Source of the DNA: Pseudomonas putida W15Oct28
GTDB lineage: Bacteria > Pseudomonadota > Gammaproteobacteria > Pseudomonadales > Pseudomonadaceae
Reading direction: 5' to 3'
NCBI RefSeq assembly: GCF_000708715.2
Contig: NZ_JENB01000030.1
Coordinates: 1 to 64,000 of the forward strand
Length of the DNA: 64,000 nt
Numbering within the stretch: position 1 is the first letter of the stretch; every line of letters begins with the position of its first letter. The notes beneath the pieces were generated by a model. It was given only the letters and a program-made list of their open reading frames with translations, had not been told where the DNA came from and searched no databases. Of the stretch, positions 1-64,000 are shown in pieces. A program made the position numbers and the translations under genes.

Positions 1-18
1 GGGTGGGGACGGCTGCTT

Positions 19-47
19 TTGCCCATCGGCGGCGGCAATTTTTTTTT
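19..47 (+). terminator. Possible terminator of a gene left of the window
   Basis: A short stem TTGCC/GGCAA (19-23 with 34-38) is followed by nine T. The stem is only five pairs with a ten-base loop, so this is weak. It would end a plus-strand gene lying before the window. Confidence 0.3.
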
Positions 48-163
48 ACAACATTGGGCTTGATCTGAAATGCGGGGTGAAAACAGCCACATCCGTATAA
101 ATTTCTTTACAAGGCGGTTCAGGAACTTGCCAGTCGTCAGAAAAATTCTTTTTGTTCAATATC

Positions 164-288
164 TTGGGGCCGCGTTGCGGCCCTTTCGCGACACAAGGCC
201 GCTCCTACAAGGACCGCGCAAGACCTCAAATTGACGCGGTAGCTGTAGGAGCGGCCTTGTGTCGCGATGGGCTGCAAAGCAGCCCCAA
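164..288. repeat. REP inverted pair (GGGGCCGC / GACACAAGGCCGCTCC type)
   Basis: Two copies of the element face each other. The arm near 181-209 is mirrored at 244-267, and outer GGGGC/GCCCC caps close the pair. This is the 'cgacacaaggccgctcctaca' subtype, also seen at 12356, 23445 and 53484. Confidence 0.85.
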
Positions 289-300
289 ATTCTCACAGGC

Positions 301-327
301 ATAAAAAAACCAGTCCGAAGACTGGTT
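301..327 (-). terminator. rluB rho-independent terminator
   Basis: On the minus strand an eight-pair stem AACCAGTC/GACTGGTT with a TTCG tetraloop is followed by a run of T, about 20 bases after the rluB stop. It is a textbook intrinsic terminator. Confidence 0.85.
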
Positions 328-349
328 TCTTGATTACCACACTGCCGTA

Positions 350-1417
350 TCAGCCACGCGGCTTGCCGCGACCACGGCCTGCCGGCTTGTCACCCTCAGG
401 CTTGCCCGTGCGCTTGCGCATGTCGCTTGGGCGCTCGGCCACCGTGCTGCCACGGTTAGGTTTACGCGGAGCCTCTTCACGCGGCTGACGCGCCGGGCGC
501 TCACCAGTGGCGGCACCTTCCTGAGCCGGGCGCAGGTTGCGCACGCGCTCGCCACGGCCCAGCGGGCGGGTCGACTTGCGCTGCAGGCGCTCCATCTTGT
601 CCTTGGCCTTGAGCTTCATGGCAGGCAGCGCTACTGGCTGCAGGCCCACTTCGGCGGCCAGGATGTCGATTTCGCCCTGGGTCATTTCACGCCAGCGGCC
701 CATCGGCAGGTCGGAGTTGAGGAACACCGGGCCGAAACGCACGCGCTTCAGGCGGCTGACCACCATGCCCTGGGATTCCCACAGGCGACGCACTTCACGG
801 TTACGGCCTTCCATCACCACGCAGTGGTACCAGTGGTTGAAGCCTTCGCCACCCGGTGCCTTCTGGATATCGGTGAACTTCGCCGGGCCGTCTTCCAGCA
901 TCACGCCAGCTTTCAGGCGCTCGATCATCTCGTCGTCGACTTCACCACGCACACGTACCGCGTACTCACGGTCCATCTCGTAGGACGGGTGCATCAGGCG
1001 GTTGGCCAGTTCACCGTCGGTGGTGAACAGCAGCAGGCCGGTGGTGTTGATGTCGAGGCGGCCGATGTTGATCCAGCGGCCTTCTTTTGGCCGTGGCAGG
1101 CGGTCGAACACGGTCGGACGGCCTTCAGGGTCGTCACGGGTGCAGATTTCGCCATCGGGCTTGTTGTACATGATCACCCGGCGGGTGGCCTCGGCGGCCT
1201 CTTCGCGCTTGATCAGCTTGCCGTCTACGGCAATGGCGTCGTGCAGGTCGACACGCTGGCCAAGGGTGGCAGCAACGCCATTGACCTTGATGCGGCCCTG
1301 GCTGATCCAGGCCTCGACGTCACGGCGCGAACCCACGCCAATGCGCGCCAGCACTTTCTGCAGCTTTTCGCCAGCGGGTGGGGTGATCTCGGTATCTTGC
1401 AGGTCTTGCTCACTCAT
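350..1417 (-). CDS. rluB: 23S rRNA pseudouridine(2605) synthase RluB
   Basis: A 355-residue pseudouridine synthase of the RsuA/RluB family that isomerises a uridine in helix 93 of 23S rRNA. An S4 RNA-binding domain lies at about residues 18-65 (EKLQKVLARIGVGSRR). The catalytic motif GRLDINTTGLLLFT carries the presumed nucleophile Asp122. From about residue 255 there is a low-complexity Arg/Lys/Pro-rich tail ending in PAGRGRGKPRG. Basic tails are common in pseudomonad RluB and probably contact RNA. ATG start with GGGAGGTGCCC just upstream. The gene lies downstream of scpB on the same strand but is separated from it by a REP pair. Confidence 0.93.
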   Translation of the reverse strand: MSEQDLQDTEITPPAGEKLQKVLARIGVGSRRDVEAWISQGRIKVNGVAATLGQRVDLHDAIAVDGKLIKREEAAEATRRVIMYNKPDGEICTRDDPEGRPTVFDRLPRPKEGRWINIGRLDINTTGLLLFTTDGELANRLMHPSYEMDREYAVRVRGEVDDEMIERLKAGVMLEDGPAKFTDIQKAPGGEGFNHWYHCVVMEGRNREVRRLWESQGMVVSRLKRVRFGPVFLNSDLPMGRWREMTQGEIDILAAEVGLQPVALPAMKLKAKDKMERLQRKSTRPLGRGERVRNLRPAQEGAATGERPARQPREEAPRKPNRGSTVAERPSDMRKRTGKPEGDKPAGRGRGKPRG

Positions 1418-1576
1418 CTGGGCACCTCCCGGTGTAGGAATGAAAACAGGTTCTTGGCGACGAACGCGCCAAAAGGCCGCGCATCATACGCGGTTCGGCA
1501 ATGGAACGCACTGGAGGTTAGAGGGTTTTGTGGGCTTTGGCAGGGGTTTCTGCCTAATGGTGGTGTAATGGCAGTG

Positions 1577-1672
1577 CCGGCCCTTTCGCGGGCTCGCCCG
1601 CTCCCACAGGTACCGCGCAACCCTCAGGGCATGTGGTATCCCTGTGGGAGCGGGCGAGCCCGCGAAAGGGCC
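1577..1672. repeat. REP inverted pair between scpB and rluB
   Basis: The arms CCTTTCGCGGGCTCGCCCG and CGGGCGAGCCCGCGAAAGG face each other around about 35 bases. The 'gctcgc' core is the same in both arms. The pair splits what is often a continuous scpB-rluB unit. Confidence 0.88.
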
Positions 1673-1691
1673 AGTACAGACAGCAACAAAA

Positions 1692-2459
1692 TCAGGGCTG
1701 TAACTTGCTCTCTTCTTCCACGGAAGCCTCAGGCTCATCCTCGCGCAAGTCATCAAAATCGATCTTCAGCCCCTCTTCCATGGCATCCAGCTCCACCAGC
1801 AAGCTACGGAAGCTGGTTTCGTCCTTGGGCTCTGCAACCTCTTCGTCCCCCAGGCTGGCATCTGCCAACGCCTGCAGGTGCGCCGGCACGGGCGCATCAT
1901 CCGGGTCGAGCAGCGGCTCCGGCTCCATTTCGCGCAACTCGGCCAGGGCCGGCAGCTCTTCCAGGCTCTTGAGGTTGAAATGGTCGAGAAACGCCTTGGT
2001 GGTGGCAAACATCGCGGGCCGACCGGGCACTTCGCGGTAGCCGACCACCCGGATCCACTCGCGCTCCACCATGGTCCTGATGATGTTGCTGTTCACCGCA
2101 ACGCCCCGCACGTCTTCAATTTCGCCACGGGTAATGGGCTGGCGGTAGGCGATCAGGGCCAGGGTTTCGAGCAGCGCGCGCGAATAACGCTGCGGGCGCT
2201 CTTCCCACAGGCGCCCGACCCAGGGCGCATAGTCCTCGCGGATTTGCAGGCGGTAGCCGCTGGCCACTTCCTTGAGTTCGAAGGCACGGCCGCTGCACGA
2301 CTTGCCCAGCACCTCAAGGGCCTGCTTGAACACGTGGGGCTCGGGGCGCTCGGCCTCTTCGAGCAGCTCGTACAGGCGCTCCAGGGATTGCGGCTTGCCC
2401 GAAGCCAGCAAAAAAGCTTCGATCAGTGACGCCAGGTCGCGGGGGTCATTCAGGTTCAT
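1692..2459 (-). CDS. scpB: Segregation and condensation protein B
   Basis: ScpB is the kleisin-associated winged-helix subunit of the Smc-ScpAB condensin; it dimerises and binds ScpA. The 255-residue protein begins MNLNDPRDLASLIEAFLLASGKP and carries the family segment LLETLALIAYRQPITRGEIEDVRGVAVNSNI. I chose ATG 2459, which overlaps the scpA stop by 14 bases; an ATG at 2516 would add 19 residues that do not look like the family. An acidic C-terminal tail follows the conserved part. It is translationally coupled to scpA, as in most bacteria. Confidence 0.93.
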   Translation of the reverse strand: MNLNDPRDLASLIEAFLLASGKPQSLERLYELLEEAERPEPHVFKQALEVLGKSCSGRAFELKEVASGYRLQIREDYAPWVGRLWEERPQRYSRALLETLALIAYRQPITRGEIEDVRGVAVNSNIIRTMVEREWIRVVGYREVPGRPAMFATTKAFLDHFNLKSLEELPALAELREMEPEPLLDPDDAPVPAHLQALADASLGDEEVAEPKDETSFRSLLVELDAMEEGLKIDFDDLREDEPEASVEEESKLQP

Positions 2460-3300
2460 CAGGTTCTTCAACAAGCGCTGGGCGAAGCCGCACGTGGATG
2501 GCGGCGAAGGGTTCATTCTGCACCAGTTCGATCAGCGATTCCTTCACCAACTCGAGAACCGCCATGAAGGTCACCACCACACCCAGCTTGCCCTCTTCGG
2601 CGGCAAACAGCTCGCCGAACGGTACGAAATTACCGCCCTTGAGGCGCTCCAGCACCTGGCTCATGCGCTCGCGGGTAGACAAGGTCTCACGGCTGATCTG
2701 GTGGCTTTCGAACAGGTCGTTGCGGCGCATCACTTCGGCCATGGACATCAGCAGCTCTTCCAGGCTGACCTGCGGCAACAGCTTGCGCACCTTGGCCTGC
2801 GGTGCTTCCAGGCGTGGCACCACGACATCGCGGCCCACCCGTGGCAGTTCGTCGATGCCCTCGGCCGCAGCCTTGAAACGCTCGTACTCCTGCAGGCGGC
2901 GGATCAGCTCGGCGCGTGGGTCACCCTCCTCCTCCTCGATATCGGCCGAACGCGGCAGCAGCATGCGCGATTTGATCTCGGCGAGCATGGCGGCCATCAC
3001 CAGGTACTCGGCGGCCAGCTCCAGGCGCACGCTCTTCATCAGCTCAACGTAGCCCATGTACTGGCGGGTGATTTCCGCCACAGGGATGTCGAGGATGTCG
3101 ATGTTCTGCTTGCGGATAAGGTACAGCAACAGGTCCAGCGGCCCTTCAAACGCTTCGAGGATGACTTCCAGGGCATCCGGGGGGATGTACAGGTCCAGCG
3201 GCATTTCGGTCAGGGCTTCGCCGTAGACCAGGGCCAGTTGCAGCTGCCGAGGCGAGTCGGCCTGTTCAGCCGGCGCCTCGGGCGTTTCCACCTGGCTCAC
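2446..3300 (-). CDS. scpA: Segregation and condensation protein A
   Basis: ScpA is the kleisin that bridges the Smc heads in chromosome condensation. The 284-residue product contains the N-terminal kleisin helix region FEGPLDLLLYLIRKQNIDILDIPVAEITRQY (from about residue 51) and the C-terminal winged helix VVVTFMAVLELVKESLI. The start is GTG at 3300, overlapping the TGA of the upstream YciO-type gene as GTGA, so translation is probably coupled. An acidic segment IEEEEGDPRAE sits between the domains. The 40-residue N-terminal extension before the kleisin domain is longer than in firmicute ScpA but usual in pseudomonads. Confidence 0.94.
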   Translation of the reverse strand: MSQVETPEAPAEQADSPRQLQLALVYGEALTEMPLDLYIPPDALEVILEAFEGPLDLLLYLIRKQNIDILDIPVAEITRQYMGYVELMKSVRLELAAEYLVMAAMLAEIKSRMLLPRSADIEEEEGDPRAELIRRLQEYERFKAAAEGIDELPRVGRDVVVPRLEAPQAKVRKLLPQVSLEELLMSMAEVMRRNDLFESHQISRETLSTRERMSQVLERLKGGNFVPFGELFAAEEGKLGVVVTFMAVLELVKESLIELVQNEPFAAIHVRLRPALVEEPDEPE

Positions 3301-3926
3301 GCGCTGACCAGAAACGGCGTGGGGTCGCCGCAGCCTTCGCGGATCAGTGCAGGCTCATCGCCCGTGAGATCAATGATGGTCGACGCCTTGAGGTCGCCGA
3401 AACCGCCATCGATGATCAGGTCGACATGGTGCTCCAGGCGTTGACGGATCTCGTAGGGGTCGGTCATCGGCTCTTCGTCACCGGGCAAGATCAGGCTCAC
3501 GCTCATCAACGGCTCACCCAGTTCTTCCAGCAGTGCCAGAACAATGGGGTTGGACGGTACGCGCAGCCCGATTGTACGGCGCTTTTCGTGCATCAACAGC
3601 CGTGGCACTTCACGGGTGGCATTGAGGATGAACGTATACGGCCCGGGAACATGCGCTTTGAGCAGGCGGAACGTAGACGTATCGATCTTGGCGAACAACC
3701 CCATTTGCGAGAGGTCGCAGCACAGCAAGGTGAAGTTGTGCTGCTTGTCCAACTGGCGCAAGCGCCGAACCCGCTCGATGGCGCTTTTATCGCCAATCTG
3801 GCAGCCCAGCGCATAGGCTGAGTCGGTCGGATACACCACCACGCCACCCTTGCGGATGATCTCGACGGCCTGTTTTACCAGGCGCGCCTGTGGGTTCTCC
3901 GAATGAATCTGGAAAAATTGGCTCAC
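3297..3926 (-). CDS. YciO/Sua5 family protein (TsaC-like)
   Basis: A 209-residue protein of the YrdC/Sua5/YciO fold; TsaC members make the threonylcarbamoyl-AMP used for tRNA t6A, while YciO is a weakly active paralogue. The RNA/ATP-binding core shows at GGVVVYPTDSAYALGC and RRLRQLDKQHNFTLLC, with IGLRVPSNPIVLALL and SLILPGDEEPMTDPYEI later. I chose GTG 3926, preceded by AGGA seven bases away; the longer open frame to 4082 overlaps the PHP gene and looks non-native. The neighbouring PHP, scpA and scpB genes match the common yciV-yciO-scpAB arrangement, which favours YciO over TsaC. Confidence 0.88.
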   Translation of the reverse strand: MSQFFQIHSENPQARLVKQAVEIIRKGGVVVYPTDSAYALGCQIGDKSAIERVRRLRQLDKQHNFTLLCCDLSQMGLFAKIDTSTFRLLKAHVPGPYTFILNATREVPRLLMHEKRRTIGLRVPSNPIVLALLEELGEPLMSVSLILPGDEEPMTDPYEIRQRLEHHVDLIIDGGFGDLKASTIIDLTGDEPALIREGCGDPTPFLVSA

Positions 3927-3939
3927 GTAGTCGTCCTGT

Positions 3940-4800
3940 TCATAGCGCCAAAGGCTGTTCATGGCTGAATCGACGCCACAGAGGTGGCAAATCCTCGGGC
4001 AAAGGCCGGTAGGCACCGATCTCGCCCCAGGTGCCGGGGCCGTGGAAGTCACTGCCAGCGCTTGCCAGCAGGCCGAATTCACGCGTAAGGATGGACATCG
4101 TGCCCACTTGCTCGGCCGGCATCATCCCGTTGACCACCTCAAGTGCCTGCCCGCCTGCCTGAATATAGTCGGCAATCAGCCTTCTGCGCTTGCTGCGGGT
4201 CAGGTCGTAGTGCATGGGGTGGGCCAGGCTCACCCAGGCTTTGGACTGGCGCAGGGTGGCGACAGTTTCGTCGAGGGTCGGCCAGTGCTGCTTGACGTCG
4301 CCCAGCTTGCCGGCACCCAGCCATTTGCGAAACGCCTCGCCACGGTCCTTGACGTGCCCGGCACGTACCAGGTACTCGGCAAAATGCGGGCGCGCCGGGG
4401 CGTTGCCGCTGTCGCCCAGCTCGTGCTGCACGGCGCGGGCGCCTTCGAGCGTACCCGGCATGCCTTTGGCTGCCAGCCGTTTGTCGATTTCCTCGGCGCG
4501 CAGCCAGCGACCCCGGTGCAGTGATTCAATCGCCGCCAGCAAGGGCGGCGCGTCCAGCGGGAAGTCATAACCCAGCACATGGATGGTCGCGCCACCCCAG
4601 GTGCACGACAATTCCACCCCGCTGACCCAACGCATGCCCCGTTCAGTGCAGGCCTGGCGTGCTTCGGCCAGGCCTTCGAGGGTGTCATGGTCAGTCAGTG
4701 CCAGCGTTTGCACCCCGTGCTCATGGGCCCGGGCAACCAGTACCGAGGGCGACAGGGCGCCGTCGGAGGCCGTACTGTGACAGTGCAGATCAACATTCAT
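3940..4800 (-). CDS. PHP-domain phosphoesterase (RNase AM / YciV type)
   Basis: A 286-residue metal-dependent phosphoesterase of the PHP family. In E. coli the YciV member (RnmAB, RNase AM) hydrolyses 3',5'-nucleoside bisphosphates and trims 5' ends of short RNAs and rRNA precursors. Metal-binding motifs are visible: [15 protein letters not shown] at residues 4-18, LTDHDTLEG near 36-44, and [14 protein letters not shown] near the C terminus. It starts the minus-strand group PHP, yciO, scpA, scpB, with only 13 bases to the yciO GTG. It is divergent from yciB. Confidence 0.88.
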
Positions 4801-4867
4801 GGAGGAGCGCTTTCGCTGGATTCGATGTTTGTTATTATGCCGTCACATCCCGATTCTGGCTGCCATT

Positions 4868-5461
4868 GTGAAACAATTCATCGATTTCATCCCGCTGCTG
4901 CTGTTCTTCATCGTCTACAAGCTCGACCCGCGCCCCATGGAAGTCGCCGGCCATAGCTTCGAATTCGGCGGCATCTACAGTGCCACGGCCATGCTGATCA
5001 TCAGCTCGCTGGTGGTGTACGGCGCGCTGTTCCTGCGCCAGCGCAGGCTGGAAAAGGGCCAGTGGCTGACCTTGGTGGCCTGCCTGGTGTTCGGCGGCCT
5101 GACCCTGACGTTCCACAGCGAAACCTTCCTCAAGTGGAAAGCGCCGGTGGTGAACTGGCTGTTCGCCCTGGGCTTTGCCGGCAGCCATTTCATCGGTGAC
5201 CGGGTGCTGATCAAGCGCATCATGGGCCACGCCCTGACCCTGCCCGATGCCGTCTGGTCCCGCCTGAACGTTGCCTGGATCGCCTTCTTCCTGTTCTGCG
5301 GCGCGGCCAACCTGTTCGTCGCCTTCACCTTCCAGGACTTCTGGGTCGACTTCAAGGTGTTCGGCAGCCTGGGCATGACCGTGCTCTTCCTGGTGGCGCA
5401 AGGCGTGTACCTGTCGCGCCACCTGCACGACGACCCTTCTACTACCAAACCCAAGGATTGA
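4868..5461 (+). CDS. yciB: Inner-membrane septation protein A
   Basis: YciB/IspZ family integral membrane protein of 197 residues, implicated in cell envelope synthesis and division. The protein begins [18 protein letters not shown] after a GTG start at 4868; the open frame extends upstream to 4799 but that part overlaps the PHP promoter and is unlike the family. About five hydrophobic helices are visible ([79 protein letters not shown]). It is one base from yciI, so the two are co-transcribed. Confidence 0.93.
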
Positions 5462-5462
5462 C

Positions 5463-5762
5463 ATGCTCTACGCCATCATCGCCAGCGACGTCGCAAACTC
5501 CCTGGAAAAGCGCCTGGCTGCCCGCCCGGCGCACATCGAACGCCTGCAGCAGCTCAAGGCCGAAGGCCGCGTGGTGCTGGCCGGCCCACACCCGGCCATC
5601 GACAGCAACGACCCGGGCGAAGCCGGTTTCAGCGGTAGCCTGATCGTTGCCGAATTCGAGTCGCTGGCTGCGGCGCAGGCCTGGGCCGATGCCGACCCGT
5701 ACATTGCTGCCGGCGTGTACGACAAAGTCATCGTCAAGCCGTTCAAGCAAGTACTGCCTTGA
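5463..5762 (+). CDS. yciI: YciI family protein
   Basis: A 99-residue ferredoxin-like-fold protein of the YciI family. Family hallmarks are the N-terminal [15 protein letters not shown], the His in [11 protein letters not shown], the stretch [11 protein letters not shown] and [21 protein letters not shown]. The conserved His-Asp pair suggests catalytic activity, but the substrate is unknown. It follows yciB with a one-base gap, the usual yciB-yciI pairing in pseudomonads. A REP pair lies directly downstream. Confidence 0.92.
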
Positions 5763-5776
5763 TCTGAGACCGAGTC

Positions 5777-5871
5777 GGCTTCTTCGCGGGCTTGCCCGCT
5801 CCCACAGGTAACCCACAAGCCTCAGGATCTGTGGAGTATCTGTGGGAGCGGGCAAGCCCGCGAAGGGGGCC
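5777..5871. repeat. REP inverted pair after yciI
   Basis: Facing copies CTTCGCGGGCTTGCCCG and CGGGCAAGCCCGCGAAG, each with the CTCCCACAG tail turned to the centre. It lies between yciI and the response regulator gene. Confidence 0.88.
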
Positions 5872-5967
5872 ACGCGGCACCCGCAGTTATACGGTTGCCA
5901 TCAGTCTGCGGTATCTTTGCCACTGGCGGGCCGAATAGCCGCCGTCAATGGTTGAATTGAGTGAGTC

Positions 5968-6645
5968 ATGAGCGAGCTGTTACTGATTGATGATGACCAG
6001 GAGCTGTGCGAGCTGCTCGGTAGCTGGCTGACCCAGGAAGGGTTCACGGTGCGTGCCTGCCACGATGGCCAGAGCGCACGCCAGGCCCTGGCCGAGTACG
6101 CGCCGGCGGCCGTGGTACTGGACGTGATGCTGCCCGATGGCAGCGGCCTGGAACTGCTCAAGCAATTGCGCAGCGAGCATACCGAGCTGCCGGTGCTGAT
6201 GCTCTCTGCACGCGGCGAGCCGCTGGACCGCATTCTCGGCCTGGAACTGGGCGCCGACGACTACCTGGCCAAACCTTGCGATCCGCGCGAGCTCACAGCC
6301 CGTCTGCGTGCAGTACTGCGCCGCAGCCACCCCACCGCCACCACCAGCCAGGTGGAACTGGGCGATCTGGTGTACAGCCCCGCACGTGGCGTGGCCAGCA
6401 TCGATGGCCGTGAAATGACCCTCACCCTGTCCGAAAGCCGCATTCTTGAAGCCCTGCTACGCCAGCCCGGCGAACCGCTGGACAAGCAGGAACTGGCGCA
6501 GATCGGCCTGGGCCGCAAACTGACCCTGTACGACCGCAGCCTGGACATGCATGTCAGCAACCTGCGCAAGAAGATCGGCCCGCATGCCGATGGCCGTCCA
6601 CGCATCGTGGCGCTGCGTAGCCGTGGCTATTACTACTGCCTGTGA
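5968..6645 (+). CDS. OmpR-family response regulator (CpxR-like)
   Basis: A 225-residue two-component regulator. The receiver domain begins MSELLLIDDDQELCELL, with the phosphoacceptor Asp52 in VVLDVMLPDG and the conserved Lys102 in LAKP. The C-terminal winged helix ends IVALRSRGYYYCL, with DRSLDMHVSNLRKKIG as recognition helix. The neighbours are a CpxP/Spy-like periplasmic protein and a CpxA-like kinase, which supports a role in envelope stress. Final residues RGYYYC are close to CpxR of enterobacteria. It could also be called an RstA/ColR type; the CpxP-like neighbour argues for CpxR. Confidence 0.87.
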   Translation: MSELLLIDDDQELCELLGSWLTQEGFTVRACHDGQSARQALAEYAPAAVVLDVMLPDGSGLELLKQLRSEHTELPVLMLSARGEPLDRILGLELGADDYLAKPCDPRELTARLRAVLRRSHPTATTSQVELGDLVYSPARGVASIDGREMTLTLSESRILEALLRQPGEPLDKQELAQIGLGRKLTLYDRSLDMHVSNLRKKIGPHADGRPRIVALRSRGYYYCL

Positions 6646-6678
6646 AATCGCCGGGGCCGCAGCTCGCCCCGGTTCATC

Positions 6679-6695
6679 TTTACCGAGCCTTTACC
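6679..6695. promoter_or_regulatory. Direct repeat GGTAAA-N5-GGTAAA (candidate CpxR site)
   Basis: TTTACC occurs twice with a five-base gap, which reads GGTAAA-N5-GGTAAA on the other strand. CpxR of enterobacteria binds GTAAA-N5-GTAAA, so this is one base longer in period. It lies about 80 bases upstream of the CpxP-like gene. A TTGACG hexamer follows at 6711-6716. Confidence 0.5.
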
Positions 6696-6774
6696 ATCCC
6701 CTGACTGCGCTTGACGGTGATCTCCCTAGACTGTGCTCATCCGGTAACCACCGGCCTATGAAAGGAGAGACACC

Positions 6775-7191
6775 ATGCGCAAGACCCTTATCGCCCTGAT
6801 GTTCGCCGCCGCCCTGCCGACCGTGGCCATGGCCATGCCTGAAGGCGGCCCGCGTCACGACGGCCCGCATCATCGCGGTGATGCGCCTTTCCATCAACTG
6901 GACCTGAGCCGCGACCAACGCCAGCAGATCGGCAAGCTGATGGGCGAGCAGATGCAGCAGCGCCGCGACATCAACGAGCGCTACCTGGCCAAGCTGCCAG
7001 CCGCCGACCAGAAAGCCATGAAGGACGAGCTGCAAGCCAGCCGTGCCAAGACCGACACCGCAGTGCGCAACCTGCTCAAACCTGAACAGCAGAAGAAGTT
7101 CGACGAACTGCAAAAGGAACGCGCCGCAAAGAAAGCCGAGTGGCAGGAGTTCCAGGCCTGGAAAGCTGAAAAAGGCACCAAGGCTCAGTAA
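6775..7191 (+). CDS. CpxP/Spy-like periplasmic protein
   Basis: A 138-residue exported protein. A signal peptide with AMA cleavage motif covers about residues 1-20. The mature part begins with a His/Gly-rich segment (HDGPHHRGD), which may bind metal. It is then all helical with an LTxxQ-type segment (LDLSRDQRQQIGKLM, ending KPEQQKKFDELQKER). Spy/CpxP proteins are helical chaperones that also inhibit the CpxA sensor. It sits between the regulator and kinase genes, has its own candidate CpxR site and a strong SD (AAAGGAGAG), and is followed by a terminator before the kinase. Confidence 0.82.
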   Translation: MRKTLIALMFAAALPTVAMAMPEGGPRHDGPHHRGDAPFHQLDLSRDQRQQIGKLMGEQMQQRRDINERYLAKLPAADQKAMKDELQASRAKTDTAVRNLLKPEQQKKFDELQKERAAKKAEWQEFQAWKAEKGTKAQ

Positions 7192-7205
7192 GCTGTACGC
7201 CCGAT

Positions 7206-7236
7206 GCCCGGCCCGCCTCCCCGCGGGCCGGGCTTT
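7206..7236 (+). terminator. Intrinsic terminator between CpxP-like gene and kinase
   Basis: A perfect eleven-pair GC stem GCCCGGCCCGC/GCGGGCCGGGC with a CTCC-containing loop is followed by TTTT. It lies between the CpxP-like stop and the kinase start, so it probably lets only part of the transcripts run into the kinase gene. Confidence 0.8.
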
Positions 7237-7257
7237 TACCGTTTACAGGAGGTGCAC

Positions 7258-8592
7258 TTGCGTTCACTGTTCTGGCGCATCCTGGCCAGTTTCTGGCTGG
7301 CCATCACCCTGGTCGCAGGCCTGTCGATCCTGCTGGGCCACATGCTCAACCAGGACGCCTGGATCCTTAGCCGCCACCCGGGCCTGAATACCCTGGCCAG
7401 CAAGTGGGCCAAGCATTACGAGCAGGAAGGCCTGGATTCGGCGCAGCACTTTCTGGAACGGCGCAAAGATCGCTACAAGATCGACGTACAGGTGCTCGAC
7501 GACAGTGGCGAGGCCGTGGTCCCCGGCACCTTCCCGCGCCGTGCGGCAGCCTTCGAGGCACGCCAGCACAACGACGAGCGGCGCCTGCCATGGCGTCGGC
7601 TGACCGAGGAATACACCAGCCCCGAGACCGGCGAAACCTACCTGCTGATCTATCGCATCCCCCACCCGGCGCTGGATGCCTGGCACCGCGAAAGCCTGAT
7701 GTGGCCGCTCAGTGCCCTGGGGATTGCGTTGGTGGTACTGACCCTGTTCAGCCTGCTGGTCACCCTGTCCATCACCCGCCCGCTAAGCCGCCTGCGCAGC
7801 GCGGTGCATGACCTGGGCCAGACCACCTACCAGCAGAACAGCCTGGCGCAACTGGCGGCACGACGTGACGAGTTTGGCGTGCTGGCCAAGGACTTCAACA
7901 AGATGGGCGCGCGCCTGCAAAGCACCATCGGCAGCCAGCGCCAGTTGCTGCGCGATGTGTCCCATGAGCTGCGCTCGCCACTGGCCAGGCTGCGCATCGC
8001 CCTGGCCTTGGCCGAGCGCGCCGGGCCCGAGCAGCGCGAAACCTTGTGGCCGCGCCTGACCCGCGAGTGCGACCGCCTGGAAGACCTGATCAGCGAAATC
8101 CTTGCCTTGGCCCGGGTCGATGCCGAGCAGGCTCATGCCGAGCCGGTCGACCTCAATGCCCTGCTCGGCAGCGTACGCAAGGACGCCCTGCTCAGCGCGC
8201 CCGATCAGGATGTGCGCCTTGAAGCGCAGCCTGGGTTGACCTTGCAGGGTTGGCCAACGCTGATCGAGCGTGCAGTGGACAACCTGCTGCGCAACGCCTT
8301 GCGCTTCAATCCGGTCGGGCAGCCGGTCGAAGCGAGTGCCGTGCGTGAGCAGGACCGTATCGTGATCAGCGTGCGCGACCATGGGCCAGGGGCGGCAGCG
8401 GAACACCTGGCTCAGCTGGGGGAACCGTTCTTCCGCGCGCCGGGGCAGGACGCGCCGGGGCATGGGCTGGGGCTGGCGATTGCGCGCAAGGCGGCGGAGC
8501 GCCATGGCGGGAGTCTTGTGCTGGGCAACCATCCACAGGGGGGCTTTGTGGCCAGGCTGGAGTTACCCTTGGCTGAGGCGGCTGGCAGTTGA
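7258..8592 (+). CDS. CpxA-like sensor histidine kinase
   Basis: A 444-residue membrane histidine kinase. I chose TTG 7258, preceded by AGGAGG five bases away; the longer frame from 7204 runs through the terminator. Transmembrane helices lie at about 9-29 and 149-172, enclosing a sensor domain of about 120 residues. A HAMP segment follows (ITRPLSRLRSAVHDL). The phospho-acceptor is His236 in DVSHELRSPLARLR. ATP-binding boxes follow: DNLLRNALRF (N346), DHGPG, and GHGLGLAIA. It pairs with the OmpR-type regulator upstream. Confidence 0.88.
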   Translation: MRSLFWRILASFWLAITLVAGLSILLGHMLNQDAWILSRHPGLNTLASKWAKHYEQEGLDSAQHFLERRKDRYKIDVQVLDDSGEAVVPGTFPRRAAAFEARQHNDERRLPWRRLTEEYTSPETGETYLLIYRIPHPALDAWHRESLMWPLSALGIALVVLTLFSLLVTLSITRPLSRLRSAVHDLGQTTYQQNSLAQLAARRDEFGVLAKDFNKMGARLQSTIGSQRQLLRDVSHELRSPLARLRIALALAERAGPEQRETLWPRLTRECDRLEDLISEILALARVDAEQAHAEPVDLNALLGSVRKDALLSAPDQDVRLEAQPGLTLQGWPTLIERAVDNLLRNALRFNPVGQPVEASAVREQDRIVISVRDHGPGAAAEHLAQLGEPFFRAPGQDAPGHGLGLAIARKAAERHGGSLVLGNHPQGGFVARLELPLAEAAGS

Positions 8593-8608
8593 TGTGATGT
8601 AAAGGCAT

Positions 8609-8704
8609 CCGGCCTCTTCGCGGGCACGCCCGCTCCCACAGGTACTGTGCGATGCCTGAGACTTGCACCGCACCTGTGGGAGCGGGCGTGCCCGCGAAGA
8701 GGCC
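8609..8704. repeat. REP inverted pair after the CpxA-like gene
   Basis: Facing arms of the type CCTCTTCGCGGGCACGCCCG / CGGGCGTGCCCGCGAAGAGG. It sits in a convergent gap between the kinase and the nitroreductase. Confidence 0.88.
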
Positions 8705-8739
8705 AGTGGCCTTGAAACAACAATCAGCCCAAGGCTGCG

Positions 8740-9297
8740 TTACTCGCCCCAGGCGCTGACGAACTCGGCCGTTTCCAGCACCGGCGCAGTACGCGGCTCG
8801 GTCAACGGCGTGCCGACATACAGGTAACCGATCAGCTCTTCATTCTCGGCCAACCCCAGCCCCTTGTTCACATGGGCATCAAACGCCATGTCCCCGGTGC
8901 GCCATACCGCCCCGACGCCTTGCGCATGCGCGGCAATCAGAATGCCATGCGCCGCACAGCCCGCGGCCAGGCGCTGTTCCGACTTGGGCACCTTGAAGTG
9001 GTCCTGCAGCTTGGCGATGACCACGATCAGCAACGGTGCCCGCAGTGGCATGGCACGGGCCTTGTCCAGCGCTGCCTGGCTGGCATCGCCCTTGTTCTGC
9101 ACGGCTTCAGCGAACAGCTCGCCCAGCTTTTCACGGCCTTGGCCTTCGACGGTCAGGAAACGCCATGGCCGCAGTTGGCCATGGTCGGGGGCGCGCAAGG
9201 CCGCCTGGAACAGCGCCTCTCGCTGGGCGGCATTGGGTGCCGGGTCGGTCAGGCGTGGCACGGAAACACGGTTGAGCAATGCGTCGAGAGCCTCCAT
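8740..9297 (-). CDS. Nitroreductase family protein (YdjA-like)
   Basis: A 185-residue minimal-size FMN-dependent nitroreductase. The N terminus MEALDALLNRVSVPRLTDPAPN with RAPDHGQLRPWRFLTVEGQGREKLG is characteristic of the YdjA group, which is small and has few cofactor-shielding residues. FMN contacts are expected at the RVSVPRL and AAHAQGVGAVWRTG segments. The ATG is preceded by AGGAGGG. The physiological substrate is unknown. It is divergent from trkH, and no other redox gene is in the unit. Confidence 0.88.
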   Translation of the reverse strand: MEALDALLNRVSVPRLTDPAPNAAQREALFQAALRAPDHGQLRPWRFLTVEGQGREKLGELFAEAVQNKGDASQAALDKARAMPLRAPLLIVVIAKLQDHFKVPKSEQRLAAGCAAHGILIAAHAQGVGAVWRTGDMAFDAHVNKGLGLAENEELIGYLYVGTPLTEPRTAPVLETAEFVSAWGE

Positions 9298-9399
9298 CGG
9301 CTACCCTCCTGGCAGTTGAATGTGCGGCCATTCTAGCGTTTACATCACCAGACCCATAGGTAGAATGGCGCCCTTCCGTTTCGAGTCAGAGCAGATCAC

Positions 9400-10854
9400 A
9401 TGGCGTTGCCGACCTTAAGGATCATTGGTTTCATCATCGGCATCTTCCTGATTACCCTCGCCGTCGGCATGGCCGTGCCCATGGCGACCCTGGTGATCTT
9501 CGAGCGCACCGGTGACATGCCGTCCTTCCTCTGGTCGAGCCTGATCACCTTCATCGCCGGCCTGGCCCTGGTGGTGCCGGGCCGCCCCGAGCATGTGCAC
9601 CTGCGCCCGCGTGACATGTACCTGCTGACGGTCAGCAGCTGGCTGGTGGTGTGCGTGTTTGCCGCCCTGCCGTTCCTGCTGACCCAGCACATCAGCTACA
9701 CCGACGCCTTCTTCGAGAGCATGTCGGGCATTACTGCTACCGGCGCTACCGTACTCAGCGGGCTGGATACCATGTCACCGGGTATCCTCATGTGGCGCTC
9801 GATGCTGCACTGGCTCGGCGGCATCGGCTTCATCGCCATGGCGGTAGCGATCCTGCCATTGCTGCGCATCGGTGGCATGCGCCTGTTCCAGACCGAATCG
9901 TCCGACCGCTCGGAAAAGGTCATGCCGCGCTCGCACATGGTCGCCAAGTCGATCGTCGGGGTGTACGTCGGCTTCTCGATCCTCGGCTCGCTGGCCTTCT
10001 GGTGGGCGGGCATGAGCCCGTTCGATGCGATCAACCACGCCATGTCGGCCATCTCCACCGGCGGCTTCTCCACCTCCGACCAGTCGCTGGCAAAATGGGA
10101 TATCCCGGCCGTGCACTGGGTTGCGGTGGTGGTCATGATCATGGGCAGCCTGCCGTTCACCCTTTACGTAGCGACCCTGCGCGGCAACCGCAAGGCACTG
10201 ATCCGTGACCAGCAGGTGCAGGGCTTGCTGGGCATGCTGGTCGTTACCTGGCTGGTACTGGGCACCTGGTATTGGTACAGCACCAACCTGCATTGGCTCG
10301 ACGCTTTGCGCCACGTGGCGTTGAACGTGACCTCAGTGGTCACCACCACCGGCTTCGCGCTGGGCGACTACAGCCTGTGGGGCAACTTCTCGCTGATGCT
10401 GTTCTTCTACCTGGGCTTCGTCGGCGGCTGCTCCGGCTCGACGGCAGGCGGTATCAAGATTTTCCGCTTCCAGGTGGCCTACATCCTGCTCAAGGCCAGC
10501 CTCAACCAACTGATTCACCCGCGTGCGGTGATCAAGCAGAAATACAACGGCCACCGCCTCGACGAAGACATCGTGCGTTCGATTCTGACGTTCTCGTTCT
10601 TCTTCGCCATCACCATCTGCGTCATGGCCCTGCTGCTGTCGTTGCTGGGCGTGGACTGGATGACCGCATTGACCGGTGCCGCCGGCACGGTTTCGGGTGT
10701 GGGCCCGGGCCTGGGTGAAGTGATTGGCCCGTCGGGCAACTATGCCACGCTGCCGGACGCGGCCAAGTGGATCCTGGCAGCCGGCATGCTGCTTGGCCGC
10801 CTGGAAATCATTACGGTGCTGGTGCTGTGTATGCCGGCGTTCTGGCGTCACTGA
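9400..10854 (+). CDS. trkH: Trk potassium uptake protein, membrane subunit
   Basis: A 484-residue ion-conducting subunit of the Trk K+ (or Na+/K+) symporter. It works with the NAD-binding protein TrkA, which is not in this window. Multiple hydrophobic helices and four pore-loop filters with Gly are visible, for example FFESMSGITATGATV, NHAMSAISTGGFSTSD, TSVVTTTGFALGDY and TGAAGTVSGVGPGLG. The terminal GMLLGRLEIITVLVLCMPAFW is a family signature. Its last 44 bases overlap the end of the convergent AraC-type gene. Confidence 0.93.
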   Translation: MALPTLRIIGFIIGIFLITLAVGMAVPMATLVIFERTGDMPSFLWSSLITFIAGLALVVPGRPEHVHLRPRDMYLLTVSSWLVVCVFAALPFLLTQHISYTDAFFESMSGITATGATVLSGLDTMSPGILMWRSMLHWLGGIGFIAMAVAILPLLRIGGMRLFQTESSDRSEKVMPRSHMVAKSIVGVYVGFSILGSLAFWWAGMSPFDAINHAMSAISTGGFSTSDQSLAKWDIPAVHWVAVVVMIMGSLPFTLYVATLRGNRKALIRDQQVQGLLGMLVVTWLVLGTWYWYSTNLHWLDALRHVALNVTSVVTTTGFALGDYSLWGNFSLMLFFYLGFVGGCSGSTAGGIKIFRFQVAYILLKASLNQLIHPRAVIKQKYNGHRLDEDIVRSILTFSFFFAITICVMALLLSLLGVDWMTALTGAAGTVSGVGPGLGEVIGPSGNYATLPDAAKWILAAGMLLGRLEIITVLVLCMPAFWRH

Positions 10855-11872
10855 CCACTTCGGCGTCCGCGCCGAGGCGGTTGCGATACTCGCTTGGGGT
10901 GACATCGAACCAGCGACGGAACGCCCGGTAGAAGTTGCTGGGGTCGGCAAAGCCCAGCAGGTAGGCGGTTTCCAGCAGTGTCATGCCCGGCTGGGCCAGG
11001 TACTGCTCGGCCAGTTCGCGACGGGTGTCATCGAGCAACGTCTGGAAACTCGTGCCCTCCTCCTGCAGCCGCCGCTGCAAGGTGCGCTGCGACAGGTGCA
11101 GGGCCTGGGCCAGGGTTTCGCGCTTGGGTTCACCCTGCGGCAAAATGCGGCACAACACCTGGCGCACGCGGTGGGTAACCCGGCTTTCGGAAAAGCGTGC
11201 CAGGTACTCCCCGGCAAAACGGTCGTGCAGCACCGCCATGGCCTCGTTGGCAGTCGGCAGCGGCGCCTCCATGTCGGCCCGCTCGAACACCAGCGCATCG
11301 TGCGGCGCACCGAACACCAGGGGCGAATGGAACGCCACCTTGTACGGCTCGACATTCTTTGGCTGCGGCCCCTGCACCAGTACCCGGCGCGGCTGCACCG
11401 GCCGACCGCTGAGCCATTTGCACAGCGCCAGCGCACAGGCCAGCGATGCTTCGGCACTGTGCCGGGTCGGCGGCAAGTGGTCGCCATGCACCGTCAGGAT
11501 CAGCGAGTAGCCTTCGGCGCCAAGGACGAAACTAAGGTCAGAGCTTTCGGCGATGATGCGCTGATAACGCACCAGCCGCTGGAAACCCTCGGCCAGGGTG
11601 CGGCTGGACATCAATGCATAGCCCACCACATGGAACGACGCAGGGCGTACCACTCGTGCCATGTTCAGGCCGATGGCTTCGTTGCCCGACAGCTCCACCG
11701 CCAGCTGCCAGAGCCGGGTCATGGAATCTTGCGGGAAACGCGCATCGGGGTCGTCGAGGGCGGCGAAGTCCAGCCCCAGCTGCTTGAACATGGACGGGCA
11801 GTCCAGCCCTTCCAGTTCGAGCGCCTTCACAATCCCTGATGCCCAGCTGGCTGACGTGGTTCTTTCGCTCAT
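10811..11872 (-). CDS. AraC-family regulator (OruR/PF12625 type)
   Basis: A 353-residue regulator with an N-terminal ligand-binding domain of the PF12625 kind and a C-terminal AraC DNA-binding domain (HLSQRTLQRRLQEEGTSFQTLLDDTRRELA and LLGFADPSNFYRAFRRWFDVTPSEYR). I chose ATG 11872 (MSERTTSASWASG); the frame extends 14 residues further to a TTG with no ribosome-binding site. It is convergent with trkH, overlapping its stop. Relatives include ornithine and arginine regulators, but the effector is unknown, and no catabolic gene is adjacent. Confidence 0.87.
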   Translation of the reverse strand: MSERTTSASWASGIVKALELEGLDCPSMFKQLGLDFAALDDPDARFPQDSMTRLWQLAVELSGNEAIGLNMARVVRPASFHVVGYALMSSRTLAEGFQRLVRYQRIIAESSDLSFVLGAEGYSLILTVHGDHLPPTRHSAEASLACALALCKWLSGRPVQPRRVLVQGPQPKNVEPYKVAFHSPLVFGAPHDALVFERADMEAPLPTANEAMAVLHDRFAGEYLARFSESRVTHRVRQVLCRILPQGEPKRETLAQALHLSQRTLQRRLQEEGTSFQTLLDDTRRELAEQYLAQPGMTLLETAYLLGFADPSNFYRAFRRWFDVTPSEYRNRLGADAEVVSDARTPAYTAPAP

Positions 11873-12026
11873 GACAGGCTTCTTTTTACCGACCGCTCCT
11901 GCGGTGAACCCCAAGGATACTCATTTGGCGCCTATTGTCACTGGTAGGCCCCGTCAGTCACTCTAGACTCGAATCAGGCTCCACGCCGTGCATCTTGTCC
12001 AGAAGTATTAATCCCGGAGCACTGCC

Positions 12027-12338
12027 ATGAACCGCACAGCGCAGTACCGCAGTTTTGCCGAGTTCTACCCCTACTACCTGGGGGAGCACAGCAATCCCAC
12101 CTGCCGCCGGCTGCACTTTGTCGGCACCAGCCTGGTGATAGCGCTGCTGGCCTATACCATCGGCAGTGGCAAATGGTTGCTGCTGCTGGCCGTGCCCCTG
12201 TTCGGCTACGGCTTTGCCTGGGTCGGGCATTTCTTTTTTGAAAAGAACCGGCCGGCGACCTTCACCTACCCGCTGTACAGCCTGGCCGGGGATTTCGTGA
12301 TGTTCAGGGATATCCTGCTGGGCAAGATCAGCCTGTAA
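12027..12338 (+). CDS. Mpo1-like (DUF962) membrane protein
   Basis: A 103-residue protein of the Mpo1/YGL010w family; the yeast member is an Fe(II)-dependent dioxygenase acting on 2-hydroxy fatty acids. The family His motif is visible as YYLGEHSNPTCRRLHFVGTS, with a second His cluster GHFFFEKNRPATF. Two hydrophobic helices (SLVIALLAYTIG, LLLLAVPLFGYGFAWVG) make it an inner-membrane protein. SD CCCGGAGCACTGCC precedes the ATG. The bacterial role is unproven. Confidence 0.82.
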   Translation: MNRTAQYRSFAEFYPYYLGEHSNPTCRRLHFVGTSLVIALLAYTIGSGKWLLLLAVPLFGYGFAWVGHFFFEKNRPATFTYPLYSLAGDFVMFRDILLGKISL

Positions 12339-12355
12339 AAATCCGCGTAAAACCT

Positions 12356-12414
12356 GGCCTTTCGCGGTCCCTGTGGGAGCGGCCTTGTGTCGCGATGGGC
12401 TGCAAAGCAGCCCC
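12356..12414. repeat. Single REP copy
   Basis: One unpaired copy containing CTGTGGGAGCGGCCTTGTGT, then CGCGATGGGC and a GGGCTGCAAAGCAGCCCC hairpin cap. It lies in the convergent gap after the Mpo1-like gene and may act as a terminator for both neighbours. Confidence 0.75.
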
Positions 12415-12428
12415 ATGGCCCTCAAGCC

Positions 12429-13241
12429 CTACGCCGGCTCGCGCAACGTCGCTACCGCCTGCGCCTCCCGCGCCTGGGCATCGGCCAGCCGGTACAGCTC
12501 GATGCTGCCATCCCAGTGCTCGATCAGCGCCGTGCACGACTCCACCCAGTCCCCGCAATTGAGGTACTCCACCTCCCCCACCTTGCGGATCTCGGCATGG
12601 TGGATATGCCCGCACACCACCCCATGAAAACCACGCCGGGTGCACTCGTGGGCAATGGCATCCTCGAAGTCGCTGATGAAGTTCACCGCGCCCTTGACCT
12701 TGTGCTTGAGGTACGCCGACAGCGACCAGTAACCATAGCCATACCGCGCTCGCCAGTGGTTGAGCCAGCGGTTGAGCACCAGGGTGAACTCGTAGGCACG
12801 GTCCCCGAGAAACGCCAGCCAGCGGTGGTAACGGGTAATCACATCGAACTGGTCGCCATGGATCACCAGCAGTCGGCGGCCATCGGCGGTCAGGTGCTCG
12901 GCTTCATCCACCAGCTGGATGTTGCCCAGGATCAGCTTGGAGTAACGGCGCAGGAATTCGTCATGGTTGCCGGTGACGTAGATCACCTCGGTACCGCGCT
13001 TGCTCATGGTCAGCAAGCGGCGGATCACGTTGGTGTGGGCTTGCGGCCAGTAGATGCCGCCACGCAGTTTCCAGCCATCGATGATGTCGCCTACCAGGTA
13101 CACGCGGTCGGCCTGGTAGCCCTTGAGGAACTGCGACAGGTGTTCGGCCTGGCAGTCGCGGGTCCCCAGGTGCACATCGGAAATCCACAAGGTACGCACG
13201 CGTTGCTTGCGCAAGGGACGGGACAGTTCGGCATGGCTCAT
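12429..13241 (-). CDS. LpxH-like metallophosphoesterase
   Basis: A 270-residue calcineurin-like phosphoesterase. The metal-binding motifs are complete: SDVHLG, GDIIDGW, TGNHDEF, VIHGDQFD and VCGHIHHAEI. It resembles UDP-2,3-diacylglucosamine hydrolase of lipid A synthesis. Pseudomonads carry the genuine lpxH elsewhere near cysS (from memory), so this may be a paralogue acting on another substrate. I chose ATG 13241 (MSHAELSRPLRKQ), since the longer frame overlaps the divergent AraC gene. An alternative call is a plain YbbF-type phosphoesterase. Confidence 0.82.
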   Translation of the reverse strand: MSHAELSRPLRKQRVRTLWISDVHLGTRDCQAEHLSQFLKGYQADRVYLVGDIIDGWKLRGGIYWPQAHTNVIRRLLTMSKRGTEVIYVTGNHDEFLRRYSKLILGNIQLVDEAEHLTADGRRLLVIHGDQFDVITRYHRWLAFLGDRAYEFTLVLNRWLNHWRARYGYGYWSLSAYLKHKVKGAVNFISDFEDAIAHECTRRGFHGVVCGHIHHAEIRKVGEVEYLNCGDWVESCTALIEHWDGSIELYRLADAQAREAQAVATLREPA

Positions 13242-13368
13242 GGACAGGCTCCGGCGCAGTTTGCTGGAGACTGGCAGGCGCGCATGACAGCGCCGTGGCA
13301 AAACGGTTACGAGTGATGGCCTGCAGGGAATGAGGCACAATGCGCATCTGCCCTGCGAGGACGCCCCC

Positions 13369-14136
13369 ATGACCGCCGGCCCGATCCTCTCGCTGCGCCA
13401 CTATCGCGACAGCCTGATCGCCCACAGCCACGAACACCCGCAACTGGTGTTTGGCCTGCGCGGCCGCCTGGAGTTCGAGGTGCAGGGGCAAGGCGCCGGG
13501 ATCGACCGGCAAGGGCTGGTGGTGGTACCGGCGGGCGCGCATCACACCTGCGCCAGCGATGCCGGCAGCCACTGCCTGGTGCTTGATGTGCCGGGGGAGC
13601 AGTGGTTGCACGAGCAGTTGGGCGAACATGCCGATGCCAGCCGCCGCCTGCTCGACCGCCCCGCCGCGCTGGGCCTGGACAACCGTCAGCAGCAGTTGGT
13701 CGACTGGCTGGCGGCCAGCCCCATGGAGGACCCGCTGATTGCCCGGCAAGGCGCAGCGCTGTTGCTGGCCAGCCTGAACCCAACGGCAGCGGCCAGCGTG
13801 CGCGCCAGCCAGCGCTTACCTTATGCCGCGTTCGATACGCATATCGAGCAACATGCCGCCTACCCGCTGCAAGTGGCCGACCTGGCGCGGCTGGCCGGGC
13901 TGTCCAGTGCCCGGTTGCATGCGCGCTTTATCGCGGAATGCGGGATGACGCCGATGGACTACATTCGCCAGCGGCGCTTGCTGAAGGCGCGGCGGCTGGT
14001 GGTGCAGACCTTGTTGCCGATGGGGGAAATTGCGGCGCAGGTAGGGTATGGCTCGCAGAGTGCGTTTTCGGCGGCGATGTTGCGGGCGTTCGGGTGTACG
14101 CCATTGGCCTTGCGGCGAGAGTCTGGCGACAACTGA
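13369..14136 (+). CDS. AraC-family regulator with cupin-like N terminus
   Basis: A 255-residue regulator. The N terminus (HSHEHPQLVFGLRGRLEFEVQGQ, VVVPAGAHHTC) is a short cupin-type sensing domain. The C terminus has the two AraC helix-turn-helices (PLQVADLARLAGLSSARLHARFIAECGMTPMDYIRQRRLLKARRL, then IAAQVGYGSQSAFSAAMLRAFGCTP). ATG 13369 is chosen from the cupin start. It is divergent from the LpxH-like gene and just upstream of an EamA exporter, with a REP pair between, so it may control that exporter. Confidence 0.86.
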   Translation: MTAGPILSLRHYRDSLIAHSHEHPQLVFGLRGRLEFEVQGQGAGIDRQGLVVVPAGAHHTCASDAGSHCLVLDVPGEQWLHEQLGEHADASRRLLDRPAALGLDNRQQQLVDWLAASPMEDPLIARQGAALLLASLNPTAAASVRASQRLPYAAFDTHIEQHAAYPLQVADLARLAGLSSARLHARFIAECGMTPMDYIRQRRLLKARRLVVQTLLPMGEIAAQVGYGSQSAFSAAMLRAFGCTPLALRRESGDN

Positions 14137-14188
14137 CAGCAGTCTTGCGACAGAACGGGTTTGCCTGAACCTATACACTTTGCCAGTA

Positions 14189-14286
14189 CCGGCCCTTTCG
14201 CGGGCACGCCCGCTCCCACAGGTACTGCACAGGTTTCGAAAACGGTGCGAAACCTGTGGGAGCGGGCGTGCCCGCGAAGAGGCCGG
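14189..14286. repeat. REP inverted pair before the EamA gene
   Basis: Facing arms with the CGGGCACGCCCGC core, the same subtype as 8609-8704. It lies 35 bases before the start of the downstream transporter, inside what could be the promoter or leader. Confidence 0.87.
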
Positions 14287-14320
14287 TACAGTCAGTAGAG
14301 ATCTTGAGCAAGGACCCATC

Positions 14321-15211
14321 ATGAACCACCGCACCGCCCTCGGCGCCCTGCACATTGGCGCGCTGTTCTTTGGCCTCACCGGCGTCTTCGGCAAGCTGGC
14401 CGCCAGCGCCAGCCCGGCGATCATCGTCTTCGGCCGCGCCGCTTTCGCCGTAGTCGCCCTGGCCTTGTTCGCCAGCCTGACCGGCCCGGGCTGGCAACGC
14501 CTGAACGGCCAGGACATCCGCCGCCTGCTGCTCGGTGGCGTGCTGCTGGCCGGCCACTGGGTCAGTTTCTTCATCGCCGTCAAAGTCGGCGGCGTGGCCA
14601 TCGCCACCCTCGGGTTCGCCAGTTTCCCGGCCTTCACCGTCATCCTTGAAGGCCTGCTGTTCCGCGAGCGCATCCGCCGCAACGAGGCCGTGCTGGTACT
14701 GCTGGTCAGCATCGGCCTGATACTGGTCACGCCGGCCTTCGACCTGGCCAGCGAGGCCACTGGCGGCCTGCTCTGGGCACTGCTGTCGGGGCTGCTGTTC
14801 TCGCTGCTTTCCCTCACCAACCGCGCCGGCTCCGGGCGCTTGCCTGCGGTACAGGCAGCGCTGTGGCAGAACCTGGTCGTGGGCTTGTGCCTGCTGCCGT
14901 TCGCAGCACCCGGCCTGGCAGGCGTGGCGACCATGGACTGGCTGTGGATTGCGCTGCTCGGCATCTTCTGCACCGGCGTGGCGCACAGCCTGTTCGTCGC
15001 CAGCCTGGCAGTGATCAAGGCGCGCACCGCCGCCGTGGTGTTCGGCATGGAGCCGGTCTACGGCATTGCCGTGGCCTGGGCGGTGTTTGCCGAAACCCCG
15101 ACCCTGCGCATGCTGCTGGGCGGCGCGCTGATCATCTTCGCCATCGTGCTGTCCAGCCGCATGGCCACCGAGCAACCGCCCAAGCAACGGCCTTTGGCCG
15201 AGAGCGCCTGA
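14321..15211 (+). CDS. EamA-family DMT transporter
   Basis: A 296-residue inner-membrane protein with about ten hydrophobic helices and two EamA repeats. Visible helices include LGALHIGALFFGLTGVFGKLA, LLLGGVLLAGHWVSFFIAVKVGG and WIALLGIFCTGVAHSLFVASL. Such proteins usually export amino acids or metabolites. The ATG follows AGGACCC. The adjacent AraC regulator might control it. Substrate unknown. Confidence 0.87.
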   Translation: MNHRTALGALHIGALFFGLTGVFGKLAASASPAIIVFGRAAFAVVALALFASLTGPGWQRLNGQDIRRLLLGGVLLAGHWVSFFIAVKVGGVAIATLGFASFPAFTVILEGLLFRERIRRNEAVLVLLVSIGLILVTPAFDLASEATGGLLWALLSGLLFSLLSLTNRAGSGRLPAVQAALWQNLVVGLCLLPFAAPGLAGVATMDWLWIALLGIFCTGVAHSLFVASLAVIKARTAAVVFGMEPVYGIAVAWAVFAETPTLRMLLGGALIIFAIVLSSRMATEQPPKQRPLAESA

Positions 15212-15493
15212 TCAGCGATCGTTGTGGCCAAGGTCACGCTGCGGGTCGATCTGGTCGCGCACCCGCTGCTTCAGCACCTTGGCTTCGGGGAAGCCGCCGT
15301 CGGCCTTGCGCTCCCAGATCTGCACGCCATTGCAGGTGATGCGGAAGATACCTCCGGTGCCAGGTTCCAGCGCCACCCGGCCAAGGTCGTCGGCGAAGGT
15401 GCTGAGCAGCTCCTGGGCCAGCCAGGCGGCACGCAGCAGCCATTGGCACTGGGTGCAATAAGTAATGACGATTTCGGGCTTGTTGTCGGCCAT
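15212..15493 (-). CDS. SelT/SelW/SelH (Rdx) family protein
   Basis: A 93-residue thioredoxin-like selenoprotein-W homologue in which the selenocysteine is replaced by Cys. The redox motif is C13-TQ-C16 (YCTQCQW). The middle carries GTGGIFRITCNGVQIWERK and the end KVLKQRVRDQIDP, all family-typical. The stop abuts the convergent EamA gene with no gap. It is divergent from plpD, 67 bases apart. Function is inferred to be redox handling; no partner is evident. Confidence 0.88.
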   Translation of the reverse strand: MADNKPEIVITYCTQCQWLLRAAWLAQELLSTFADDLGRVALEPGTGGIFRITCNGVQIWERKADGGFPEAKVLKQRVRDQIDPQRDLGHNDR

Positions 15494-15560
15494 GCTGAGG
15501 CATCTCCAGGTGAGGGGCCGCTTATACTAGCGGTCTTTAGCCCACGGTTTGAGACTCACG

Positions 15561-17747
15561 ATGCGCCGTTTGCTGTTCTGTTTTCTGCTCGTTCTCACCT
15601 CGCTTACGGCCATGGCCGCCGAACCTGCCAGGCCAAAGGTCGGCCTGGTGCTGTCGGGCGGTGCAGCCCGTGGCCTGGCCCACATCGGTGTGCTCAAGGC
15701 CCTGGAAGAACAGGGCGTGCGTATCGACGCCATCGCCGGCACCAGCATGGGCGCAGTGGTCGGCGGCCTTTACGCCTCGGGCTACAGTGTCGAGGAGCTG
15801 GAAAAGCTCGCCACCACCCTCGACTGGCAACAGGCGCTGTCCGATGCCCCGCCGCGCAAGGACGTGCCGTTCCGGCGCAAGCAGGATGACCGCGACTTTC
15901 TGGTCAAGCAGAAGCTCAGCTTTCGCGACGACGGCAGCCTGGGCCTGCCGTTGGGGGTAATCCAGGGCCAGAACCTGGCACTGCTGCTGGAAAGCAAACT
16001 GGCGCACACCGCCGATACCCGCGACTTCGACAAGCTGCCCATCCCCTTCCGCGCAGTCGCCACCGATATCGCCAGTGGCGAAAAGGTGGTGTTCCGCCGT
16101 GGCCACCTGCCCCAGGTCATCCGCGCCAGCATGTCGATCCCTGCCGTTTTCGCGCCGGTCGAACTGGACGGCCGCTTGCTGGTGGACGGCGGCATGGTCG
16201 ACAACATCCCGGTCGACGTGGCCCGGGAAATGGGTGTGGACCTGGCCATCGTAGTCGACATCGGTACCCCGCTGCGTGACCGCAAGCAACTGGCCACGGT
16301 GGTCGATGTGCTCAACCAGTCGATCACCCTGATGACCCGGCGCAATTCGGAAGAACAACTGGCCAGCCTGCACCGCGACGATATCCTCATCCAGCCGTCG
16401 CTGACCGCGTTTGGCGTGACCGACTTCGGCCGTGCCCGGGACATGATCGACGCCGGTTACCGCGCCACCCGGCTGCTCGACCCGCGCCTTGCCGCCCTGC
16501 GCCAGCCCGAGGGCGACAGCAGCCTGGCCGTGGCCCGCTCGCCGCGCCAGCGCACGCCAGTAATCACCGCGATCAAAATCGAGAACGACTCCAAGGTCAG
16601 CGACGACGTCATCCGCTCGTACATTCGCCAGCCAATCGATGCTCCGCTGGAGCTGGACCGGCTGCAGACCGACATGGGCACGCTGTACGGCCTGGACTAC
16701 TTCGACCGGGTGCAGTACCGCGTGGTGCACAAGGGCAACGACAACACCCTGGTGATCAACGCTCGCGGCCGACGCGGCGGCACCGACTACCTGCGCCTGG
16801 GCCTGAACCTGTCGGACGACCTGCGCGGTGACAGTGCCTTCAACCTGGGCGCCAGCTACCGGGTCAACGGCATCAACAGCCTGGGTGCCGAGTGGCTGAC
16901 CCGTGGCCAGATCGGTGACCAGCAAGAACTGTACAGCGAGTTCTACCAACCGCTGGACGTGGGCTCGCGCTACTTCATCGCGCCGTATCTGGACTTCAGC
17001 TCACAGAATATCGAAGCCACCCTGGACAACGACCCCGTCGCCGAGTACCGCCTGGAGCGCTACGGCCTTGGCCTGAACGTCGGGCGGCAGATTGGCACCA
17101 ACGGTGAAGTACGCCTGGGCGTGGGCAAGGCCTGGGGCGAGGCCGAAGTGCGAATCGGCGACCAGGACCTGCCCAAGGTCAGCTTCAACGAAGGCTTCTA
17201 TGAGCTGAAGTACTCGTTCGACACCCTCGATAACGTGTACTTCCCGCACAGTGGCGAGGACATCAGCCTGACCTTGCGCAAGTACGACAAGTCGCTGGAC
17301 TCCGACCAGGATTACCGACAGTGGCTGTTCAACCTGGACAAGGCCATCAGCAGCGGGCCGAACACGTTCGTGCTGGGCGGGCGCTACGGGCGCACGCTGG
17401 ATGACACCGAAGTGGTGACATCCAGCTTCGTGATGGGCGGGGCGCGGGAACTGTCAGGCTTCCGCCAGGACTCGGTATCAGGGCAGAACGTGAGCCTGCT
17501 GCGCATGGTCTACTACCGCCGGCTGACGCCGCGGGCCTACGTACCGCTGGACTTCCCGCTGTACATTGGCGGGTCGCTGGAACGCGGCCGCGCGTGGAAC
17601 AACGACAACGAGTTCGACAGCGGCTACATCAATGCGGCGAGCATCTTCCTGGGGCTGGAGACGCCGCTGGGGCCGCTTAACTTCAGCTATGGCACCAACA
17701 GTGCGCATGAGCAGGCGGTGTACCTGAACCTGGGGCATACCTTCTGA
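15561..17747 (+). CDS. plpD: Patatin-like outer-membrane phospholipase (PlpD type)
   Basis: A 728-residue type V(d) secreted protein. Residues 1-20 form a signal peptide. The patatin domain has the oxyanion motif GGAARG (33-38), nucleophile Ser62 in GTSMG and Asp209 in the DGG motif. A single POTRA-like domain lies near residues 330-400 (ITAIKIENDSKVSDDVIRSYI), and a C-terminal 16-strand-type barrel ends in the expected aromatic Phe. PlpD of P. aeruginosa is a phospholipase A1 of about 728 residues, the same length. ATG 15561 begins the signal peptide; the frame opens four codons earlier. Confidence 0.9.
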   Translation: MRRLLFCFLLVLTSLTAMAAEPARPKVGLVLSGGAARGLAHIGVLKALEEQGVRIDAIAGTSMGAVVGGLYASGYSVEELEKLATTLDWQQALSDAPPRKDVPFRRKQDDRDFLVKQKLSFRDDGSLGLPLGVIQGQNLALLLESKLAHTADTRDFDKLPIPFRAVATDIASGEKVVFRRGHLPQVIRASMSIPAVFAPVELDGRLLVDGGMVDNIPVDVAREMGVDLAIVVDIGTPLRDRKQLATVVDVLNQSITLMTRRNSEEQLASLHRDDILIQPSLTAFGVTDFGRARDMIDAGYRATRLLDPRLAALRQPEGDSSLAVARSPRQRTPVITAIKIENDSKVSDDVIRSYIRQPIDAPLELDRLQTDMGTLYGLDYFDRVQYRVVHKGNDNTLVINARGRRGGTDYLRLGLNLSDDLRGDSAFNLGASYRVNGINSLGAEWLTRGQIGDQQELYSEFYQPLDVGSRYFIAPYLDFSSQNIEATLDNDPVAEYRLERYGLGLNVGRQIGTNGEVRLGVGKAWGEAEVRIGDQDLPKVSFNEGFYELKYSFDTLDNVYFPHSGEDISLTLRKYDKSLDSDQDYRQWLFNLDKAISSGPNTFVLGGRYGRTLDDTEVVTSSFVMGGARELSGFRQDSVSGQNVSLLRMVYYRRLTPRAYVPLDFPLYIGGSLERGRAWNNDNEFDSGYINAASIFLGLETPLGPLNFSYGTNSAHEQAVYLNLGHTF

Positions 17748-17750
17748 ACA

Positions 17751-17810
17751 TTGGGGCCGCTTTGCGGCCCTTCGCGGGCATGCCCGCGAAGGGCTGCAAA
17801 GCAGCCCCAA
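17751..17810. repeat. REP-like palindrome
   Basis: A compact version: GGGGCCGCTTTGCGGCCC, CTTCGCGGGCATGCCCGCGAAG, then GGGCTGCAAAGCAGCCCC. Three nested hairpins lie in the convergent gap between plpD and the MarR gene, and probably stop transcription on both sides. Confidence 0.8.
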
Positions 17811-17816
17811 CGGCCT

Positions 17817-18254
17817 TCAGGATTTTTCGAGGTTGGCCAGGATCGTGGCATGCACGCGCATGCACACTTGCAACTCTGCCTCGTCCACCCCGGTAAACAG
17901 CTCTACGCGCAGTTGATTGGCGATGGTTTCGATCTGGTCGATCAGCGGCTTGGCCGGCGGGCACAGCAAGATCTTCTTCGCCCGCCGGTCTTCTACCACG
18001 GCCTGCCGGCGCACCAGCCCTTGTGCTTCCAGGCTGTCGAGCAGGCGCGCCAGGGTCGGGCCTTCAACGCCCACGCTCTGGGCCAGCTCACGCTGGGTGG
18101 GGGCTTCCTCGAAACGCGCCAGGTGCAGCAACACCAGCCAGCGCGCCTGGGACAGGTTGAGCCCGGCCAGGCGGCGGTCCAGTTCGGCACGCCAGCCCCG
18201 GGACATCTGGGCCAGCTGCATGCCGAAGCGGTGTTGGTTGTCGGTCAGGGGCAT
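17817..18254 (-). CDS. SlyA/MarR-family regulator
   Basis: A 145-residue winged-helix regulator. The N-terminal dimer helix is MPLTDNQHRFGMQLAQMSRGWRAELDRRL; the DNA-binding part is LSQARWLVLLHLARFEEAPTQRELAQSVGVEGPTLARLLDSLEAQGLVRR, followed by the wing VVEDRRAKKILL. The ATG is at 18254 with GAG just upstream. A SlyA-type operator lies 28-39 bases before the start, pointing to autoregulation. The position between plpD and recQ matches a conserved pseudomonad arrangement. Confidence 0.88.
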   Translation of the reverse strand: MPLTDNQHRFGMQLAQMSRGWRAELDRRLAGLNLSQARWLVLLHLARFEEAPTQRELAQSVGVEGPTLARLLDSLEAQGLVRRQAVVEDRRAKKILLCPPAKPLIDQIETIANQLRVELFTGVDEAELQVCMRVHATILANLEKS

Positions 18255-18281
18255 AAGCAACTCATTGAACAGATCTAATTA

Positions 18282-18293
18282 TTAGGCAGCTAA
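18282..18293. promoter_or_regulatory. SlyA-type operator
   Basis: TTAGGCAGCTAA matches the SlyA consensus TTAGCAAGCTAA at 10 of 12 bases. It lies 28 bases upstream of the SlyA/MarR-type gene, where a repressor would block its own promoter. Confidence 0.6.
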
Positions 18294-18404
18294 CCATGCC
18301 CCGCCCCACGAGGCAAGGCTCGCGCGCCCTTCATTGTTCGATAATCGTCAAAAAGCATGACAAGGGTCAGCAGATGGCGGTTCTGCCCTCGATCCGGCTG
18401 CCCG

Positions 18405-20552
18405 TCACATCTCGAACTCGGCCGCCAGCGCCGCACGCACGCAATACAGCACACCCTCCGGCACCCGGCCCGCAAACTGCGGCGCAATGGCCGACACCGG
18501 CGGCAGCTCGCCCTCGCCATCCAGGAAGGCATCCTGCACTTCCATCAGCAGGTCTTCCGGCAGGTCGAGCGCCTGGTCAAGGCTAAGCTCCTGGCGGCCC
18601 AGCGCCTCGGCCAGCAGGCTATAAACGTTCTTCTCACTGCAGTTGAGCTGCCCGGCAATCTGCGCCGGGGTCATGCCGGCGCGGGCCAGGCTGACCAGTT
18701 CGTGGCGCAGGTCGAGCACCACTTTCGGCGCCTCTTCGGTGCCACCGCTGTTGTTCAGCACTTCGAGGAACGCCTGGCCATAGCGCTCCAGCTTGCGCGC
18801 GCCCACACCGCTGACCTGGGCCATGTCGCTGAGGCTGACCGGCTGGCTGCGTAGCATTTCAAGCAGCGTCGAGTCGGGGAAGATGACATAGGGCGGCACA
18901 CTGTGCTCCTCCGCCAGCTTGCGCCGCAGGGTACGCAGCGCTTCCCACAGCTCGCGCTCTTCGGCACGCACCAACTGGCTGGCCGGGCTGCCGCCACCGG
19001 ACGACGAGGACTTGGCCGTGGTCTGCGGCTTGAGGTCGCGACGCAGTTGCAAGGTCACCTCGCCGCGCAGCAGCGGCCGGCAGCTGTCGGACAGGCGCAG
19101 CCCGCCGTAGCCTTCCAGGTCGATATCGACCAGGCCGCGCGCCACCAGCTGGCGGAACAGCGAACGCCACTCGACCTCGGCCAGGCCCTTGCCGACGCCG
19201 AACACCGACAGCTTCTCGTGGCCGAAATTGCGCACCTTCTCGTTGTCCTTGCCCAACAGCACATCGACCAGGTGGCCGACGCCATAGCGCTGGCCTGTAC
19301 GGAACACCGCCGAAAGCGCCTGACGGGCCGGCTCTGTGGCGTCCCAGGTCTGGATGTTGTCGACACAGTTGTCGCAGTGCCCGCACGGCTGTTCGAGGGT
19401 TTCGTCGAAATAGGCCAGCAGCGACTGGCGACGGCAGCGCGTTTCTTCGCACAGCGCCAGCATGGCGTCGAGCTTGTGCTGCTCGATGCGCTTGTGGCGC
19501 TCGTCACCTTCGGAGTTCTGCAGCATCTGCTTGAGCATTACCATGTCTTGCAGGCCGTAGGCCATCCAGGCATCGGATGGCAGGCCGTCACGGCCGGCAC
19601 GGCCGGTTTCCTGGTAATAGGCCTCAAGCGACTTGGGCAGGTCGAGGTGGGCAACGAAGCGCACGTTGGGCTTGTCGATGCCCATGCCGAAGGCAATGGT
19701 GGCAACCATGATCAGCCCTTCCTCGTTGAGGAAGCGGTGCTGGTTGGCCGAACGGGTCTCGGCGGCCAGGCCGGCGTGATACGGCAGCGCCGGGAAGCCC
19801 TGCTCACAGAGGAAGGCAGCGGTTTCGTCGACCTTCTTGCGCGACAGGCAGTAGACAATGCCGGCGTTGCCGCGACGCTCACCAAGGAAGGCCATCAGCT
19901 GCTTGCGCGGCGCTTCCTTGGGTACGATGCGGTAGAAGATGTTCGGCCGGTCGAAGCTCGACAGGAAGCGCTCGGCGCCTTGCAGGTGCAGGCGCTGGAC
20001 GATCTCTTCGCGGGTTCGCATGTCGGCGGTGGCGGTCAGCGCAATGCGCGGCACATGCGGGAACAGCTCGGCCAACTGCCCCAGTTGCAGGTATTCGGGG
20101 CGGAAATCGTGGCCCCATTGCGACACGCAGTGCGCCTCGTCGATGGCAAACAGCGAGATGTCCAGCTCGCGCAGGAAATCGAGCATGCGCGGCTGCACCA
20201 GGCGCTCCGGCGCCAGGTACAGCATCTTCACTTCGCCACGGCGCAGGCGCCCGGCCAGTTCACGCTGCTGCTCCGCCGTCAGGGTAGAGTTCAGCGCGGC
20301 GGCCGATACGCCCAGTTCGTCCAGCGTGGCGACCTGGTCGTCCATCAGCGCAATCAGCGGCGAGACCACCACCGTCAGGCCCGGGCGCAGCAGCCCCGGC
20401 ACCTGGAAACACAGCGACTTGCCGCCACCGGTGGGCATCAGCACCAAGGCATCGCCGCCATTGGCCACGCATTCGATGATTGCTGCCTGGCGCCCACGGA
20501 AACTGTCGTAGCCGAAGATGTCCTTGAGAACGCGCTGAGCCTGTTCGAGCAT
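18405..20552 (-). CDS. recQ: ATP-dependent DNA helicase RecQ
   Basis: A 715-residue superfamily 2 helicase in recombination and fork repair. Walker A is PTGGGKS and the DEAH box is [17 protein letters not shown]. Motif VI is [10 protein letters not shown]. The zinc-binding RQC domain shows [17 protein letters not shown] with QPCGHCDNC. An HRDC domain ([29 protein letters not shown]) follows, then a C-terminal extension of about 100 residues ([21 protein letters not shown]). ATG 20552 ([20 protein letters not shown]) is the family start; 48 upstream residues in frame are leader. Confidence 0.94.
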
Positions 20553-20598
20553 GTGCAACTCCACAAATCGCCGTACCATCCTGGATACAGGCTGGACG

Positions 20599-20634
20599 AA
20601 AAACCCGCTCCGCACACGCCAAATGCGTAAGCGG
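20599..20634. terminator. Terminator-like hairpin in the recQ leader
   Basis: On the minus strand CCGCT-TA-CGCA, a nine-base loop, TGCG-G-AGCGG and then GTTTTT. The plus strand also ends in a T run. It lies about 50 bases before recQ, in a divergent gap where a normal terminator has no job. Confidence 0.5.
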
Positions 20635-20797
20635 TTTTTGCCAGGCGCCGATAAAATCTGCCCCTGGATGAAAAATCGCGGAGTATACCGCAGCACTGCA
20701 CTGCACAGGGCACCACGGCGATAGACGTTCCCTTTACCCCGCCACCCTTGCTTGATGCTAGAATTCGGTATCGTTTATTCCCCAAGGTAGCCCTGTA

Positions 20798-21385
20798 ATG
20801 TCCTTCGCCGAGCAACTGACCCGCCTGCAAGCCTTCCTCGACGCCGACGAGCTGCATGAAGAGGCGCTGGACTACGTCGCCGCCCACGGCTACCTCACCG
20901 CCCTGTCGATCAACGCCGAAGATGTGCCCGAGCGCGAATGGATCGATGCCTTGTTCGCCGAAGAGCCGCACTACGCCAGCGAGGCCCAGCGCACCGAGAT
21001 CGAGGCCACCCTGGTGGCGTTGAAAGCGCACATCGCCCGTCAGCTGGCAAGCGATGAAGAATTCGACCTGCCATGCGACCTCGACCTGACCGACGAGCCG
21101 GACGATTCCGACCTGCGCGGCTGGTGCATCGGCTTCATGGAAGGCGTGTTCCTGCGTGAAGAGGCCTGGTTCGAGAACGCCGAAGAAGAAGTCAGCGAGA
21201 TGCTGCTGCCGATCATGGTTGGCTCGGGCCTGTTCGACGAACAGCCAGAGTTCGCCGACATTGCCAGCAACGCCAACCTGCAGGACGACATGATCGTACA
21301 GATCCCCGAGGCGCTGAGCGCACTGTTCCTGCTGCTGCACGCCCCTGACGAAAAACCGGCGCTGCTCAAGCCACGCCACCACTAA
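20798..21385 (+). CDS. YecA/YgfB (UPF0149) family protein
   Basis: A 195-residue, strongly acidic cytoplasmic protein of the UPF0149 family. The conserved part is DLRGWCIGFMEGVFLREEAWF and EEEVSEMLLPIMVGSGLFDE. It lacks the zinc-binding SEC-C C terminus of full YecA proteins, so it is nearer to the short YgfB type. The ATG follows AAGGTAGCC. It is divergent from recQ and followed after seven bases by the DUF454 gene, suggesting one transcript. Confidence 0.87.
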   Translation: MSFAEQLTRLQAFLDADELHEEALDYVAAHGYLTALSINAEDVPEREWIDALFAEEPHYASEAQRTEIEATLVALKAHIARQLASDEEFDLPCDLDLTDEPDDSDLRGWCIGFMEGVFLREEAWFENAEEEVSEMLLPIMVGSGLFDEQPEFADIASNANLQDDMIVQIPEALSALFLLLHAPDEKPALLKPRHH

Positions 21386-21392
21386 GTCGCCT

Positions 21393-21758
21393 GTGCGCTA
21401 CCTGCTGCTGGCCATCGGCTGGCTCAGCGTTGCGCTGGGGGTGTTGGGGATTTTCCTTCCGGTATTGCCCACCACCCCGTTCCTGCTATTGGCGGCAGCC
21501 TGCTTTGCCCGCAGCTCGCCGCGCTTTCACCACTGGCTGGTCCATCACCCGAAGCTCGGGCCATGGATCCGCGACTACCTCAGTGGTGAAGGCATCCCCC
21601 TCAAGGGCAAGGTCTACGCCATCGGCCTCATGTGGGCCAGCATCGGCCTCTCGTGCTATCTGGTGCCCCTGTTCTGGGCGCGCGCATTCATGTTGACCAG
21701 CGCCGTGCTGGTAAGCCTGTACATCGTCAGACAGAAAACCCTTCATAAGCCGAAGTGA
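21393..21758 (+). CDS. YbaN (DUF454) membrane protein
   Basis: A 121-residue inner-membrane protein. The DUF454 signature is very clear: LGIFLPVLPTTPFLLLAAACFARSSPRF followed by HPKLGPWIRDY. Three or four hydrophobic helices are present. The start is GTG 21393, seven bases after the UPF0149 stop, so translation is probably linked. Function is not established. Confidence 0.87.
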   Translation: MRYLLLAIGWLSVALGVLGIFLPVLPTTPFLLLAAACFARSSPRFHHWLVHHPKLGPWIRDYLSGEGIPLKGKVYAIGLMWASIGLSCYLVPLFWARAFMLTSAVLVSLYIVRQKTLHKPK

Positions 21759-22069
21759 CATTTTTTTGTCGCCAAATATCACTTTCGCCTAACTGCTGTT
21801 TTCTTTATCGGTAATAGTTCTGGAACTGCACAAAAGCCTTGTATTTACTGGCTTTCGTGGCTTATCGCCTACTTGCCAGCGGCATTTTCAGCCATCCGCG
21901 TTAGACAATATATGTCTTATATGGCATTTTGATATGAATAAATCTTCTTATCTATCGCGTTGAATGTACTTAGCTGTGTTGTTAAAAACCTGCAACACTA
22001 TACGCGATAAATTTATCGTCATTTTTTTGGCGAGCAGCAGGATCAATTCCAGGATCAGGGAGATGTACC
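21759..22069. other. AT-rich regulatory gap before the lapE-like gene
   Basis: About 310 bases with no gene and clearly lower GC than the surroundings. It holds AT-rich segments near 21900-21960, a perfect 14-base palindrome at 22005-22018 and a T-run at 22021-22028. SD CAGGGAG precedes the ATG at 22070. It is probably the promoter and 5' leader of the TolC-type gene. Confidence 0.6.
22005..22018. promoter_or_regulatory. Perfect palindrome CGATAAATTTATCG
   Basis: A 14-base perfect inverted repeat with no spacer, about 52 bases upstream of the lapE-like start. It is likely a dimeric-repressor or activator site, or a leader element. I could not match it to a known factor. Confidence 0.45.
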
Positions 22070-23428
22070 ATGCGCGTTTTGAACCCCATCACCAGTGCAT
22101 TACTGTTGGCCCTGGCGAGTGCCAACGTACAGGCGATGTCGATCACCGAGGCCGTCCAGAGCGCCGTGGACTACCACCCGCAGGTCAGCTCCAACCGCAA
22201 CAGCAAGCTGTCGGCCGATGAAGACGTCAAGTTTGCGCGTGGTGGCTACTACCCTTCCGTGGATTTGGTCGCTGGCTATGGTCGCCAGCGTTCGGACAAC
22301 GCCACCACCCGTGCCGAGGGTAACCACAACAAGGAAACCCTCAACTACACCCAGTCCGAGCTGCGCCTGCGGCAGATGATTTTTGACGGTTTCAACACCT
22401 CGAACGAAGTGGGCCGCACCGAAGCGGTTTCCACCTCCCGCGCCTACTACACCCAGGCAGTTGCCCAGGATGTCGCCCTACGGGCGACCGAGGTGTACCT
22501 GGAAGTGCTCAAGCGCCGTGAGCTGGTAACCCTGGCCAAGAACAACCTGCAAGCCCACCTGCGCGTCAACGACCAGATCGGCCTGCGTAACGAGCGCGGC
22601 GTCGGCAGCACCGCCGACCTTGACCAGTCCCGCGCACGTCGCGCCCTGGCGGAAAACAACCTGGATACCGCCGAAGTCGACCTGGCCGATGCCGAGGCCA
22701 ACTTCTTCAGCGTGGTCGGCCGTGCCCCGGACGAGCTGGAAAGCCCGGCGACCATCAAGGGCGAGGTGCCTGAGACCCTCGACGGCGCGCGCGACAGCAT
22801 GCGTCAGAACAACCCTTACATCAAATCTGCCCAGGCTGACGTCAACGCCGCCGAGCAGCAATACGAAGTGGGCAAGTCGACCTTCTACCCGCGCTTCGAC
22901 GCCATTCTGGCAACCGGTGCCAACAACAACACCGGCGGCGAAAAAGGCCACAACAACAACGACTGGCAGGCCGGTGTAGAGATGAACTACAACCTGTTCC
23001 GTGGCGGCAGCGACAAGGCCCGCCTGCAGTCTGACGCGCACAAGATCAACCAGGCCCTGGACATCCGCAACAACGCCCTGCGTGAGCTGACCGAAAACCT
23101 GAGCCTGGCGTGGAACGCCATGAACAACGCCAGCAAGCAGCTGCCGACTGCGCGTGAATACGCCGAGACCACCAAGCGCGTGCGTGCCGCCTATCAGGAC
23201 CAGTTCGGTCTGGGGCAGCGTACCCTGCTGGACGTGCTCGACAGTGAGAACGAGCTGTACAACGCCGACCGTCGCTACACCGAAGTGCGTTATACCGAGG
23301 AGTTCTCGCGCTACCGCGTGCTGGCGACCATGGGTGAGCTGCTGGGCAAACAGCGTATTTCGCTGCCGCCAGAGGCGCTGGCTACCACTGAAGTGCGTAC
23401 CGAGGCGCGTTTGCCTGAGATGCGTTGA
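22070..23428 (+). CDS. lapE: TolC-family outer-membrane channel (LapE/AggA candidate)
   Basis: A 452-residue outer-membrane efflux/secretion duct. It has a signal peptide (about 1-22, NVQA cleavage) and two OEP repeats of long helices, for example EVDLADAEANFFSVVGRAPDELE and YQDQFGLGQRTLLDVLDSENELYNADRRYTEVRY. The latter is the TolC hallmark. From memory, the P. putida KT2440 homologue at this position, beside the yecA-family and recQ genes, is LapE/AggA, which exports the adhesin LapA with LapB/LapC. Those partners are not in this window. The symbol is given on synteny and family only. Confidence 0.8.
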   Translation: MRVLNPITSALLLALASANVQAMSITEAVQSAVDYHPQVSSNRNSKLSADEDVKFARGGYYPSVDLVAGYGRQRSDNATTRAEGNHNKETLNYTQSELRLRQMIFDGFNTSNEVGRTEAVSTSRAYYTQAVAQDVALRATEVYLEVLKRRELVTLAKNNLQAHLRVNDQIGLRNERGVGSTADLDQSRARRALAENNLDTAEVDLADAEANFFSVVGRAPDELESPATIKGEVPETLDGARDSMRQNNPYIKSAQADVNAAEQQYEVGKSTFYPRFDAILATGANNNTGGEKGHNNNDWQAGVEMNYNLFRGGSDKARLQSDAHKINQALDIRNNALRELTENLSLAWNAMNNASKQLPTAREYAETTKRVRAAYQDQFGLGQRTLLDVLDSENELYNADRRYTEVRYTEEFSRYRVLATMGELLGKQRISLPPEALATTEVRTEARLPEMR

Positions 23429-23444
23429 TCGGCTTGAGAAAGCC

Positions 23445-23547
23445 GGGGCCGCTTTGCGGCCCATCGCGACACAAGGCCGCTCCTACACGAGTACGCGATC
23501 CCCTGTAGGAGCAGCCTTGTGCTGCGAATGGGCTGCAAAGCAGCCCC
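23445..23547. repeat. REP inverted pair after lapE
   Basis: Outer caps GGGGCCGC and GCAGCCCC surround arms of ACACAAGGCCGCTCCTACA and TGTAGGAGCAGCCTTGTGCTG. The two arms differ slightly (CCGC vs CAGC), so the pair is imperfect. It lies in the convergent gap with the DTW gene. Confidence 0.83.
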
Positions 23548-23553
23548 ATGCCC

Positions 23554-24153
23554 TCACTCAGTGCCATGGTTACGCTGAAAAGTCTCCACTCCCATCGCCT
23601 TGATTTGCCCCTCGATCAACGCCTCGAATGGCGCTAGCAACGCGTCGAAGCAGACGGGCTGCTCAAGCGCATTCAACGCCCCCACCACCGCCTCGATCGT
23701 CGACAGCGCCCCCGCTTCCGGTGCCTTGCGCAGCCGATACCGCGAAGGTGCCACAGCCCCCAGCGTCACCCGCGGCAACCCTTCCAGTAGCGGGTTCATG
23801 TACAGCAGCTTGCGCGCCTTGCGCCAGGTGCCGTCGGGCACGATCAGCAACAACGGCGTGTCATCGACCTTGCCATAGGCCGTCAGCACCTGAGCGTCAT
23901 CGCCCGGGAAAAGCAGAGCCGGCCGGTAACCAGGCGTTGCCAGCCATTCAGCCAGGTCATCGAATACCTCGCCTACCCGCAGTTCGGCGTTGTTCAGGCC
24001 AAGGGCAGCAAGGCGCGCGGTGTTCAGGGCATGGGCGGTTTCACTGGGGTGCTGCAGCAGGATGACGCGGGTGCGGCTGTCGAGCGCGGGAATCAGTGGG
24101 CAGAGGCAATGGTCGAGCGGGCGCTGGCAGCGCTCGCAGCGGGGTCTGGGCAT
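23554..24153 (-). CDS. tapT: DTW-domain tRNA-uridine aminocarboxypropyltransferase
   Basis: A 199-residue TapT/YfiP family enzyme that makes acp3U in tRNA from SAM. The Cys-rich N terminus RCERCQRPLDHCLCP and the signature PDGTWRKARKLLYMNP identify it. HPSETAHALNTARLAALGL also belongs to the family. ATG 24153 is chosen because the upstream frame is in REP DNA. It is transcribed away from the aer-like gene behind a REP pair. Confidence 0.88.
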   Translation of the reverse strand: MPRPRCERCQRPLDHCLCPLIPALDSRTRVILLQHPSETAHALNTARLAALGLNNAELRVGEVFDDLAEWLATPGYRPALLFPGDDAQVLTAYGKVDDTPLLLIVPDGTWRKARKLLYMNPLLEGLPRVTLGAVAPSRYRLRKAPEAGALSTIEAVVGALNALEQPVCFDALLAPFEALIEGQIKAMGVETFQRNHGTE

Positions 24154-24190
24154 GGGGTTCTCCTTGGCGGGAACAGTTTGCCACAGAACC

Positions 24191-24310
24191 GGGGCCCGCC
24201 TTGCGGGCCATTCGCAGGCAAGCCAGCTCCCACAGGTACTGCACAAGGCTCAGGCCTGTGATGATCCTGTGGGAGCTGGCTTGCCTGCGAATGGGCCGCA
24301 AGGCGGCCCC
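24191..24310. repeat. REP inverted pair, CAGGCAAGCCAGCTCC subtype
   Basis: Arms TTCGCAGGCAAGCCAGCTCC and GGAGCTGGCTTGCCTGCGAA, closed by GGGGCCCGCC/GGCGGCCCC. Both arms carry the same 'caggcaagccag' variation. Confidence 0.86.
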
Positions 24311-24317
24311 GGCGATC

Positions 24318-25883
24318 TCAGCGGTTAAAACGTTCCGCCAGGCTGTGAAGGTACTCCGCCATGCGCTCCAGGTCCTGGCTGATTTCTGCCCCCTGCCTGG
24401 CCTGCCCGGCACTCTGGTCACACAGCTGGGCAATCCTCACGATCTGCTGGTTGATGTCCTCGGCCACATGGCTCTGCTGCTCCGACGCCGTTGCCATCTG
24501 CTGGCTCATGCCGGTGATGCGGCTGACCGCCTGGGCAATCCCGCTCAGGGCCGCCTGCACTGCCTCGACGCTGTGCACGCTGTCCCGCGAGATCTGTTCA
24601 CCCCGGTTGGCAGTGCTCACCGCCCGCTCTGCCCCTGCGCGCAACGAGGCGATGATGTGGTGAATCTCATCGGTGGATGCACGGGTACGCTGGGCCAGCG
24701 AACGCACTTCATCGGCCACCACGGCAAACCCCCGCCCCTGCTCACCTGCGCGTGCCGCCTCAATGGCAGCGTTGAGCGCCAGCAGGTTGGTCTGCTCGGC
24801 AATCGAGGTAATCACATCGACCACGCTGCCGATTGACTGGGTCTGCTCGGCCAGCGCATTGACCGCCTGCCCGATGTCGTTGACGGCATCACTCATGCTG
24901 CCCATGGCCTTGAGGCTCTGCAACGCCAGCTCGCTGCCCTGCTGCGCCAGCTGGTCGGCATCGCCGGCCGCATGCGCCGTGCTCTGCACGTTGTGGGTGA
25001 CCTCCTGGATGGTCGCCGCCATCTGCGCAATGGCCGTGGCCGACTGGTCGGTCTCGCTGCGCTGGCGGTCGAGCATCTGCGCCTGGGCGTCGGACAAACC
25101 GGAAGACTGCGCAGCCCGCGACTTCACCCCGACCCCGGCGTCCACCAGGCGGGTCAGGGCCGTTTGCAGGCGCGCTTCCTCGCTGATGATGGCCAGGTCA
25201 AGCTGGCCCAGCAGGCCCGTGTTGTCGCTGTAGGTCAGCGCCACCAACGGGCTGGTGAAGGCCTTGGGGTGTTCGGCCAACGTGCGGCGGATAGCCTGGT
25301 TCTGCCGGCGCTCGACCAGGTACCAGGCCAACAGCAGGCTGGCCATCAGCACCCCAAGCGCTGCGTAGGGCGGCAGCCACAGGTAACCGGCCGCCGACAG
25401 CAGGCCCGCGCTGATCAGGGGCCAGCCATGGCCCAGCCCATGCCCCAGCCGCGCCGCCCACGGCACAGCAGCACGGTCGGCCCGCAGGCGCGCATACAGC
25501 GCCTCGGCGCGGCGGATCTGCTCGCGCGTAGGTACCGAGCGCACCGACTCATAGCCATTGATGCGGCCCTGCTCGTAAATCGGGGTGACATAGGCGCTGA
25601 CCCAGTAGTAGTCGCCGTTCTTCGCCCGGTTCTTCACCACACCCATCCACGGTTTGCCCTGCTTGATCGTCTCCCACATATGCCCGAACACCGATGGCGG
25701 CATATCCGGGTGGCGCACCAGGTTGTGGGGTTGGCCGACCAGCTCGTCGTAGGTAAACCCGCTGATCGCCACGAAGGCTTCGTTGCAGTAAGTGATGCGG
25801 CTGTTGAGGTCAGTCGTGGAAATCAGGCGTTGATCGCTGGAGAAGGTTCTTTCGTGCTCAGTGACGGGCAAATTCATGCGCAT
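24318..25883 (-). CDS. aer: Aer-type aerotaxis chemoreceptor
   Basis: A 521-residue methyl-accepting chemotaxis protein. The N-terminal PAS domain (about 20-120, [44 protein letters not shown]) is the FAD/redox PAS of Aer. Two adjacent hydrophobic helices follow ([38 protein letters not shown]). The signalling hairpin tip is [35 protein letters not shown]. It lacks a periplasmic domain, as Aer does. ATG 25883 fits the family N terminus; ATG 25877 is two codons later. A FliA-type promoter lies 75 bases upstream. Confidence 0.87.
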
Positions 25884-25957
25884 CTGGGCGATCCTTGCAG
25901 GATGAAATAAGGGAAAAATCATCAGCGCAAGTTGATGTGTAGCAGAGCGCTATCAGG

Positions 25958-25984
25958 TTAGCGGTCAGCTTTTGCCGGAATTTA
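25958..25984 (-). promoter_or_regulatory. Sigma-28 (FliA)-type promoter of aer
   Basis: On the minus strand TAAATTCC, eleven bases, ACCGCTAA. The E. coli sigma-28 consensus is TAAAGTTT-N11-GCCGATAA. Spacing is exact, the -10 matches at 6 of 8 and the -35 at 5 of 8. A start near 25951 would give a leader of about 68 bases. Confidence 0.58.
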
Positions 25985-26019
25985 ACGCCGCCCGACGGAA
26001 TGCATGAACGTGTCGCTTC

Positions 26020-26913
26020 TCAGCCCACGTTCAGCTGGCTTTTGAGCAGGTCGCGGAAGGTCTGGATCAAGGGTTCACGGCTACGCCCACGGCGAATGAT
26101 CAGCGAGAACGGTGCCTGGTAGCCGAAGGTTGACGGCGACAGCACGCGCAAGTCGCCTTTGTCGACCCAGGCCTGGGCGTAGTGCTCCGGCAGGTAGCCG
26201 ATGTATGCCCCGGAAAGGATCAGGATCAACTGCGCTTCCATACTCTCCACCGTCGCCGCGCTGTGCTTGAAGCCATGCCGGGCCAGCTCGGCCTGGCTCC
26301 AGTAGCCACGCCCGACCATGCGCTGCTGGGTCACCACCTGTTCGGGGATGCGCCGCTCGGTAAACAGCGGGTGGCGGCTGCTGCAGTACAGCCAGTGCTG
26401 TTCACGGTACAACGGCTGGTAGAGCAGGCCGCTCATGCGCGAGGAGAACGCACCAATGGCCAGGTCCAGGCGGTTGTCCTGCACGCCCAGTTGCAGTTCG
26501 TACGGGCTGGACACCGACAGGTGCAGGTGCACCGCCGGGTGTTCCTGGCTGTAGGCGCCGATGGCTTCGGCCAGCGGCAAGGCCTGGTCACCGACCGTGG
26601 AGTCGATCACCCCGAGGTTGAGGGTGCCACGCAACTCGCCCTTGAGGGCAGCGGCATACTGCTCGAAGCCATCCAGTTCGGCCAGCAGCCGCAGGGTTTC
26701 CTGGTGGAACAGCTCGCCCTTGCTGGTCAGGCTGAAACCGCCACGGCCGCGGTGGCACAGCACGATTCCCAGGGCGCCCTCCAACTGGCTCATGTAGGTG
26801 CTGATGGCCGAGGTCGACAGGTTCAGCTCGCGCTGCGCGTTGGCGAAGCCCTGGTGGCGCGCCACGCTGACAAAGATGCGCAGCAGTTTCAGGTCGGGCA
26901 ATGTCGAGGCCAT
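26020..26913 (-). CDS. LysR-family regulator (GbuR-like position)
   Basis: A 297-residue LysR regulator. The N-terminal HTH is LKLLRIFVSVARHQGFANAQRELNLSTSAISTYMSQLEGALGI. The rest is a two-lobe effector domain. Divergent from an arginase-family gene with a shared palindrome between them, it most likely controls that gene, as GbuR controls gbuA in P. aeruginosa. ATG 26913 (MASTLPDLKL) is chosen; an in-frame TTG at 26931 has no SD. Confidence 0.87.
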   Translation of the reverse strand: MASTLPDLKLLRIFVSVARHQGFANAQRELNLSTSAISTYMSQLEGALGIVLCHRGRGGFSLTSKGELFHQETLRLLAELDGFEQYAAALKGELRGTLNLGVIDSTVGDQALPLAEAIGAYSQEHPAVHLHLSVSSPYELQLGVQDNRLDLAIGAFSSRMSGLLYQPLYREQHWLYCSSRHPLFTERRIPEQVVTQQRMVGRGYWSQAELARHGFKHSAATVESMEAQLILILSGAYIGYLPEHYAQAWVDKGDLRVLSPSTFGYQAPFSLIIRRGRSREPLIQTFRDLLKSQLNVG

Positions 26914-26967
26914 GGTGCAACGGTTCCGCAAGGGTATTTGCGCGCAGTCTAACCGCTCTGCCGGCCT

Positions 26968-26991
26968 TTAGTTCAGAAATTCCTGAACTAA
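26968..26991. promoter_or_regulatory. Inverted repeat in the lysR/ureohydrolase gap
   Basis: Perfect nine-base arms TTAGTTCAG and CTGAACTAA with six bases between. It lies 55 bases before the LysR start and 148 before the ureohydrolase start, the expected place for the regulator's own site. Confidence 0.62.
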
Positions 26992-27138
26992 GTATTTGTC
27001 GGTAGCGATTCTTTCGCGGCACTACCTTGAGCAGACTTGGCCGAAATGTCCCTGCCCGCCGGCAAAACCACACTTGAAAGGCGCGCGGCGGCACAGGTTC
27101 GAACAAACACAACAATCGACCGACTGATGAGGCCCACC

Positions 27139-28089
27139 GTGGACAAGACTCTCCACCAACCACTGGGCGGCAACGAAATGCCGCGTTTCGGCGGCATCGC
27201 CACCATGCTCCGTCTTCCCCACCTGCAAAGTGCCCAAGGCCTGGATGCCGCCTTCATCGGCGTGCCCCTGGACATCGGTACCTCGCTGCGCTCCGGCACC
27301 CGCTTCGGCCCACGGCAGATCCGCGCCGAATCAGTGATGATCCGCCCGTACAACATGGCCACCGGTGCCGCCCCGTTCGACTCGCTGTCGGTGGCCGACA
27401 TCGGTGACGTGGCGATCAACACCTTCAACCTGCTGGACGCCGTGCGCATCATCGAAGAAGCGTATGACGAGATCGTCGAGCACAACGTCATCCCGATGAC
27501 CCTGGGCGGCGACCACACCATCACCCTGCCGATCCTGCGTGCGCTGCACAAGAAGCACGGCAAGATCGGCCTGGTGCACATCGATGCCCACGCCGACGTC
27601 AACGACCACATGTTCGGCGAGAAGATCGCCCACGGCACCACCTTCCGCCGCGCCGTGGAAGAAGGCCTGCTTGATTGCGACCGCGTGGTACAGATCGGCC
27701 TGCGCGCCCAGGGCTACACCGCCGATGACTTCAACTGGAGCCGCCGCCAGGGTTTCCGCGTGGTCCAGGCAGAAGAATGCTGGCACAAGTCGCTGGAGCC
27801 ACTGATGGCCGAAGTACGGGAAAAGGTTGGCGGCGGCCCGGTTTACCTGTCGTTCGACATCGACGGCATCGACCCGGCCTGGGCACCCGGTACCGGCACC
27901 CCGGAAATTGGCGGCTTGACCACCATCCAGGCGATGGAGATCATTCGCGGCTGCCACGGCCTGGACCTGATCGGCTGTGACCTCGTCGAAGTCTCCCCGC
28001 CTTACGACACCACCGGCAACACCTCGCTGCTCGGCGCCAACCTGCTGTTCGAGATGCTCTGCGTGCTACCAGGCGTCGTGCGCCGCTGA
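27139..28089 (+). CDS. Agmatinase/guanidinobutyrase-type ureohydrolase
   Basis: A 316-residue Mn-dependent ureohydrolase that removes urea from a guanidino substrate. Metal-binding motifs are GGDHTITLPI, HIDAHADVND and FDIDGIDPAWAPGTGTPE. I chose GTG 27139, preceded by GATGAGGCC; the earlier open frame is promoter. The divergent LysR and downstream sodium symporter resemble gbuR-gbuA and gpuR-gpuA of P. aeruginosa, so guanidinobutyrate (or guanidinopropionate) is as likely as agmatine. Substrate not determinable from sequence alone. Confidence 0.87.
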   Translation: MDKTLHQPLGGNEMPRFGGIATMLRLPHLQSAQGLDAAFIGVPLDIGTSLRSGTRFGPRQIRAESVMIRPYNMATGAAPFDSLSVADIGDVAINTFNLLDAVRIIEEAYDEIVEHNVIPMTLGGDHTITLPILRALHKKHGKIGLVHIDAHADVNDHMFGEKIAHGTTFRRAVEEGLLDCDRVVQIGLRAQGYTADDFNWSRRQGFRVVQAEECWHKSLEPLMAEVREKVGGGPVYLSFDIDGIDPAWAPGTGTPEIGGLTTIQAMEIIRGCHGLDLIGCDLVEVSPPYDTTGNTSLLGANLLFEMLCVLPGVVRR

Positions 28090-28253
28090 CCGACGGCCGC
28101 TCCTGCAAAAGAGCTGGCAGTACTTGCAATACCCCGGCAGGAGCCATGAGGGAGGGCCACAGAGGCCCGCCAACAACACGACAAGACCGCCGGGCGCCGT
28201 AAGCCGCCCGCGTGGTCGATCTCGCCATAATAAAGATAATCGGGAGACCCCCA

Positions 28254-29633
28254 ATGGCCTTGGACATCATTGTTGTAATGATCTATACCGCCGGCATGCT
28301 CGGGCTTGGCTGGTATGGCATGCGGCGCGCAAAAACCCATGAAGACTACCTGGTAGCCGGGCGCAACCTCGGCCCGGTGCTGTACATGGGCACCATGGCC
28401 ACCACCGTGCTCGGTGGCGCTTCCACCGTCGGCACCGTGCGCCTGGGCTACGTCCACGGCATCTCCGGCTTCTGGCTGTGCGCAGCCCTGGGCCTGGGCA
28501 TCATCGCCATCAACCTGTTCCTGGCCAAACCGTTGCTGCGCCTGCGCATCTTCACCGTGACCCAGGTGCTTGAGCAACGCTACAACCCGACCGCACGCCA
28601 GGCCAGCGCCGTGATCATGCTGGCTTACGCGCTGATGATCGGCGTCACCTCGACACTGGCCATGGCCACCGTATTGCAGGTGCTGCTGGACCTGCCGTTC
28701 TGGGCTTCGCTGATGCTCGGCGGCGGTGTAGTGGTGCTGTACTCAACCATTGGCGGCATGTGGTCGCTGACCCTGACCGACATCGTCCAGTTCGTGATCA
28801 AGACCGTCGGCCTGATGTTCATCCTGCTGCCGGTATGCCTGTACAAGGCCGGTGGCTGGGACACCCTGGTGGCCAAATTGCCAGCCGCCAGCTTCCAGCT
28901 GACGACCATTGGCTGGGACACCATCATCACCTACTTCCTGATCTACTTCTTCGGCATCCTCATCGGCCAGGATATCTGGCAGCGGGTGTTCACCGCCCGT
29001 GATGAAAAGGTCTGCCAGCGTGCCGGTACCGTCGCCGGTGTGTACTGCGTGGTGTACGGCCTGGCCTGCGCTGCCATCGGCATGGCCGCCCATGTGCTGA
29101 TGCCCGACCTGGCCAACCCGAATAACGCCTTTGCCGAGATGATCAAGAGCACCCTGCCCGATGGCATCCGTGGCCTGCTGATGGCCGCCGCCCTGGCAGC
29201 CATGATGTCCACCGCCAGTGCCGGCCTGCTGGCTGCCTCGACGACCGTGACCGAAGACCTGCTGCCCAAGCTGCGTGGCGGCAAGCAGTCGACCCTGGGC
29301 ATGAGCCGCCTGTTTACCCTGCTCACCGGCCTGGTGGTGCTGGGCATCGCGTTGGTGGTGAACGATGTGATCAACGCCCTGACCCTGGCCTACAACCTGC
29401 TGGTCGGCGGCATGCTGATCCCGCTGATCGGGGCGATCTTCTGGAAGCGTGCCACCACCGCCGGCGCGATTGCCAGCATGTCGCTGGGCTTTGCCACCGC
29501 GCTGCTGTTCATGTTCAAGGACGGGCTGGAAGCCAACACGCCGATCTACTACAGCCTGGCGATCGGCTTGGTGAGCTTTGTAGTGGTTAGCTTGATGTCC
29601 CGCAGACCAGTTGGTGCGGTGAATCTGGCCTGA
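28254..29633 (+). CDS. Sodium:solute symporter
   Basis: A 459-residue SSS-family transporter with about 13 hydrophobic helices, beginning MALDIIVVMIYTAGMLGLGWYG. The sodium-binding region RLGYVHGISGFWLCAALGLGI and the GRNLGPVLYMGTMATTVLGGAST stretch are typical. The ATG follows CGGGAGACCCCC. It lies 164 bases after the ureohydrolase, on the same strand, and probably brings in the same guanidino compound. A terminator closes the unit at 29669-29704. Confidence 0.88.
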   Translation: MALDIIVVMIYTAGMLGLGWYGMRRAKTHEDYLVAGRNLGPVLYMGTMATTVLGGASTVGTVRLGYVHGISGFWLCAALGLGIIAINLFLAKPLLRLRIFTVTQVLEQRYNPTARQASAVIMLAYALMIGVTSTLAMATVLQVLLDLPFWASLMLGGGVVVLYSTIGGMWSLTLTDIVQFVIKTVGLMFILLPVCLYKAGGWDTLVAKLPAASFQLTTIGWDTIITYFLIYFFGILIGQDIWQRVFTARDEKVCQRAGTVAGVYCVVYGLACAAIGMAAHVLMPDLANPNNAFAEMIKSTLPDGIRGLLMAAALAAMMSTASAGLLAASTTVTEDLLPKLRGGKQSTLGMSRLFTLLTGLVVLGIALVVNDVINALTLAYNLLVGGMLIPLIGAIFWKRATTAGAIASMSLGFATALLFMFKDGLEANTPIYYSLAIGLVSFVVVSLMSRRPVGAVNLA

Positions 29634-29668
29634 TTAAACCAGGCTGCCTGTACTGGCAGACAACAAAA

Positions 29669-29704
29669 AGGCCGCAGCACCCACCAAGGTGCTGCGGCCT
29701 TTGT
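29669..29704. terminator. Bidirectional intrinsic terminator
   Basis: A perfect 13-pair stem AGGCCGCAGCACC/GGTGCTGCGGCCT with a six-base loop. T runs follow on both strands. It ends the symporter transcript on plus and the 42-aa ORF transcript on minus. Confidence 0.9.
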
Positions 29705-29721
29705 CTTGCTCTTCATTAGGA

Positions 29722-29850
29722 TCAGCGACGACGCGGCTGGCGCTTGCGCTGCTCTTCATCAGTCGGGATCGGCACCGGCTGCAGGGGTGGTGGAATCAGC
29801 CCCAAGGCGACCGCCAGGTCATGGAGCCAGTTGGACAGTGGTTTATTCAT
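29722..29850 (-). CDS. Conserved 42-residue small protein (PA1414-like position)
   Basis: Small ORF beginning MNKPLSNWLHDLAVALGLIPPP and ending RKRQPRRR. A hydrophobic-amphipathic helix at residues 5-18 is followed by a proline-rich stretch and a very basic tail. It starts with ATG after AAGGGGGCATT. It lies between the symporter terminator and an Anr box about 115 bases upstream. P. aeruginosa PA1414, a small gene beside its gbuA-symporter region and under anaerobic (Anr) control with the sRNA SicX in its leader, appears to be the counterpart; that equivalence is inference from memory and synteny. Function unknown. Confidence 0.62.
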   Translation of the reverse strand: MNKPLSNWLHDLAVALGLIPPPLQPVPIPTDEEQRKRQPRRR

Positions 29851-29930
29851 AATGCCCCCTTGACGGGTCAGCCTCACGGCGAATCAATCCTGGGATGTTT
29901 CATACAGATCATAGCCTGATGTCCTGTATT
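29851..29930 (-). ncRNA. Possible SicX-like leader sRNA
   Basis: The span between the expected start of the Anr-driven transcript (near 29930) and the small ORF is about 80 bases. In P. aeruginosa the SicX sRNA comes from the matching leader. I see no strong hairpin here other than short stems, so an sRNA is an inference from position and the Anr box. Confidence 0.35.
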
Positions 29931-29964
29931 ACGCATGCCTATGCTCTTACAGATAAGGGCCATT

Positions 29965-29978
29965 TTGACGCGGATCAA
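29965..29978 (-). promoter_or_regulatory. Anr/FNR box
   Basis: On the minus strand TTGAT-CCGC-GTCAA, against the consensus TTGAT-N4-ATCAA (9 of 10). It overlaps the stop codon of the upstream LysR gene (29975-29977). At -41.5 it would place a start near 29930. It drives the small ORF and its leader. Confidence 0.75.
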
Positions 29979-30868
29979 GCCGTAGCGGCGCATTCCGACG
30001 ACTGGTTAATCGTTTCGCTTTGTTGCAGGTCGATCCACGCCTGCAAATTCGCCCCACGCATACCCTGACGCCACATCAGCCAGGTGACCGCCTGATCGAA
30101 CGGCGCCTGCAGCCGGTGCACCCTTACCTGGTTGCGCCCAGGCAGGCTGTCGAGCATCGACTGGGCCATCATCGCCACGCCGGCGCCGGCGATCACGCAG
30201 GCCAGCATGCTCTGGTACGACTCGATCTCCATGACCCGGCCCATGGGTGTGTGGGCATGGGCATACCAAGCCTCCAGGCGCATGCGGTACGAGCAGCCCT
30301 GGCGGAAGGTGAACACCGCCTTGCCCGCCACATCCTTGGCGGTGTGCACCGCCGGGTGCTCGGGGCTGGTGATCAGCACCAGTTGCTCCTCGCACAACGG
30401 CACGCCATCCAGCCCGGCCAGGCTCGGCGGGCCATCCACCAAGGCAGCATCCAACGTGTGGCCAAGCAGGCCTTCGAGCAGCTCGCCGCTGGGCGCTGCG
30501 CGCACCTGCAGGTTCACCGCCGGGTAGGCCTGGTGATAACGCGCAAGCAACGCCGGCAAATGAGTCGCCGCCGTGCTGTACATGGTCCCCAGTACGAAAT
30601 CCCCGGCTGGCTGGCCGCCGCGCACGGCGGCCAGCGCCTCGTCGCGCAAGGCCGAAAGGCGGTTGGCATATTCCAGCAGCACCTTGCCCGCCGGCGACAG
30701 CTGCAGGCGCTGGCGCTCGCGCAGAAACAGCTCGACACCCAGTTGCTCCTCAAGCTGGCGCAGGCGCGTCGACAGGTTCGATGGCACACGGTGCAAGCGT
30801 TCGGCGGCACGGGTGACCGAGCCTTCTTCGGCCACGGCCTGGAAGATACGCAGCTGGCTGAATTCCAC
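29975..30868 (-). CDS. LysR-family regulator
   Basis: A 297-residue LysR regulator. The HTH is FSQLRIFQAVAEEGSVTRAAERLHRVPSNLSTRLRQLEEQLGVELF. The start is GTG 30868, six bases after GGAG; the frame can be extended to a TTG but that would skip the SD. The effector domain has a GAGVAMMA stretch near the C terminus. It is divergent from a YbfB-type MFS gene with an inverted repeat between, so it likely controls that gene. Its stop overlaps an Anr box facing the next gene. Confidence 0.87.
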   Translation of the reverse strand: MEFSQLRIFQAVAEEGSVTRAAERLHRVPSNLSTRLRQLEEQLGVELFLRERQRLQLSPAGKVLLEYANRLSALRDEALAAVRGGQPAGDFVLGTMYSTAATHLPALLARYHQAYPAVNLQVRAAPSGELLEGLLGHTLDAALVDGPPSLAGLDGVPLCEEQLVLITSPEHPAVHTAKDVAGKAVFTFRQGCSYRMRLEAWYAHAHTPMGRVMEIESYQSMLACVIAGAGVAMMAQSMLDSLPGRNQVRVHRLQAPFDQAVTWLMWRQGMRGANLQAWIDLQQSETINQSSECAATA

Positions 30869-30904
30869 GACATTCTCCAAAACAGAACAACTTGATCATC
30901 ATTA

Positions 30905-30919
30905 TTCAATTTTATTGAA
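30905..30919. promoter_or_regulatory. LysR-type inverted repeat
   Basis: TTCAAT-TTT-ATTGAA, with the T-N11-A pattern of LysR sites. It lies 37 bases before the LysR start and 56 before the MFS start. Confidence 0.5.
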
Positions 30920-30974
30920 AATGAAACCGCCCTAACCTGCCAGTCATCGCTTACATCCGTGCAGGAGACCTGTC

Positions 30975-32144
30975 ATGTCGCCACTCATCCAACTGCTGGC
31001 CAGCGCCGTGGCGCTGATGATGGCCATGGGCATCGGCCGTTTCGCCCTCACCCCACAACTGCCGCAACTGATCGCCGAAGGCCAGTTCGACCTGACGGTC
31101 GCCGGGCTGGTGGCGGCCGCCAACTACCTGGGCTACTTCATTGGCGCGGTGGACGCCATGTTCGCCCGTACACCCGGCCAGGTGCGCCTGCGCCTGCATG
31201 GCGGGCTATGGCTGTGCGTGCTGCTGACCCTGGCCTCATGGGCCGCCGACGGTTTCTGGGGCCACCTGTTGCTGCGCTTTGGCACCGGCGTGGCCAGTGC
31301 CTGGGTGCTGGTGATGATCACCAGCCTCAGCCAGCAGGTGGCCAACGCGCACAACCGCCAACGGCTGGGTGCCTTGGTGTTTGCAGGGCCCGGCCTGGGC
31401 ATTGCCCTGACCGGCCTGTTGGCACTGGTGGCGCATATGCTGGGGCTGGGCTCCGCAGCACTGTGGCTGATCTATGCCGTGGCCGCGCTGGTGATGCTGC
31501 TGGCCGTGCGGCCTTGGCTGCCACGCGCGCTGCAAGCTGCACCCACCTCGTCGCCAGCGCAGCCGGGCCCGACTCGCAACGTCGGCATTGGCCGCCTGGG
31601 GCTGGTGTACGCGCTGTACGGCGTGGGTTACATCCTGCCGGCCACCTTCCTCTCGCAGATGGCCAACCAGCAGTTTCGTGGGCAGTGGATGGCCGACCTG
31701 TTCTGGCCGGCGTTTGGCCTTTCGGCAGCGCTGGGGGTGATGCTGGTGAGCCTGCGCCGTGGTGGCCGCACCTCGACCTGGCTCACCGCCACCTTGTGGT
31801 TGCAAGGGCTTGGCGTGCTGGCCTGCCTGATGGGCGGAGGGGTCGGGTTGGCGCTGGGTGTGGTGCTGTGTGGCGGGCCGTTCCTGGCCTGCATGCAACT
31901 GGTAATGCAGCGCTCGCGGGAGCTGGCACCGCATGCTACGCAGCGCAATGCCGGGCTGCTGACCGCGTGCTTTGCCCTGGGGCAGTTGAGCGGGCCGTTG
32001 CTGGCTGCGGTCAGCAGCCATTACAGCGGCGGGCTGCAGCCGGCGTTGATGCTGGCCGCGGTGGGTCTGGGGTTGGCGGGCGTGCTGGTGATGACCAGCG
32101 GGCGGAGTATTCAAGGTTGCCAGGCAGCAACCCGGGCAGCCTGA
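30975..32144 (+). CDS. YbfB/YjiJ-family MFS transporter
   Basis: A 389-residue member of the YbfB/YjiJ branch of the major facilitator superfamily with about twelve hydrophobic segments. The N-terminal ALMMAMGIGRFALTPQLPQLIAEGQFD and YLGYFIGA are branch markers. SD GGAGACCTGTC precedes the ATG. Substrate unknown. Likely controlled by the divergent LysR. Confidence 0.87.
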   Translation: MSPLIQLLASAVALMMAMGIGRFALTPQLPQLIAEGQFDLTVAGLVAAANYLGYFIGAVDAMFARTPGQVRLRLHGGLWLCVLLTLASWAADGFWGHLLLRFGTGVASAWVLVMITSLSQQVANAHNRQRLGALVFAGPGLGIALTGLLALVAHMLGLGSAALWLIYAVAALVMLLAVRPWLPRALQAAPTSSPAQPGPTRNVGIGRLGLVYALYGVGYILPATFLSQMANQQFRGQWMADLFWPAFGLSAALGVMLVSLRRGGRTSTWLTATLWLQGLGVLACLMGGGVGLALGVVLCGGPFLACMQLVMQRSRELAPHATQRNAGLLTACFALGQLSGPLLAAVSSHYSGGLQPALMLAAVGLGLAGVLVMTSGRSIQGCQAATRAA

Positions 32145-32167
32145 TCAATTGATTTTGCCTGTACCTG

Positions 32168-32259
32168 CCCTATCGCCGGCAAGCCAGCTCCCACCGATAT
32201 CCTTACCGCTTCAAGGCCTGCGGTACTCCTGTGGGAGCTGGCTTGCCGGCGATAGGGCC
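32168..32259. repeat. REP inverted pair, GGCAAGCCAGCTCC subtype
   Basis: Arms CTATCGCCGGCAAGCCAG and CTGGCTTGCCGGCGATAG. This rare 'ctatcgccgg' form recurs 2.6 kb away at 34844. Confidence 0.87.
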
Positions 32260-32273
32260 AGTGCAGGCAACCT

Positions 32274-33200
32274 TCAACCCACAAACTTGCGCAATTGCTG
32301 CTTCACCCAAGGCTCGGCACTCACCAGAACCACGCCCAGCAACACCAACAACGCGCCGATGACGAAATTGACGCTTAGCGGCTCGTCCAGCAGCAGTACC
32401 CCGAAGGTCACCCCAAACAGCGGGGTAATGAACGAAAACACCGCCAGGTTGGACGCCAGGTACTTGCGCAGCAACCAGAACCAGGTCAGGTAACTGATGA
32501 ACGACACCACAATCCCCTGGAACAGCACGCTGCCCATCGCCAAGGGCGTCAGCGATACAGCGCCGATCTGCCCGCTAAGCAAGGCAATCAGCAACAGGCC
32601 GGCAAAACCCACCGCCAGCTGGTAGAACAAGGTCAAGGTAGCCGGTGCTTCCGACAGCCGCGAGCAGCGCACCACGACTGTGGTCGCGCCCCAGGCCAGC
32701 CCGGCGATCACGCCAAAGGCATCGCCCAGCAGCATGCTGCCATCCATCTCCTCGAACGACATGCCGCCAGCAAAGGCCATGGCAATGCCACCGAATGCCA
32801 ACAGAATCCCCAACCACTGCAACAACCGCAGGCGCTCGCTGGGCAACCGGAAATGCAGACCCAACGCAGTGAACACCGGTGCGGTATAGAGGAACACCGA
32901 CATGTGCGCCGCCGACGTCAACTTTAGGCCCTCGGCGATGAACAGGAATTCCACGCCAAACAGCCCGCCCGCGAGCAACCCGGCACGCCAGGTGCTGCCA
33001 ACCTGTTCCCAGCCACCGCGCCAGCACAGCATCAGGGCCACCAGCACGGCGGCGATGCCATTGCGCAGCGCTGCCTGCATCACTGGCGCGATGTCGACGG
33101 CGGCGGTCTTGATCAGCACCTGCTGGCAACCCCAGATCAGGCACAGCCCCAGCATCACCTGAAAGGCAAAGGCGTCAGGGTTCTTGCGGACCGCACTCAT
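32274..33200 (-). CDS. EamA-family DMT transporter
   Basis: A 308-residue inner-membrane exporter with ten hydrophobic segments in two EamA repeats (FQVMLGLCLIWGCQQVLIKTA; IVVSFISYLTWFWLLRKYLASNLAVFSFITPLFGVTFGVLLLDEP). The latter is the second-repeat hallmark. ATG 33200. No linked regulator. Substrate unknown. Confidence 0.87.
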   Translation of the reverse strand: MSAVRKNPDAFAFQVMLGLCLIWGCQQVLIKTAAVDIAPVMQAALRNGIAAVLVALMLCWRGGWEQVGSTWRAGLLAGGLFGVEFLFIAEGLKLTSAAHMSVFLYTAPVFTALGLHFRLPSERLRLLQWLGILLAFGGIAMAFAGGMSFEEMDGSMLLGDAFGVIAGLAWGATTVVVRCSRLSEAPATLTLFYQLAVGFAGLLLIALLSGQIGAVSLTPLAMGSVLFQGIVVSFISYLTWFWLLRKYLASNLAVFSFITPLFGVTFGVLLLDEPLSVNFVIGALLVLLGVVLVSAEPWVKQQLRKFVG

Positions 33201-33306
33201 AAGCGGGCCTGTAGGGTGATCGAAGGCATGGGCATAGGCTCGGCAGTATTCAGAAGCTACCGATTATCGGGTTTCCTTACCCGCTCTTGCCAGCCTCAAA
33301 ACGACC

Positions 33307-33702
33307 TCAAGCGATCTGCGCCTTCGAAGACACCTGTTCGAAGGTGGCTTCATCCAGCGCATCCGCCTGCTCGTCCAGCACCTGGCGCGGGTGCTCAAAG
33401 CCCGGGATGCTGCTGTCGATCAGGCTCATCAGGCGTAACCCGCGCTCGGTCAGCACAAAGTTTTCGCCATTACCGCCCTCTTCTTCAGGCCGGCTTTCGA
33501 TGAAGCCCCGCTCGAACAGCAGCTTTTCGTATTCGCAGGCATGGGTTTTCAGGTGGTCCAGGTCGCCCACCGGCTCACCCTTTGCGGCCTGGGCCGCGGC
33601 GTGCTGTTCGGCATAGGGGCGTGGCGTAAAGCTGTGACCGGCGCCGTTCTGCACCTCGTGCAGCAAACGTTCGATCAGGTCCCAGTCGTAGGCAATGCTC
33701 AT
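33307..33702 (-). CDS. DUF2513-like putative transcriptional regulator
   Basis: A 131-residue protein. The N-terminal YDWDLIERLLHEVQN and the following HLKTHACEYEKLLFERGFIESR with FVLTERGLRLMSLI fit the small winged-helix DUF2513 family. ATG 33702 with GGAGCCC upstream; the frame extends to 33822 but the extra part is unlike the family. It faces away from the toxin-antitoxin operon and could be unrelated to it. Confidence 0.6.
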   Translation of the reverse strand: MSIAYDWDLIERLLHEVQNGAGHSFTPRPYAEQHAAAQAAKGEPVGDLDHLKTHACEYEKLLFERGFIESRPEEEGGNGENFVLTERGLRLMSLIDSSIPGFEHPRQVLDEQADALDEATFEQVSSKAQIA

Positions 33703-33836
33703 GGTGATGGGCTCCAGCTGTGGACGGAAGGGGTACACAGGTTGGGACATGTCGCAGGGGGAGGTGTTCACAAAGATGAAGGCTGGGTGGAATGCCATGG
33801 TCTGAAGCCGCTGATGCGGCAATAGACAGAAACCAT

Positions 33837-33870
33837 TTGCTGCATCGTCCCGTGTAGTTTATAAACTACA
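33837..33870 (+). promoter_or_regulatory. Promoter with 18-bp palindromic operator of the TA operon
   Basis: TTGCTG (33837-33842), 17 bases, TATAAA (33860-33865). The -10 lies inside the perfect palindrome TGTAGTTTATAAACTACA (33853-33870). The toxin ATG is only eight bases further on, so the mRNA would be almost leaderless. Confidence 0.65.
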
Positions 33871-33878
33871 TCCACTCG

Positions 33879-34181
33879 ATGAAGAAAATCGAATCCAGCA
33901 GTTTCAGAAATTGGGTGACCGGACTCCGGGACATCAGCGCCAAAGCCCGAATCATTTCTCGGATCAACCGGTTGATGGAGGGTCTGCCTGGCGACGTATC
34001 TCCGGTTGGCCATGGTGTCAGTGAGCTCAGGATTCACTATGGGCCTGGCTACCGGGTGTACTTCCATCAGACGGGCAGCACATTCGTCATTCTGCTTTGT
34101 GGCGGCGACAAGAGCAGCCAACAGCGAGACATCAAGGCAGCCCACCAGATTCTGCGTTCGTGGAGGATGCAAAATGACTGA
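33879..34181 (+). CDS. RelE/HigB-type toxin
   Basis: A 100-residue protein of the RelE/ParE superfamily, of the 'addiction module killer' (HigB-like) kind: WVTGLRDISAKARIISRINRLMEGLPGDVSPVGHGVSELRIHYGPGYRVYFH and LLCGGDKSSQQRDIKAA. These toxins are usually ribosome-dependent mRNases. ATG 33879 has no clear SD; the promoter palindrome abuts it. It overlaps the antitoxin start by eight bases. Toxin-first order is typical of this family. Confidence 0.88.
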   Translation: MKKIESSSFRNWVTGLRDISAKARIISRINRLMEGLPGDVSPVGHGVSELRIHYGPGYRVYFHQTGSTFVILLCGGDKSSQQRDIKAAHQILRSWRMQND

Positions 34182-34467
34182 AACCTTCTCTGAATTCGAC
34201 CCCGCCGAGTACCTCACTACGCCGGAAGCAATCGCGCAGTTCATGACCGATGCACTTGAGACCGGCGATGCCAGCTATGTCGCCAAAGCTGTTGGCGTGG
34301 TAGCGCGTGCAAAGGGCATGAGCGAACTGGCGAAAGAGACCGGGCTGTCCCGAGAGCAGCTTTACAGGTCATTCAGCGAACATGGTAACCCTACGCTCAA
34401 GTCGTTTCTCACCGTGATGAAGGCCTTGGGAATAGACATGACAGCGCGGCCTCACCTAGCCGGCTGA
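34174..34467 (+). CDS. HigA-like antitoxin
   Basis: A 97-residue antidote protein with a C-terminal helix-turn-helix: VAKAVGVVARAKGMSELAKETGLSREQLYRSFSEHGNPTLKSFLTVMKALGIDM. It is of the family paired with HigB-like toxins. ATG 34174 is preceded by GGAGG within the toxin gene, so the antitoxin has its own good SD. It likely binds the 18-bp palindrome upstream of the toxin and represses the operon. Confidence 0.88.
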   Translation: MTETFSEFDPAEYLTTPEAIAQFMTDALETGDASYVAKAVGVVARAKGMSELAKETGLSREQLYRSFSEHGNPTLKSFLTVMKALGIDMTARPHLAG

Positions 34468-34555
34468 TAACGTTCTGCGCCATCGGTCGTCGATGGTGAA
34501 CTTGCTCGCTGCTGCAACCCTCCACTGCGCATAGCCACCGCTGGAGGTAGAAAGG

Positions 34556-34828
34556 ATGAAACCGCTGCTGCCCATTACTTGCGCCATTGCCCTGTCCTGC
34601 GCCCTGCCCGCCTGGGCCTGCACACCGGAAGAAGCCACGCAGAAACGTGAAGAGCTGGCCGGTTTGGTTACCCAGTTGACCGAGCAGAACCCGCAGAAGG
34701 CCAAGGAGATCAATGAGGAGCTTCAGGGGATGGACCTGGAGACGGCGAGCAAGGACTTGCCCGACAAGTGTCAGCTGATAGACCAGCGAATCAAGGAACT
34801 GAAAACGGCGGAGAAGAAGGCTGAGTGA
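34556..34828 (+). CDS. Small exported hypothetical protein
   Basis: A 90-residue protein. Residues 1-21 form a signal peptide (ITCAIALSCALPAWA) cut before Cys22; the lipobox is not canonical. The mature part is helical and charged (EEATQKREELAGLVTQLTEQNPQKAKEINEELQGM), ending in KTAEKKAE. Two cysteines (22 and about 71) could form a disulfide. ATG preceded by AGAAAGG. I do not recognise a family. Confidence 0.72.
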   Translation: MKPLLPITCAIALSCALPAWACTPEEATQKREELAGLVTQLTEQNPQKAKEINEELQGMDLETASKDLPDKCQLIDQRIKELKTAEKKAE

Positions 34829-34843
34829 TGGGTTATCAGCAAT

Positions 34844-34937
34844 GGCCCTATCGCCGGCAAGCCAGCTCCCACAGGTATCCCGCTGAATTCAGCGTCTATG
34901 GAAACCCTGTGGGAGCTGGCTTGCCGGCGATAGGGCC
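34844..34937. repeat. REP inverted pair, same subtype as 32168
   Basis: CCCTATCGCCGGCAAGCCAG facing CTGGCTTGCCGGCGATAGGG. It lies between two convergent genes. Confidence 0.87.
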
Positions 34938-34948
34938 TTGATAGCTAC

Positions 34949-36271
34949 TTATTCAGCAGCAGGCTTGCGCTTTTTCAGCGGCGCCAGGCCGTCAGCGCTG
35001 GCCAGCGGTGCGTTGGCACGCGGTTTGGCAGTCGGCTTGCGCTTGGCGGCAGCTTTCTTGTCGCCGGTTTTTTTATCAACTTTCTTCTTCTTGGCCCCAA
35101 CAGCCTTGCCCGAGGCCTTGACCTTCTTCGGCCCGCTGTAGGTGCCTTTCACTTCCTTGATGACACGGCGCTCGAACTGCTGCTTGAGGTAGCGTTCGAT
35201 GCTCGACATCAGGTTCCAGTCGTTGTGGGTGATCAGCGAGATCGCCAGGCCTTCGCCACCGGCACGGCCGGTACGGCCCACGCGGTGCACGTACTCATCA
35301 CCGCTGCGAGGCATGTCGAAGTTGATCACCAGGTCCAGGCCGTCGATGTCCAGGCCGCGAGCCGCCACGTCGGTAGCCACCAGCACCTTGGAGCTGCCTT
35401 GCTTGAAGCGCTCGATGGCCAGCTTGCGGTCCTTCTGGTCCTTCTCGCCGTGCAGCACGAAAGCCTTCACGTCCTTGGCCACCAGGTGACCGTAGATGCG
35501 GTCGGCCATGGCGCGGGTGTTGGTGAAGATGATCGCCTTGTCGAAGGTTTCGTTGGCCAGCAGCCACTGCGCGATGTGCTCTTTGTGCTGGTCGTGGTCG
35601 GCGGTGATGATCTGCTGGCGGGTGCCTTCGGCCAGCTGCGAGACGCTGTTGAGCATCAGGTGCTCAGGGTCTTTCAGCACCTTGCCGATGATGTCGCGCA
35701 GGGCAGCGCCACCGGTGGTGGCGGAGAACAGCAGGGTCTGCTCGCGGTTCTCGCACTCCTTGCACAGGCGCTCCATGTCTTCGGCAAAGCCCATGTCGAG
35801 CATGCGGTCGGCTTCGTCGAGGATCATCACCTGCACGTGGGACAGGTCAAGGTTGCCGGCGTTGAGCTGCTCAAGCAGGCGGCCCGGGGTGCCGATCAGC
35901 ACGTCCGGTACCTTGCGCAGCATGGCTGCCTGTTCCTTGAAGTCTTCGCCGCCGGTCACCAGGCCGGCCTTGATATAGGTGAACTGCGAGAACAGCTCCA
36001 CCTGCTTCAAGGTTTGCTGGGCCAGCTCGCGGGTCGGCAGCAGGATCAGCGCACGGATCTCGACGCGCCCGCCTTTCAGGTCAACCAGGCGGTTGAGCAG
36101 CGGCAGCACGAAGGCCGCCGTTTTGCCACTGCCGGTCTGCGCGGTTACACGCAGGTCGCGCCCTTGCAGGGCCAGGGGGATGGCCGCGGCCTGCACCGGG
36201 GTCGGCTCGACAAATTTAAGCTCGGCCACGGCTTTAAGCAGGCGTTCATGCAGGGCGAATTGGGAGAACAC
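34949..36271 (-). CDS. DEAD-box RNA helicase with basic tail
   Basis: A 440-residue ATP-dependent RNA helicase. Motifs: AQTGSGKTAA, PTRELAQQ, TPGRLLEQ, DEADRM, SATTG, HGEKDQKDR, ATDVAARGLDI, HRVGRTGRAG. The final 80 residues are a lysine-rich low-complexity tail (KKVKASGKAVGAKKKKV, KTGDKKAAAKRK), likely for RNA contact. I chose GTG 36271 with GAGG eight bases before; an ATG at 36310 (MQLNFPHLPEVTS) is possible but has a poor SD. Closest in type to SrmB/RhlE. Candidate roles are ribosome assembly or cold adaptation. Confidence 0.88.
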   Translation of the reverse strand: MFSQFALHERLLKAVAELKFVEPTPVQAAAIPLALQGRDLRVTAQTGSGKTAAFVLPLLNRLVDLKGGRVEIRALILLPTRELAQQTLKQVELFSQFTYIKAGLVTGGEDFKEQAAMLRKVPDVLIGTPGRLLEQLNAGNLDLSHVQVMILDEADRMLDMGFAEDMERLCKECENREQTLLFSATTGGAALRDIIGKVLKDPEHLMLNSVSQLAEGTRQQIITADHDQHKEHIAQWLLANETFDKAIIFTNTRAMADRIYGHLVAKDVKAFVLHGEKDQKDRKLAIERFKQGSSKVLVATDVAARGLDIDGLDLVINFDMPRSGDEYVHRVGRTGRAGGEGLAISLITHNDWNLMSSIERYLKQQFERRVIKEVKGTYSGPKKVKASGKAVGAKKKKVDKKTGDKKAAAKRKPTAKPRANAPLASADGLAPLKKRKPAAE

Positions 36272-36413
36272 GGAGGTAACCTCAGGCAAGTGCGGGAAAT
36301 TCAGTTGCATAGGGTAACGTTTTCTGCCGCCTTAGCCGAATTTCTTTTGGCAACTTTGTCGCCATCCGCGCTCTAATGGCACCTCGTTTCGCAACAAGAC
36401 TGTACCCAAGCCC

Positions 36414-37715
36414 ATGGATATACAACGAATCTGGCGTGACTCCCTCGACCTGTGGGGCACCCTCGACCAACACCCGATGCTGCACGCCGCCATTGGCCTG
36501 GCGGTGCTGCTGCTGATTTCCCTGGTACTCGGCCGCCTGGCGCGCTTCCTGATGCTGCACGGCGCGCGCCTGCTGGCCCGCCAACCGGCACTGAAGTGGC
36601 TGGACGACCTGCGCCACAACAAGGTGTTCCACCGCCTGGCGCAAACCACACCCTCACTGGTGCTGCAGTTCGGCCTGAAGCTGGTGCCGGAGTTGTCCGA
36701 CACTGCCCAGCACTTCCTCGGCAATGTCGCCCTGGCCTTTACCCTGCTGTTCATGACCATGGCGCTGTCGTGCCTGCTGGATGCCCTGCTCGACATCTAC
36801 GCCCGCACCGAACACGCCCGCACCCGCTCCATCAAGGGCTATGTGCAGCTGGCCAAGATGATGCTGTGGATCTTCGCTTCCATCGTCATCGTCGCCACCC
36901 TGATCGACCGCTCGCCGTTGTTGCTGCTGTCGGGCCTGGGTGCCATGTCGGCGGTGCTGCTGTTGGTGTACAAGGACACCCTGCTGTCGTTCGTCGCCAG
37001 CGTGCAGCTGACCAGCAACGACATGCTGCATGTGGGTGACTGGATCGAAATGCCCCAGGTGGGTGCCGATGGCGACGTGGTGGACATCACCCTGCACACG
37101 GTGAAGGTGCAGAACTTCGACAAGACCATTGTCTCCATCCCCACCTGGCGCCTGATGAGCGAGTCGTTCCGCAACTACCGCGGCATGCAGCAGTCCGGTG
37201 GCCGGCGGATCAAGCGCAGCCTGTTCATCGATGCGGCCGGGGTGCGCTTCCTGACCCGCGAAGAGGAGCAGCGCCTGAGCCAGGTGCAGCTGCTGGGCGA
37301 CTACCTGGCCGGCAAGCGCCAGGAGCTGCAGAACTGGAACGAAGCGCTGGGGCCGGTGGCAGAGCTTTCAGCCAACCGCCGCAAGCTCACCAACATCGGC
37401 ACCTTCCGCGCGTTTGCCCTGGCCTATCTGAAGAACCACCCCAACGTGCACCCGAACATGACCTGCATGGTGCGGCAGATGCAGACCACGGCCGAAGGCG
37501 TGCCGCTGGAGATCTACTGCTTTACCACTACCACGGTGTGGGCGGACTATGAGCGGATTCAGGGGGATATTTTCGATTATTTGCTGGCGGTGTTGCCGGA
37601 GTTCGGGTTGAGCCTGTATCAGCAGCCGAGTGGCAATGACATGCGGGTGGGGTTGAGTGGGCGTGTGGCGCAAGAGCCTGTGTCGCGTCGGCTGGAAGAG
37701 ATGAGCGAGGCTTGA
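36414..37715 (+). CDS. Mechanosensitive channel (YbdG/MscM-type MscS family)
   Basis: A 433-residue MscS-family channel of the YbdG kind. About five hydrophobic helices occupy the N-terminal 200 residues. The MscS core has VQLTSNDMLHVGDWIEMPQVGADGDVVDITLHTVKVQNFDKTIVSIPTWRLMSESFRNYRGMQQSGGRRIKR, close to YbdG. A cytoplasmic vestibule follows. Likely eases osmotic downshock. Divergent from the helicase by 142 bases. Confidence 0.88.
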   Translation: MDIQRIWRDSLDLWGTLDQHPMLHAAIGLAVLLLISLVLGRLARFLMLHGARLLARQPALKWLDDLRHNKVFHRLAQTTPSLVLQFGLKLVPELSDTAQHFLGNVALAFTLLFMTMALSCLLDALLDIYARTEHARTRSIKGYVQLAKMMLWIFASIVIVATLIDRSPLLLLSGLGAMSAVLLLVYKDTLLSFVASVQLTSNDMLHVGDWIEMPQVGADGDVVDITLHTVKVQNFDKTIVSIPTWRLMSESFRNYRGMQQSGGRRIKRSLFIDAAGVRFLTREEEQRLSQVQLLGDYLAGKRQELQNWNEALGPVAELSANRRKLTNIGTFRAFALAYLKNHPNVHPNMTCMVRQMQTTAEGVPLEIYCFTTTTVWADYERIQGDIFDYLLAVLPEFGLSLYQQPSGNDMRVGLSGRVAQEPVSRRLEEMSEA

Positions 37716-37722
37716 GATTGCC

Positions 37723-37826
37723 GGGGCTGCCTTGCAGCCCATTCGCAGCACAAGGCTGCTCCTACAGGAGATACGCGTTCCCTGTAGGAGCAGCCTTGTG
37801 CTGCGAATGGGGCGCAAAGCGCCCCC
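37723..37826. repeat. REP inverted pair, CACAAGGCTGCTCC subtype
   Basis: Arms ATTCGCAGCACAAGGCTGC and GCAGCCTTGTGCTGCGAAT with outer GGGGCTGC and GCCCCC caps. It also occurs at 48043. Confidence 0.85.
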
Positions 37827-37829
37827 GAA

Positions 37830-38765
37830 TCACCCCGCGTAACCCAACAGGTACAACAACCCGGTCAAGGTCACCAGCGACGCCACGGTCGACAACAGGA
37901 TCGTCCGCGAAATCAGTCCCGCCTCGCGGTTGTAGTACTCCGCCAGCATGAACGGCCCGGTGCCGGTCGGCAGTGCCGCCAACAGCACCGCCGAAGCCGC
38001 CCACATGCTCGGCAGGCTGTACACCTTGTACGCCAGCACCCAGGTCAGCGCTGGCTGCCCCACCAGTTTCATGGCCACCAGCGGCCATGGGCTGGCCTGC
38101 GCGCCCGGGCGCTTTTCGGCCAGGAATGCACCCAGCGATATCAAGGCACACGGCGTGGTGGCCAACGCCAGCATGTCGAGAAAATGCAGCACCGGCTCGG
38201 CCAACCCCAAACCGCTCATGGCCCAGCCTGCCCCCACCAGCGGTGAAATCACCAGCGGGTTCTTCGCCAACGCCTTGCTCACCACCAGCATCGCCCGGCC
38301 GACCTGACGCTCTTCCTGCAGCCCGACCTCGATAAAGGTCAGCGATATGGCGAACACCAGGCACACCACGATCAACGACGAGATCAGCGCCGGCTGCAAG
38401 CCCGCCTGGCCGAACAGCAGCAGGCACAACGGAATACCGATGTAGCCGGTGTTGGCATACCCCGCACTGAGCCCGTCGATGCTCGCCGCCACCAGGCCAT
38501 GGCCGCTGTACAGGCGCCACAGCAGCGTGACCACGAACATGGCCAGGGCGCCTGCGCCAAAGGCGACGATGAAGCCGGGGTGCCAGATTTCGCTCCAGGT
38601 GGCCGTGGCGGTCACCTTGAACAGCAATGCCGGCAGGCACAGCCAGACCACCATCTTGTTGATCTCGGCAGCGGCCTTGTCGCCCAGCTTGTTGGTCTTG
38701 CGGCACAGATAGCCGACCAGGATCAGGGCGAAGATCGGCGCAACAATGACGAAGATCGTGTGCAT
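37830..38765 (-). CDS. AEC-family transporter
   Basis: A 311-residue auxin-efflux-carrier family permease with about ten hydrophobic helices. N terminus MHTIFVIVAPIFALILVGYLCRK and the TPCALISLGAFL stretch are AEC hallmarks. It starts one base after the stop of the EamA gene (TGACATG), so the two are co-translated. Members carry malonate or other small acids; substrate unknown here. Confidence 0.87.
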   Translation of the reverse strand: MHTIFVIVAPIFALILVGYLCRKTNKLGDKAAAEINKMVVWLCLPALLFKVTATATWSEIWHPGFIVAFGAGALAMFVVTLLWRLYSGHGLVAASIDGLSAGYANTGYIGIPLCLLLFGQAGLQPALISSLIVVCLVFAISLTFIEVGLQEERQVGRAMLVVSKALAKNPLVISPLVGAGWAMSGLGLAEPVLHFLDMLALATTPCALISLGAFLAEKRPGAQASPWPLVAMKLVGQPALTWVLAYKVYSLPSMWAASAVLLAALPTGTGPFMLAEYYNREAGLISRTILLSTVASLVTLTGLLYLLGYAG

Positions 38766-38766
38766 G

Positions 38767-39642
38767 TCAGGCCTTGTTGGCCAGCGGTGCCTGCGCGCGT
38801 GCGCCCAACCGGCTCAGCCACACCGACGCCAGGATGATCCCGCCGCCGATGAACAGCCGGCCCAGCGGCTCGTGCTGGTTCCAGATCAGCAGGTTCAACA
38901 GCAACCCCACCGGCACATGCAGGTTGTTCATGACCGCCAGCGTGCCGCCAGAAACCAGGCAGGCGCCCTTGTTCCACCAGTACAGGCCCAGCGCCGTCGG
39001 GCACAGGCCCAGGAACAGCAGCACCAGCCACTGCACATCAGTACTCGGCAGGTGCTGGGCATTGCCGAACAGCAGGAAGGCCGGCAGCACCACCAGCAAG
39101 GCGCCCAGGTAGAAGTAGCCAAAGCGGGCGTAGTGCGGCAGGTCACTGGGGTGGCGTGCGACCAGGTGGCGGTACAGCACCTGGCCGGCGGCATAGGTGA
39201 AGTTGGCGAGTTGCAGCAGCAGGAAGCCGATGAAGAACTCGCCGCTGATGCTGTCGAAGCGGATCACCGCAGCACCGCCTACGGCCACCAGCGCAGCCAG
39301 CAGCGCCCATGGGTTGAAACGCCGGTTCATGGCGTCTTCGATCAGCGTCACGTGCAGCGGCGTGAGGATGGTGAACAGCAGCACCTCTGGCACGGTAAGA
39401 ACGCGAAAGCTCAGGTACAGGCAGACGTAGGTGATGCCGTATTGCAGGGCACCGATCAACAGCATCGAACGCATGAAGCGCGGTTCGACCTGGCGCCAGC
39501 GGGTCAACGGCAGGAACACCAGGCCCGCCAGCAGCACCCGTGCGAGCACGGCGAAGTAGCTGTCGACGTGCCCGGCCAGGTACTCGCCGATCAGGCTGAA
39601 GGAAAACGCCTGGATCAGCGCGACGATTATCAGGTAGCCCAT
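38767..39642 (-). CDS. EamA-family transporter
   Basis: A 291-residue DMT permease beginning MGYLIIVALIQAFSFSLIGEYLAGHVDSYF, a form seen in the 'carboxylate/amino acid/amine transporter' branch. The second repeat has LGLCPTALGLYWWNKGACLVSGGTLAVMNNL. It is first in an operon with the AEC gene. Substrate unknown. ATG 39642. Confidence 0.85.
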   Translation of the reverse strand: MGYLIIVALIQAFSFSLIGEYLAGHVDSYFAVLARVLLAGLVFLPLTRWRQVEPRFMRSMLLIGALQYGITYVCLYLSFRVLTVPEVLLFTILTPLHVTLIEDAMNRRFNPWALLAALVAVGGAAVIRFDSISGEFFIGFLLLQLANFTYAAGQVLYRHLVARHPSDLPHYARFGYFYLGALLVVLPAFLLFGNAQHLPSTDVQWLVLLFLGLCPTALGLYWWNKGACLVSGGTLAVMNNLHVPVGLLLNLLIWNQHEPLGRLFIGGGIILASVWLSRLGARAQAPLANKA

Positions 39643-39722
39643 GGTTGCCTCTCATGAATCAAGGCCGCGACCTTAGCGGGTTGCGGTAAATGAGTTCAAC
39701 CATGAGGAATGTAGGGGCTGTG

Positions 39723-39819
39723 CCGGCCTCTTCGCGGGTGAACCCGCTCCCACAGGGATATCAGAGCACCTGAGACCTGTGATTTACCTGTGGGAGCGGG
39801 TTTACCCGCGAAGAGGCCC
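39723..39819. repeat. REP inverted pair, GGGTGAACCC subtype
   Basis: CCTCTTCGCGGGTGAACCCG and CGGGTTTACCCGCGAAGAGG, differing at one place (tgaa/ttta arms). Located upstream of the EamA gene and downstream of the azoR terminator. Confidence 0.85.
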
Positions 39820-39845
39820 GCACAGGCAACCAGCAAATTCGAGGC

Positions 39846-39872
39846 AAAAAAAGCCCGGCGCTGATGGCCGGG
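39846..39872 (-). terminator. azoR intrinsic terminator
   Basis: Minus-strand stem GCCCGGC/GCCGGGC with a seven-base loop, then seven T. It lies about 55 bases after the azoR stop. Confidence 0.85.
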
Positions 39873-39926
39873 CAGGTACACCCAAAGGAGCAAAAACAGG
39901 TGTCAGGGTTGGGAATTCAGTAAACC

Positions 39927-40526
39927 TCAGGCCACCGCCGCCAGTTTGGCCTTGGCCTGGTTGACGCCTTTCTCGTGGAACTCGCCGCTCATGTTCAGGC
40001 CTTCGGCATGGATGAAGTACACGTCATGAATGCCGATGAAAGCCATCACCTGGCGCAGGTACGGTTCCTGATGGTCGCTGGTGGCGCCGGCATGGATACC
40101 GCCGCGAGCAGTCAGCACGACAGCGCGCTTGCCGGTCAGCAGGCCCTGCGGGCCAGTGGGGGTGTACTTGAAGGTGATGCCGGCACGCAGCACGTGGTCC
40201 AGCCAGGCCTTGAGGGTGCTGGGGATGGTGAAGTTGTACATCGGCGCAGCCATCACCAGCACGTCGGCAGCCAGCAATTCATCAGTTAATTCGTTGGAAC
40301 GGGCCAGGGCATCCAGTTCCGCTGCGCTGCGCTGTTCTTCGGGCTTCATCCAGCCACCCAGCAGGTTGGCGTCCAGGTGCGGTACCGGGTTCACGGCCAG
40401 GTCGCGCACAGTAATCTGATCGGCCGGGTGAGCGGCCTGCCATTGCTGGATGAAATCACGGGTCAGCTGACGGGAAACGGAATCCTGCTGGCGGGCGCTG
40501 CTTTCGATGATCAGTACGCGGGACAT
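39927..40526 (-). CDS. azoR: FMN-dependent NADH-azoreductase
   Basis: A 199-residue flavodoxin-fold quinone/azo reductase. FMN-binding motifs are SSARQQDSVSRQL (phosphate loop) and PMYNFTIPSTLKAWLDHVLRAGITFKYT. NADH-dependent two-electron reduction of quinones and azo dyes protects against thiol-reactive quinone stress. The ATG is preceded by GGAGG six bases away, but that SD sits in a perfect nine-base hairpin (see 40533-40567), so expression may be gated in the leader. Confidence 0.92.
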   Translation of the reverse strand: MSRVLIIESSARQQDSVSRQLTRDFIQQWQAAHPADQITVRDLAVNPVPHLDANLLGGWMKPEEQRSAAELDALARSNELTDELLAADVLVMAAPMYNFTIPSTLKAWLDHVLRAGITFKYTPTGPQGLLTGKRAVVLTARGGIHAGATSDHQEPYLRQVMAFIGIHDVYFIHAEGLNMSGEFHEKGVNQAKAKLAAVA

Positions 40527-40532
40527 GGGGTG

Positions 40533-40567
40533 CCTCCATCGGCAAAAAGGGTGCGATTCGATGGAGG
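40533..40567 (-). promoter_or_regulatory. SD-sequestering hairpin of azoR
   Basis: In the mRNA CCTCCATCG, 17 bases, CGATGGAGG, six bases, ATG. All nine pairs are perfect and the second arm contains the whole GGAGG. Candidate translational switch. A promoter TTGAAC (40617-40612) 18 bases from TATCGA (40593-40588) would start the mRNA before both arms. Confidence 0.62.
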
Positions 40568-40635
40568 TGAGATTAAGGCTTGACCTATCGATAAAAAAGC
40601 GTAAAAAGTGGGTTCAATCAATCGATTAATCAGTT

Positions 40636-40950
40636 TTATTCCGCACTGCAGTTCAAGGCGATCCGCAATTTGATGATCTGCCGATTGAATTTGGCAGTGA
40701 CATCGACGCTTTTACCGGCCGGAACGTTCACCCGGCGTACCCGCGGTGCTTCCGGGCCGTTGCGGAAGGTTACCTTGCACGCCGCCGGTACTTGCCCATA
40801 GTTGTTGAGGGTAATGGCGCCAATGTCGTAGGCCGTGTCATAGGCGGTGTAGTCGAGCTTGACCCCGGTCAGCTCCTTCTCCACATCGATGGGATAAGCC
40901 ATGGCCCCGAGGGGCAGGCACATCAGTATTGCCGCACAACATTTCTTCAT
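40636..40950 (-). CDS. Small exported protein of unknown function
   Basis: A 104-residue protein with a signal peptide (CAAILMCLPLGAMA, about 1-18). The mature part is a predicted beta-sandwich-like segment: YDTAYDIGAITLNNYGQVPAACKVTFRNGPEAPRVRRVNVPAGKSVDV. Two cysteines in the mature part could pair. It is divergent from a LysR gene. I do not recognise it beyond a Pseudomonas-type conserved hypothetical. Confidence 0.7.
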   Translation of the reverse strand: MKKCCAAILMCLPLGAMAYPIDVEKELTGVKLDYTAYDTAYDIGAITLNNYGQVPAACKVTFRNGPEAPRVRRVNVPAGKSVDVTAKFNRQIIKLRIALNCSAE

Positions 40951-40998
40951 GGGCCGCTCTCCTTGAAAGAGCGCAGCTTAGGACAACAGGAGCGAAAG

Positions 40999-41922
40999 AT
41001 GAAAGCGCCGCGCGTAACCCTTGACCAGTGGCGAACCCTGCAAGCAGTGGTCGATCACGGCGGGTTTGCCCAGGCCGCCGAGGCACTGCACCGGTCGCAG
41101 TCCTCGGTCAGCTACACCGTGGCCCGCATGCAGGAACAACTGGGCGTGCCACTGCTGCGCATCGACGGCCGCAAGGCGGTGCTCACCGAGGCCGGCAACG
41201 TGCTGCTGCGCCGCTCGCGCCACCTGGTCAAGCAGGCCAGCCAGCTCGAAGACCTTGCCCACCACATGGAGCAAGGCTGGGAGGCCGAGGTGCGCCTGGT
41301 GGTCGATGCCGCCTACCCCAGTGCCCGCCTGGTACGTGCCCTGGCCGCGTTCATGCCGCAAAGCCGCGGCTGCCGGGTGCGCCTGCGTGAAGAAGTGCTG
41401 TCTGGCGTAGAAGAAGTGATGCACGAAGGCATCGCCGACCTGGCCATCAGCAGCTACAGCATTGGCGGCTACCTGGGCGCCGAACTGAGCGCGGTGGAGT
41501 TCGTCGCCGTCGCCCACCCTGAACACAGCCTGCACCGCCTGGGCCGGGAACTCACCTTCCAGGACCTGGAAAGCCAGTTGCAGGTGGTCATCCGCGACTC
41601 CGGCCGCGCGCAGCCACGCGACGTCGGCTGGCTGGGCGCCGAACAGCGCTGGACCGTCGGCAGCCTGGGCACCGCCGCCACCTTTGTCAGCAGTGGCCTG
41701 GGCTTTGCCTGGCTGCCCCGGCACATGATCGAGCGCGAGCTGACTGAGGGCGTACTCAAACCGCTGCTGCTGGATCAGGGTGGCAGCCGCCACCCACTGT
41801 TCTACCTTTATTCGAGCAAAGAGAAGACCCTGGGCCCGGCCACGCAGATTCTCATCGACCTGCTGCGCAACTTCGACACCGCGCCACTGGACGTGCCCTT
41901 CGCAGCCCCCCCGCAAGCCTGA
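40999..41922 (+). CDS. LysR-family regulator
   Basis: A 307-residue LysR regulator. HTH: LDQWRTLQAVVDHGGFAQAAEALHRSQSSVSYTVARMQEQLGVPLL. The effector domain includes VGSLGTAATFVSSGLGFAWLPRHMI. ATG 40999 follows ACAGGAGCGAAAG. The alpha/beta hydrolase begins 13 bases after the stop on the same strand, so the two may be one transcript. The target is unknown. Confidence 0.87.
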   Translation: MKAPRVTLDQWRTLQAVVDHGGFAQAAEALHRSQSSVSYTVARMQEQLGVPLLRIDGRKAVLTEAGNVLLRRSRHLVKQASQLEDLAHHMEQGWEAEVRLVVDAAYPSARLVRALAAFMPQSRGCRVRLREEVLSGVEEVMHEGIADLAISSYSIGGYLGAELSAVEFVAVAHPEHSLHRLGRELTFQDLESQLQVVIRDSGRAQPRDVGWLGAEQRWTVGSLGTAATFVSSGLGFAWLPRHMIERELTEGVLKPLLLDQGGSRHPLFYLYSSKEKTLGPATQILIDLLRNFDTAPLDVPFAAPPQA

Positions 41923-41935
41923 GAGGACCGCGCCC

Positions 41936-42748
41936 ATGGCCTATTTCGAACACGAAGGATGCGCACTGCATTACGAGGAATATGGCCAGGGCGAACCCTT
42001 GGTGTTGCTGCACGGCCTGGGCTCCAGCTGCCAGGACTGGGAGTTGCAGGTGCCGGTGCTCAGCCGTCATTACCGGGTGATCGTCATGGACATACGCGGC
42101 CACGGCCGCTCCGACAAGCCCCGCGACGGCTACCAGATCGCCACCTTCAGTGCCGACCTGCTGGCCCTGCTCGAACACCTGCACACAGGCCCCGTGCACT
42201 TCGTCGGCCTGTCCATGGGTGGCATGGTCGGTTTTCAGTTCGCGGTCGACCACCCGCAGTGGTTGCGCAGCCTGTGCATCGTCAACAGCGCCCCCGAGGT
42301 CAAGCGCCGCACCCGCAGTGACTGGCTCTGGTGGCTCAAGCGCTGGGGCCTGGCGCGCCTGCTCAGCGTCGAAACCGTCGGCAAGGGCCTGGCCGAGCGC
42401 CTGTTCCCCAAGCCCCATCAAGCAGACCTGCGGCAGAAGATGGCCCAGCGTTGGGCACGCAATGACAAACGCGCCTACCTCAAGAGCTTCGACGCCATCG
42501 TCGACTGGGGCGTGCAGGAACGCATCGGGCAGGTCCACTGTCCAACTCTGGTGATCGCCGCCGACCACGATTACACCCCGATACAACTAAAAGAGCGTTA
42601 CGTGGCCCTGATGCCCAACGCCACGCTGGCCGTCGTCGACGATTCCCGGCACGCTACGCCCCTCGATCAACCCGAGGTCTTCAATCAGACCCTGCTGCAG
42701 TTCCTCGCAACCGCTTCCACCTCTCAAGGATCTTTGAGCCCATGCTGA
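41936..42748 (+). CDS. Alpha/beta-fold hydrolase
   Basis: A 270-residue hydrolase. The oxyanion motif LLHGLGSS, nucleophile elbow GLSMGG and C-terminal acid/His ([22 protein letters not shown]) are all present. It begins [17 protein letters not shown], like 3-oxoadipate enol-lactonase or esterase relatives, but no aromatic genes are near. SD GAGAGGACCGCGCCC. Its last seven bases overlap the ppiA start (ATGCTGA). Substrate unknown. Confidence 0.85.
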
Positions 42749-43299
42749 AAAAACTCCTGCTCACCGCCTGCTCGGTCGCCTTCGCCACCAGCGTCATGGC
42801 CTCCGACAAGACCCCGCACGTCCTGCTCGACACCAGCTTCGGCCAGGTCGAAATCGAGCTGAACGCCGAGAAGGCGCCGATCAGTACCAAGAACTTCCTC
42901 GAGTACGTCGACAGCGGCTTCTACAACAACACCATCTTCCACCGCGTGATCCCGGGCTTCATGGTCCAGGGCGGCGGCTTTACCGACCAGATGGCGCAGA
43001 AGAACACCAAAGACCCGATCAAGAACGAGGCCAGCAATGGCCTGTTGAACACCCGCGGCACCTTGTCGATGGCACGCACCTCGGACCCGAACTCCGCCAC
43101 CAGCCAGTTCTTCATCAACGTGGCCGACAACGACTTCCTCAACCCGGGGCGTGACCGTGGCTACGCCGTGTTCGGCAAAGTGACCAAGGGCATGGAGGTG
43201 GTCGACCAGATCGTCAACTCGCCAACCACCATCAAAAAAGGCATGCGCGATGTACCGGCCGACCCGGTCTACATCAAGTCGGCCAAACGCATCGACTGA
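42742..43299 (+). CDS. ppiA: Periplasmic peptidyl-prolyl isomerase (cyclophilin)
   Basis: A 185-residue cyclophilin-type isomerase with a signal peptide ([13 protein letters not shown], about 1-20). Active-site residues appear in [15 protein letters not shown] and [22 protein letters not shown]. It catalyses proline isomerisation in periplasmic protein folding. It overlaps the hydrolase stop and is followed by the ABC gene after 63 bases. Confidence 0.93.
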
Positions 43300-43362
43300 C
43301 CGCAGGCTTCACAAGGACGTGAAACCGCCTGAGGGTCGGGTTGAACAGGAGTGTTGTCACCC

Positions 43363-45195
43363 ATGCTGTACCGCCGTTTCGAACAACTGATCGATATTTT
43401 TCGCGAAGCGCCCAGCGAGTCACCGCCGTCCACGGTGTGGCCGTTCTACCTGTATTACCTGCGCCAGGTGTGGCCAAGCTTCCTCGCCCTGCTAGTGGTC
43501 GGCCTGTTCGCCTCGCTGATCGAGGTGGCGATGTTCAGCTACCTCAGCCGCATCATCGACCTGGCCCAGGGCACGCCAAACGCAAACTTCTTCAGCGAGC
43601 ACAGCGGTGAACTGATCTGGATGCTGGTGGTGATCCTGCTGCTGCGGCCGTTGTTCTTCGGCCTGCACGACCTGCTGGTGCACCAGACCATCAACCCCGG
43701 CATGACCAGCCTGATCCGCTGGCAAAACCACACCTATGTGCTCAAGCAGAGCCTGAACTTCTTCCAGAGCGACTTCGCCGGGCGCATCGCCCAGCGCATC
43801 ATGCAGACCGGCAACTCGCTGCGTGATTCTGCCGTGCAGGCGGTGGACGCGCTGTGGCACGTGCTGATCTACGCCATCACCTCGCTGGTGCTGTTCGCCG
43901 AGGCCGACTGGCGCCTGATGCTGCCGCTGCTGGTCTGGATCGCCGGCTACATCGCCGCGCTGTTCTACTTCGTGCCGCGGGTCAAGGAGCGCTCGGTGGT
44001 CTCATCCGACGCCCGCTCCAAGCTGATGGGGCGTATCGTCGATGGCTACACCAACATCGCCACGCTGAAGCTGTTCGCCCATACCGACTACGAGCAGCAG
44101 TACGCGCGTGAAGCGATCCGCGAGCAAACCGAGAAAACCCAGCTGGCCTCGCGGGTGATCACCAGCATGGATGTGGTCATCACCACCCTCAACGGCCTGC
44201 TGGTGGTCGCCACCACGGGCCTGGCGCTGTGGCTGTGGAGCCAGTCAATGATCACCGTTGGCGCCATCGCCCTGGCCACCGGCCTGGTGATCCGCATCGT
44301 CAACATGTCGGGCTGGATCATGTGGGTGGTCAACGGCATCTTCGAGAACATCGGCATGGTCCAGGACGGCCTGCAGACCATCGCCCAACCGGTTACCGTC
44401 ACCGACCAGCCCAACGCGCCAGCGCTCAAGGTCAGCCGCGGCGCGGTGCATTTCGATGATGTCGACTTCCACTATGGCAAGGCTGCCAATGTGATCGAAG
44501 GGCTCGACCTGAACATTCGCCCGGGCGAAAAAATCGGCCTGATCGGCCCGTCCGGGGCGGGCAAGTCGACCTTGGTCAACCTGCTGCTGCGCCTGTATGA
44601 CGTGCAGGGCGGGCGTATCCTCATCGATGGCCAGGACATTGCCAAAGTCAGCCAGGCCAGCCTGCGCGCACAGATCGGCATGATCACCCAGGACACCTCG
44701 TTGCTGCACCGCTCGATCCGCGACAACCTGCTGTATGGCCGCCCCGACGCCAGCGAGGCCGAGTTGCACGAGGCGGTTCGTCGCGCCCGCGCCGACGAGT
44801 TTATCCCGCAGTTGTCGGACGCCCAGGGGCGCACCGGTTTCGATGCCCATGTGGGCGAGCGCGGGGTCAAGTTGTCGGGCGGCCAACGCCAGCGCATCGC
44901 CATTGCCCGGGTGCTGTTGAAGAATGCGCCGATCCTGATCATGGACGAAGCCACGTCAGCGCTGGACTCGGAGGTAGAGGCAGCCATCCAGGAAAGCCTG
45001 GAGACGCTGATGCAGGGCAAGACCGTGATTGCCATTGCCCATCGGCTGTCGACCATCGCGCGGATGGACCGGCTGGTGGTGCTGGACAAGGGCCGGATTG
45101 TCGAGAGCGGCAGCCATGCCGAGTTGCTGGAGCAGCAAGGGCTGTATGCCCGGTTGTGGCATCACCAGACCGGGGGCTTTGTCGGGGTCGACTGA
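43363..45195 (+). CDS. ABC exporter (fused permease-ATPase)
   Basis: A 610-residue half-transporter of the MsbA/multidrug type. Six hydrophobic helices in residues 1-330; nucleotide-binding domain with Walker A GPSGAGKST, signature LSGGQRQRIAIARV, Walker B ILIMDEATSALD and the His switch AHRLS. Homodimeric export of lipid or drug is likely. ATG 43363 (MLYRRFEQLID) with AGGAG 11 bases upstream; a GTG 12 bases earlier is possible. The name 'ATP-binding/permease' is all that can be supported. Confidence 0.88.
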   Translation: MLYRRFEQLIDIFREAPSESPPSTVWPFYLYYLRQVWPSFLALLVVGLFASLIEVAMFSYLSRIIDLAQGTPNANFFSEHSGELIWMLVVILLLRPLFFGLHDLLVHQTINPGMTSLIRWQNHTYVLKQSLNFFQSDFAGRIAQRIMQTGNSLRDSAVQAVDALWHVLIYAITSLVLFAEADWRLMLPLLVWIAGYIAALFYFVPRVKERSVVSSDARSKLMGRIVDGYTNIATLKLFAHTDYEQQYAREAIREQTEKTQLASRVITSMDVVITTLNGLLVVATTGLALWLWSQSMITVGAIALATGLVIRIVNMSGWIMWVVNGIFENIGMVQDGLQTIAQPVTVTDQPNAPALKVSRGAVHFDDVDFHYGKAANVIEGLDLNIRPGEKIGLIGPSGAGKSTLVNLLLRLYDVQGGRILIDGQDIAKVSQASLRAQIGMITQDTSLLHRSIRDNLLYGRPDASEAELHEAVRRARADEFIPQLSDAQGRTGFDAHVGERGVKLSGGQRQRIAIARVLLKNAPILIMDEATSALDSEVEAAIQESLETLMQGKTVIAIAHRLSTIARMDRLVVLDKGRIVESGSHAELLEQQGLYARLWHHQTGGFVGVD

Positions 45196-45203
45196 CGCCT
45201 GCA

Positions 45204-45301
45204 CCGGCCTCTTCGCGGGCTCGCCCGCTCCCACAGGTTCACCACAGGCCATCAGATCTGTGCAATACCTGTGGGAGCGGGCAAGCCCGCGAAGAGGCCG
45301 G
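45204..45301. repeat. REP inverted pair after the ABC gene
   Basis: CCTCTTCGCGGGCTCGCCCG facing CGGGCAAGCCCGCGAAGAGG. The arms differ at two central bases. In a convergent gap. Confidence 0.86.
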
Positions 45302-45320
45302 TACAGGCAACACAAAATGC

Positions 45321-46448
45321 TCAGTCCCGACGGTAGGGCAACATCCCCCTGGCCTCCTCGGCATACCCCTTGACCCCTTCTCGCTCCTGCAGCAGAAAAT
45401 CCTCCACCGCCCGCCGCAACCCTGGGTGCAGCAGGTAATGCCAGGACCGCGTCAACACCGGTTCAAACCCGCGTATCAGCTTGTGCTCGCCCTGCGCCCC
45501 GGCATCGAAACGCTGGTAACCCTCGGCAATGGCAAAGTCCATGCCCTGGTAGAAACACGTTTCGAAATGCAGCCGGTCAAACTCATCCAGGCACCCCCAG
45601 TAACGGCCAAACAGGCTGTCGCCCCCCACCAGGCTCAAGGCCATCGCCACATCACGCCCACCCTGGCGGGCCATCACCACCCGCAGCGCCTCGGGCATAC
45701 GCTCGGCCAGCAGGCTGAAAAACTCGCGGGTCAGGTAAGGCGCGCGTCGGCGCACCGCATAGGTGTTGGCATAACATTGAAAGACGAAATCCCACTGTGC
45801 CTCGTCCAGTTCATCACCGCGGTACCAACGGAATTCGATGCCCTGCCCCGCCACCTGCTCACGCTCCTTGCGCATCTGTTTGCGCTTGCGCGAGCTCAGG
45901 CTGTCGAGAAAATCCTGGAAGTCGCGATAGCCCCGGTTTTGCCAGTGAAACTGGCAACCCAGGCGCTCCATCCACCCGGGCAGGCCGGCCAACTGCGCGT
46001 CCAGCGCCGGGTCGGTGAAGTTGATGTGGGCACTGGAAAGGCCGCCCTTGCCCAGGTACTCCGGCAGGGCCTGCAGCATCAACAAACCGTCGGCCGGATC
46101 GGCCGCCAGCAGGCGTGGGCCGCTGACCGGGCTGAACGGCACAGCGCCGAGCAGCTTGGGGTAGTAGGCGATACCAGCCCGTTCACAAGCATCGGCCCAG
46201 CCATGATCGAACACATACTCGCCAAACGAGTGCCACTTGCGGTACGCCGGCAACAGCGCCCGCACCTGCCCGTCACGCTCCAGCACCAGGTGCTCGGCGG
46301 CCCAGCCGGTGTTGCGCTGCACGCTGCCGCTGTCTTCCATGGCGCTGAGGAAGGCATGGCGCAGGAACGGTTGGCCCGCCGGCACCAGGGCATCCCAGGT
46401 GGCCGCCGGAAGATCACGCAGATGGGCAAGGCTATACAGGCTGGTCAC
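45321..46448 (-). CDS. GNAT/FemAB-like acyltransferase (DUF482 type)
   Basis: A 375-residue protein of the 'peptidoglycan biosynthesis / GNAT N-acetyltransferase' DUF482 family: HAFLSAMEDSGSV, FSPVSGPRLLA, SSAHINF, RKRKQMRKEREQV and FQCYANTYAVRRRAPYLTREFF. Role unproven. I chose GTG 46448 (TSLYSLAHLRDLP), which matches the family length; the open frame reaches 46505 but its upstream part is poorly conserved-looking. Transcribed away from the porin. Confidence 0.82.
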   Translation of the reverse strand: MTSLYSLAHLRDLPAATWDALVPAGQPFLRHAFLSAMEDSGSVQRNTGWAAEHLVLERDGQVRALLPAYRKWHSFGEYVFDHGWADACERAGIAYYPKLLGAVPFSPVSGPRLLAADPADGLLMLQALPEYLGKGGLSSAHINFTDPALDAQLAGLPGWMERLGCQFHWQNRGYRDFQDFLDSLSSRKRKQMRKEREQVAGQGIEFRWYRGDELDEAQWDFVFQCYANTYAVRRRAPYLTREFFSLLAERMPEALRVVMARQGGRDVAMALSLVGGDSLFGRYWGCLDEFDRLHFETCFYQGMDFAIAEGYQRFDAGAQGEHKLIRGFEPVLTRSWHYLLHPGLRRAVEDFLLQEREGVKGYAEEARGMLPYRRD

Positions 46449-46563
46449 GGTTTCGGCTCGCTGTCTGAAGGCGTTCAGTATCCCCAAGGAACGCCCGGCA
46501 CTCAAATGACGAACGCCGTGCTGATCCTTTTATTCTCAATTACTTAACAACAGTGCCACTAAT

Positions 46564-46581
46564 TAGACATTAATCTGTCAT
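46564..46581 (+). promoter_or_regulatory. Candidate PHO box
   Basis: TAGACAT-TAAT-CTGTCAT. The second half is a perfect CTGTCAT; the first matches 4 of 7. A -10-like AATACT begins ten bases later (46592), the PhoB-promoter spacing. The porin ATG is 130 bases further on. Confidence 0.5.
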
Positions 46582-46711
46582 TGGCCCCCGCAATACTTGC
46601 GCCTGTTTTCCGGAACCCCAGAACCTGTCTATTCAGGCCCTTTCCGAAGACATGCCAACGCAGGGGCAGGCGCTTGAGCCTCCCCCATTTTTTTTCAGTA
46701 GGGAGAACCTT

Positions 46712-47956
46712 ATGCGTCTTGTTTCTACACTTACCGGAGTGAGCCTCACCGGCATGATGCTGGCTCTGAGCGCCCCGGCCAGTGCTGCTGTCGACGCCAA
46801 GCTGCTCGAAATGCTCCGCGCCAATGGCTCGATCAACCAGGCGCAGTACAGCGAACTGCAAGGCGACCTGGCAAAAGAAACCAAGGAAAAGGCCGACCAG
46901 AAAGCTCAGTCCGAACGTATGAGCTCCTTTGAACAAAAAGTGGCATGGGCCGCCAAGACCCAGATCAAGGGTGACGTGCGCCTGCGTTACGAAGACGTCA
47001 ACGTCGACAATCCGATCTCCCGCAGTGGCAACCAGGACCGTGAGCGCGTGCGTGCCCGTGTCGGTTTCTATAGCGAGATCAACCCGCAGGTCGACGCCGG
47101 TGTACGTGTGGCCACCGGCAGCAGCGCCGATGCTCGCTCGACCAACCAGAGCCTGGACAACTACTTCGAGAAGAAATCGCTGTGGGTCGACCTGGCCTAC
47201 CTCGACTGGCACCCGACTGCCGTGCCAAACCTGCACCTGATCGGCGGCAAGATGATGCAGCCCTGGGTGAGCATGGGCGACATCATCTGGGACAGCGACA
47301 TCAACCCGGAAGGTGTGGCGGCCACCTACAAGACCAACCTCGGCCCGGCTGAAGTGTTCGGCAGCATCGGCCACTACAACCTGAAGGACAACGTCGACGG
47401 CGACGGCGTGCAGTACAAGCACGACGCACAGCTGTATGCGGCCCAGTTGGGTACCAAGTTCAATGCGGCTGACACCGTCAAGGTCACCATTGGCGGCAGC
47501 ATCTACGGCTACGACAACGACAAGGCCTCGGCTGCCCTGGCTTCGCTGGGCAACACCACCAACGAGTTCCAGCTGGTGGAAGGTTTCGGCCAGGTCGACT
47601 TTACTGGCTTCGCCATCCCGCTGTCGGCTTACGGCCAGTTCGTCAAGAACACCGAAAGCACCGACGGCAAGGACAAGGCCTGGCTGGCCGGCCTGAAAAG
47701 CAAGATCGGCGCCTGGAGCCTGGACTACAACTACCGCGACGTGCAGCGTAACGGTGTAGTCAGCCTGTTCACCGACTCCGACTTCGGTAACGGCTTCACC
47801 GGTTCCCGTGGCCACAAGTTCAAGGTGGGTTACGAAATCGACAAGAACTTCGCCCTGGGCGCGGCCTACATGATGGCCAAGACCGATTATTCCAACCTGC
47901 CGAACAGCGATGCTGACGTAGACACCCTGCAGGTGGACCTGGAAGCCAAGTTCTAA
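46712..47956 (+). CDS. Putative outer-membrane porin
   Basis: A 414-residue porin-like barrel protein of the 'putative porin' (PF16930-like) type. Signal peptide about 1-25 (SAPASAA), then a helical coiled segment KLLEMLRANGSINQAQYSELQGDLAKE, then amphipathic beta strands ending in Phe (DLEAKF). Strong SD TAGGGAGAACCT. A candidate PHO box suggests phosphate-starvation control; the substrate is not clear. Long leader and terminator indicate a separate transcription unit. Confidence 0.83.
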   Translation: MRLVSTLTGVSLTGMMLALSAPASAAVDAKLLEMLRANGSINQAQYSELQGDLAKETKEKADQKAQSERMSSFEQKVAWAAKTQIKGDVRLRYEDVNVDNPISRSGNQDRERVRARVGFYSEINPQVDAGVRVATGSSADARSTNQSLDNYFEKKSLWVDLAYLDWHPTAVPNLHLIGGKMMQPWVSMGDIIWDSDINPEGVAATYKTNLGPAEVFGSIGHYNLKDNVDGDGVQYKHDAQLYAAQLGTKFNAADTVKVTIGGSIYGYDNDKASAALASLGNTTNEFQLVEGFGQVDFTGFAIPLSAYGQFVKNTESTDGKDKAWLAGLKSKIGAWSLDYNYRDVQRNGVVSLFTDSDFGNGFTGSRGHKFKVGYEIDKNFALGAAYMMAKTDYSNLPNSDADVDTLQVDLEAKF

Positions 47957-47982
47957 GCGACACCCTCCTCTGCTTCACTCTG

Positions 47983-48026
47983 AAGCGGGAAATGCCGACC
48001 CCATCCGGCGTTTCCCGCTTTTTTTT
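47983..48026 (+). terminator. Porin terminator
   Basis: AAGCGGGAAATGCCG paired with CGGCGTTTCCCGCTT (one mismatch/bulge near the top), then eight T. A strong intrinsic terminator 27 bases after the stop. Confidence 0.88.
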
Positions 48027-48042
48027 GCCTGTGACATTGCAA

Positions 48043-48146
48043 GGGGCTGCTTTGCAGCCCATTCGCAGCACAAGGCTGCTCCTACAGGGGGACGCGATCC
48101 CTTGTAGGAGCAGCCTTGTGCTGCGAATGGGCCGCAAAGCGGCCCC
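48043..48146. repeat. REP inverted pair, same subtype as 37723
   Basis: ATTCGCAGCACAAGGCTGC and GCAGCCTTGTGCTGCGAAT, capped by GGGGCTGC and GCGGCCCC. Confidence 0.86.
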
Positions 48147-48171
48147 GGCTATCTCGGATCAGACCAGGCAA

Positions 48172-49293
48172 TCAGCGCTTGCGCAGAATCACGCTACCAA
48201 TCGAATACCCCGCACCAAACGAGCTCAACACACCCAGCGAGCCCTTGGCCAGGTCATCCTGGTACAGGTGGAAGGCAATCACCGACCCCGCCGAACTGGT
48301 GTTGCCATAACGGTCGAGAATCACCGGTGCATCTTCCTCGGCCACTTCACGCCCCAGCAGCTTCTTGACGATCAGGTGGTTCATGCTGAGGTTGGCCTGG
48401 TGCAGCCAGAAGCGCTTCACATCGCTCGGCTGCAGGCCGTTTTCCTGCAGGTGCTCACCGATCAGCTCGGCCACTTTCGGGCACACCTCGCGGAACACCT
48501 TGCGGCCTTCCTGGATGAACAATTTGTCTGCCGCACCTTCGCCTTCTTCCGCCGCACGGTTGAGGAAGCCGAAGTTGTTGCGGATGTTGTTGGAGAACTC
48601 GGTCCACAACTTGCTGCTGACGATCTCGAACTGGTGCGCCGAGGTGGCCTGGTCGGCACGCTCGATCAGCACCGCGGTGGCGGCATCACCGAAAATGAAA
48701 TGGCTGTCACGGTCACGGAAGTTCAGGTGGCCGGTGCACACCTCCGGGTTGACCATCAGCACCGCGCGCGCCTGGCCCAGGGCCACGCTGTTGGCGGCGG
48801 TCTGGATGCCGAAGGTGGCCGACGAGCAGGCTACGTTCATGTCGAAGGCAAAGCCCTGGATGCCCAGCGCCTGTTGTACTTCGATGGCAATGGCCGGGTA
48901 TGGGCGCTGCAAGTTGGAGCAGGCGACGATCACCCCGTCGACATCGGCAGCCGTGCGGCCGGCGCGCTCCAGGGCCTGGCGAGCGGCGGCCACGGCCATT
49001 TCGCAGAGCACCGACGGTTCGTCGTTGGAACGCTCTGGCAGGCATGGCTTCATGCGCTGCGGGTCGAGAATGCCGGCCTTGTCCATGACGAAGCGGCTCT
49101 TGATGCCCGAGGCCTTTTCGATGAATGCCGCGTCAGACACCGGCGCCGCTTCGACCTCACCGCGCTCGATGGCGGCGGCGTTGTCCTGGTTGAACTGCTG
49201 CGACCAGGCGTTGAAAGAGGCCACCAGTTCTTCGTTGGAAATGCTCTGGGCCGGGGTGTACAGGCCGGTGCCGCTGATCACGACGTTATGCAC
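48172..49293 (-). CDS. Beta-ketoacyl-ACP synthase III (PA3286-like)
   Basis: A 373-residue KAS III-type condensing enzyme. The catalytic triad is Cys156 (NVACSSATFG), His298 (WLHQANLSMNH) and Asn331 (YGNTSSAG). It starts GTG 49293 (HNVVISGTGLYTPAQSIS); upstream frame is REP. At 373 residues it is longer than FabH (about 320) and resembles P. aeruginosa PA3286, an enzyme that takes octanoyl-CoA from beta-oxidation into fatty acid synthesis. That assignment is by length and memory. A palindrome lies 62 bases before the start. Confidence 0.83.
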   Translation of the reverse strand: MHNVVISGTGLYTPAQSISNEELVASFNAWSQQFNQDNAAAIERGEVEAAPVSDAAFIEKASGIKSRFVMDKAGILDPQRMKPCLPERSNDEPSVLCEMAVAAARQALERAGRTAADVDGVIVACSNLQRPYPAIAIEVQQALGIQGFAFDMNVACSSATFGIQTAANSVALGQARAVLMVNPEVCTGHLNFRDRDSHFIFGDAATAVLIERADQATSAHQFEIVSSKLWTEFSNNIRNNFGFLNRAAEEGEGAADKLFIQEGRKVFREVCPKVAELIGEHLQENGLQPSDVKRFWLHQANLSMNHLIVKKLLGREVAEEDAPVILDRYGNTSSAGSVIAFHLYQDDLAKGSLGVLSSFGAGYSIGSVILRKR

Positions 49294-49354
49294 GGTCGTT
49301 CCTCTGGTCAAAGGCCATCGCCACGGGGCGCTGGCTGGGAATATGACAGGATAA

Positions 49355-49370
49355 TGGCACTTTAGTGCCA
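49355..49370. promoter_or_regulatory. Palindrome TGGCACT-TT-AGTGCCA
   Basis: Perfect seven-base arms with a two-base spacer, 62 bases before the KAS III start. It lacks a T tail, so an operator is more likely than a terminator. Confidence 0.5.
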
Positions 49371-49382
49371 ATTTAAGGGCGA

Positions 49383-49440
49383 GGGCTGCGCCCTCGTTCG
49401 CGGGTAAACCCGCTCCCACAGGGGCCGCAGCACGGCCCCG
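49383..49440. repeat. Single REP copy before KAS III
   Basis: CGCGGGTAAACCCGCTCCC within GGGCTGCGCCC and GGGGCCGCAGCACGGCCCC. Unpaired, it sits between hrpA and the KAS III promoter. Confidence 0.75.
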
Positions 49441-49472
49441 AATTGCATCAATATTGCCACAAATGAAGCAGT

Positions 49473-52400
49473 TTAGCCCTCCACCTGGCTCCACTGCTTG
49501 CTCAATCTTTTGTCAGAAATCGGCACTTTGGTCCCCAACTGCTGGGCAAACAGCGACACCCGATATTCCTCCAGCCACCAGCGGTACAAAGCCAGTTGCT
49601 CGTCACGCTTGCCCTCCTGGGCATGCTTGTCGGCACGGGCCTTGTACTGCGCCCACAGGTTGGCCAGTTCGCCGGACCAGACGCGGTCCTTCTGCACTTG
49701 CGAACCCAGCTTCTCCAGGCGCAGTTCCACCGCCTTGAGGTAACGCGGCAGCTCCTTGAACCAGGCCCCGGGGGTTTCGCGCACAAAACCCGGGTACACC
49801 AGGTTGCTTAGCTGCTGCTTGATGTCGTTCAGCGCCACCGCCTGGCTCAGGTCGATCTTGCCCTTGAAGCGCTTCTGCAGGCCATGCCAGAGTTTCAGCA
49901 CCTCCAACGTCAAGCGCGCCAGGCGCTCGGCATGCTCGGCCCAGCTGCCGCGCTTGCGTTCAGCCAGCCCGGCCAAGGCCGCGCCATCACGAGGCAGCGG
50001 TTGTTCGCCTTCGAGGATGCAGCTGTCCAGGCTGGCCAGCAGAATGTCTTCGACCAGCGCCTCGACCCGGCCCATGTCACGGTACAGCAGGCCCAGTTCG
50101 GTCAGCCCCGGCAGCTTGCCGCGCAGGAACTTGGCCGGCTCGGCCAGTTGCTGCAGCAACAGCCGTTGCAACGCGCGGCGGTGCTGGAACTCGGCTTCGG
50201 CCTGGGTCGAGAAGCGCCCTTCGCGCACAGTGCCATTGTCTTCCACCAGCGCCGGGTACACGGTCATCGACAGGCCGGCAATCTTCTGCTGGGCAGTCTG
50301 TTTCACTTCGCTGAAGGCTTTGGCCTGCACCGGCTGTTCGCTTTTGGCATCACGCGGCACCGCCAGCGCTGCCTGGCTGGCAGCGGCAAAGCGTGCAGTC
50401 AGTTCGGCCAGGTCGCGGCCTTCGCCAAGGAACTTACCTTGGCCATCGACCACTTCGATGTTCATCCGCAGGTGGCCTTCGACCAGCTTGACCGATTCGT
50501 CCCAGGCCTCATCGGACACCCGCGCACCGGTCATGCGCAACAGCTCCTGGCCCAGGGCCTGCGGCAGCGCCCCTTGGCCGAAAGTCATGCGCGCCAGCGA
50601 AGCCTTGACGAAGTCCGGCACCGGCACGAAGTTCTTGCGCAGGGCCTTGGGCAGGTTGCGCACCAGCGCCACGCACTTGGCTTCCAGCAGGCCGGGCACC
50701 AACCATTCCAGGCGCTCGCCGGGCAGGCTTGGCAACAGCGGTGCCGGCACCCGCACGGTCACGCCGTCACGCGGGTGGCCGGGCTCGAAGTGGTAGCTCA
50801 GCGGCAAGCGCAGCTCGCCCACCTGCATGCTGTCGGGGTATTGCGCTGCGGTTACTTCGCTGGCCTCGCGGGCCAGCACGTCTTCTTCGCGCATGATCAG
50901 CAGGTTGGCGTCTTTCTGGCTGCCCATGCGGTACCAGCTGTCGAAGGTCGCAGTCTGGTGGATTTCCGCTGGCAGGCGCGCTTCGTAGAAGGCGTACAGC
51001 GTTTCTTCGTCGGCCAGGATGTCGCGCCGACGGGCCTTGGCCTCCAGCTCGTCGAGTTCTTCAAGCAGGCGCTTGTTGGCCGCCAGGCACCTGGCCCGCG
51101 ACTGGATTTCGCCCCCCACCAGGCCTTCGCGGATAAACAGCTCGCGCGAGGTGACCGGGTCGATCGGGCCGTAGTGCACCGGGCGGCGGCCAACCAGGAT
51201 CAGGCCGTACAGCGTGATCTGCTCATAGGCCACCACCTGCCCGCGCTTCTTCTCCCAGTGCGGTTCGAAGTGGTTCTTCTTGATCAAGTGGCCGGCCAGC
51301 GGCTCGATCCAGTCCGGCTCGATCTTGGCCACCATGCGCGCGTACAGCTTGGTGGTCTCGACCAGTTCGGCGGCCATTACCCACTGCGGGCGCTTGCGCC
51401 CCAGGCCCGACGACGGGTGCACCCAGAAGCGCCGTTGGCGGGCACCCTGATAGTCACCCTCTTCGGTCTTCTGGCCGATCTGGCTGAGCAGCCCGCTGAG
51501 GATGGCCTTGTGCATCTTCTGGTAGTCAGAAGGTTCCTTGTTCACCGTCAACTGCAGCTCACGGCAGATCAGTGCCAGCTGGCGGTGGGCATCGCGCCAT
51601 TCACGCAGGCGCAGGTAATTCAAGAAGTTCTTGCGGCACCAGTTGCGCAGCGGGTTGGCCGTCAGCGCCTGGCGCTGCTCTTCGAAACCACGCCACAGGT
51701 TGACCAGCGCGGCGAAGTCGGAGTCCACATCTTTCCACTGTGCGTGGGCCTGGTCGGCAGCCTGCTGGCGCTCCGGCGGGCGTTCGCGCGGGTCCTGCAC
51801 CGACAGCGCACTGGTGACGATCAGCACTTCCTGCAGGCTGCCCAGGCGTGCGCCTTCGAGCAGCATGCGGCCCAGCCGTGGGTCGACCGGCAGGCGCGCC
51901 AGCTGGCGGCCGATCGGGGTCAGCTGGTTCTCGCGGTTGACCGCCGACAGCTCTTGCAACAAGTTGAAGCCATCGCTGATGGCCTTGCCATCCGGCGGCT
52001 CTATGAACGGGAAGGCATCGATCGCGCCCAGGCGCAGGTGCAGCATCTGCAGGATCACCGCCGCCAGGTTGGTGCGCAGGATCTCCGGGTCGGTGAACGC
52101 CGGCCGGCTATTGAAATCCTCTTCGCTGTACAGGCGTACGCAGATGCCGGGCTCGACCCGGCCGCAGCGGCCTTTACGCTGGTTGGCACTGGCTTGCGAC
52201 ACGGCCTCGATGGGCAGGCGCTGCACCTTGGCGCGGTAGCTGTAGCGGCTGATGCGCGCGGTACCGGTGTCGATCACGTAGCGGATGCCAGGCACGGTCA
52301 GCGAGGTTTCGGCAACGTTGGTGGCCAGCACCACGCGGCGCCCGGTGTGCGGCTGGAAGATGCGCTGCTGCTCGGCCGGCGACAGGCGCGCGTACAGCGG

Positions 52401-53378
52401 CAAAATCTCGGTGTGGCGCAGTTGCGCCTTGCGCAGGATCTCGGCGGCATCGCGGATTTCCCGCTCGCCCGGCAAAAAGATCAGCACATCGCCCGGGCCC
52501 TTGCCCTCACTGCGCTCATGGTGCGCCAGCTCATCCAGGGTGGCGAGGATGGCCTGGTCGACGGTGAGGTCGTCCTCGATCTGGTTGCCTTCCTCGTCCT
52601 GCTCGCTGGTCAGCGGGCGGTACCAGGTGTCCACCGGGAAGGTGCGCCCGGACACCTCGATGATTGGCGCGTTATCGAAGTGCTTGGAGAAGCGCTCCAG
52701 GTCGATGGTCGCCGAGGTGATGATCAGCTTCAGGTCTGGCCGGCGATGCAGCAGGGTCTTCAGGTAGCCAAGCAGGAAGTCGATGTTCAGGCTGCGTTCG
52801 TGGGCTTCGTCGACAATGATTGTGTCGTAGCGCTCCAGCAGGCGGTCGTGCTGGGTTTCGGCCAGCAGGATGCCGTCGGTCATCAACTTGACCAGGGTAT
52901 TGGAATCGCTCTGGTCTTCGAAACGCACCTGGTAGCCGACCAGCCCGCCCAAGGGCGTGCCCAGTTCCTCGGCAACCCGCGCTGCCACGCTACGCGCGGC
53001 GATCCGGCGCGGCTGGGTGTGGGCGATCAGGCCATGGCTGCCACGGCCCAGCTCCAGGCAGATTTTCGGCAGCTGGGTGGTCTTGCCCGAACCGGTTTCG
53101 CCAGCGATCACCAGCACCTGGTTTTCGGCCAGGGCCTTCTTGATTTCATCACGCTTGGCGGCGATCGGCAGGTTGTCGTCGTAGCGCACGGTCGGCACGC
53201 TCTGCTGGCGCGCGGTGACCTGGGCGCAGGAGGCCTGGACCTTCTCCACCCACTGCGCCAGCTTCGCCTCGTCGGGGCGCTTGCGCAGTTCGTGCAGTTG
53301 CCGGCGCAGACGATGGCGGTCGGCGATCATGGCGTGGTCGAGGTTTTGCAGCAGTTTGTCGATGGCGTGGTCAGTCAT
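49473..53378 (-). CDS. hrpA: ATP-dependent RNA helicase HrpA
   Basis: A 1301-residue DEAH-box helicase, the usual size for HrpA. Motifs: GETGSGKTTQLP (Walker A), IIVDEAHERSLN (DEAH), ITSATIDLERFSKHF, ATNVAETSLTVPGIRYVIDTG, QRKGRCGRVEPG. The large C-terminal DUF3418-like region is present. It resolves collided ribosomes and may process mRNA. ATG 53378. The antisense strand is open for 1168 codons, a GC effect. Confidence 0.94.
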   Translation of the reverse strand: MTDHAIDKLLQNLDHAMIADRHRLRRQLHELRKRPDEAKLAQWVEKVQASCAQVTARQQSVPTVRYDDNLPIAAKRDEIKKALAENQVLVIAGETGSGKTTQLPKICLELGRGSHGLIAHTQPRRIAARSVAARVAEELGTPLGGLVGYQVRFEDQSDSNTLVKLMTDGILLAETQHDRLLERYDTIIVDEAHERSLNIDFLLGYLKTLLHRRPDLKLIITSATIDLERFSKHFDNAPIIEVSGRTFPVDTWYRPLTSEQDEEGNQIEDDLTVDQAILATLDELAHHERSEGKGPGDVLIFLPGEREIRDAAEILRKAQLRHTEILPLYARLSPAEQQRIFQPHTGRRVVLATNVAETSLTVPGIRYVIDTGTARISRYSYRAKVQRLPIEAVSQASANQRKGRCGRVEPGICVRLYSEEDFNSRPAFTDPEILRTNLAAVILQMLHLRLGAIDAFPFIEPPDGKAISDGFNLLQELSAVNRENQLTPIGRQLARLPVDPRLGRMLLEGARLGSLQEVLIVTSALSVQDPRERPPERQQAADQAHAQWKDVDSDFAALVNLWRGFEEQRQALTANPLRNWCRKNFLNYLRLREWRDAHRQLALICRELQLTVNKEPSDYQKMHKAILSGLLSQIGQKTEEGDYQGARQRRFWVHPSSGLGRKRPQWVMAAELVETTKLYARMVAKIEPDWIEPLAGHLIKKNHFEPHWEKKRGQVVAYEQITLYGLILVGRRPVHYGPIDPVTSRELFIREGLVGGEIQSRARCLAANKRLLEELDELEAKARRRDILADEETLYAFYEARLPAEIHQTATFDSWYRMGSQKDANLLIMREEDVLAREASEVTAAQYPDSMQVGELRLPLSYHFEPGHPRDGVTVRVPAPLLPSLPGERLEWLVPGLLEAKCVALVRNLPKALRKNFVPVPDFVKASLARMTFGQGALPQALGQELLRMTGARVSDEAWDESVKLVEGHLRMNIEVVDGQGKFLGEGRDLAELTARFAAASQAALAVPRDAKSEQPVQAKAFSEVKQTAQQKIAGLSMTVYPALVEDNGTVREGRFSTQAEAEFQHRRALQRLLLQQLAEPAKFLRGKLPGLTELGLLYRDMGRVEALVEDILLASLDSCILEGEQPLPRDGAALAGLAERKRGSWAEHAERLARLTLEVLKLWHGLQKRFKGKIDLSQAVALNDIKQQLSNLVYPGFVRETPGAWFKELPRYLKAVELRLEKLGSQVQKDRVWSGELANLWAQYKARADKHAQEGKRDEQLALYRWWLEEYRVSLFAQQLGTKVPISDKRLSKQWSQVEG

Positions 53379-53698
53379 GGGGCTTTTTAGTGATGCAGGT
53401 GAGCCTGCTTTTTCATGATCGGCATTCGAAGGATGCGCGATTGTCGCAGATTTGGGCCTACTTTGCTGTCATGGCTGGCACGGTCCCTGTAGGAGCGGCC
53501 TTGCGTCGCGATGGGCTGCGGCAGCAGCCCCAGGATCTGCGCCCCAGCACAAATTGCCGGGTCTGCTATCGCAGCCCATCGCGACACAAGGCCGCTCCTA
53601 CAGGGATCGTGTAGAGGCTGAAAGTTTAGCAAGGGCATATGTAAAGGTTGCCATTCACTGCTTTAATCAACCTTACGCCGCATGTGAGTATCAAAGGC
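53379..53698. other. Intergenic stretch with inverted REP pair
   Basis: About 320 bases. It holds the hrpA 5' region (53379-53480), a REP pair at 53484-53607 and a lower-GC promoter-like stretch 53608-53698. No supported gene apart from the small ORF that follows. Confidence 0.6.
53484..53607. repeat. REP inverted pair, reversed orientation
   Basis: Here the CTCC tails point outward: CCCTGTAGGAGCGGCC on the left and GGCCGCTCCTACAGGG on the right, the reverse of the usual pairs. Inside are GCGTCGCGATGGGCTGC and its mirrored partner. Confidence 0.82.
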
Positions 53699-53863
53699 AT
53701 GACTCCCGTCCAGCCCATCGCCCCACCGTCGTCCCGCCCTTCGCTACCGAAGGCCCGGAGCCGTGCCGGGGAAAATCCGCTGGTGCACATCATCCTCGCC
53801 TTCTGGGCCCTGTGGCACTGCCGCCACGCGCGCCCACCAGACACCTCGCTCACGCCATTGTGA
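53699..53863 (+). CDS. Possible 54-residue small ORF before puuA
   Basis: Reads MTPVQPIAPPSSRPSLPKARS at the start, with a Trp/His-rich hydrophobic end (LVHIILAFWALWHCRHARPP). The short hydrophobic segment could be a membrane helix. The SD (AAAGGC) is weak and close. It lies 85 bases before puuA. It might be a leader peptide or a chance frame. No family recognised. Confidence 0.35.
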   Translation: MTPVQPIAPPSSRPSLPKARSRAGENPLVHIILAFWALWHCRHARPPDTSLTPL

Positions 53864-53948
53864 CCAAACCCGGCCTCCTTCTGGCCGTTTGACTCAACTG
53901 GGCCGCCTGCTTGTGCGGTGGCCCTGTGCGCCCGTGAGCGAATCAATC

Positions 53949-55313
53949 ATGCACTTTGCACCCGTAGAGCAGGCTACCCGTTTCCTGGCCGAAAACCCCG
54001 ATATCGAGCTGTTCGAACTGTTTATCCTCGACGCCAATGGCGTACCGCGCGGCAAGCTGTTGCACCGTGATGAACTGCTGGCCGTTTACCAGACCGGCCG
54101 GCCGCTGCCCAGCACCATCCTTGGCCTGACCCTGAACGGCGACGACGTGGAAAACTCGGGCCTGGTGTGGGACGTGGGCGACATCGACTGCCGCGCCTAC
54201 CCGCTTGAAGGCAGCCTGGTGCGCTTGCCCTGGCGCCGGGTGCCCACCGCTGCCGTGCAGGTCAGCATGCACCCGAGCGAGGGCCTGCCGGCCAGCATCG
54301 CCGACCCGCGTCATGTGCTGCTGCGCACCATCGAAGCGCTGAAAGCCGACGGCTACCACCCGGTGATGGCCTGCGAGCTGGAGTTCTTCCTGCTCGACCA
54401 GCAACGCGATGCCCAGGGCCGCCCGCAACCGGCACTGGACAACGACGGTGGCCGCCCGCGCTCCACCCAGGTCTATGGCCTGCGGGAGCTGGAGCAGATC
54501 GAACCGTTCCTCGCCGACCTGTACGCCGCCTGCAAGGCCCAAGGCATTCCGGCGCGTACCGCTATTTCTGAATACGCCCCCGGCCAGGTGGAAATTACCC
54601 TGGAGCACGGCGATGCGCTGCAGGCGATGGACCAGGCCGTGCGCTACAAGCGTTTGGTGAAAGGCGTGGCCCATGCCCACGGCATGCAGGCCTGCTTCAT
54701 GGCCAAGCCGTTTGCCAACCTGGCCGGTACCGGCATGCACATGCACCTGAGCCTGGCCGACAGCGCTGGCAACAACCTGTTCGCCAGTGAAGACAAAGCC
54801 GGCACCCCGCTGCTGCGCCAGGCTGTGGCCGGCATGCTGCGCCACCTGCGCGAGTCGCTGCTGCTGTTCTGCCCCAACGCCAACTCGTTCCGCCGCTTCC
54901 AGGCCAACAGCTATGCGCCGCTTGCGCCGACCTGGGGCGTGGACAACCGCACCGTGAGCCTGCGCGTGCCAGGCGGTCCGGCCAACAGCCGGCATGTGGA
55001 GCACCGCATCTGCGGCGCCGATGCCAACCCCTACCTGGCTGCCGCGGCGATCCTCGCCGCCAGCCACCGGGGCATTCGCGAACAGCTGGACCCGGGCGCA
55101 CCGGTGGAAGGCAACGGCTATGCCCAGGCCACCGAACACCTGCCCACCGACTGGCTGACCGCCCTCGACGCCCTGCACCATTCCCATTGGGCCCGCGAAG
55201 CATTGGGCGAAGACTTCCTTGGCGTGTACCTGAAGGTCAAACGCGCCGAGTACCGCCAGTTCATGGCCGAAGTCAGCGAGCAGGACTGGCGCTGGTACCT
55301 GCACCAGGCCTGA
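53949..55313 (+). CDS. puuA: Gamma-glutamylputrescine synthetase (glutamine synthetase family)
   Basis: A 454-residue glutamine-synthetase-like ligase joining glutamate to putrescine or another amine. Motifs: VMACELEFFLLDQQ, EYAPGQVEITLEHGDALQAMD, MAKPFANLAGTGMHMHLSL and RFQANSYAPLAPTWGVDNRTVSLRV. ATG 53949 (MHFAPVEQATRFLAEN); GTG 53934 would add five residues. A FAD oxidase follows after 24 bases, as in puu/pau pathways for polyamines. The exact amine is unproven. Confidence 0.87.
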   Translation: MHFAPVEQATRFLAENPDIELFELFILDANGVPRGKLLHRDELLAVYQTGRPLPSTILGLTLNGDDVENSGLVWDVGDIDCRAYPLEGSLVRLPWRRVPTAAVQVSMHPSEGLPASIADPRHVLLRTIEALKADGYHPVMACELEFFLLDQQRDAQGRPQPALDNDGGRPRSTQVYGLRELEQIEPFLADLYAACKAQGIPARTAISEYAPGQVEITLEHGDALQAMDQAVRYKRLVKGVAHAHGMQACFMAKPFANLAGTGMHMHLSLADSAGNNLFASEDKAGTPLLRQAVAGMLRHLRESLLLFCPNANSFRRFQANSYAPLAPTWGVDNRTVSLRVPGGPANSRHVEHRICGADANPYLAAAAILAASHRGIREQLDPGAPVEGNGYAQATEHLPTDWLTALDALHHSHWAREALGEDFLGVYLKVKRAEYRQFMAEVSEQDWRWYLHQA

Positions 55314-55337
55314 GCCCCTACATAACAAGGAACATCC

Positions 55338-56645
55338 ATGAACGCAGCATTGAACAAAGGCCCGGCGCAGCGTGCGCCGTCCTACTACAGCGCCACCCTC
55401 AACGACCACACCGAGTACCCGCAGCTCAAGGGCACGGTGCAGGTGGATGTGGCCATCATCGGTGGCGGCTTCACCGGCGTGGCCACGGCGGTGGAGCTGG
55501 CCGAGCGTGGCCTGAAGGTGGCCATCGTCGAAACCAACCGCATCGGCTGGGGCGCCAGCGGGCGCAATGGCGGCCAGGTCACCGGCAGCCTGTCGGGCGA
55601 CGAGGCCATGCGCACGCAGATGCGTAGCCACCTGGGCACCGAAGTCGACGATTTCATCTGGCACCTGCGCTGGCGCGGGCACCAGGTGATCGAACAGCGC
55701 GTGGCGCGCTATGGCATCGACTGCGACCTCAAGCACGGCCACCTGCATGCGGCGATGAAGCCCTCGCACATGAACGAGCTGCGCGCATTCGAGGCCGAGG
55801 CACAGCGCCGGGGCATGGGCGAGCAGGTGCAACTGCTCGACCGCGCGGCGGTGGCCGAGCACCTGCAAAGCCCGCTGTACCTGGGTGCGTTGAAGAACCT
55901 GCGCAACCTGCACCTGCACCCGCTCAACCTGTGCCTGGGTGAGGCCCGCGCTGCCCACAGCCTGGGTGCACTGATCTTCGAAAACTCCGAGGTGCTGGAC
56001 ATCGTCCACGGCCCGCGACCAGCGGTGGTTACCGCCCACGGCCGGGTCGAGGCACGCCAGGTGATGCTGGCCGGCGACGTGTACCACAAACTGGAAAAGC
56101 GCCAGCTCAAGGGCAAGATCTTCCCGGCCATGGGCGGCATCGTCACCACCGCGCCGTTGGGTGAGCTGGCCGAGCAGATCAACCCGCAGGACCTGGCGGT
56201 GTACGACTGCCGATTCGTGCTCGACTATTACCGCCTGACCGCCGACAAACGCCTGCTGCTCGGGGGTGGCGCCAACTACTCAGGCAAGGATTCACGCGAC
56301 ATCGAAGGCGAACTGCGCCCGTGCATCGAGCGCACCTTCCCGGCGTTGAAGGGGGTGCCGATCGAGTTCCAGTGGAGCTGCGCCATGGGCATCGTGGTCA
56401 ACCGCATCCCGCAGCTGGGCAAGCTGTCGGACAACGTGTGGTACTGCCAGGGTTATTCGGGGCACGGCATTGCCACCAGCCACATCATGGGCGAGATCAT
56501 GGCCGAGGCGTTGACCGGGACACTGGAGAAGTTCGACACCTTTGCCCAGTGCAAGCATGTGCGGGTGCCGATGGGGGATTTGCTGGGTAATCCGCTGCTG
56601 GCGGCGGGGATGTGGTACTACCAGATGCTGGAAAAACTGCGCTGA
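55338..56645 (+). CDS. puuB: Gamma-glutamylputrescine oxidase (FAD-dependent)
   Basis: A 435-residue FAD oxidoreductase of the DAAO type. The dinucleotide motif is VAIIGGGFTGVATAVELAERGLKVAIVE, followed by GWGASGRNGGQVTGS. The C terminus carries YCQGYSGHGIATSHIMGEIMAEALTG. With puuA it opens the amine after glutamylation and yields an aldehyde. ATG 55338 follows AAGGAACATCC. Broader pauB-type members exist. Confidence 0.87.
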   Translation: MNAALNKGPAQRAPSYYSATLNDHTEYPQLKGTVQVDVAIIGGGFTGVATAVELAERGLKVAIVETNRIGWGASGRNGGQVTGSLSGDEAMRTQMRSHLGTEVDDFIWHLRWRGHQVIEQRVARYGIDCDLKHGHLHAAMKPSHMNELRAFEAEAQRRGMGEQVQLLDRAAVAEHLQSPLYLGALKNLRNLHLHPLNLCLGEARAAHSLGALIFENSEVLDIVHGPRPAVVTAHGRVEARQVMLAGDVYHKLEKRQLKGKIFPAMGGIVTTAPLGELAEQINPQDLAVYDCRFVLDYYRLTADKRLLLGGGANYSGKDSRDIEGELRPCIERTFPALKGVPIEFQWSCAMGIVVNRIPQLGKLSDNVWYCQGYSGHGIATSHIMGEIMAEALTGTLEKFDTFAQCKHVRVPMGDLLGNPLLAAGMWYYQMLEKLR

Positions 56646-56649
56646 AGCA

Positions 56650-56733
56650 TTCGCGGGCATGCCCGCTCCCACAGGTATAGCGCAGCCCTCTGACTCGGCG
56701 CTTGACCTGTGGGAGCGGGCATGCCCGCGAAGA
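56650..56733. repeat. REP inverted pair after puuB
   Basis: TTCGCGGGCATGCCCGCTCC facing GGAGCGGGCATGCCCGCGAA. Convergent gap between puuB and fadD1. Confidence 0.87.
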
Positions 56734-56748
56734 AGCAGGTGAGGTCGA

Positions 56749-58446
56749 TCAGGCGATCTTCTTCAGGCCTTGCTTCTTGAGTTCTTCATCGCGTAGCTCG
56801 CGGCGCAGGATCTTGCCCACGTTGGTGGTCGGCAGCGCATCGCGGAACTCGATCTGGCGCGGCACCTTGTAGCCGGTCACGTTGGCACGCATGTGCTCCA
56901 TCACCTGCTCCTTGGTCACGGTCATGCCCGGCTTGACCACGATGAACACCTTGATCACTTCACCCGACTTCTCGTCCGGCACACCAATGGCTGCGCACTG
57001 CAGCACGCCTGGCAGGCCCGCCAGCACGTCTTCCAGCTCGTTGGGGTACACGTTGAAGCCCGAGACCAGGATCATGTCCTTCTTGCGGTCGACAATGCGC
57101 ATGTAACCGTCCGCCTGGATCAGGGCGATATCGCCGGTCTTCAACCAGCCTTCGCTGTCGAGGATCTCCGCGGTGGCATCTTCACGCTGCCAGTAGCCCT
57201 TCATCACCTGCGGGCCCTTGACGCACAACTCGCCCACTTCGCCAAGCGGTAGCTCGTTGCCGGCGTCGTCGATGATCTTGCACAGGGTCGATGGCACCGG
57301 AATGCCAATGGTACCCACCTGGTTCGCTTCTGCCGGGTTCACCGCCGCCACCGGGCTGGTTTCGGTCATGCCGTAGCCTTCGCAGATAGCGCAGCCGGTA
57401 ACGGCCTTCCAGCGCTCGGCCACGCTCAGTTGCAGGGCCATGCCGCCCGACAGGGTGATTTTCAGCGACGAGAAGTCCAGGGCACGGAACGCCTCGTTGT
57501 TGCACAAGGCAACGAACAGGGTGTTGAGGCCGACAAAGCCGCTGAACTTCCACTTGCCCAGTTCCTTGACCATGGCCGGCAGGTCACGTGGGTTGCTGAT
57601 CAGCACGTTGTGGTTGCCGATCAGCATCATCGCCATGCAATGGAAGGTAAAGGCGTAGATGTGGTACAGCGGCAGCGGGGTGATGAGGATCTCGCAGCCT
57701 TCGTGCAGGTTCGAGCCCATCAGTGCCCGGCACTGCAGCATGTTGGCCACCAGGTTGCGGTGGGTCAGCATGGCGCCTTTGGCCACGCCGGTTGTGCCAC
57801 CGGTGTACTGCAGCACGGCCACGTCGTTGGCCTGCGGGTTGGCCTCGGTCACCGGCTGGCCCTTGCCCAGGGCCAGGGCGTCGTTGAAGCGCACGGCCTG
57901 CGGCAGGCTGTAGGCCGGCACCATCTTCTTCACGTACTTGATCACGCTGTTGATCAGCAGGCGCTTGAGCGGCGGCAGCAGGTCGGCCACTTCGGTGACG
58001 ATGACGTGCTTGACCTGGGTCTTGGGCACCACCTTCTCGGCCAGATGGGCCATGTTGGCCAGGCACACCAGGGCCTTGGCGCCGGAGTCGTTGAACTGGT
58101 GTTCCATCTCCCGCGCGGTATACAGCGGGTTGGTGTTGACCACGATCAGCCCGGCACGCATGGCACCGAAGACCGCGACCGGGTATTGCATGACGTTGGG
58201 CAGTTGCACGGCAATGCGGTCACCGGGCTTGAGGTCGGTATGCTGCTGCAACCAGGCGGCAAACGCCCCCGACAGCGCATACAACTCGCCATAAGTGATA
58301 GTCTTGCCCAGGTTGCTAAAGGCCGGTTTGTCGGCAAAGCGTTGGCAGGATTGCTTGAGTACTGCCTGGATATTGGGGAATTCGTCAGGATTGATTTCCG
58401 CCGTAATCCCGGCTGGGTACTTATCCTTCCAAAAATTTTCGATCAT
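56749..58446 (-). CDS. fadD1: Long-chain acyl-CoA ligase FadD1
   Basis: A 565-residue acyl-CoA synthetase. Adenylation motifs YTGGTTGVAKGAMLTHRN and EGYGMTETSP, then GWLKTGDIALIQADGYMRIVDRKKDMI. The FadD signature region is present. It activates long-chain fatty acids, on the inner membrane face. ATG 58446 (MIENFWKDKYPAG). It follows fadD2 after a 373-base gap with REP and an inverted repeat, so it has its own promoter. Number 1 is assigned by order in P. aeruginosa. Confidence 0.92.
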   Translation of the reverse strand: MIENFWKDKYPAGITAEINPDEFPNIQAVLKQSCQRFADKPAFSNLGKTITYGELYALSGAFAAWLQQHTDLKPGDRIAVQLPNVMQYPVAVFGAMRAGLIVVNTNPLYTAREMEHQFNDSGAKALVCLANMAHLAEKVVPKTQVKHVIVTEVADLLPPLKRLLINSVIKYVKKMVPAYSLPQAVRFNDALALGKGQPVTEANPQANDVAVLQYTGGTTGVAKGAMLTHRNLVANMLQCRALMGSNLHEGCEILITPLPLYHIYAFTFHCMAMMLIGNHNVLISNPRDLPAMVKELGKWKFSGFVGLNTLFVALCNNEAFRALDFSSLKITLSGGMALQLSVAERWKAVTGCAICEGYGMTETSPVAAVNPAEANQVGTIGIPVPSTLCKIIDDAGNELPLGEVGELCVKGPQVMKGYWQREDATAEILDSEGWLKTGDIALIQADGYMRIVDRKKDMILVSGFNVYPNELEDVLAGLPGVLQCAAIGVPDEKSGEVIKVFIVVKPGMTVTKEQVMEHMRANVTGYKVPRQIEFRDALPTTNVGKILRRELRDEELKKQGLKKIA

Positions 58447-58603
58447 GGAAGCCCACTCCTTCAGCAACAGCGAAGTTCGATTGGCGCGTCGATGCGCTTA
58501 TTATTGATATGAGACGGCGGTTCGTTGCAAACCGGATCGTCTGAAAGCGGGCCGAGAGTAACAGCTTTGCCTGGGGTCGCCTAGAGGCCAAAACAGGCCT
58601 TAT

Positions 58604-58643
58604 AGTCACAAAAATGACTCAATGAACAATGCAGGTCATTTTT
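58604..58643. promoter_or_regulatory. Overlapping inverted repeats AGTCA/TGACT and AAAAATGAC/GTCATTTTT
   Basis: AGTCA-caaaaa-TGACT (58604-58619) and AAAAATGAC-N16-GTCATTTTT (58610-58643). Three TGAC-type half sites lie about 160 bases before fadD1. Candidate regulator-binding cluster or leader hairpin. Confidence 0.45.
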
Positions 58644-58704
58644 AGAGTTTTTAACCAAAATGTCGCAGATCAGGCTGAAACTGGCCTGTTAGAGCAGCTT
58701 GGAA

Positions 58705-58812
58705 GCCTTCGCGGCGGTTCGGCGCCCCGATGAACCCGCTCCCACAGGACCTCCGCAGAGCTCAAATGCTATGCAGTACCTGTGGGAGCGGGTTCACCCG
58801 CGAAGGGGCCAC
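58705..58812. repeat. REP inverted pair with inserted segment in one arm
   Basis: The right arm is regular (GGGTTCACCCGCGAAGG). The left has CTTCGCGG, then about 15 extra bases (CGGTTCGGCGCCCCGA), then TGAACCCGCTCCC. Confidence 0.78.
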
Positions 58813-58819
58813 CCCGGTA

Positions 58820-60508
58820 TCAAGCTATATCACGCAACTCCCGCCGCAGAATTTTGCCCACCGGCGTCATCGGCAACGAATCACGCAGCACGATGTGCTT
58901 GGGTACCTTGTAGCCGGTGAAGTTGGCCTTGCAGTAGGCTTTGAGCTCCTCCACGCTAACCCCTCCCTCGCGCGGCACCACGAACAGCTTCACGGCCTCG
59001 CCGGAGCGCTCGTCCGGCACGCCGATGGCTGCACAGTTGGCGACCTTGGGGTGGCCCATTACCACATCCTCGATCTCGTTGGGGTACACGTTGAAGCCCG
59101 AGACGATGATCATGTCCTTCTTGCGGTCGACGATGCGGGTGAAGCCGTCCGGGTCGATTACCGCGATATCGCCGGTCTTGAACCAGCCGTCCGCATCCAG
59201 GGCCTGAGCCGTGGCCTCTGGCTGCTGCCAGTAACCCTTCATTACCTGCGGGCCCTTGATGCACAGCTCGCCCCGCTCGCCCAGCGGCATCTCGTTACCG
59301 TCATCGTCGATCACCTTGAACGCGGTACCCGCCACCGGGATGCCCACCGTACCCAGGCGCGCCAGCTCGCCATAAGGGTTGGTGCTGGCCACCGGCGAGG
59401 TTTCTGTCAGGCCGTAGCCTTCGACAATGCGGCACCCGGTAAGGGCTTCCCAGCGCTCGGCGGTGGCCTTGACCAGCGCCGTGCCGCCGGAGTTGGTGAC
59501 CTTCAGCGCCGAGAAGTCCAGCTGGCGGAAACCGGGATGGTCCATCAGCGCGACAAACAGGGTGTTCAACCCCAACAGTGCCGAGAAACGCCACTTGCCC
59601 AGTTCCTTGATGAAACCGGAAATGTCCCGGGGGTTGGTGATCAGGACGTTGTGGTTGCCGGTGACCATCATGCACATGCAGTTCGCGGTAAAGGCATAGA
59701 TGTGGTACAGCGGCAGGGGCGCGATCATCACCTCCTGGCCGTCCTTGAGCAGCTTCTGCCCGTCGGGGCCATGCTGCGAGAAGCAGGCCAGCACCTGCAA
59801 CATGTTGGCCACCAGGTTGGCGTGGGTGAGCATGGCACCCTTGGCCAGGCCGGTAGTGCCGCCGGTGTACTGCAGCACGGCAATGTCGTCCAGGCTCAAC
59901 GGCACCGGTTTGGGCGACTGCTCGCGGCCCTGGCGCAGCACCTGCTTGAACGCTATCGCCTGGGGCAGCTGGTAGGCTGGCACCATCTTCTTCAGCTTGT
60001 CGACCACCGTGTTGATCAGCCAGCCCTTGGCGGCGGGCAGCAAGTCGCCCATCTTTGCCTCGATCAGGTATTCGATGCCGGTATCGGGCAACACCTCCTG
60101 CACGCGCTTGCCAAACATGTTCAGGTACACCAGCGCACGTGCGCCACTGTCCTTGAACTGGTGACGCATTTCGCGCTCGGTGTACAGCGGGTTGGTGTTG
60201 ACCACGATCAGGCCGGCGCGCATGGCACCAAAGACGGCAATCGGGTATTGCAGTACGTTGGGCATCTGCACCGCGATGCGGTCACCCGGCTTGAGGTCGG
60301 TGTGCTGCTGCAACCAGGCGGCGAAGGCTGCCGAATGGCGCTCCAGCTCCGCGTAGGTCAGGGTTACGCCCAGGTTGCTGAACGCCGGGCGGTCGGCAAA
60401 GCGCTTGCAGGAGCGCTCGAACACCTCGACGACCGAGGCGTAGGCATTGATGTCGATGGTGGAAGGCACGCCCGCCGGGCGCTTGTCATTCCAGAAGTCG
60501 GCTTGCAT
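58820..60508 (-). CDS. fadD2: Long-chain acyl-CoA ligase FadD2
   Basis: A 562-residue acyl-CoA synthetase paralogous to FadD1, with YTGGTTGLAKGAMLTHAN, EGYGLTETSP and GWFKTGDIAVIDPDGFTRIVDRKKDMI. ATG 60508 (MQADFWNDKRPAGVP). P. aeruginosa uses FadD1 and FadD2 for different chain-length fatty acids. It is divergent from the hydrolase/phaJ1 unit. Confidence 0.92.
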   Translation of the reverse strand: MQADFWNDKRPAGVPSTIDINAYASVVEVFERSCKRFADRPAFSNLGVTLTYAELERHSAAFAAWLQQHTDLKPGDRIAVQMPNVLQYPIAVFGAMRAGLIVVNTNPLYTEREMRHQFKDSGARALVYLNMFGKRVQEVLPDTGIEYLIEAKMGDLLPAAKGWLINTVVDKLKKMVPAYQLPQAIAFKQVLRQGREQSPKPVPLSLDDIAVLQYTGGTTGLAKGAMLTHANLVANMLQVLACFSQHGPDGQKLLKDGQEVMIAPLPLYHIYAFTANCMCMMVTGNHNVLITNPRDISGFIKELGKWRFSALLGLNTLFVALMDHPGFRQLDFSALKVTNSGGTALVKATAERWEALTGCRIVEGYGLTETSPVASTNPYGELARLGTVGIPVAGTAFKVIDDDGNEMPLGERGELCIKGPQVMKGYWQQPEATAQALDADGWFKTGDIAVIDPDGFTRIVDRKKDMIIVSGFNVYPNEIEDVVMGHPKVANCAAIGVPDERSGEAVKLFVVPREGGVSVEELKAYCKANFTGYKVPKHIVLRDSLPMTPVGKILRRELRDIA

Positions 60509-60611
60509 TTATTATTGTTCCTCTGCCTGGACCTGCACTGCGTCCTGTAGTCCTTTACCTGATCGCCTGCTGGCGAAAAGGCGTTGATCCGACGTTAGCA
60601 GGTAAGCCCAA

Positions 60612-60636
60612 GGCGGCATATACGCCAAGTGCCGCC
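60612..60636. promoter_or_regulatory. Inverted repeat GGCGGCA-N11-TGCCGCC
   Basis: Perfect seven-base arms in the gap between fadD2 and the hydrolase. A nested GGCG/CGCC pairing is also possible. Confidence 0.4.
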
Positions 60637-60726
60637 ATTAACATTGTGAATCTTATTTGTGCCCTTCCTGCAATCCGGCCGGTTGTGCATACACTGTTCG
60701 GGTACCTGTGCGCACAAGGACCCGCC

Positions 60727-61671
60727 ATGCCCCACGACGCCTTCTGGCTGCCCGCCAGCGAGCACTGCAGCCTGCACGTGCACCAATGGCTGCCGGCCAC
60801 ACCGGTAAAAGCCGTGGTGCTGCTGGCCCATGGCATGGCAGAGCATGCCGGGCGCTACCAGCGCCTGGGGCATGCCCTGAGCCAGGCCGGCTTTGCCCTG
60901 TTCGCTGCCGACCAACGCGGCCACGGGCGCACCGCTGAGCTGGGCAGCCTCGGCCTGTTCGCCCGCCATCATGGCTGGAATGCCGTAGTCAACGACCTTG
61001 GGCTGCTGGCCCAGCACATCGGCCAGCATTACCCGGGCACACCGTTAATCCTGTTCGGCCACAGCATGGGCAGCTACATCGCCCAGGCCTACCTGCTGCA
61101 CCACAGCGCCAGCCTGCACGGGGCGATTCTCAGTGGCTCCAACTACCAACCGGCGGCGCTGTACCGCGTGGCGCGGCTGATTGCCCGGCTGGAGGGCTGG
61201 CGCCAGGGGCCGCAGGGCAAGAGTGCGCTGATCGAATGGTTGTCGTTCGGGTCGTTCAACAAAGCCTTCAAGCCCAACCGCACGGCGTTCGACTGGCTCA
61301 GCCGCGACCCGGCCGAGGTCGACCTGTACGTCAACGACCCGTTGTGCGGCTTTCGCTGCAGCAACCAGCTGTGGCTCGACCTGCTGCAAGGCTTGGCGCA
61401 AATCAGCCAGCCGAGTAACCTCGCGCAGATCGATCCGAACCTGCCCATGCTGGTAATCGGTGGTGAATGTGATCCGGTCAGTGCCGGCAAGCGTCTCACC
61501 CATCTGGCCGACGCCCTGCGCGCGACCGGCAATCGACATGTACAGCTGCGCGTCTATCCTGAGGCGCGGCATGAAGTACTCAACGAAACCAACCGTGACG
61601 AGGTCACCGCCGATATTCTCGGCTGGCTCGAACAGGCGCTGGCCCTTGGCCGCCCTGTGCGCAGTGAATGA
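60727..61671 (+). CDS. Serine hydrolase (monoacylglycerol lipase/lysophospholipase-like)
   Basis: A 314-residue alpha/beta hydrolase. Nucleophile elbow GHSMGS, oxyanion LLAHGMAEHAGRY, and acid-His GGECDPV and EARHEVLNET. Of the 'Hydrolase_4' monoacylglycerol lipase family. SD CAAGGACCCGCC. Divergent from fadD2 and upstream of phaJ1, so it likely releases fatty acids for FadD activation. An 80-base open stretch before 60727 has no family similarity. Confidence 0.87.
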   Translation: MPHDAFWLPASEHCSLHVHQWLPATPVKAVVLLAHGMAEHAGRYQRLGHALSQAGFALFAADQRGHGRTAELGSLGLFARHHGWNAVVNDLGLLAQHIGQHYPGTPLILFGHSMGSYIAQAYLLHHSASLHGAILSGSNYQPAALYRVARLIARLEGWRQGPQGKSALIEWLSFGSFNKAFKPNRTAFDWLSRDPAEVDLYVNDPLCGFRCSNQLWLDLLQGLAQISQPSNLAQIDPNLPMLVIGGECDPVSAGKRLTHLADALRATGNRHVQLRVYPEARHEVLNETNRDEVTADILGWLEQALALGRPVRSE

Positions 61672-61705
61672 TAGCCGCCCTCGCCCAACGCTTAAGGAAG
61701 CACCG

Positions 61706-62176
61706 ATGTCCCAGGTCACCAACACGCCTTACGAAGCCCTCGAAGTTGGCCAGACGGCCGAGTACAAGAAGTCCGTTGAAGAACGCGACATCCAGCTGTT
61801 CGCTGCGATGTCCGGTGACCACAACCCGGTTCACCTGGATGCCGAGTTTGCCGCCAAGAGCATGTTCCGCGAGCGTATTGCCCATGGCATGTTCAGCGGC
61901 GCGCTGATCAGTGCTGCAGTGGCCTGCACCCTGCCTGGCCCAGGCACCATCTACCTGGGCCAGCAGATGAGCTTCCAGAAGCCGGTAAAAATTGGCGATA
62001 CCCTGACCGTGCGCCTGGAAATTCTCGAGAAACTGCCCAAGTTCAAGGTGCGCATCGCCACCAATGTGTACAACCAGAACGATGAGCTGGTGGTGCAGGG
62101 TGAGGCCGAGATCCTGGCGCCGCGCAAGCAGCAGACTGTCGAACTCGTGTCGCCGCCGAATTTCGTGGCTAGCTGA
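61706..62176 (+). CDS. phaJ1: (R)-specific enoyl-CoA hydratase PhaJ1
   Basis: A 156-residue MaoC-type hydratase that diverts enoyl-CoA from beta-oxidation to (R)-3-hydroxyacyl-CoA for PHA. The hotdog motif FAAMSGDHNPVHLDAEFAAKSMFRERIAHGMFSGALISAAVA contains the catalytic Asp/His (DHNPVHLD). Same length as P. aeruginosa PhaJ1 (156). ATG 61706, 34 bases after the hydrolase. Confidence 0.9.
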   Translation: MSQVTNTPYEALEVGQTAEYKKSVEERDIQLFAAMSGDHNPVHLDAEFAAKSMFRERIAHGMFSGALISAAVACTLPGPGTIYLGQQMSFQKPVKIGDTLTVRLEILEKLPKFKVRIATNVYNQNDELVVQGEAEILAPRKQQTVELVSPPNFVAS

Positions 62177-62194
62177 AGACTGATTTAACCAGTA

Positions 62195-62289
62195 CCGGCC
62201 TCTTCGCGGGCAAGCCCGCTCCCACAGGATCACCACAGATTTGAGCACTGTGCGGTACCTGTGGGAGCGGGCTTGCCCGCGAAGAGGCC
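62195..62289. repeat. REP inverted pair after phaJ1
   Basis: CCTCTTCGCGGGCAAGCCCG and CGGGCTTGCCCGCGAAGAGG. Convergent gap. Confidence 0.88.
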
Positions 62290-62302
62290 AGCACTGCAAA
62301 CA

Positions 62303-63541
62303 TCATTCAGTGGCCTGCAACCGACGTTCGATATGCCGCCGCTCCGGCGCTTGCCGGGTCAAGGCCAGCGCCTGCCGCCAGGCCGCACGCGCTTCCTCCA
62401 CCTGCCCCAGCTGATAATGCAGCTCGGCCCGCGCCGCATGCGCCAGGTGATAGTCCAGCAGTTCACCCCGCGCCAGAATCCCTTCGACTTCCCGCAGGCC
62501 AACCTTCGGCCCATCCCGCTTCGCCAGCGCCACCGCCCGGTTCAGCTCCACCACTGCGGAGGGCCAGTGCCGCTGCAACACGTCATAAAGCCCGACAATC
62601 TCCGCCCAGTCAGTCTCTTCTGCCGTTGCCGCTTCAGCATGCACCGCAGCAATCGCCGCCTGTACGGTGTAGGCACCAAACGCCCGGCTTTGCAGGGCCT
62701 GGCGCACCAGCTCGCAGCCCTCGTCAATGCGTTGCCGGTCCCACAGGCTGCGGTCCTGCTGTTCCAGCACCACCAGGTTGCCCTGGGCATCGGTTCGCGC
62801 CTGCTGCCGGGACGCCTGCAGCAGCATCAAGGCCAGCAGGCCGATGGCCTCCGCATCAGGCAACAACTGCACCAGCAACCGCGCCAGACGAATGGCTTCA
62901 TCGGAGAGCTCCAGCTGCAGCAGTGACTCGCCCGATGACGCCGAATAGCCTTCGTTGAACACCAGGTAAATCACCCGTAACACGCTCTCCAGGCGCTCGG
63001 GCAGCTCGTTCAGTTCCGGCACCTGGTACGGGATGCCGGCATCGCGGATCTTGGCTTTGGCACGGACGATACGCTGGGCGATGGTGGCCGGGCTTTGCAG
63101 GAAGGCGCGGGCGATCTGCTCGGTGGTCAGGTCGCAGACTTCGCGCAGGGTCAGCGGTACCTGGGCATCGGCTGACAGTGCCGGGTGGCAGCAAGTGAAG
63201 ATCAGCCGCAAGCGGTCGTCCGCCAACAACTCTTCTTCACTGGGGCCCTGCGCCTGGCCGTCGAGCAGCATGCTCAGGTCTGCCTGGGAACGGTCGAAAC
63301 GGGCGCGTCGGCGCAGCGCATCGATAGCCTTGAAGCGCCCGGTGGAAACCAGCCACGCCCGAGGGTTATCGGGGATGCCATCGCGCTGCCAGCGCTCGAC
63401 GGCGATGAAGAAGGCATCATGCATGGCCTCCTCGGCCAGGTCGAAATCACCCAGCAGGCGGATCAACGTCGCCAGGATGCGTCGCGACTCCCGCCGGTAC
63501 ACCGCCTCGACTTCGGCGCGCACCTGCGCCAGTGCCGTCAT
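62303..63541 (-). CDS. ECF42-type sigma factor (ECF-10 candidate)
   Basis: A 412-residue sigma factor of the ECF42 kind. Sigma-2 region: VEAVYRRESRRILATLIRLLGDFDLAEEAMHDAFFIAVERW. Sigma-4 region: LTLREVCDLTTEQIARAFLQSPATIAQRIVRAKAKIRD. The remaining 220 residues are a TPR-like extension (DRSLWDRQRIDEGCELVRQALQ and GLYDVLQRHWPSAVVELNRAVALAKRDGP), typical of ECF42. No anti-sigma factor is nearby. From memory, KT2440 ECF-10 sits at this position after phaJ1. Its start overlaps the SRPBCC stop (TGATG). Confidence 0.87.
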   Translation of the reverse strand: MTALAQVRAEVEAVYRRESRRILATLIRLLGDFDLAEEAMHDAFFIAVERWQRDGIPDNPRAWLVSTGRFKAIDALRRRARFDRSQADLSMLLDGQAQGPSEEELLADDRLRLIFTCCHPALSADAQVPLTLREVCDLTTEQIARAFLQSPATIAQRIVRAKAKIRDAGIPYQVPELNELPERLESVLRVIYLVFNEGYSASSGESLLQLELSDEAIRLARLLVQLLPDAEAIGLLALMLLQASRQQARTDAQGNLVVLEQQDRSLWDRQRIDEGCELVRQALQSRAFGAYTVQAAIAAVHAEAATAEETDWAEIVGLYDVLQRHWPSAVVELNRAVALAKRDGPKVGLREVEGILARGELLDYHLAHAARAELHYQLGQVEEARAAWRQALALTRQAPERRHIERRLQATE

Positions 63542-64000
63542 CAGTCGGGCATCCGTTGGGTCACCACCTCCACCAGTCGGTCCAGGCTTTCTCCCCAGCC
63601 CTGGTAGAAGCCCATTTCCTCATGGGCCCTGCAGTCTGCGGCATTCCAGTGCCAGGCGCGGGCGGTGTAGCGGGTTTTGCCCTGCTCTTCGTCAAAACTG
63701 ATCACGGCGGTCATGAAGGCCTTGTCCGACGGCACCCAACCGGGGCCGAAGGCATCGGTAAATACCAGCCGGCGCGGCGCGGCAATTTCCAGAAACACGC
63801 CTTGGGTCGGGTATTCGCTACCATCCGGCGCCCGCATCAGGGTGCGAAATGCCCCCCCGGCCCACAACTGCATCTCGCACTCCGGGGTGGTCATGCCATG
63901 CGGCCCCCACCACTGCATCAGCCACTGGGGTTCGGTCCAGGCGCGAAACACCTTGGCCGGTGGTGCGTCGATCAGGCGGCTGATGGACAACTCGTGTTGC
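63541..64000 (-). CDS. SRPBCC (AHSA1-like) domain protein, truncated by the window edge
   Basis: At least 152 residues. The SRPBCC fold begins LSISRLIDAPPAKVFRAWTEPQWLMQWWGPHGMTTPECEMQLWAGGAFRTLMRAPDG, with the C-terminal helix HEEMGFYQGWGESLDRLVEVVTQRM. An in-frame TTG at 63990 is not likely the start, because the frame continues (QHE) beyond the edge. It is one base into the sigma gene, consistent with the ECF42 gene neighbourhood of SRPBCC/YCII proteins. Confidence 0.82.
   Translation of the reverse strand, partial: QHELSISRLIDAPPAKVFRAWTEPQWLMQWWGPHGMTTPECEMQLWAGGAFRTLMRAPDGSEYPTQGVFLEIAAPRRLVFTDAFGPGWVPSDKAFMTAVISFDEEQGKTRYTARAWHWNAADCRAHEEMGFYQGWGESLDRLVEVVTQRMPD

Follow-up and report, generated by a model that had tools for sequence, protein, structure and literature searches.

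Gene Neighborhood of azoR

We analyzed a 64,000-nt stretch of Pseudomonas putida W15Oct28 DNA (contig NZ_JENB01000030.1; hereafter the window), in which azoR, a quinone/azo-dye reductase gene of the azoreductase family, is found next to a small ORF and a LysR-type regulator gene (table 1). The nearest solved relatives of AzoR are azoreductases, and the protein scores below the curated cut-offs of NCBI models. Beyond LysR, genes for an alpha/beta hydrolase, a peptidyl-prolyl isomerase, and an ABC transporter follow in that order. By position, azoR and the small ORF presumably correspond to PA3223 and PA3224. The gene order from LysR to the ABC transporter is that of the PA3225-PA3228 operon of P. 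aeruginosa, as far as the main text of a LysR-deletion study describes it (PMC5527654). Autorepression by LysR is described there, and PA3223 and PA3224 appear neither in its main text nor in its nine-gene Table 3 (PMC5527654).

Table 1. Features of the azoR region (coordinates are positions in the window)
Feature	Coordinates	Strand	Basis
azoR, FMN-dependent NADH-azoreductase family, 199 aa	39927..40526	-	PF02525, E 3.5e-55
Arm 2, CGATGGAGG, with SD GGAGG (40537..40533)	40533..40541	-	Sequence and tree changes
Loop, 17 nt in the window	40542..40558	-	Length within the 8-bp stem ranges from 10 to 20 nt across loci
Arm 1, CCTCCATCG, discriminator and predicted transcription-start region	40559..40567	-	Tree changes per site
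Predicted transcription start, A of CCATCG	40562..40562	-	7 nt past TANNNT; usual start-site rule
-10-like element, TAATCT	40570..40575	-	TANNNT in 218/218 loci
Conserved block TTTTTACGCTTTTTTATCGAT, -45..-25 region	40587..40607	-	-35..-32 invariant in 218 loci
LysR-box-like TTAATCGATTGATTGAA, candidate regulator site, center near -59 from predicted start	40613..40629	-	Sequence
Small ORF, 104 aa, co-directional upstream, proposed read-through source	40636..40950	-	No family match
LysR-type regulator, divergent	40999..41922	+	PF03466/PF00126 (scanned from 40987)

The small ORF separates LysR from azoR in 128 of the 130 loci of the genus and is missing in two (L047 and L055). Outside the family, LysR is divergent and at most 250 nt from azoR in 66 of 83 loci and farther away in 5, with no LysR match in 12. 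This divergent placement and the conserved block at -45..-25 are among the features expected of a LysR-controlled promoter, and azoR may be controlled by LysR. The same order of LysR, small ORF, and azoR was also observed in two loci titled Pantoea (L163 and L184), which possibly represent mislabelled Pseudomonas, their azoR genes being 96% and 92% identical to that of the window.

Downstream of azoR, a terminator-like hairpin with a T run is located at 39853..39873 (minus strand), and an inverted repeat of the GTGGGAGCGGGTT type at 39708..39837 has a sub-threshold Rfam match. Weak Rfam matches at 39708..39914 were discounted, as they lie downstream of azoR and fall below gathering scores.

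A Hairpin over the azoR Ribosome-Binding Site

The leader of azoR, which is encoded on the minus strand, has the sequence TAATCT-CA-CCTCCATCG-N17-CGATGGAGG-CACCCC-ATG. An earlier note on this DNA had described a perfect 9-bp hairpin with a 17-base loop, whose second arm contains the complete Shine-Dalgarno (SD) sequence, and had called for a folding calculation. All of this was borne out: the two arms are fully complementary (40567..40533), the GGAGG in the second arm ends six bases 5' of the azoR ATG at 40526, and the RNA from 40590 to 40524 folds strongly (-19.4 kcal/mol, z -3.21; 1 of 200 shuffles was equally good).

As such, perfect inverted repeats of 9 bp (loops of 3-20) are not unusual in the window: 16 were counted, and 20 dinucleotide shuffles averaged 8.2. 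One that covers an SD is rare. Of the 56 genes called, 36 whose start has an SD of four or more bases were tested for SD-covering stems; azoR ranked first (score 24, runner-up 18) and was the sole start with p <= 0.01 (0 of 200 shuffles as high). The pattern CTCCATCG-N8..24-CGATGGAG, which represents the 8-bp stem used in the comparative analyses, occurs once in the 6.3-Mb genome. An RsmA/CsrA site (A-N-GGA in the stem) was dropped from the candidates because such sites require their GGA in a loop.

-10-Like Element and Predicted Transcription Start

Among 149 genomes of the genus, 146 gave a match, and 131 of these matches reach at least 74% identity; omitting one at a contig edge left 130 leaders. 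With 80 named loci and 25 further relatives, 235 were obtained, from which 17 repeats were removed to give 218 distinct Pseudomonadaceae loci. A divergent relative (L265, 66% identity) is outside this set, and by eye its leader would make nine pairs, two of them G-U. As a neutral yardstick, 46 fourfold degenerate sites showed a median of 36 changes on the azoR tree.

A TANNNT hexamer is present upstream of CCATCG in all 218 loci, a count to which the anchoring of the alignment contributed by rewarding TA at this -10-like position, although chance would supply TANNNT in only a small share of loci. The A of CCATCG follows 7 nt on in 203 loci and 6 nt on in 15. This spacing changed 7 times on the azoR tree, compared with 44 times for the length of the loop (range 10-20 nt). 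In the alignment, arm 1 keeps a rigid distance to the promoter, and its distance to arm 2 is loose.

Transcription start sites usually lie 7-8 nt past the -10 element, on a purine following a pyrimidine. With the conserved TANNNT as the -10, the A of CCATCG fits this rule and is therefore the predicted start of azoR; the gene's own transcripts probably start inside arm 1. No consensus -35 matched to TAATCT is present, as would be expected if the azoR promoter needs an activator. Upstream of the -10-like element, a conserved block is located (table 1), and CGCTTTTTNATCGAT has one exact match in the genome, at azoR, plus two more with one mismatch. A LysR box common to both arms was also considered and dropped, since, by eye, some clades have an altered ATCGAT box at -30 but unaltered arms.

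The pattern nnnAAT-N5-C-AT, whose letters were required in the selection, fits 47 of the 83 leaders from outside the family; some of these have a plain AAGGAG and lack arm 2. By eye, ten loci of another family (L306, L310-L312, L316-L319, L322, and L326) have a small TGGC/GCCA hairpin just past the predicted start, which is not over the SD.

The earlier note had assigned the azoR promoter to TTGAAC/TATCGA. Both hexamers are present (40617..40612 and 40593..40588, separated by an 18-base spacer), but their promoter role found no support: the first T of TATCGA, the proposed -10, changes 31 times on the azoR tree against the fourfold-site median of 36, and this near-neutral rate led us to reject the pair. 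A consensus promoter scan listed neither TTGAAC/TATCGA nor the TAATCT element.

On that promoter assignment, the main azoR mRNA would start upstream and carry both arms, and opening of the hairpin by a ligand, temperature, a protein, or coupled transcription would switch translation. Such a switch would agree with the strong fold that buries the SD and with the retention of the stem across the family. The near-neutral first T of TATCGA speaks against it, as does the conserved TANNNT, which sets the start within arm 1 and so out of step with a normal message containing both arms. A start inside the first arm had been named beforehand as refuting the switch, and this is where the predicted start falls. 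Moreover, the loop varies in both length and sequence, and an Rfam search over 40533..40617 (E up to 5) returned no family match on the hairpin; a ligand switch is unsupported for these two reasons. A riboswitch or RNA thermometer was rejected on the same Rfam result and a loop of 10-20 nt. We consider translational switching of an upstream-started message rather unlikely.

Conservation and Pairing of the Stem

All eight pairs of the CTCCATCG/CGATGGAG stem are formed in 135 of the 218 loci, seven in 76, and six in 7. Numbered from the predicted start, the sites of CTCCATCG (-4..+4) changed 8, 12, 4, 0, 0, 1, 5, and 3 times on the tree. Those of CGATGGAG (CGAT, then GGAG) changed 15, 2, 4, 0, 0, 0, 0, and 1 times, where TGGA, present in every one of the 235 loci, is invariant by construction as the anchor of the alignment. 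Change is much more frequent at -7..-5, 5' of arm 1 (27, 44, and 33, the last at the base immediately outside the stem), at the base immediately outside arm 2 (25), and at the base immediately inside arm 1 (+5, 23 changes); the base immediately inside arm 2 changed only 11 times. As far as these counts go, the slow-evolving stretches stop at the stem ends on three of four sides, and the border inside arm 2 is blurred.

The initiator accounts for part of arm 1 and the SD for part of arm 2, and in these alignments neither accounts for the CTC at -4..-2 or for the GAT ahead of GGAG. The CTC carries 1.57, 1.35, and 1.87 bits in 112 Pseudomonas leaders, compared with 0.09, 0.32, and 0.47 bits in the 47 outgroup leaders, and being near random in the latter it is apparently not needed for the promoter. 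CTC is the complement of the SD's GAG, and GAT is the complement of the initiator ATC. Each of the two segments is complementary to just that stretch of the opposite arm whose fixation has a separate cause, and the pairing itself looks to be under selection.

If instead arm 1 were simply promoter and arm 2 simply SD, their complementarity would be a historical chance kept by descent. Such an absence of function would fit the independently constrained part in each arm and the near absence of compensatory change in the stem, but it leaves the conservation of CTC and GAT without an independent reason, and we regard it as highly improbable.

The earlier note had also looked to covariation of the arms in an alignment of azoR leaders. 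The alignment went the other way, with one arm changing without the other and without compensation, an outcome that the note had named as refuting: arm 1 alone changed at -3 and -4, and arm 2 alone at its C. Two-sided changes in the 8-bp stem numbered none in seven pairs and one in 76 rows at the innermost pair. When four flanking pairs were added, 40 two-sided cells were counted, more than in any of 500 shuffles (mean 26.9); yet slid controls reached 40, 35, and 32, so these changes prove nothing. The excess of G-U over A-C that a sense-RNA helix would predict is absent from the azoR stem as judged by cells (10 vs. 11 in 76 rows) and events (12 vs. 7). Because the SD fixes one side, the covariation and G-U tests are low in power.

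These results bear on the possibility that the dyad CTCCATCG...CGATGGAG is a DNA element, bound by a protein over the start, with the RNA hairpin as a by-product. Both arms are conserved as sequence, G-U is no more frequent than A-C in the stem, and a location over the start would suit a repressor; in addition, the C-A-T(CGA) start region recurs in outgroup leaders without arm 2. On the other hand, the spacing of the arms varies by 10 bp over the 218 loci (44 changes), which is hard to reconcile with a rigid dimer, and where a segment of one arm has no other explanation, it matches a fixed part of the opposite arm. We regard a DNA element as unlikely.

SD Accessibility and Proposed Insulation

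The accessibility of the SD was calculated for RNAs with different 5' ends in 106 distinct leaders. The mean probability that GGAG is unpaired was 0.04 for RNA starting at -60 and 0.05 at -4, where the CTCC is kept, compared with 0.33 at -2, 0.35 at -1, and 0.32 at +1. By folding only, the long upstream RNA leaves GGAG unpaired with a probability below 0.3 in 105 of 106 leaders. RNA from the gene's own promoter is thus predicted to lose much, though not all, of the SD mask, with an access from +1 of only 0.32.

An arrangement consistent with these values is a hairpin that can cover the ribosome-binding site (RBS) and has the azoR promoter within its 5' arm. Own-promoter RNA, beginning at the A of CCATCG, would have a leader of about 36 nt without the CTCC that pairs with GGAG and would be translated. 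RNA entering from upstream, chiefly by read-through from the small ORF, would contain both arms and fold, and its SD would be hidden. Because the stretch from the small ORF to the azoR promoter block has no terminator-like site in 126 of 128 loci (one was found in the other 2), such read-through is possible. The start site, the read-through RNA, and the translational effect are what we infer here. The hairpin more likely silences stray read-through RNA than switches the normal message, and insulation of azoR from leaky upstream transcription by a promoter within the stem is the best-supported explanation, although we advance it tentatively and somewhat short of calling it probable. Counting against insulation, the two Pseudomonas loci without the small ORF (L047 and L055) still keep seven of eight stem pairs, and three outgroup loci with a directly divergent LysR (L234, L287, and L291) have a similar 8-bp stem. 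The one-sided changes in the azoR stem, the missing G-U excess, the blurred border inside arm 2, the modest SD access from +1, and outgroup stems that do not exceed swapped controls overall also weigh against it.

In a related reading, transcription begins on either of the two C's that precede the A, such that a 5'-terminal CCAUCG/CGAUGG stem protects the RNA end or tunes translation and covers only the GG of the SD. CCATC/GATGG are indeed the most invariant pairs of the stem, and in the window species an RNA that begins at -2 and comprises the leader and 33 nt of azoR forms the CCAUCG/CGAUGG stem (-13.5 kcal/mol). However, the conserved CT at -4 and -3 would be left unexplained and purine starts are usual in bacteria, and we find a start at a C quite improbable.

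Other SD-Covering Stems

The leader of the small ORF (40955..40980, minus strand) reads TAAGCT-G-CGCTCT-TTCAAGG-AGAGCG, in which an SD-covering stem directly follows a -10-like TAAGCT. Rows for its analysis were chosen by a required -10 pattern, 8 of 237 being dropped. In 88 representative leaders, 62 two-sided cells were found, compared with 26.6 in shuffles (none of 500 reached 62); slid controls gave no more than 13, and compensatory change in this stem is strong. Its mean score over 127 distinct leaders was higher than in all 500 species swaps. However, A-C mismatches outnumbered G-U pairs in the 88 leaders (35 against 25). The gene upstream of the small ORF is divergent, so it may be that this stem serves no RNA at all; it could also be part of the leader of LysR, read from the opposite strand. 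We doubt, the more so in view of the A-C excess, that Pseudomonas chromosomes regularly use promoter-in-stem insulation, with two examples in a row here (azoR and the small ORF).

For outgroup stems, 47 of 83 leaders with the required motif were used, 36 being dropped and at least one (L304) being anchored at a wrong site. Their SD-covering stems had a mean score of 10.63, compared with 10.33 after exchange of arms among species; 18% of swaps scored as high, so the difference is not significant. The 17 leaders of one genus (g94) scored 13.47 against 12.30, a weak signal with 4% of swaps as high.

In one locus of another family (L283), a co-directional gene of 256 aa (617..1387, plus strand) is located between LysR and azoR, and the gap is similar in a second locus (L282). 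In these two loci, the predicted start and the RBS are covered by an 8-bp stem of another sequence, RCCCCAAC/GTTGGGGT. Because partial stems are also present in relatives that lack such a gene, the parallel to insulation is suggestive only.

Relation to Known Systems and Significance

The closest known system, by analogy, is gene e of phage T4, in which longer early transcripts hide the RBS in an RNA helix and late promoters within the 5' strand give short, well-translated transcripts lacking that strand; soc, 49, and I-TevI are grouped with gene e as leaders with a buried RBS (PMC3014915). As in gene e, the azoR RBS is predicted to be buried in RNA started upstream, and the proximal promoter predicted for azoR would likewise lie in the 5' strand. 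Gene e differs in its phage early/late timing, mapped 5' ends, and reported 100-fold effect (PMC3014915), whereas azoR is a chromosomal reductase gene beside a LysR regulator, with a host-type -10 and a predicted 5' end. A search by title and abstract opening, under names other than PA3223, found no paper on the azoR start site or leader hairpin.

Hairpins also guard the transposase genes of IS10 and IS50 against outside transcription: read-through RNA masks the ribosome site, and proper transcripts begin inside the repeat. Those hairpins are the ends of mobile elements, whereas the azoR hairpin is at a vertically kept chromosomal locus.

By analogy with T4, the azoR hairpin might well add a host-gene case to the known RBS hairpins with a promoter in the stem, a prospect that we put slightly below probable. 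If so, it would be a caution against taking every SD hairpin as a riboswitch, and its signature, a -10 followed by an SD-complementary arm, would be searchable in any genome. Host genes would then have a means of separating their own RNA from stray RNA, with a ribosome site that is readable only in RNA begun at the proper promoter, and this would help explain how tightly packed genes are controlled independently without terminators.
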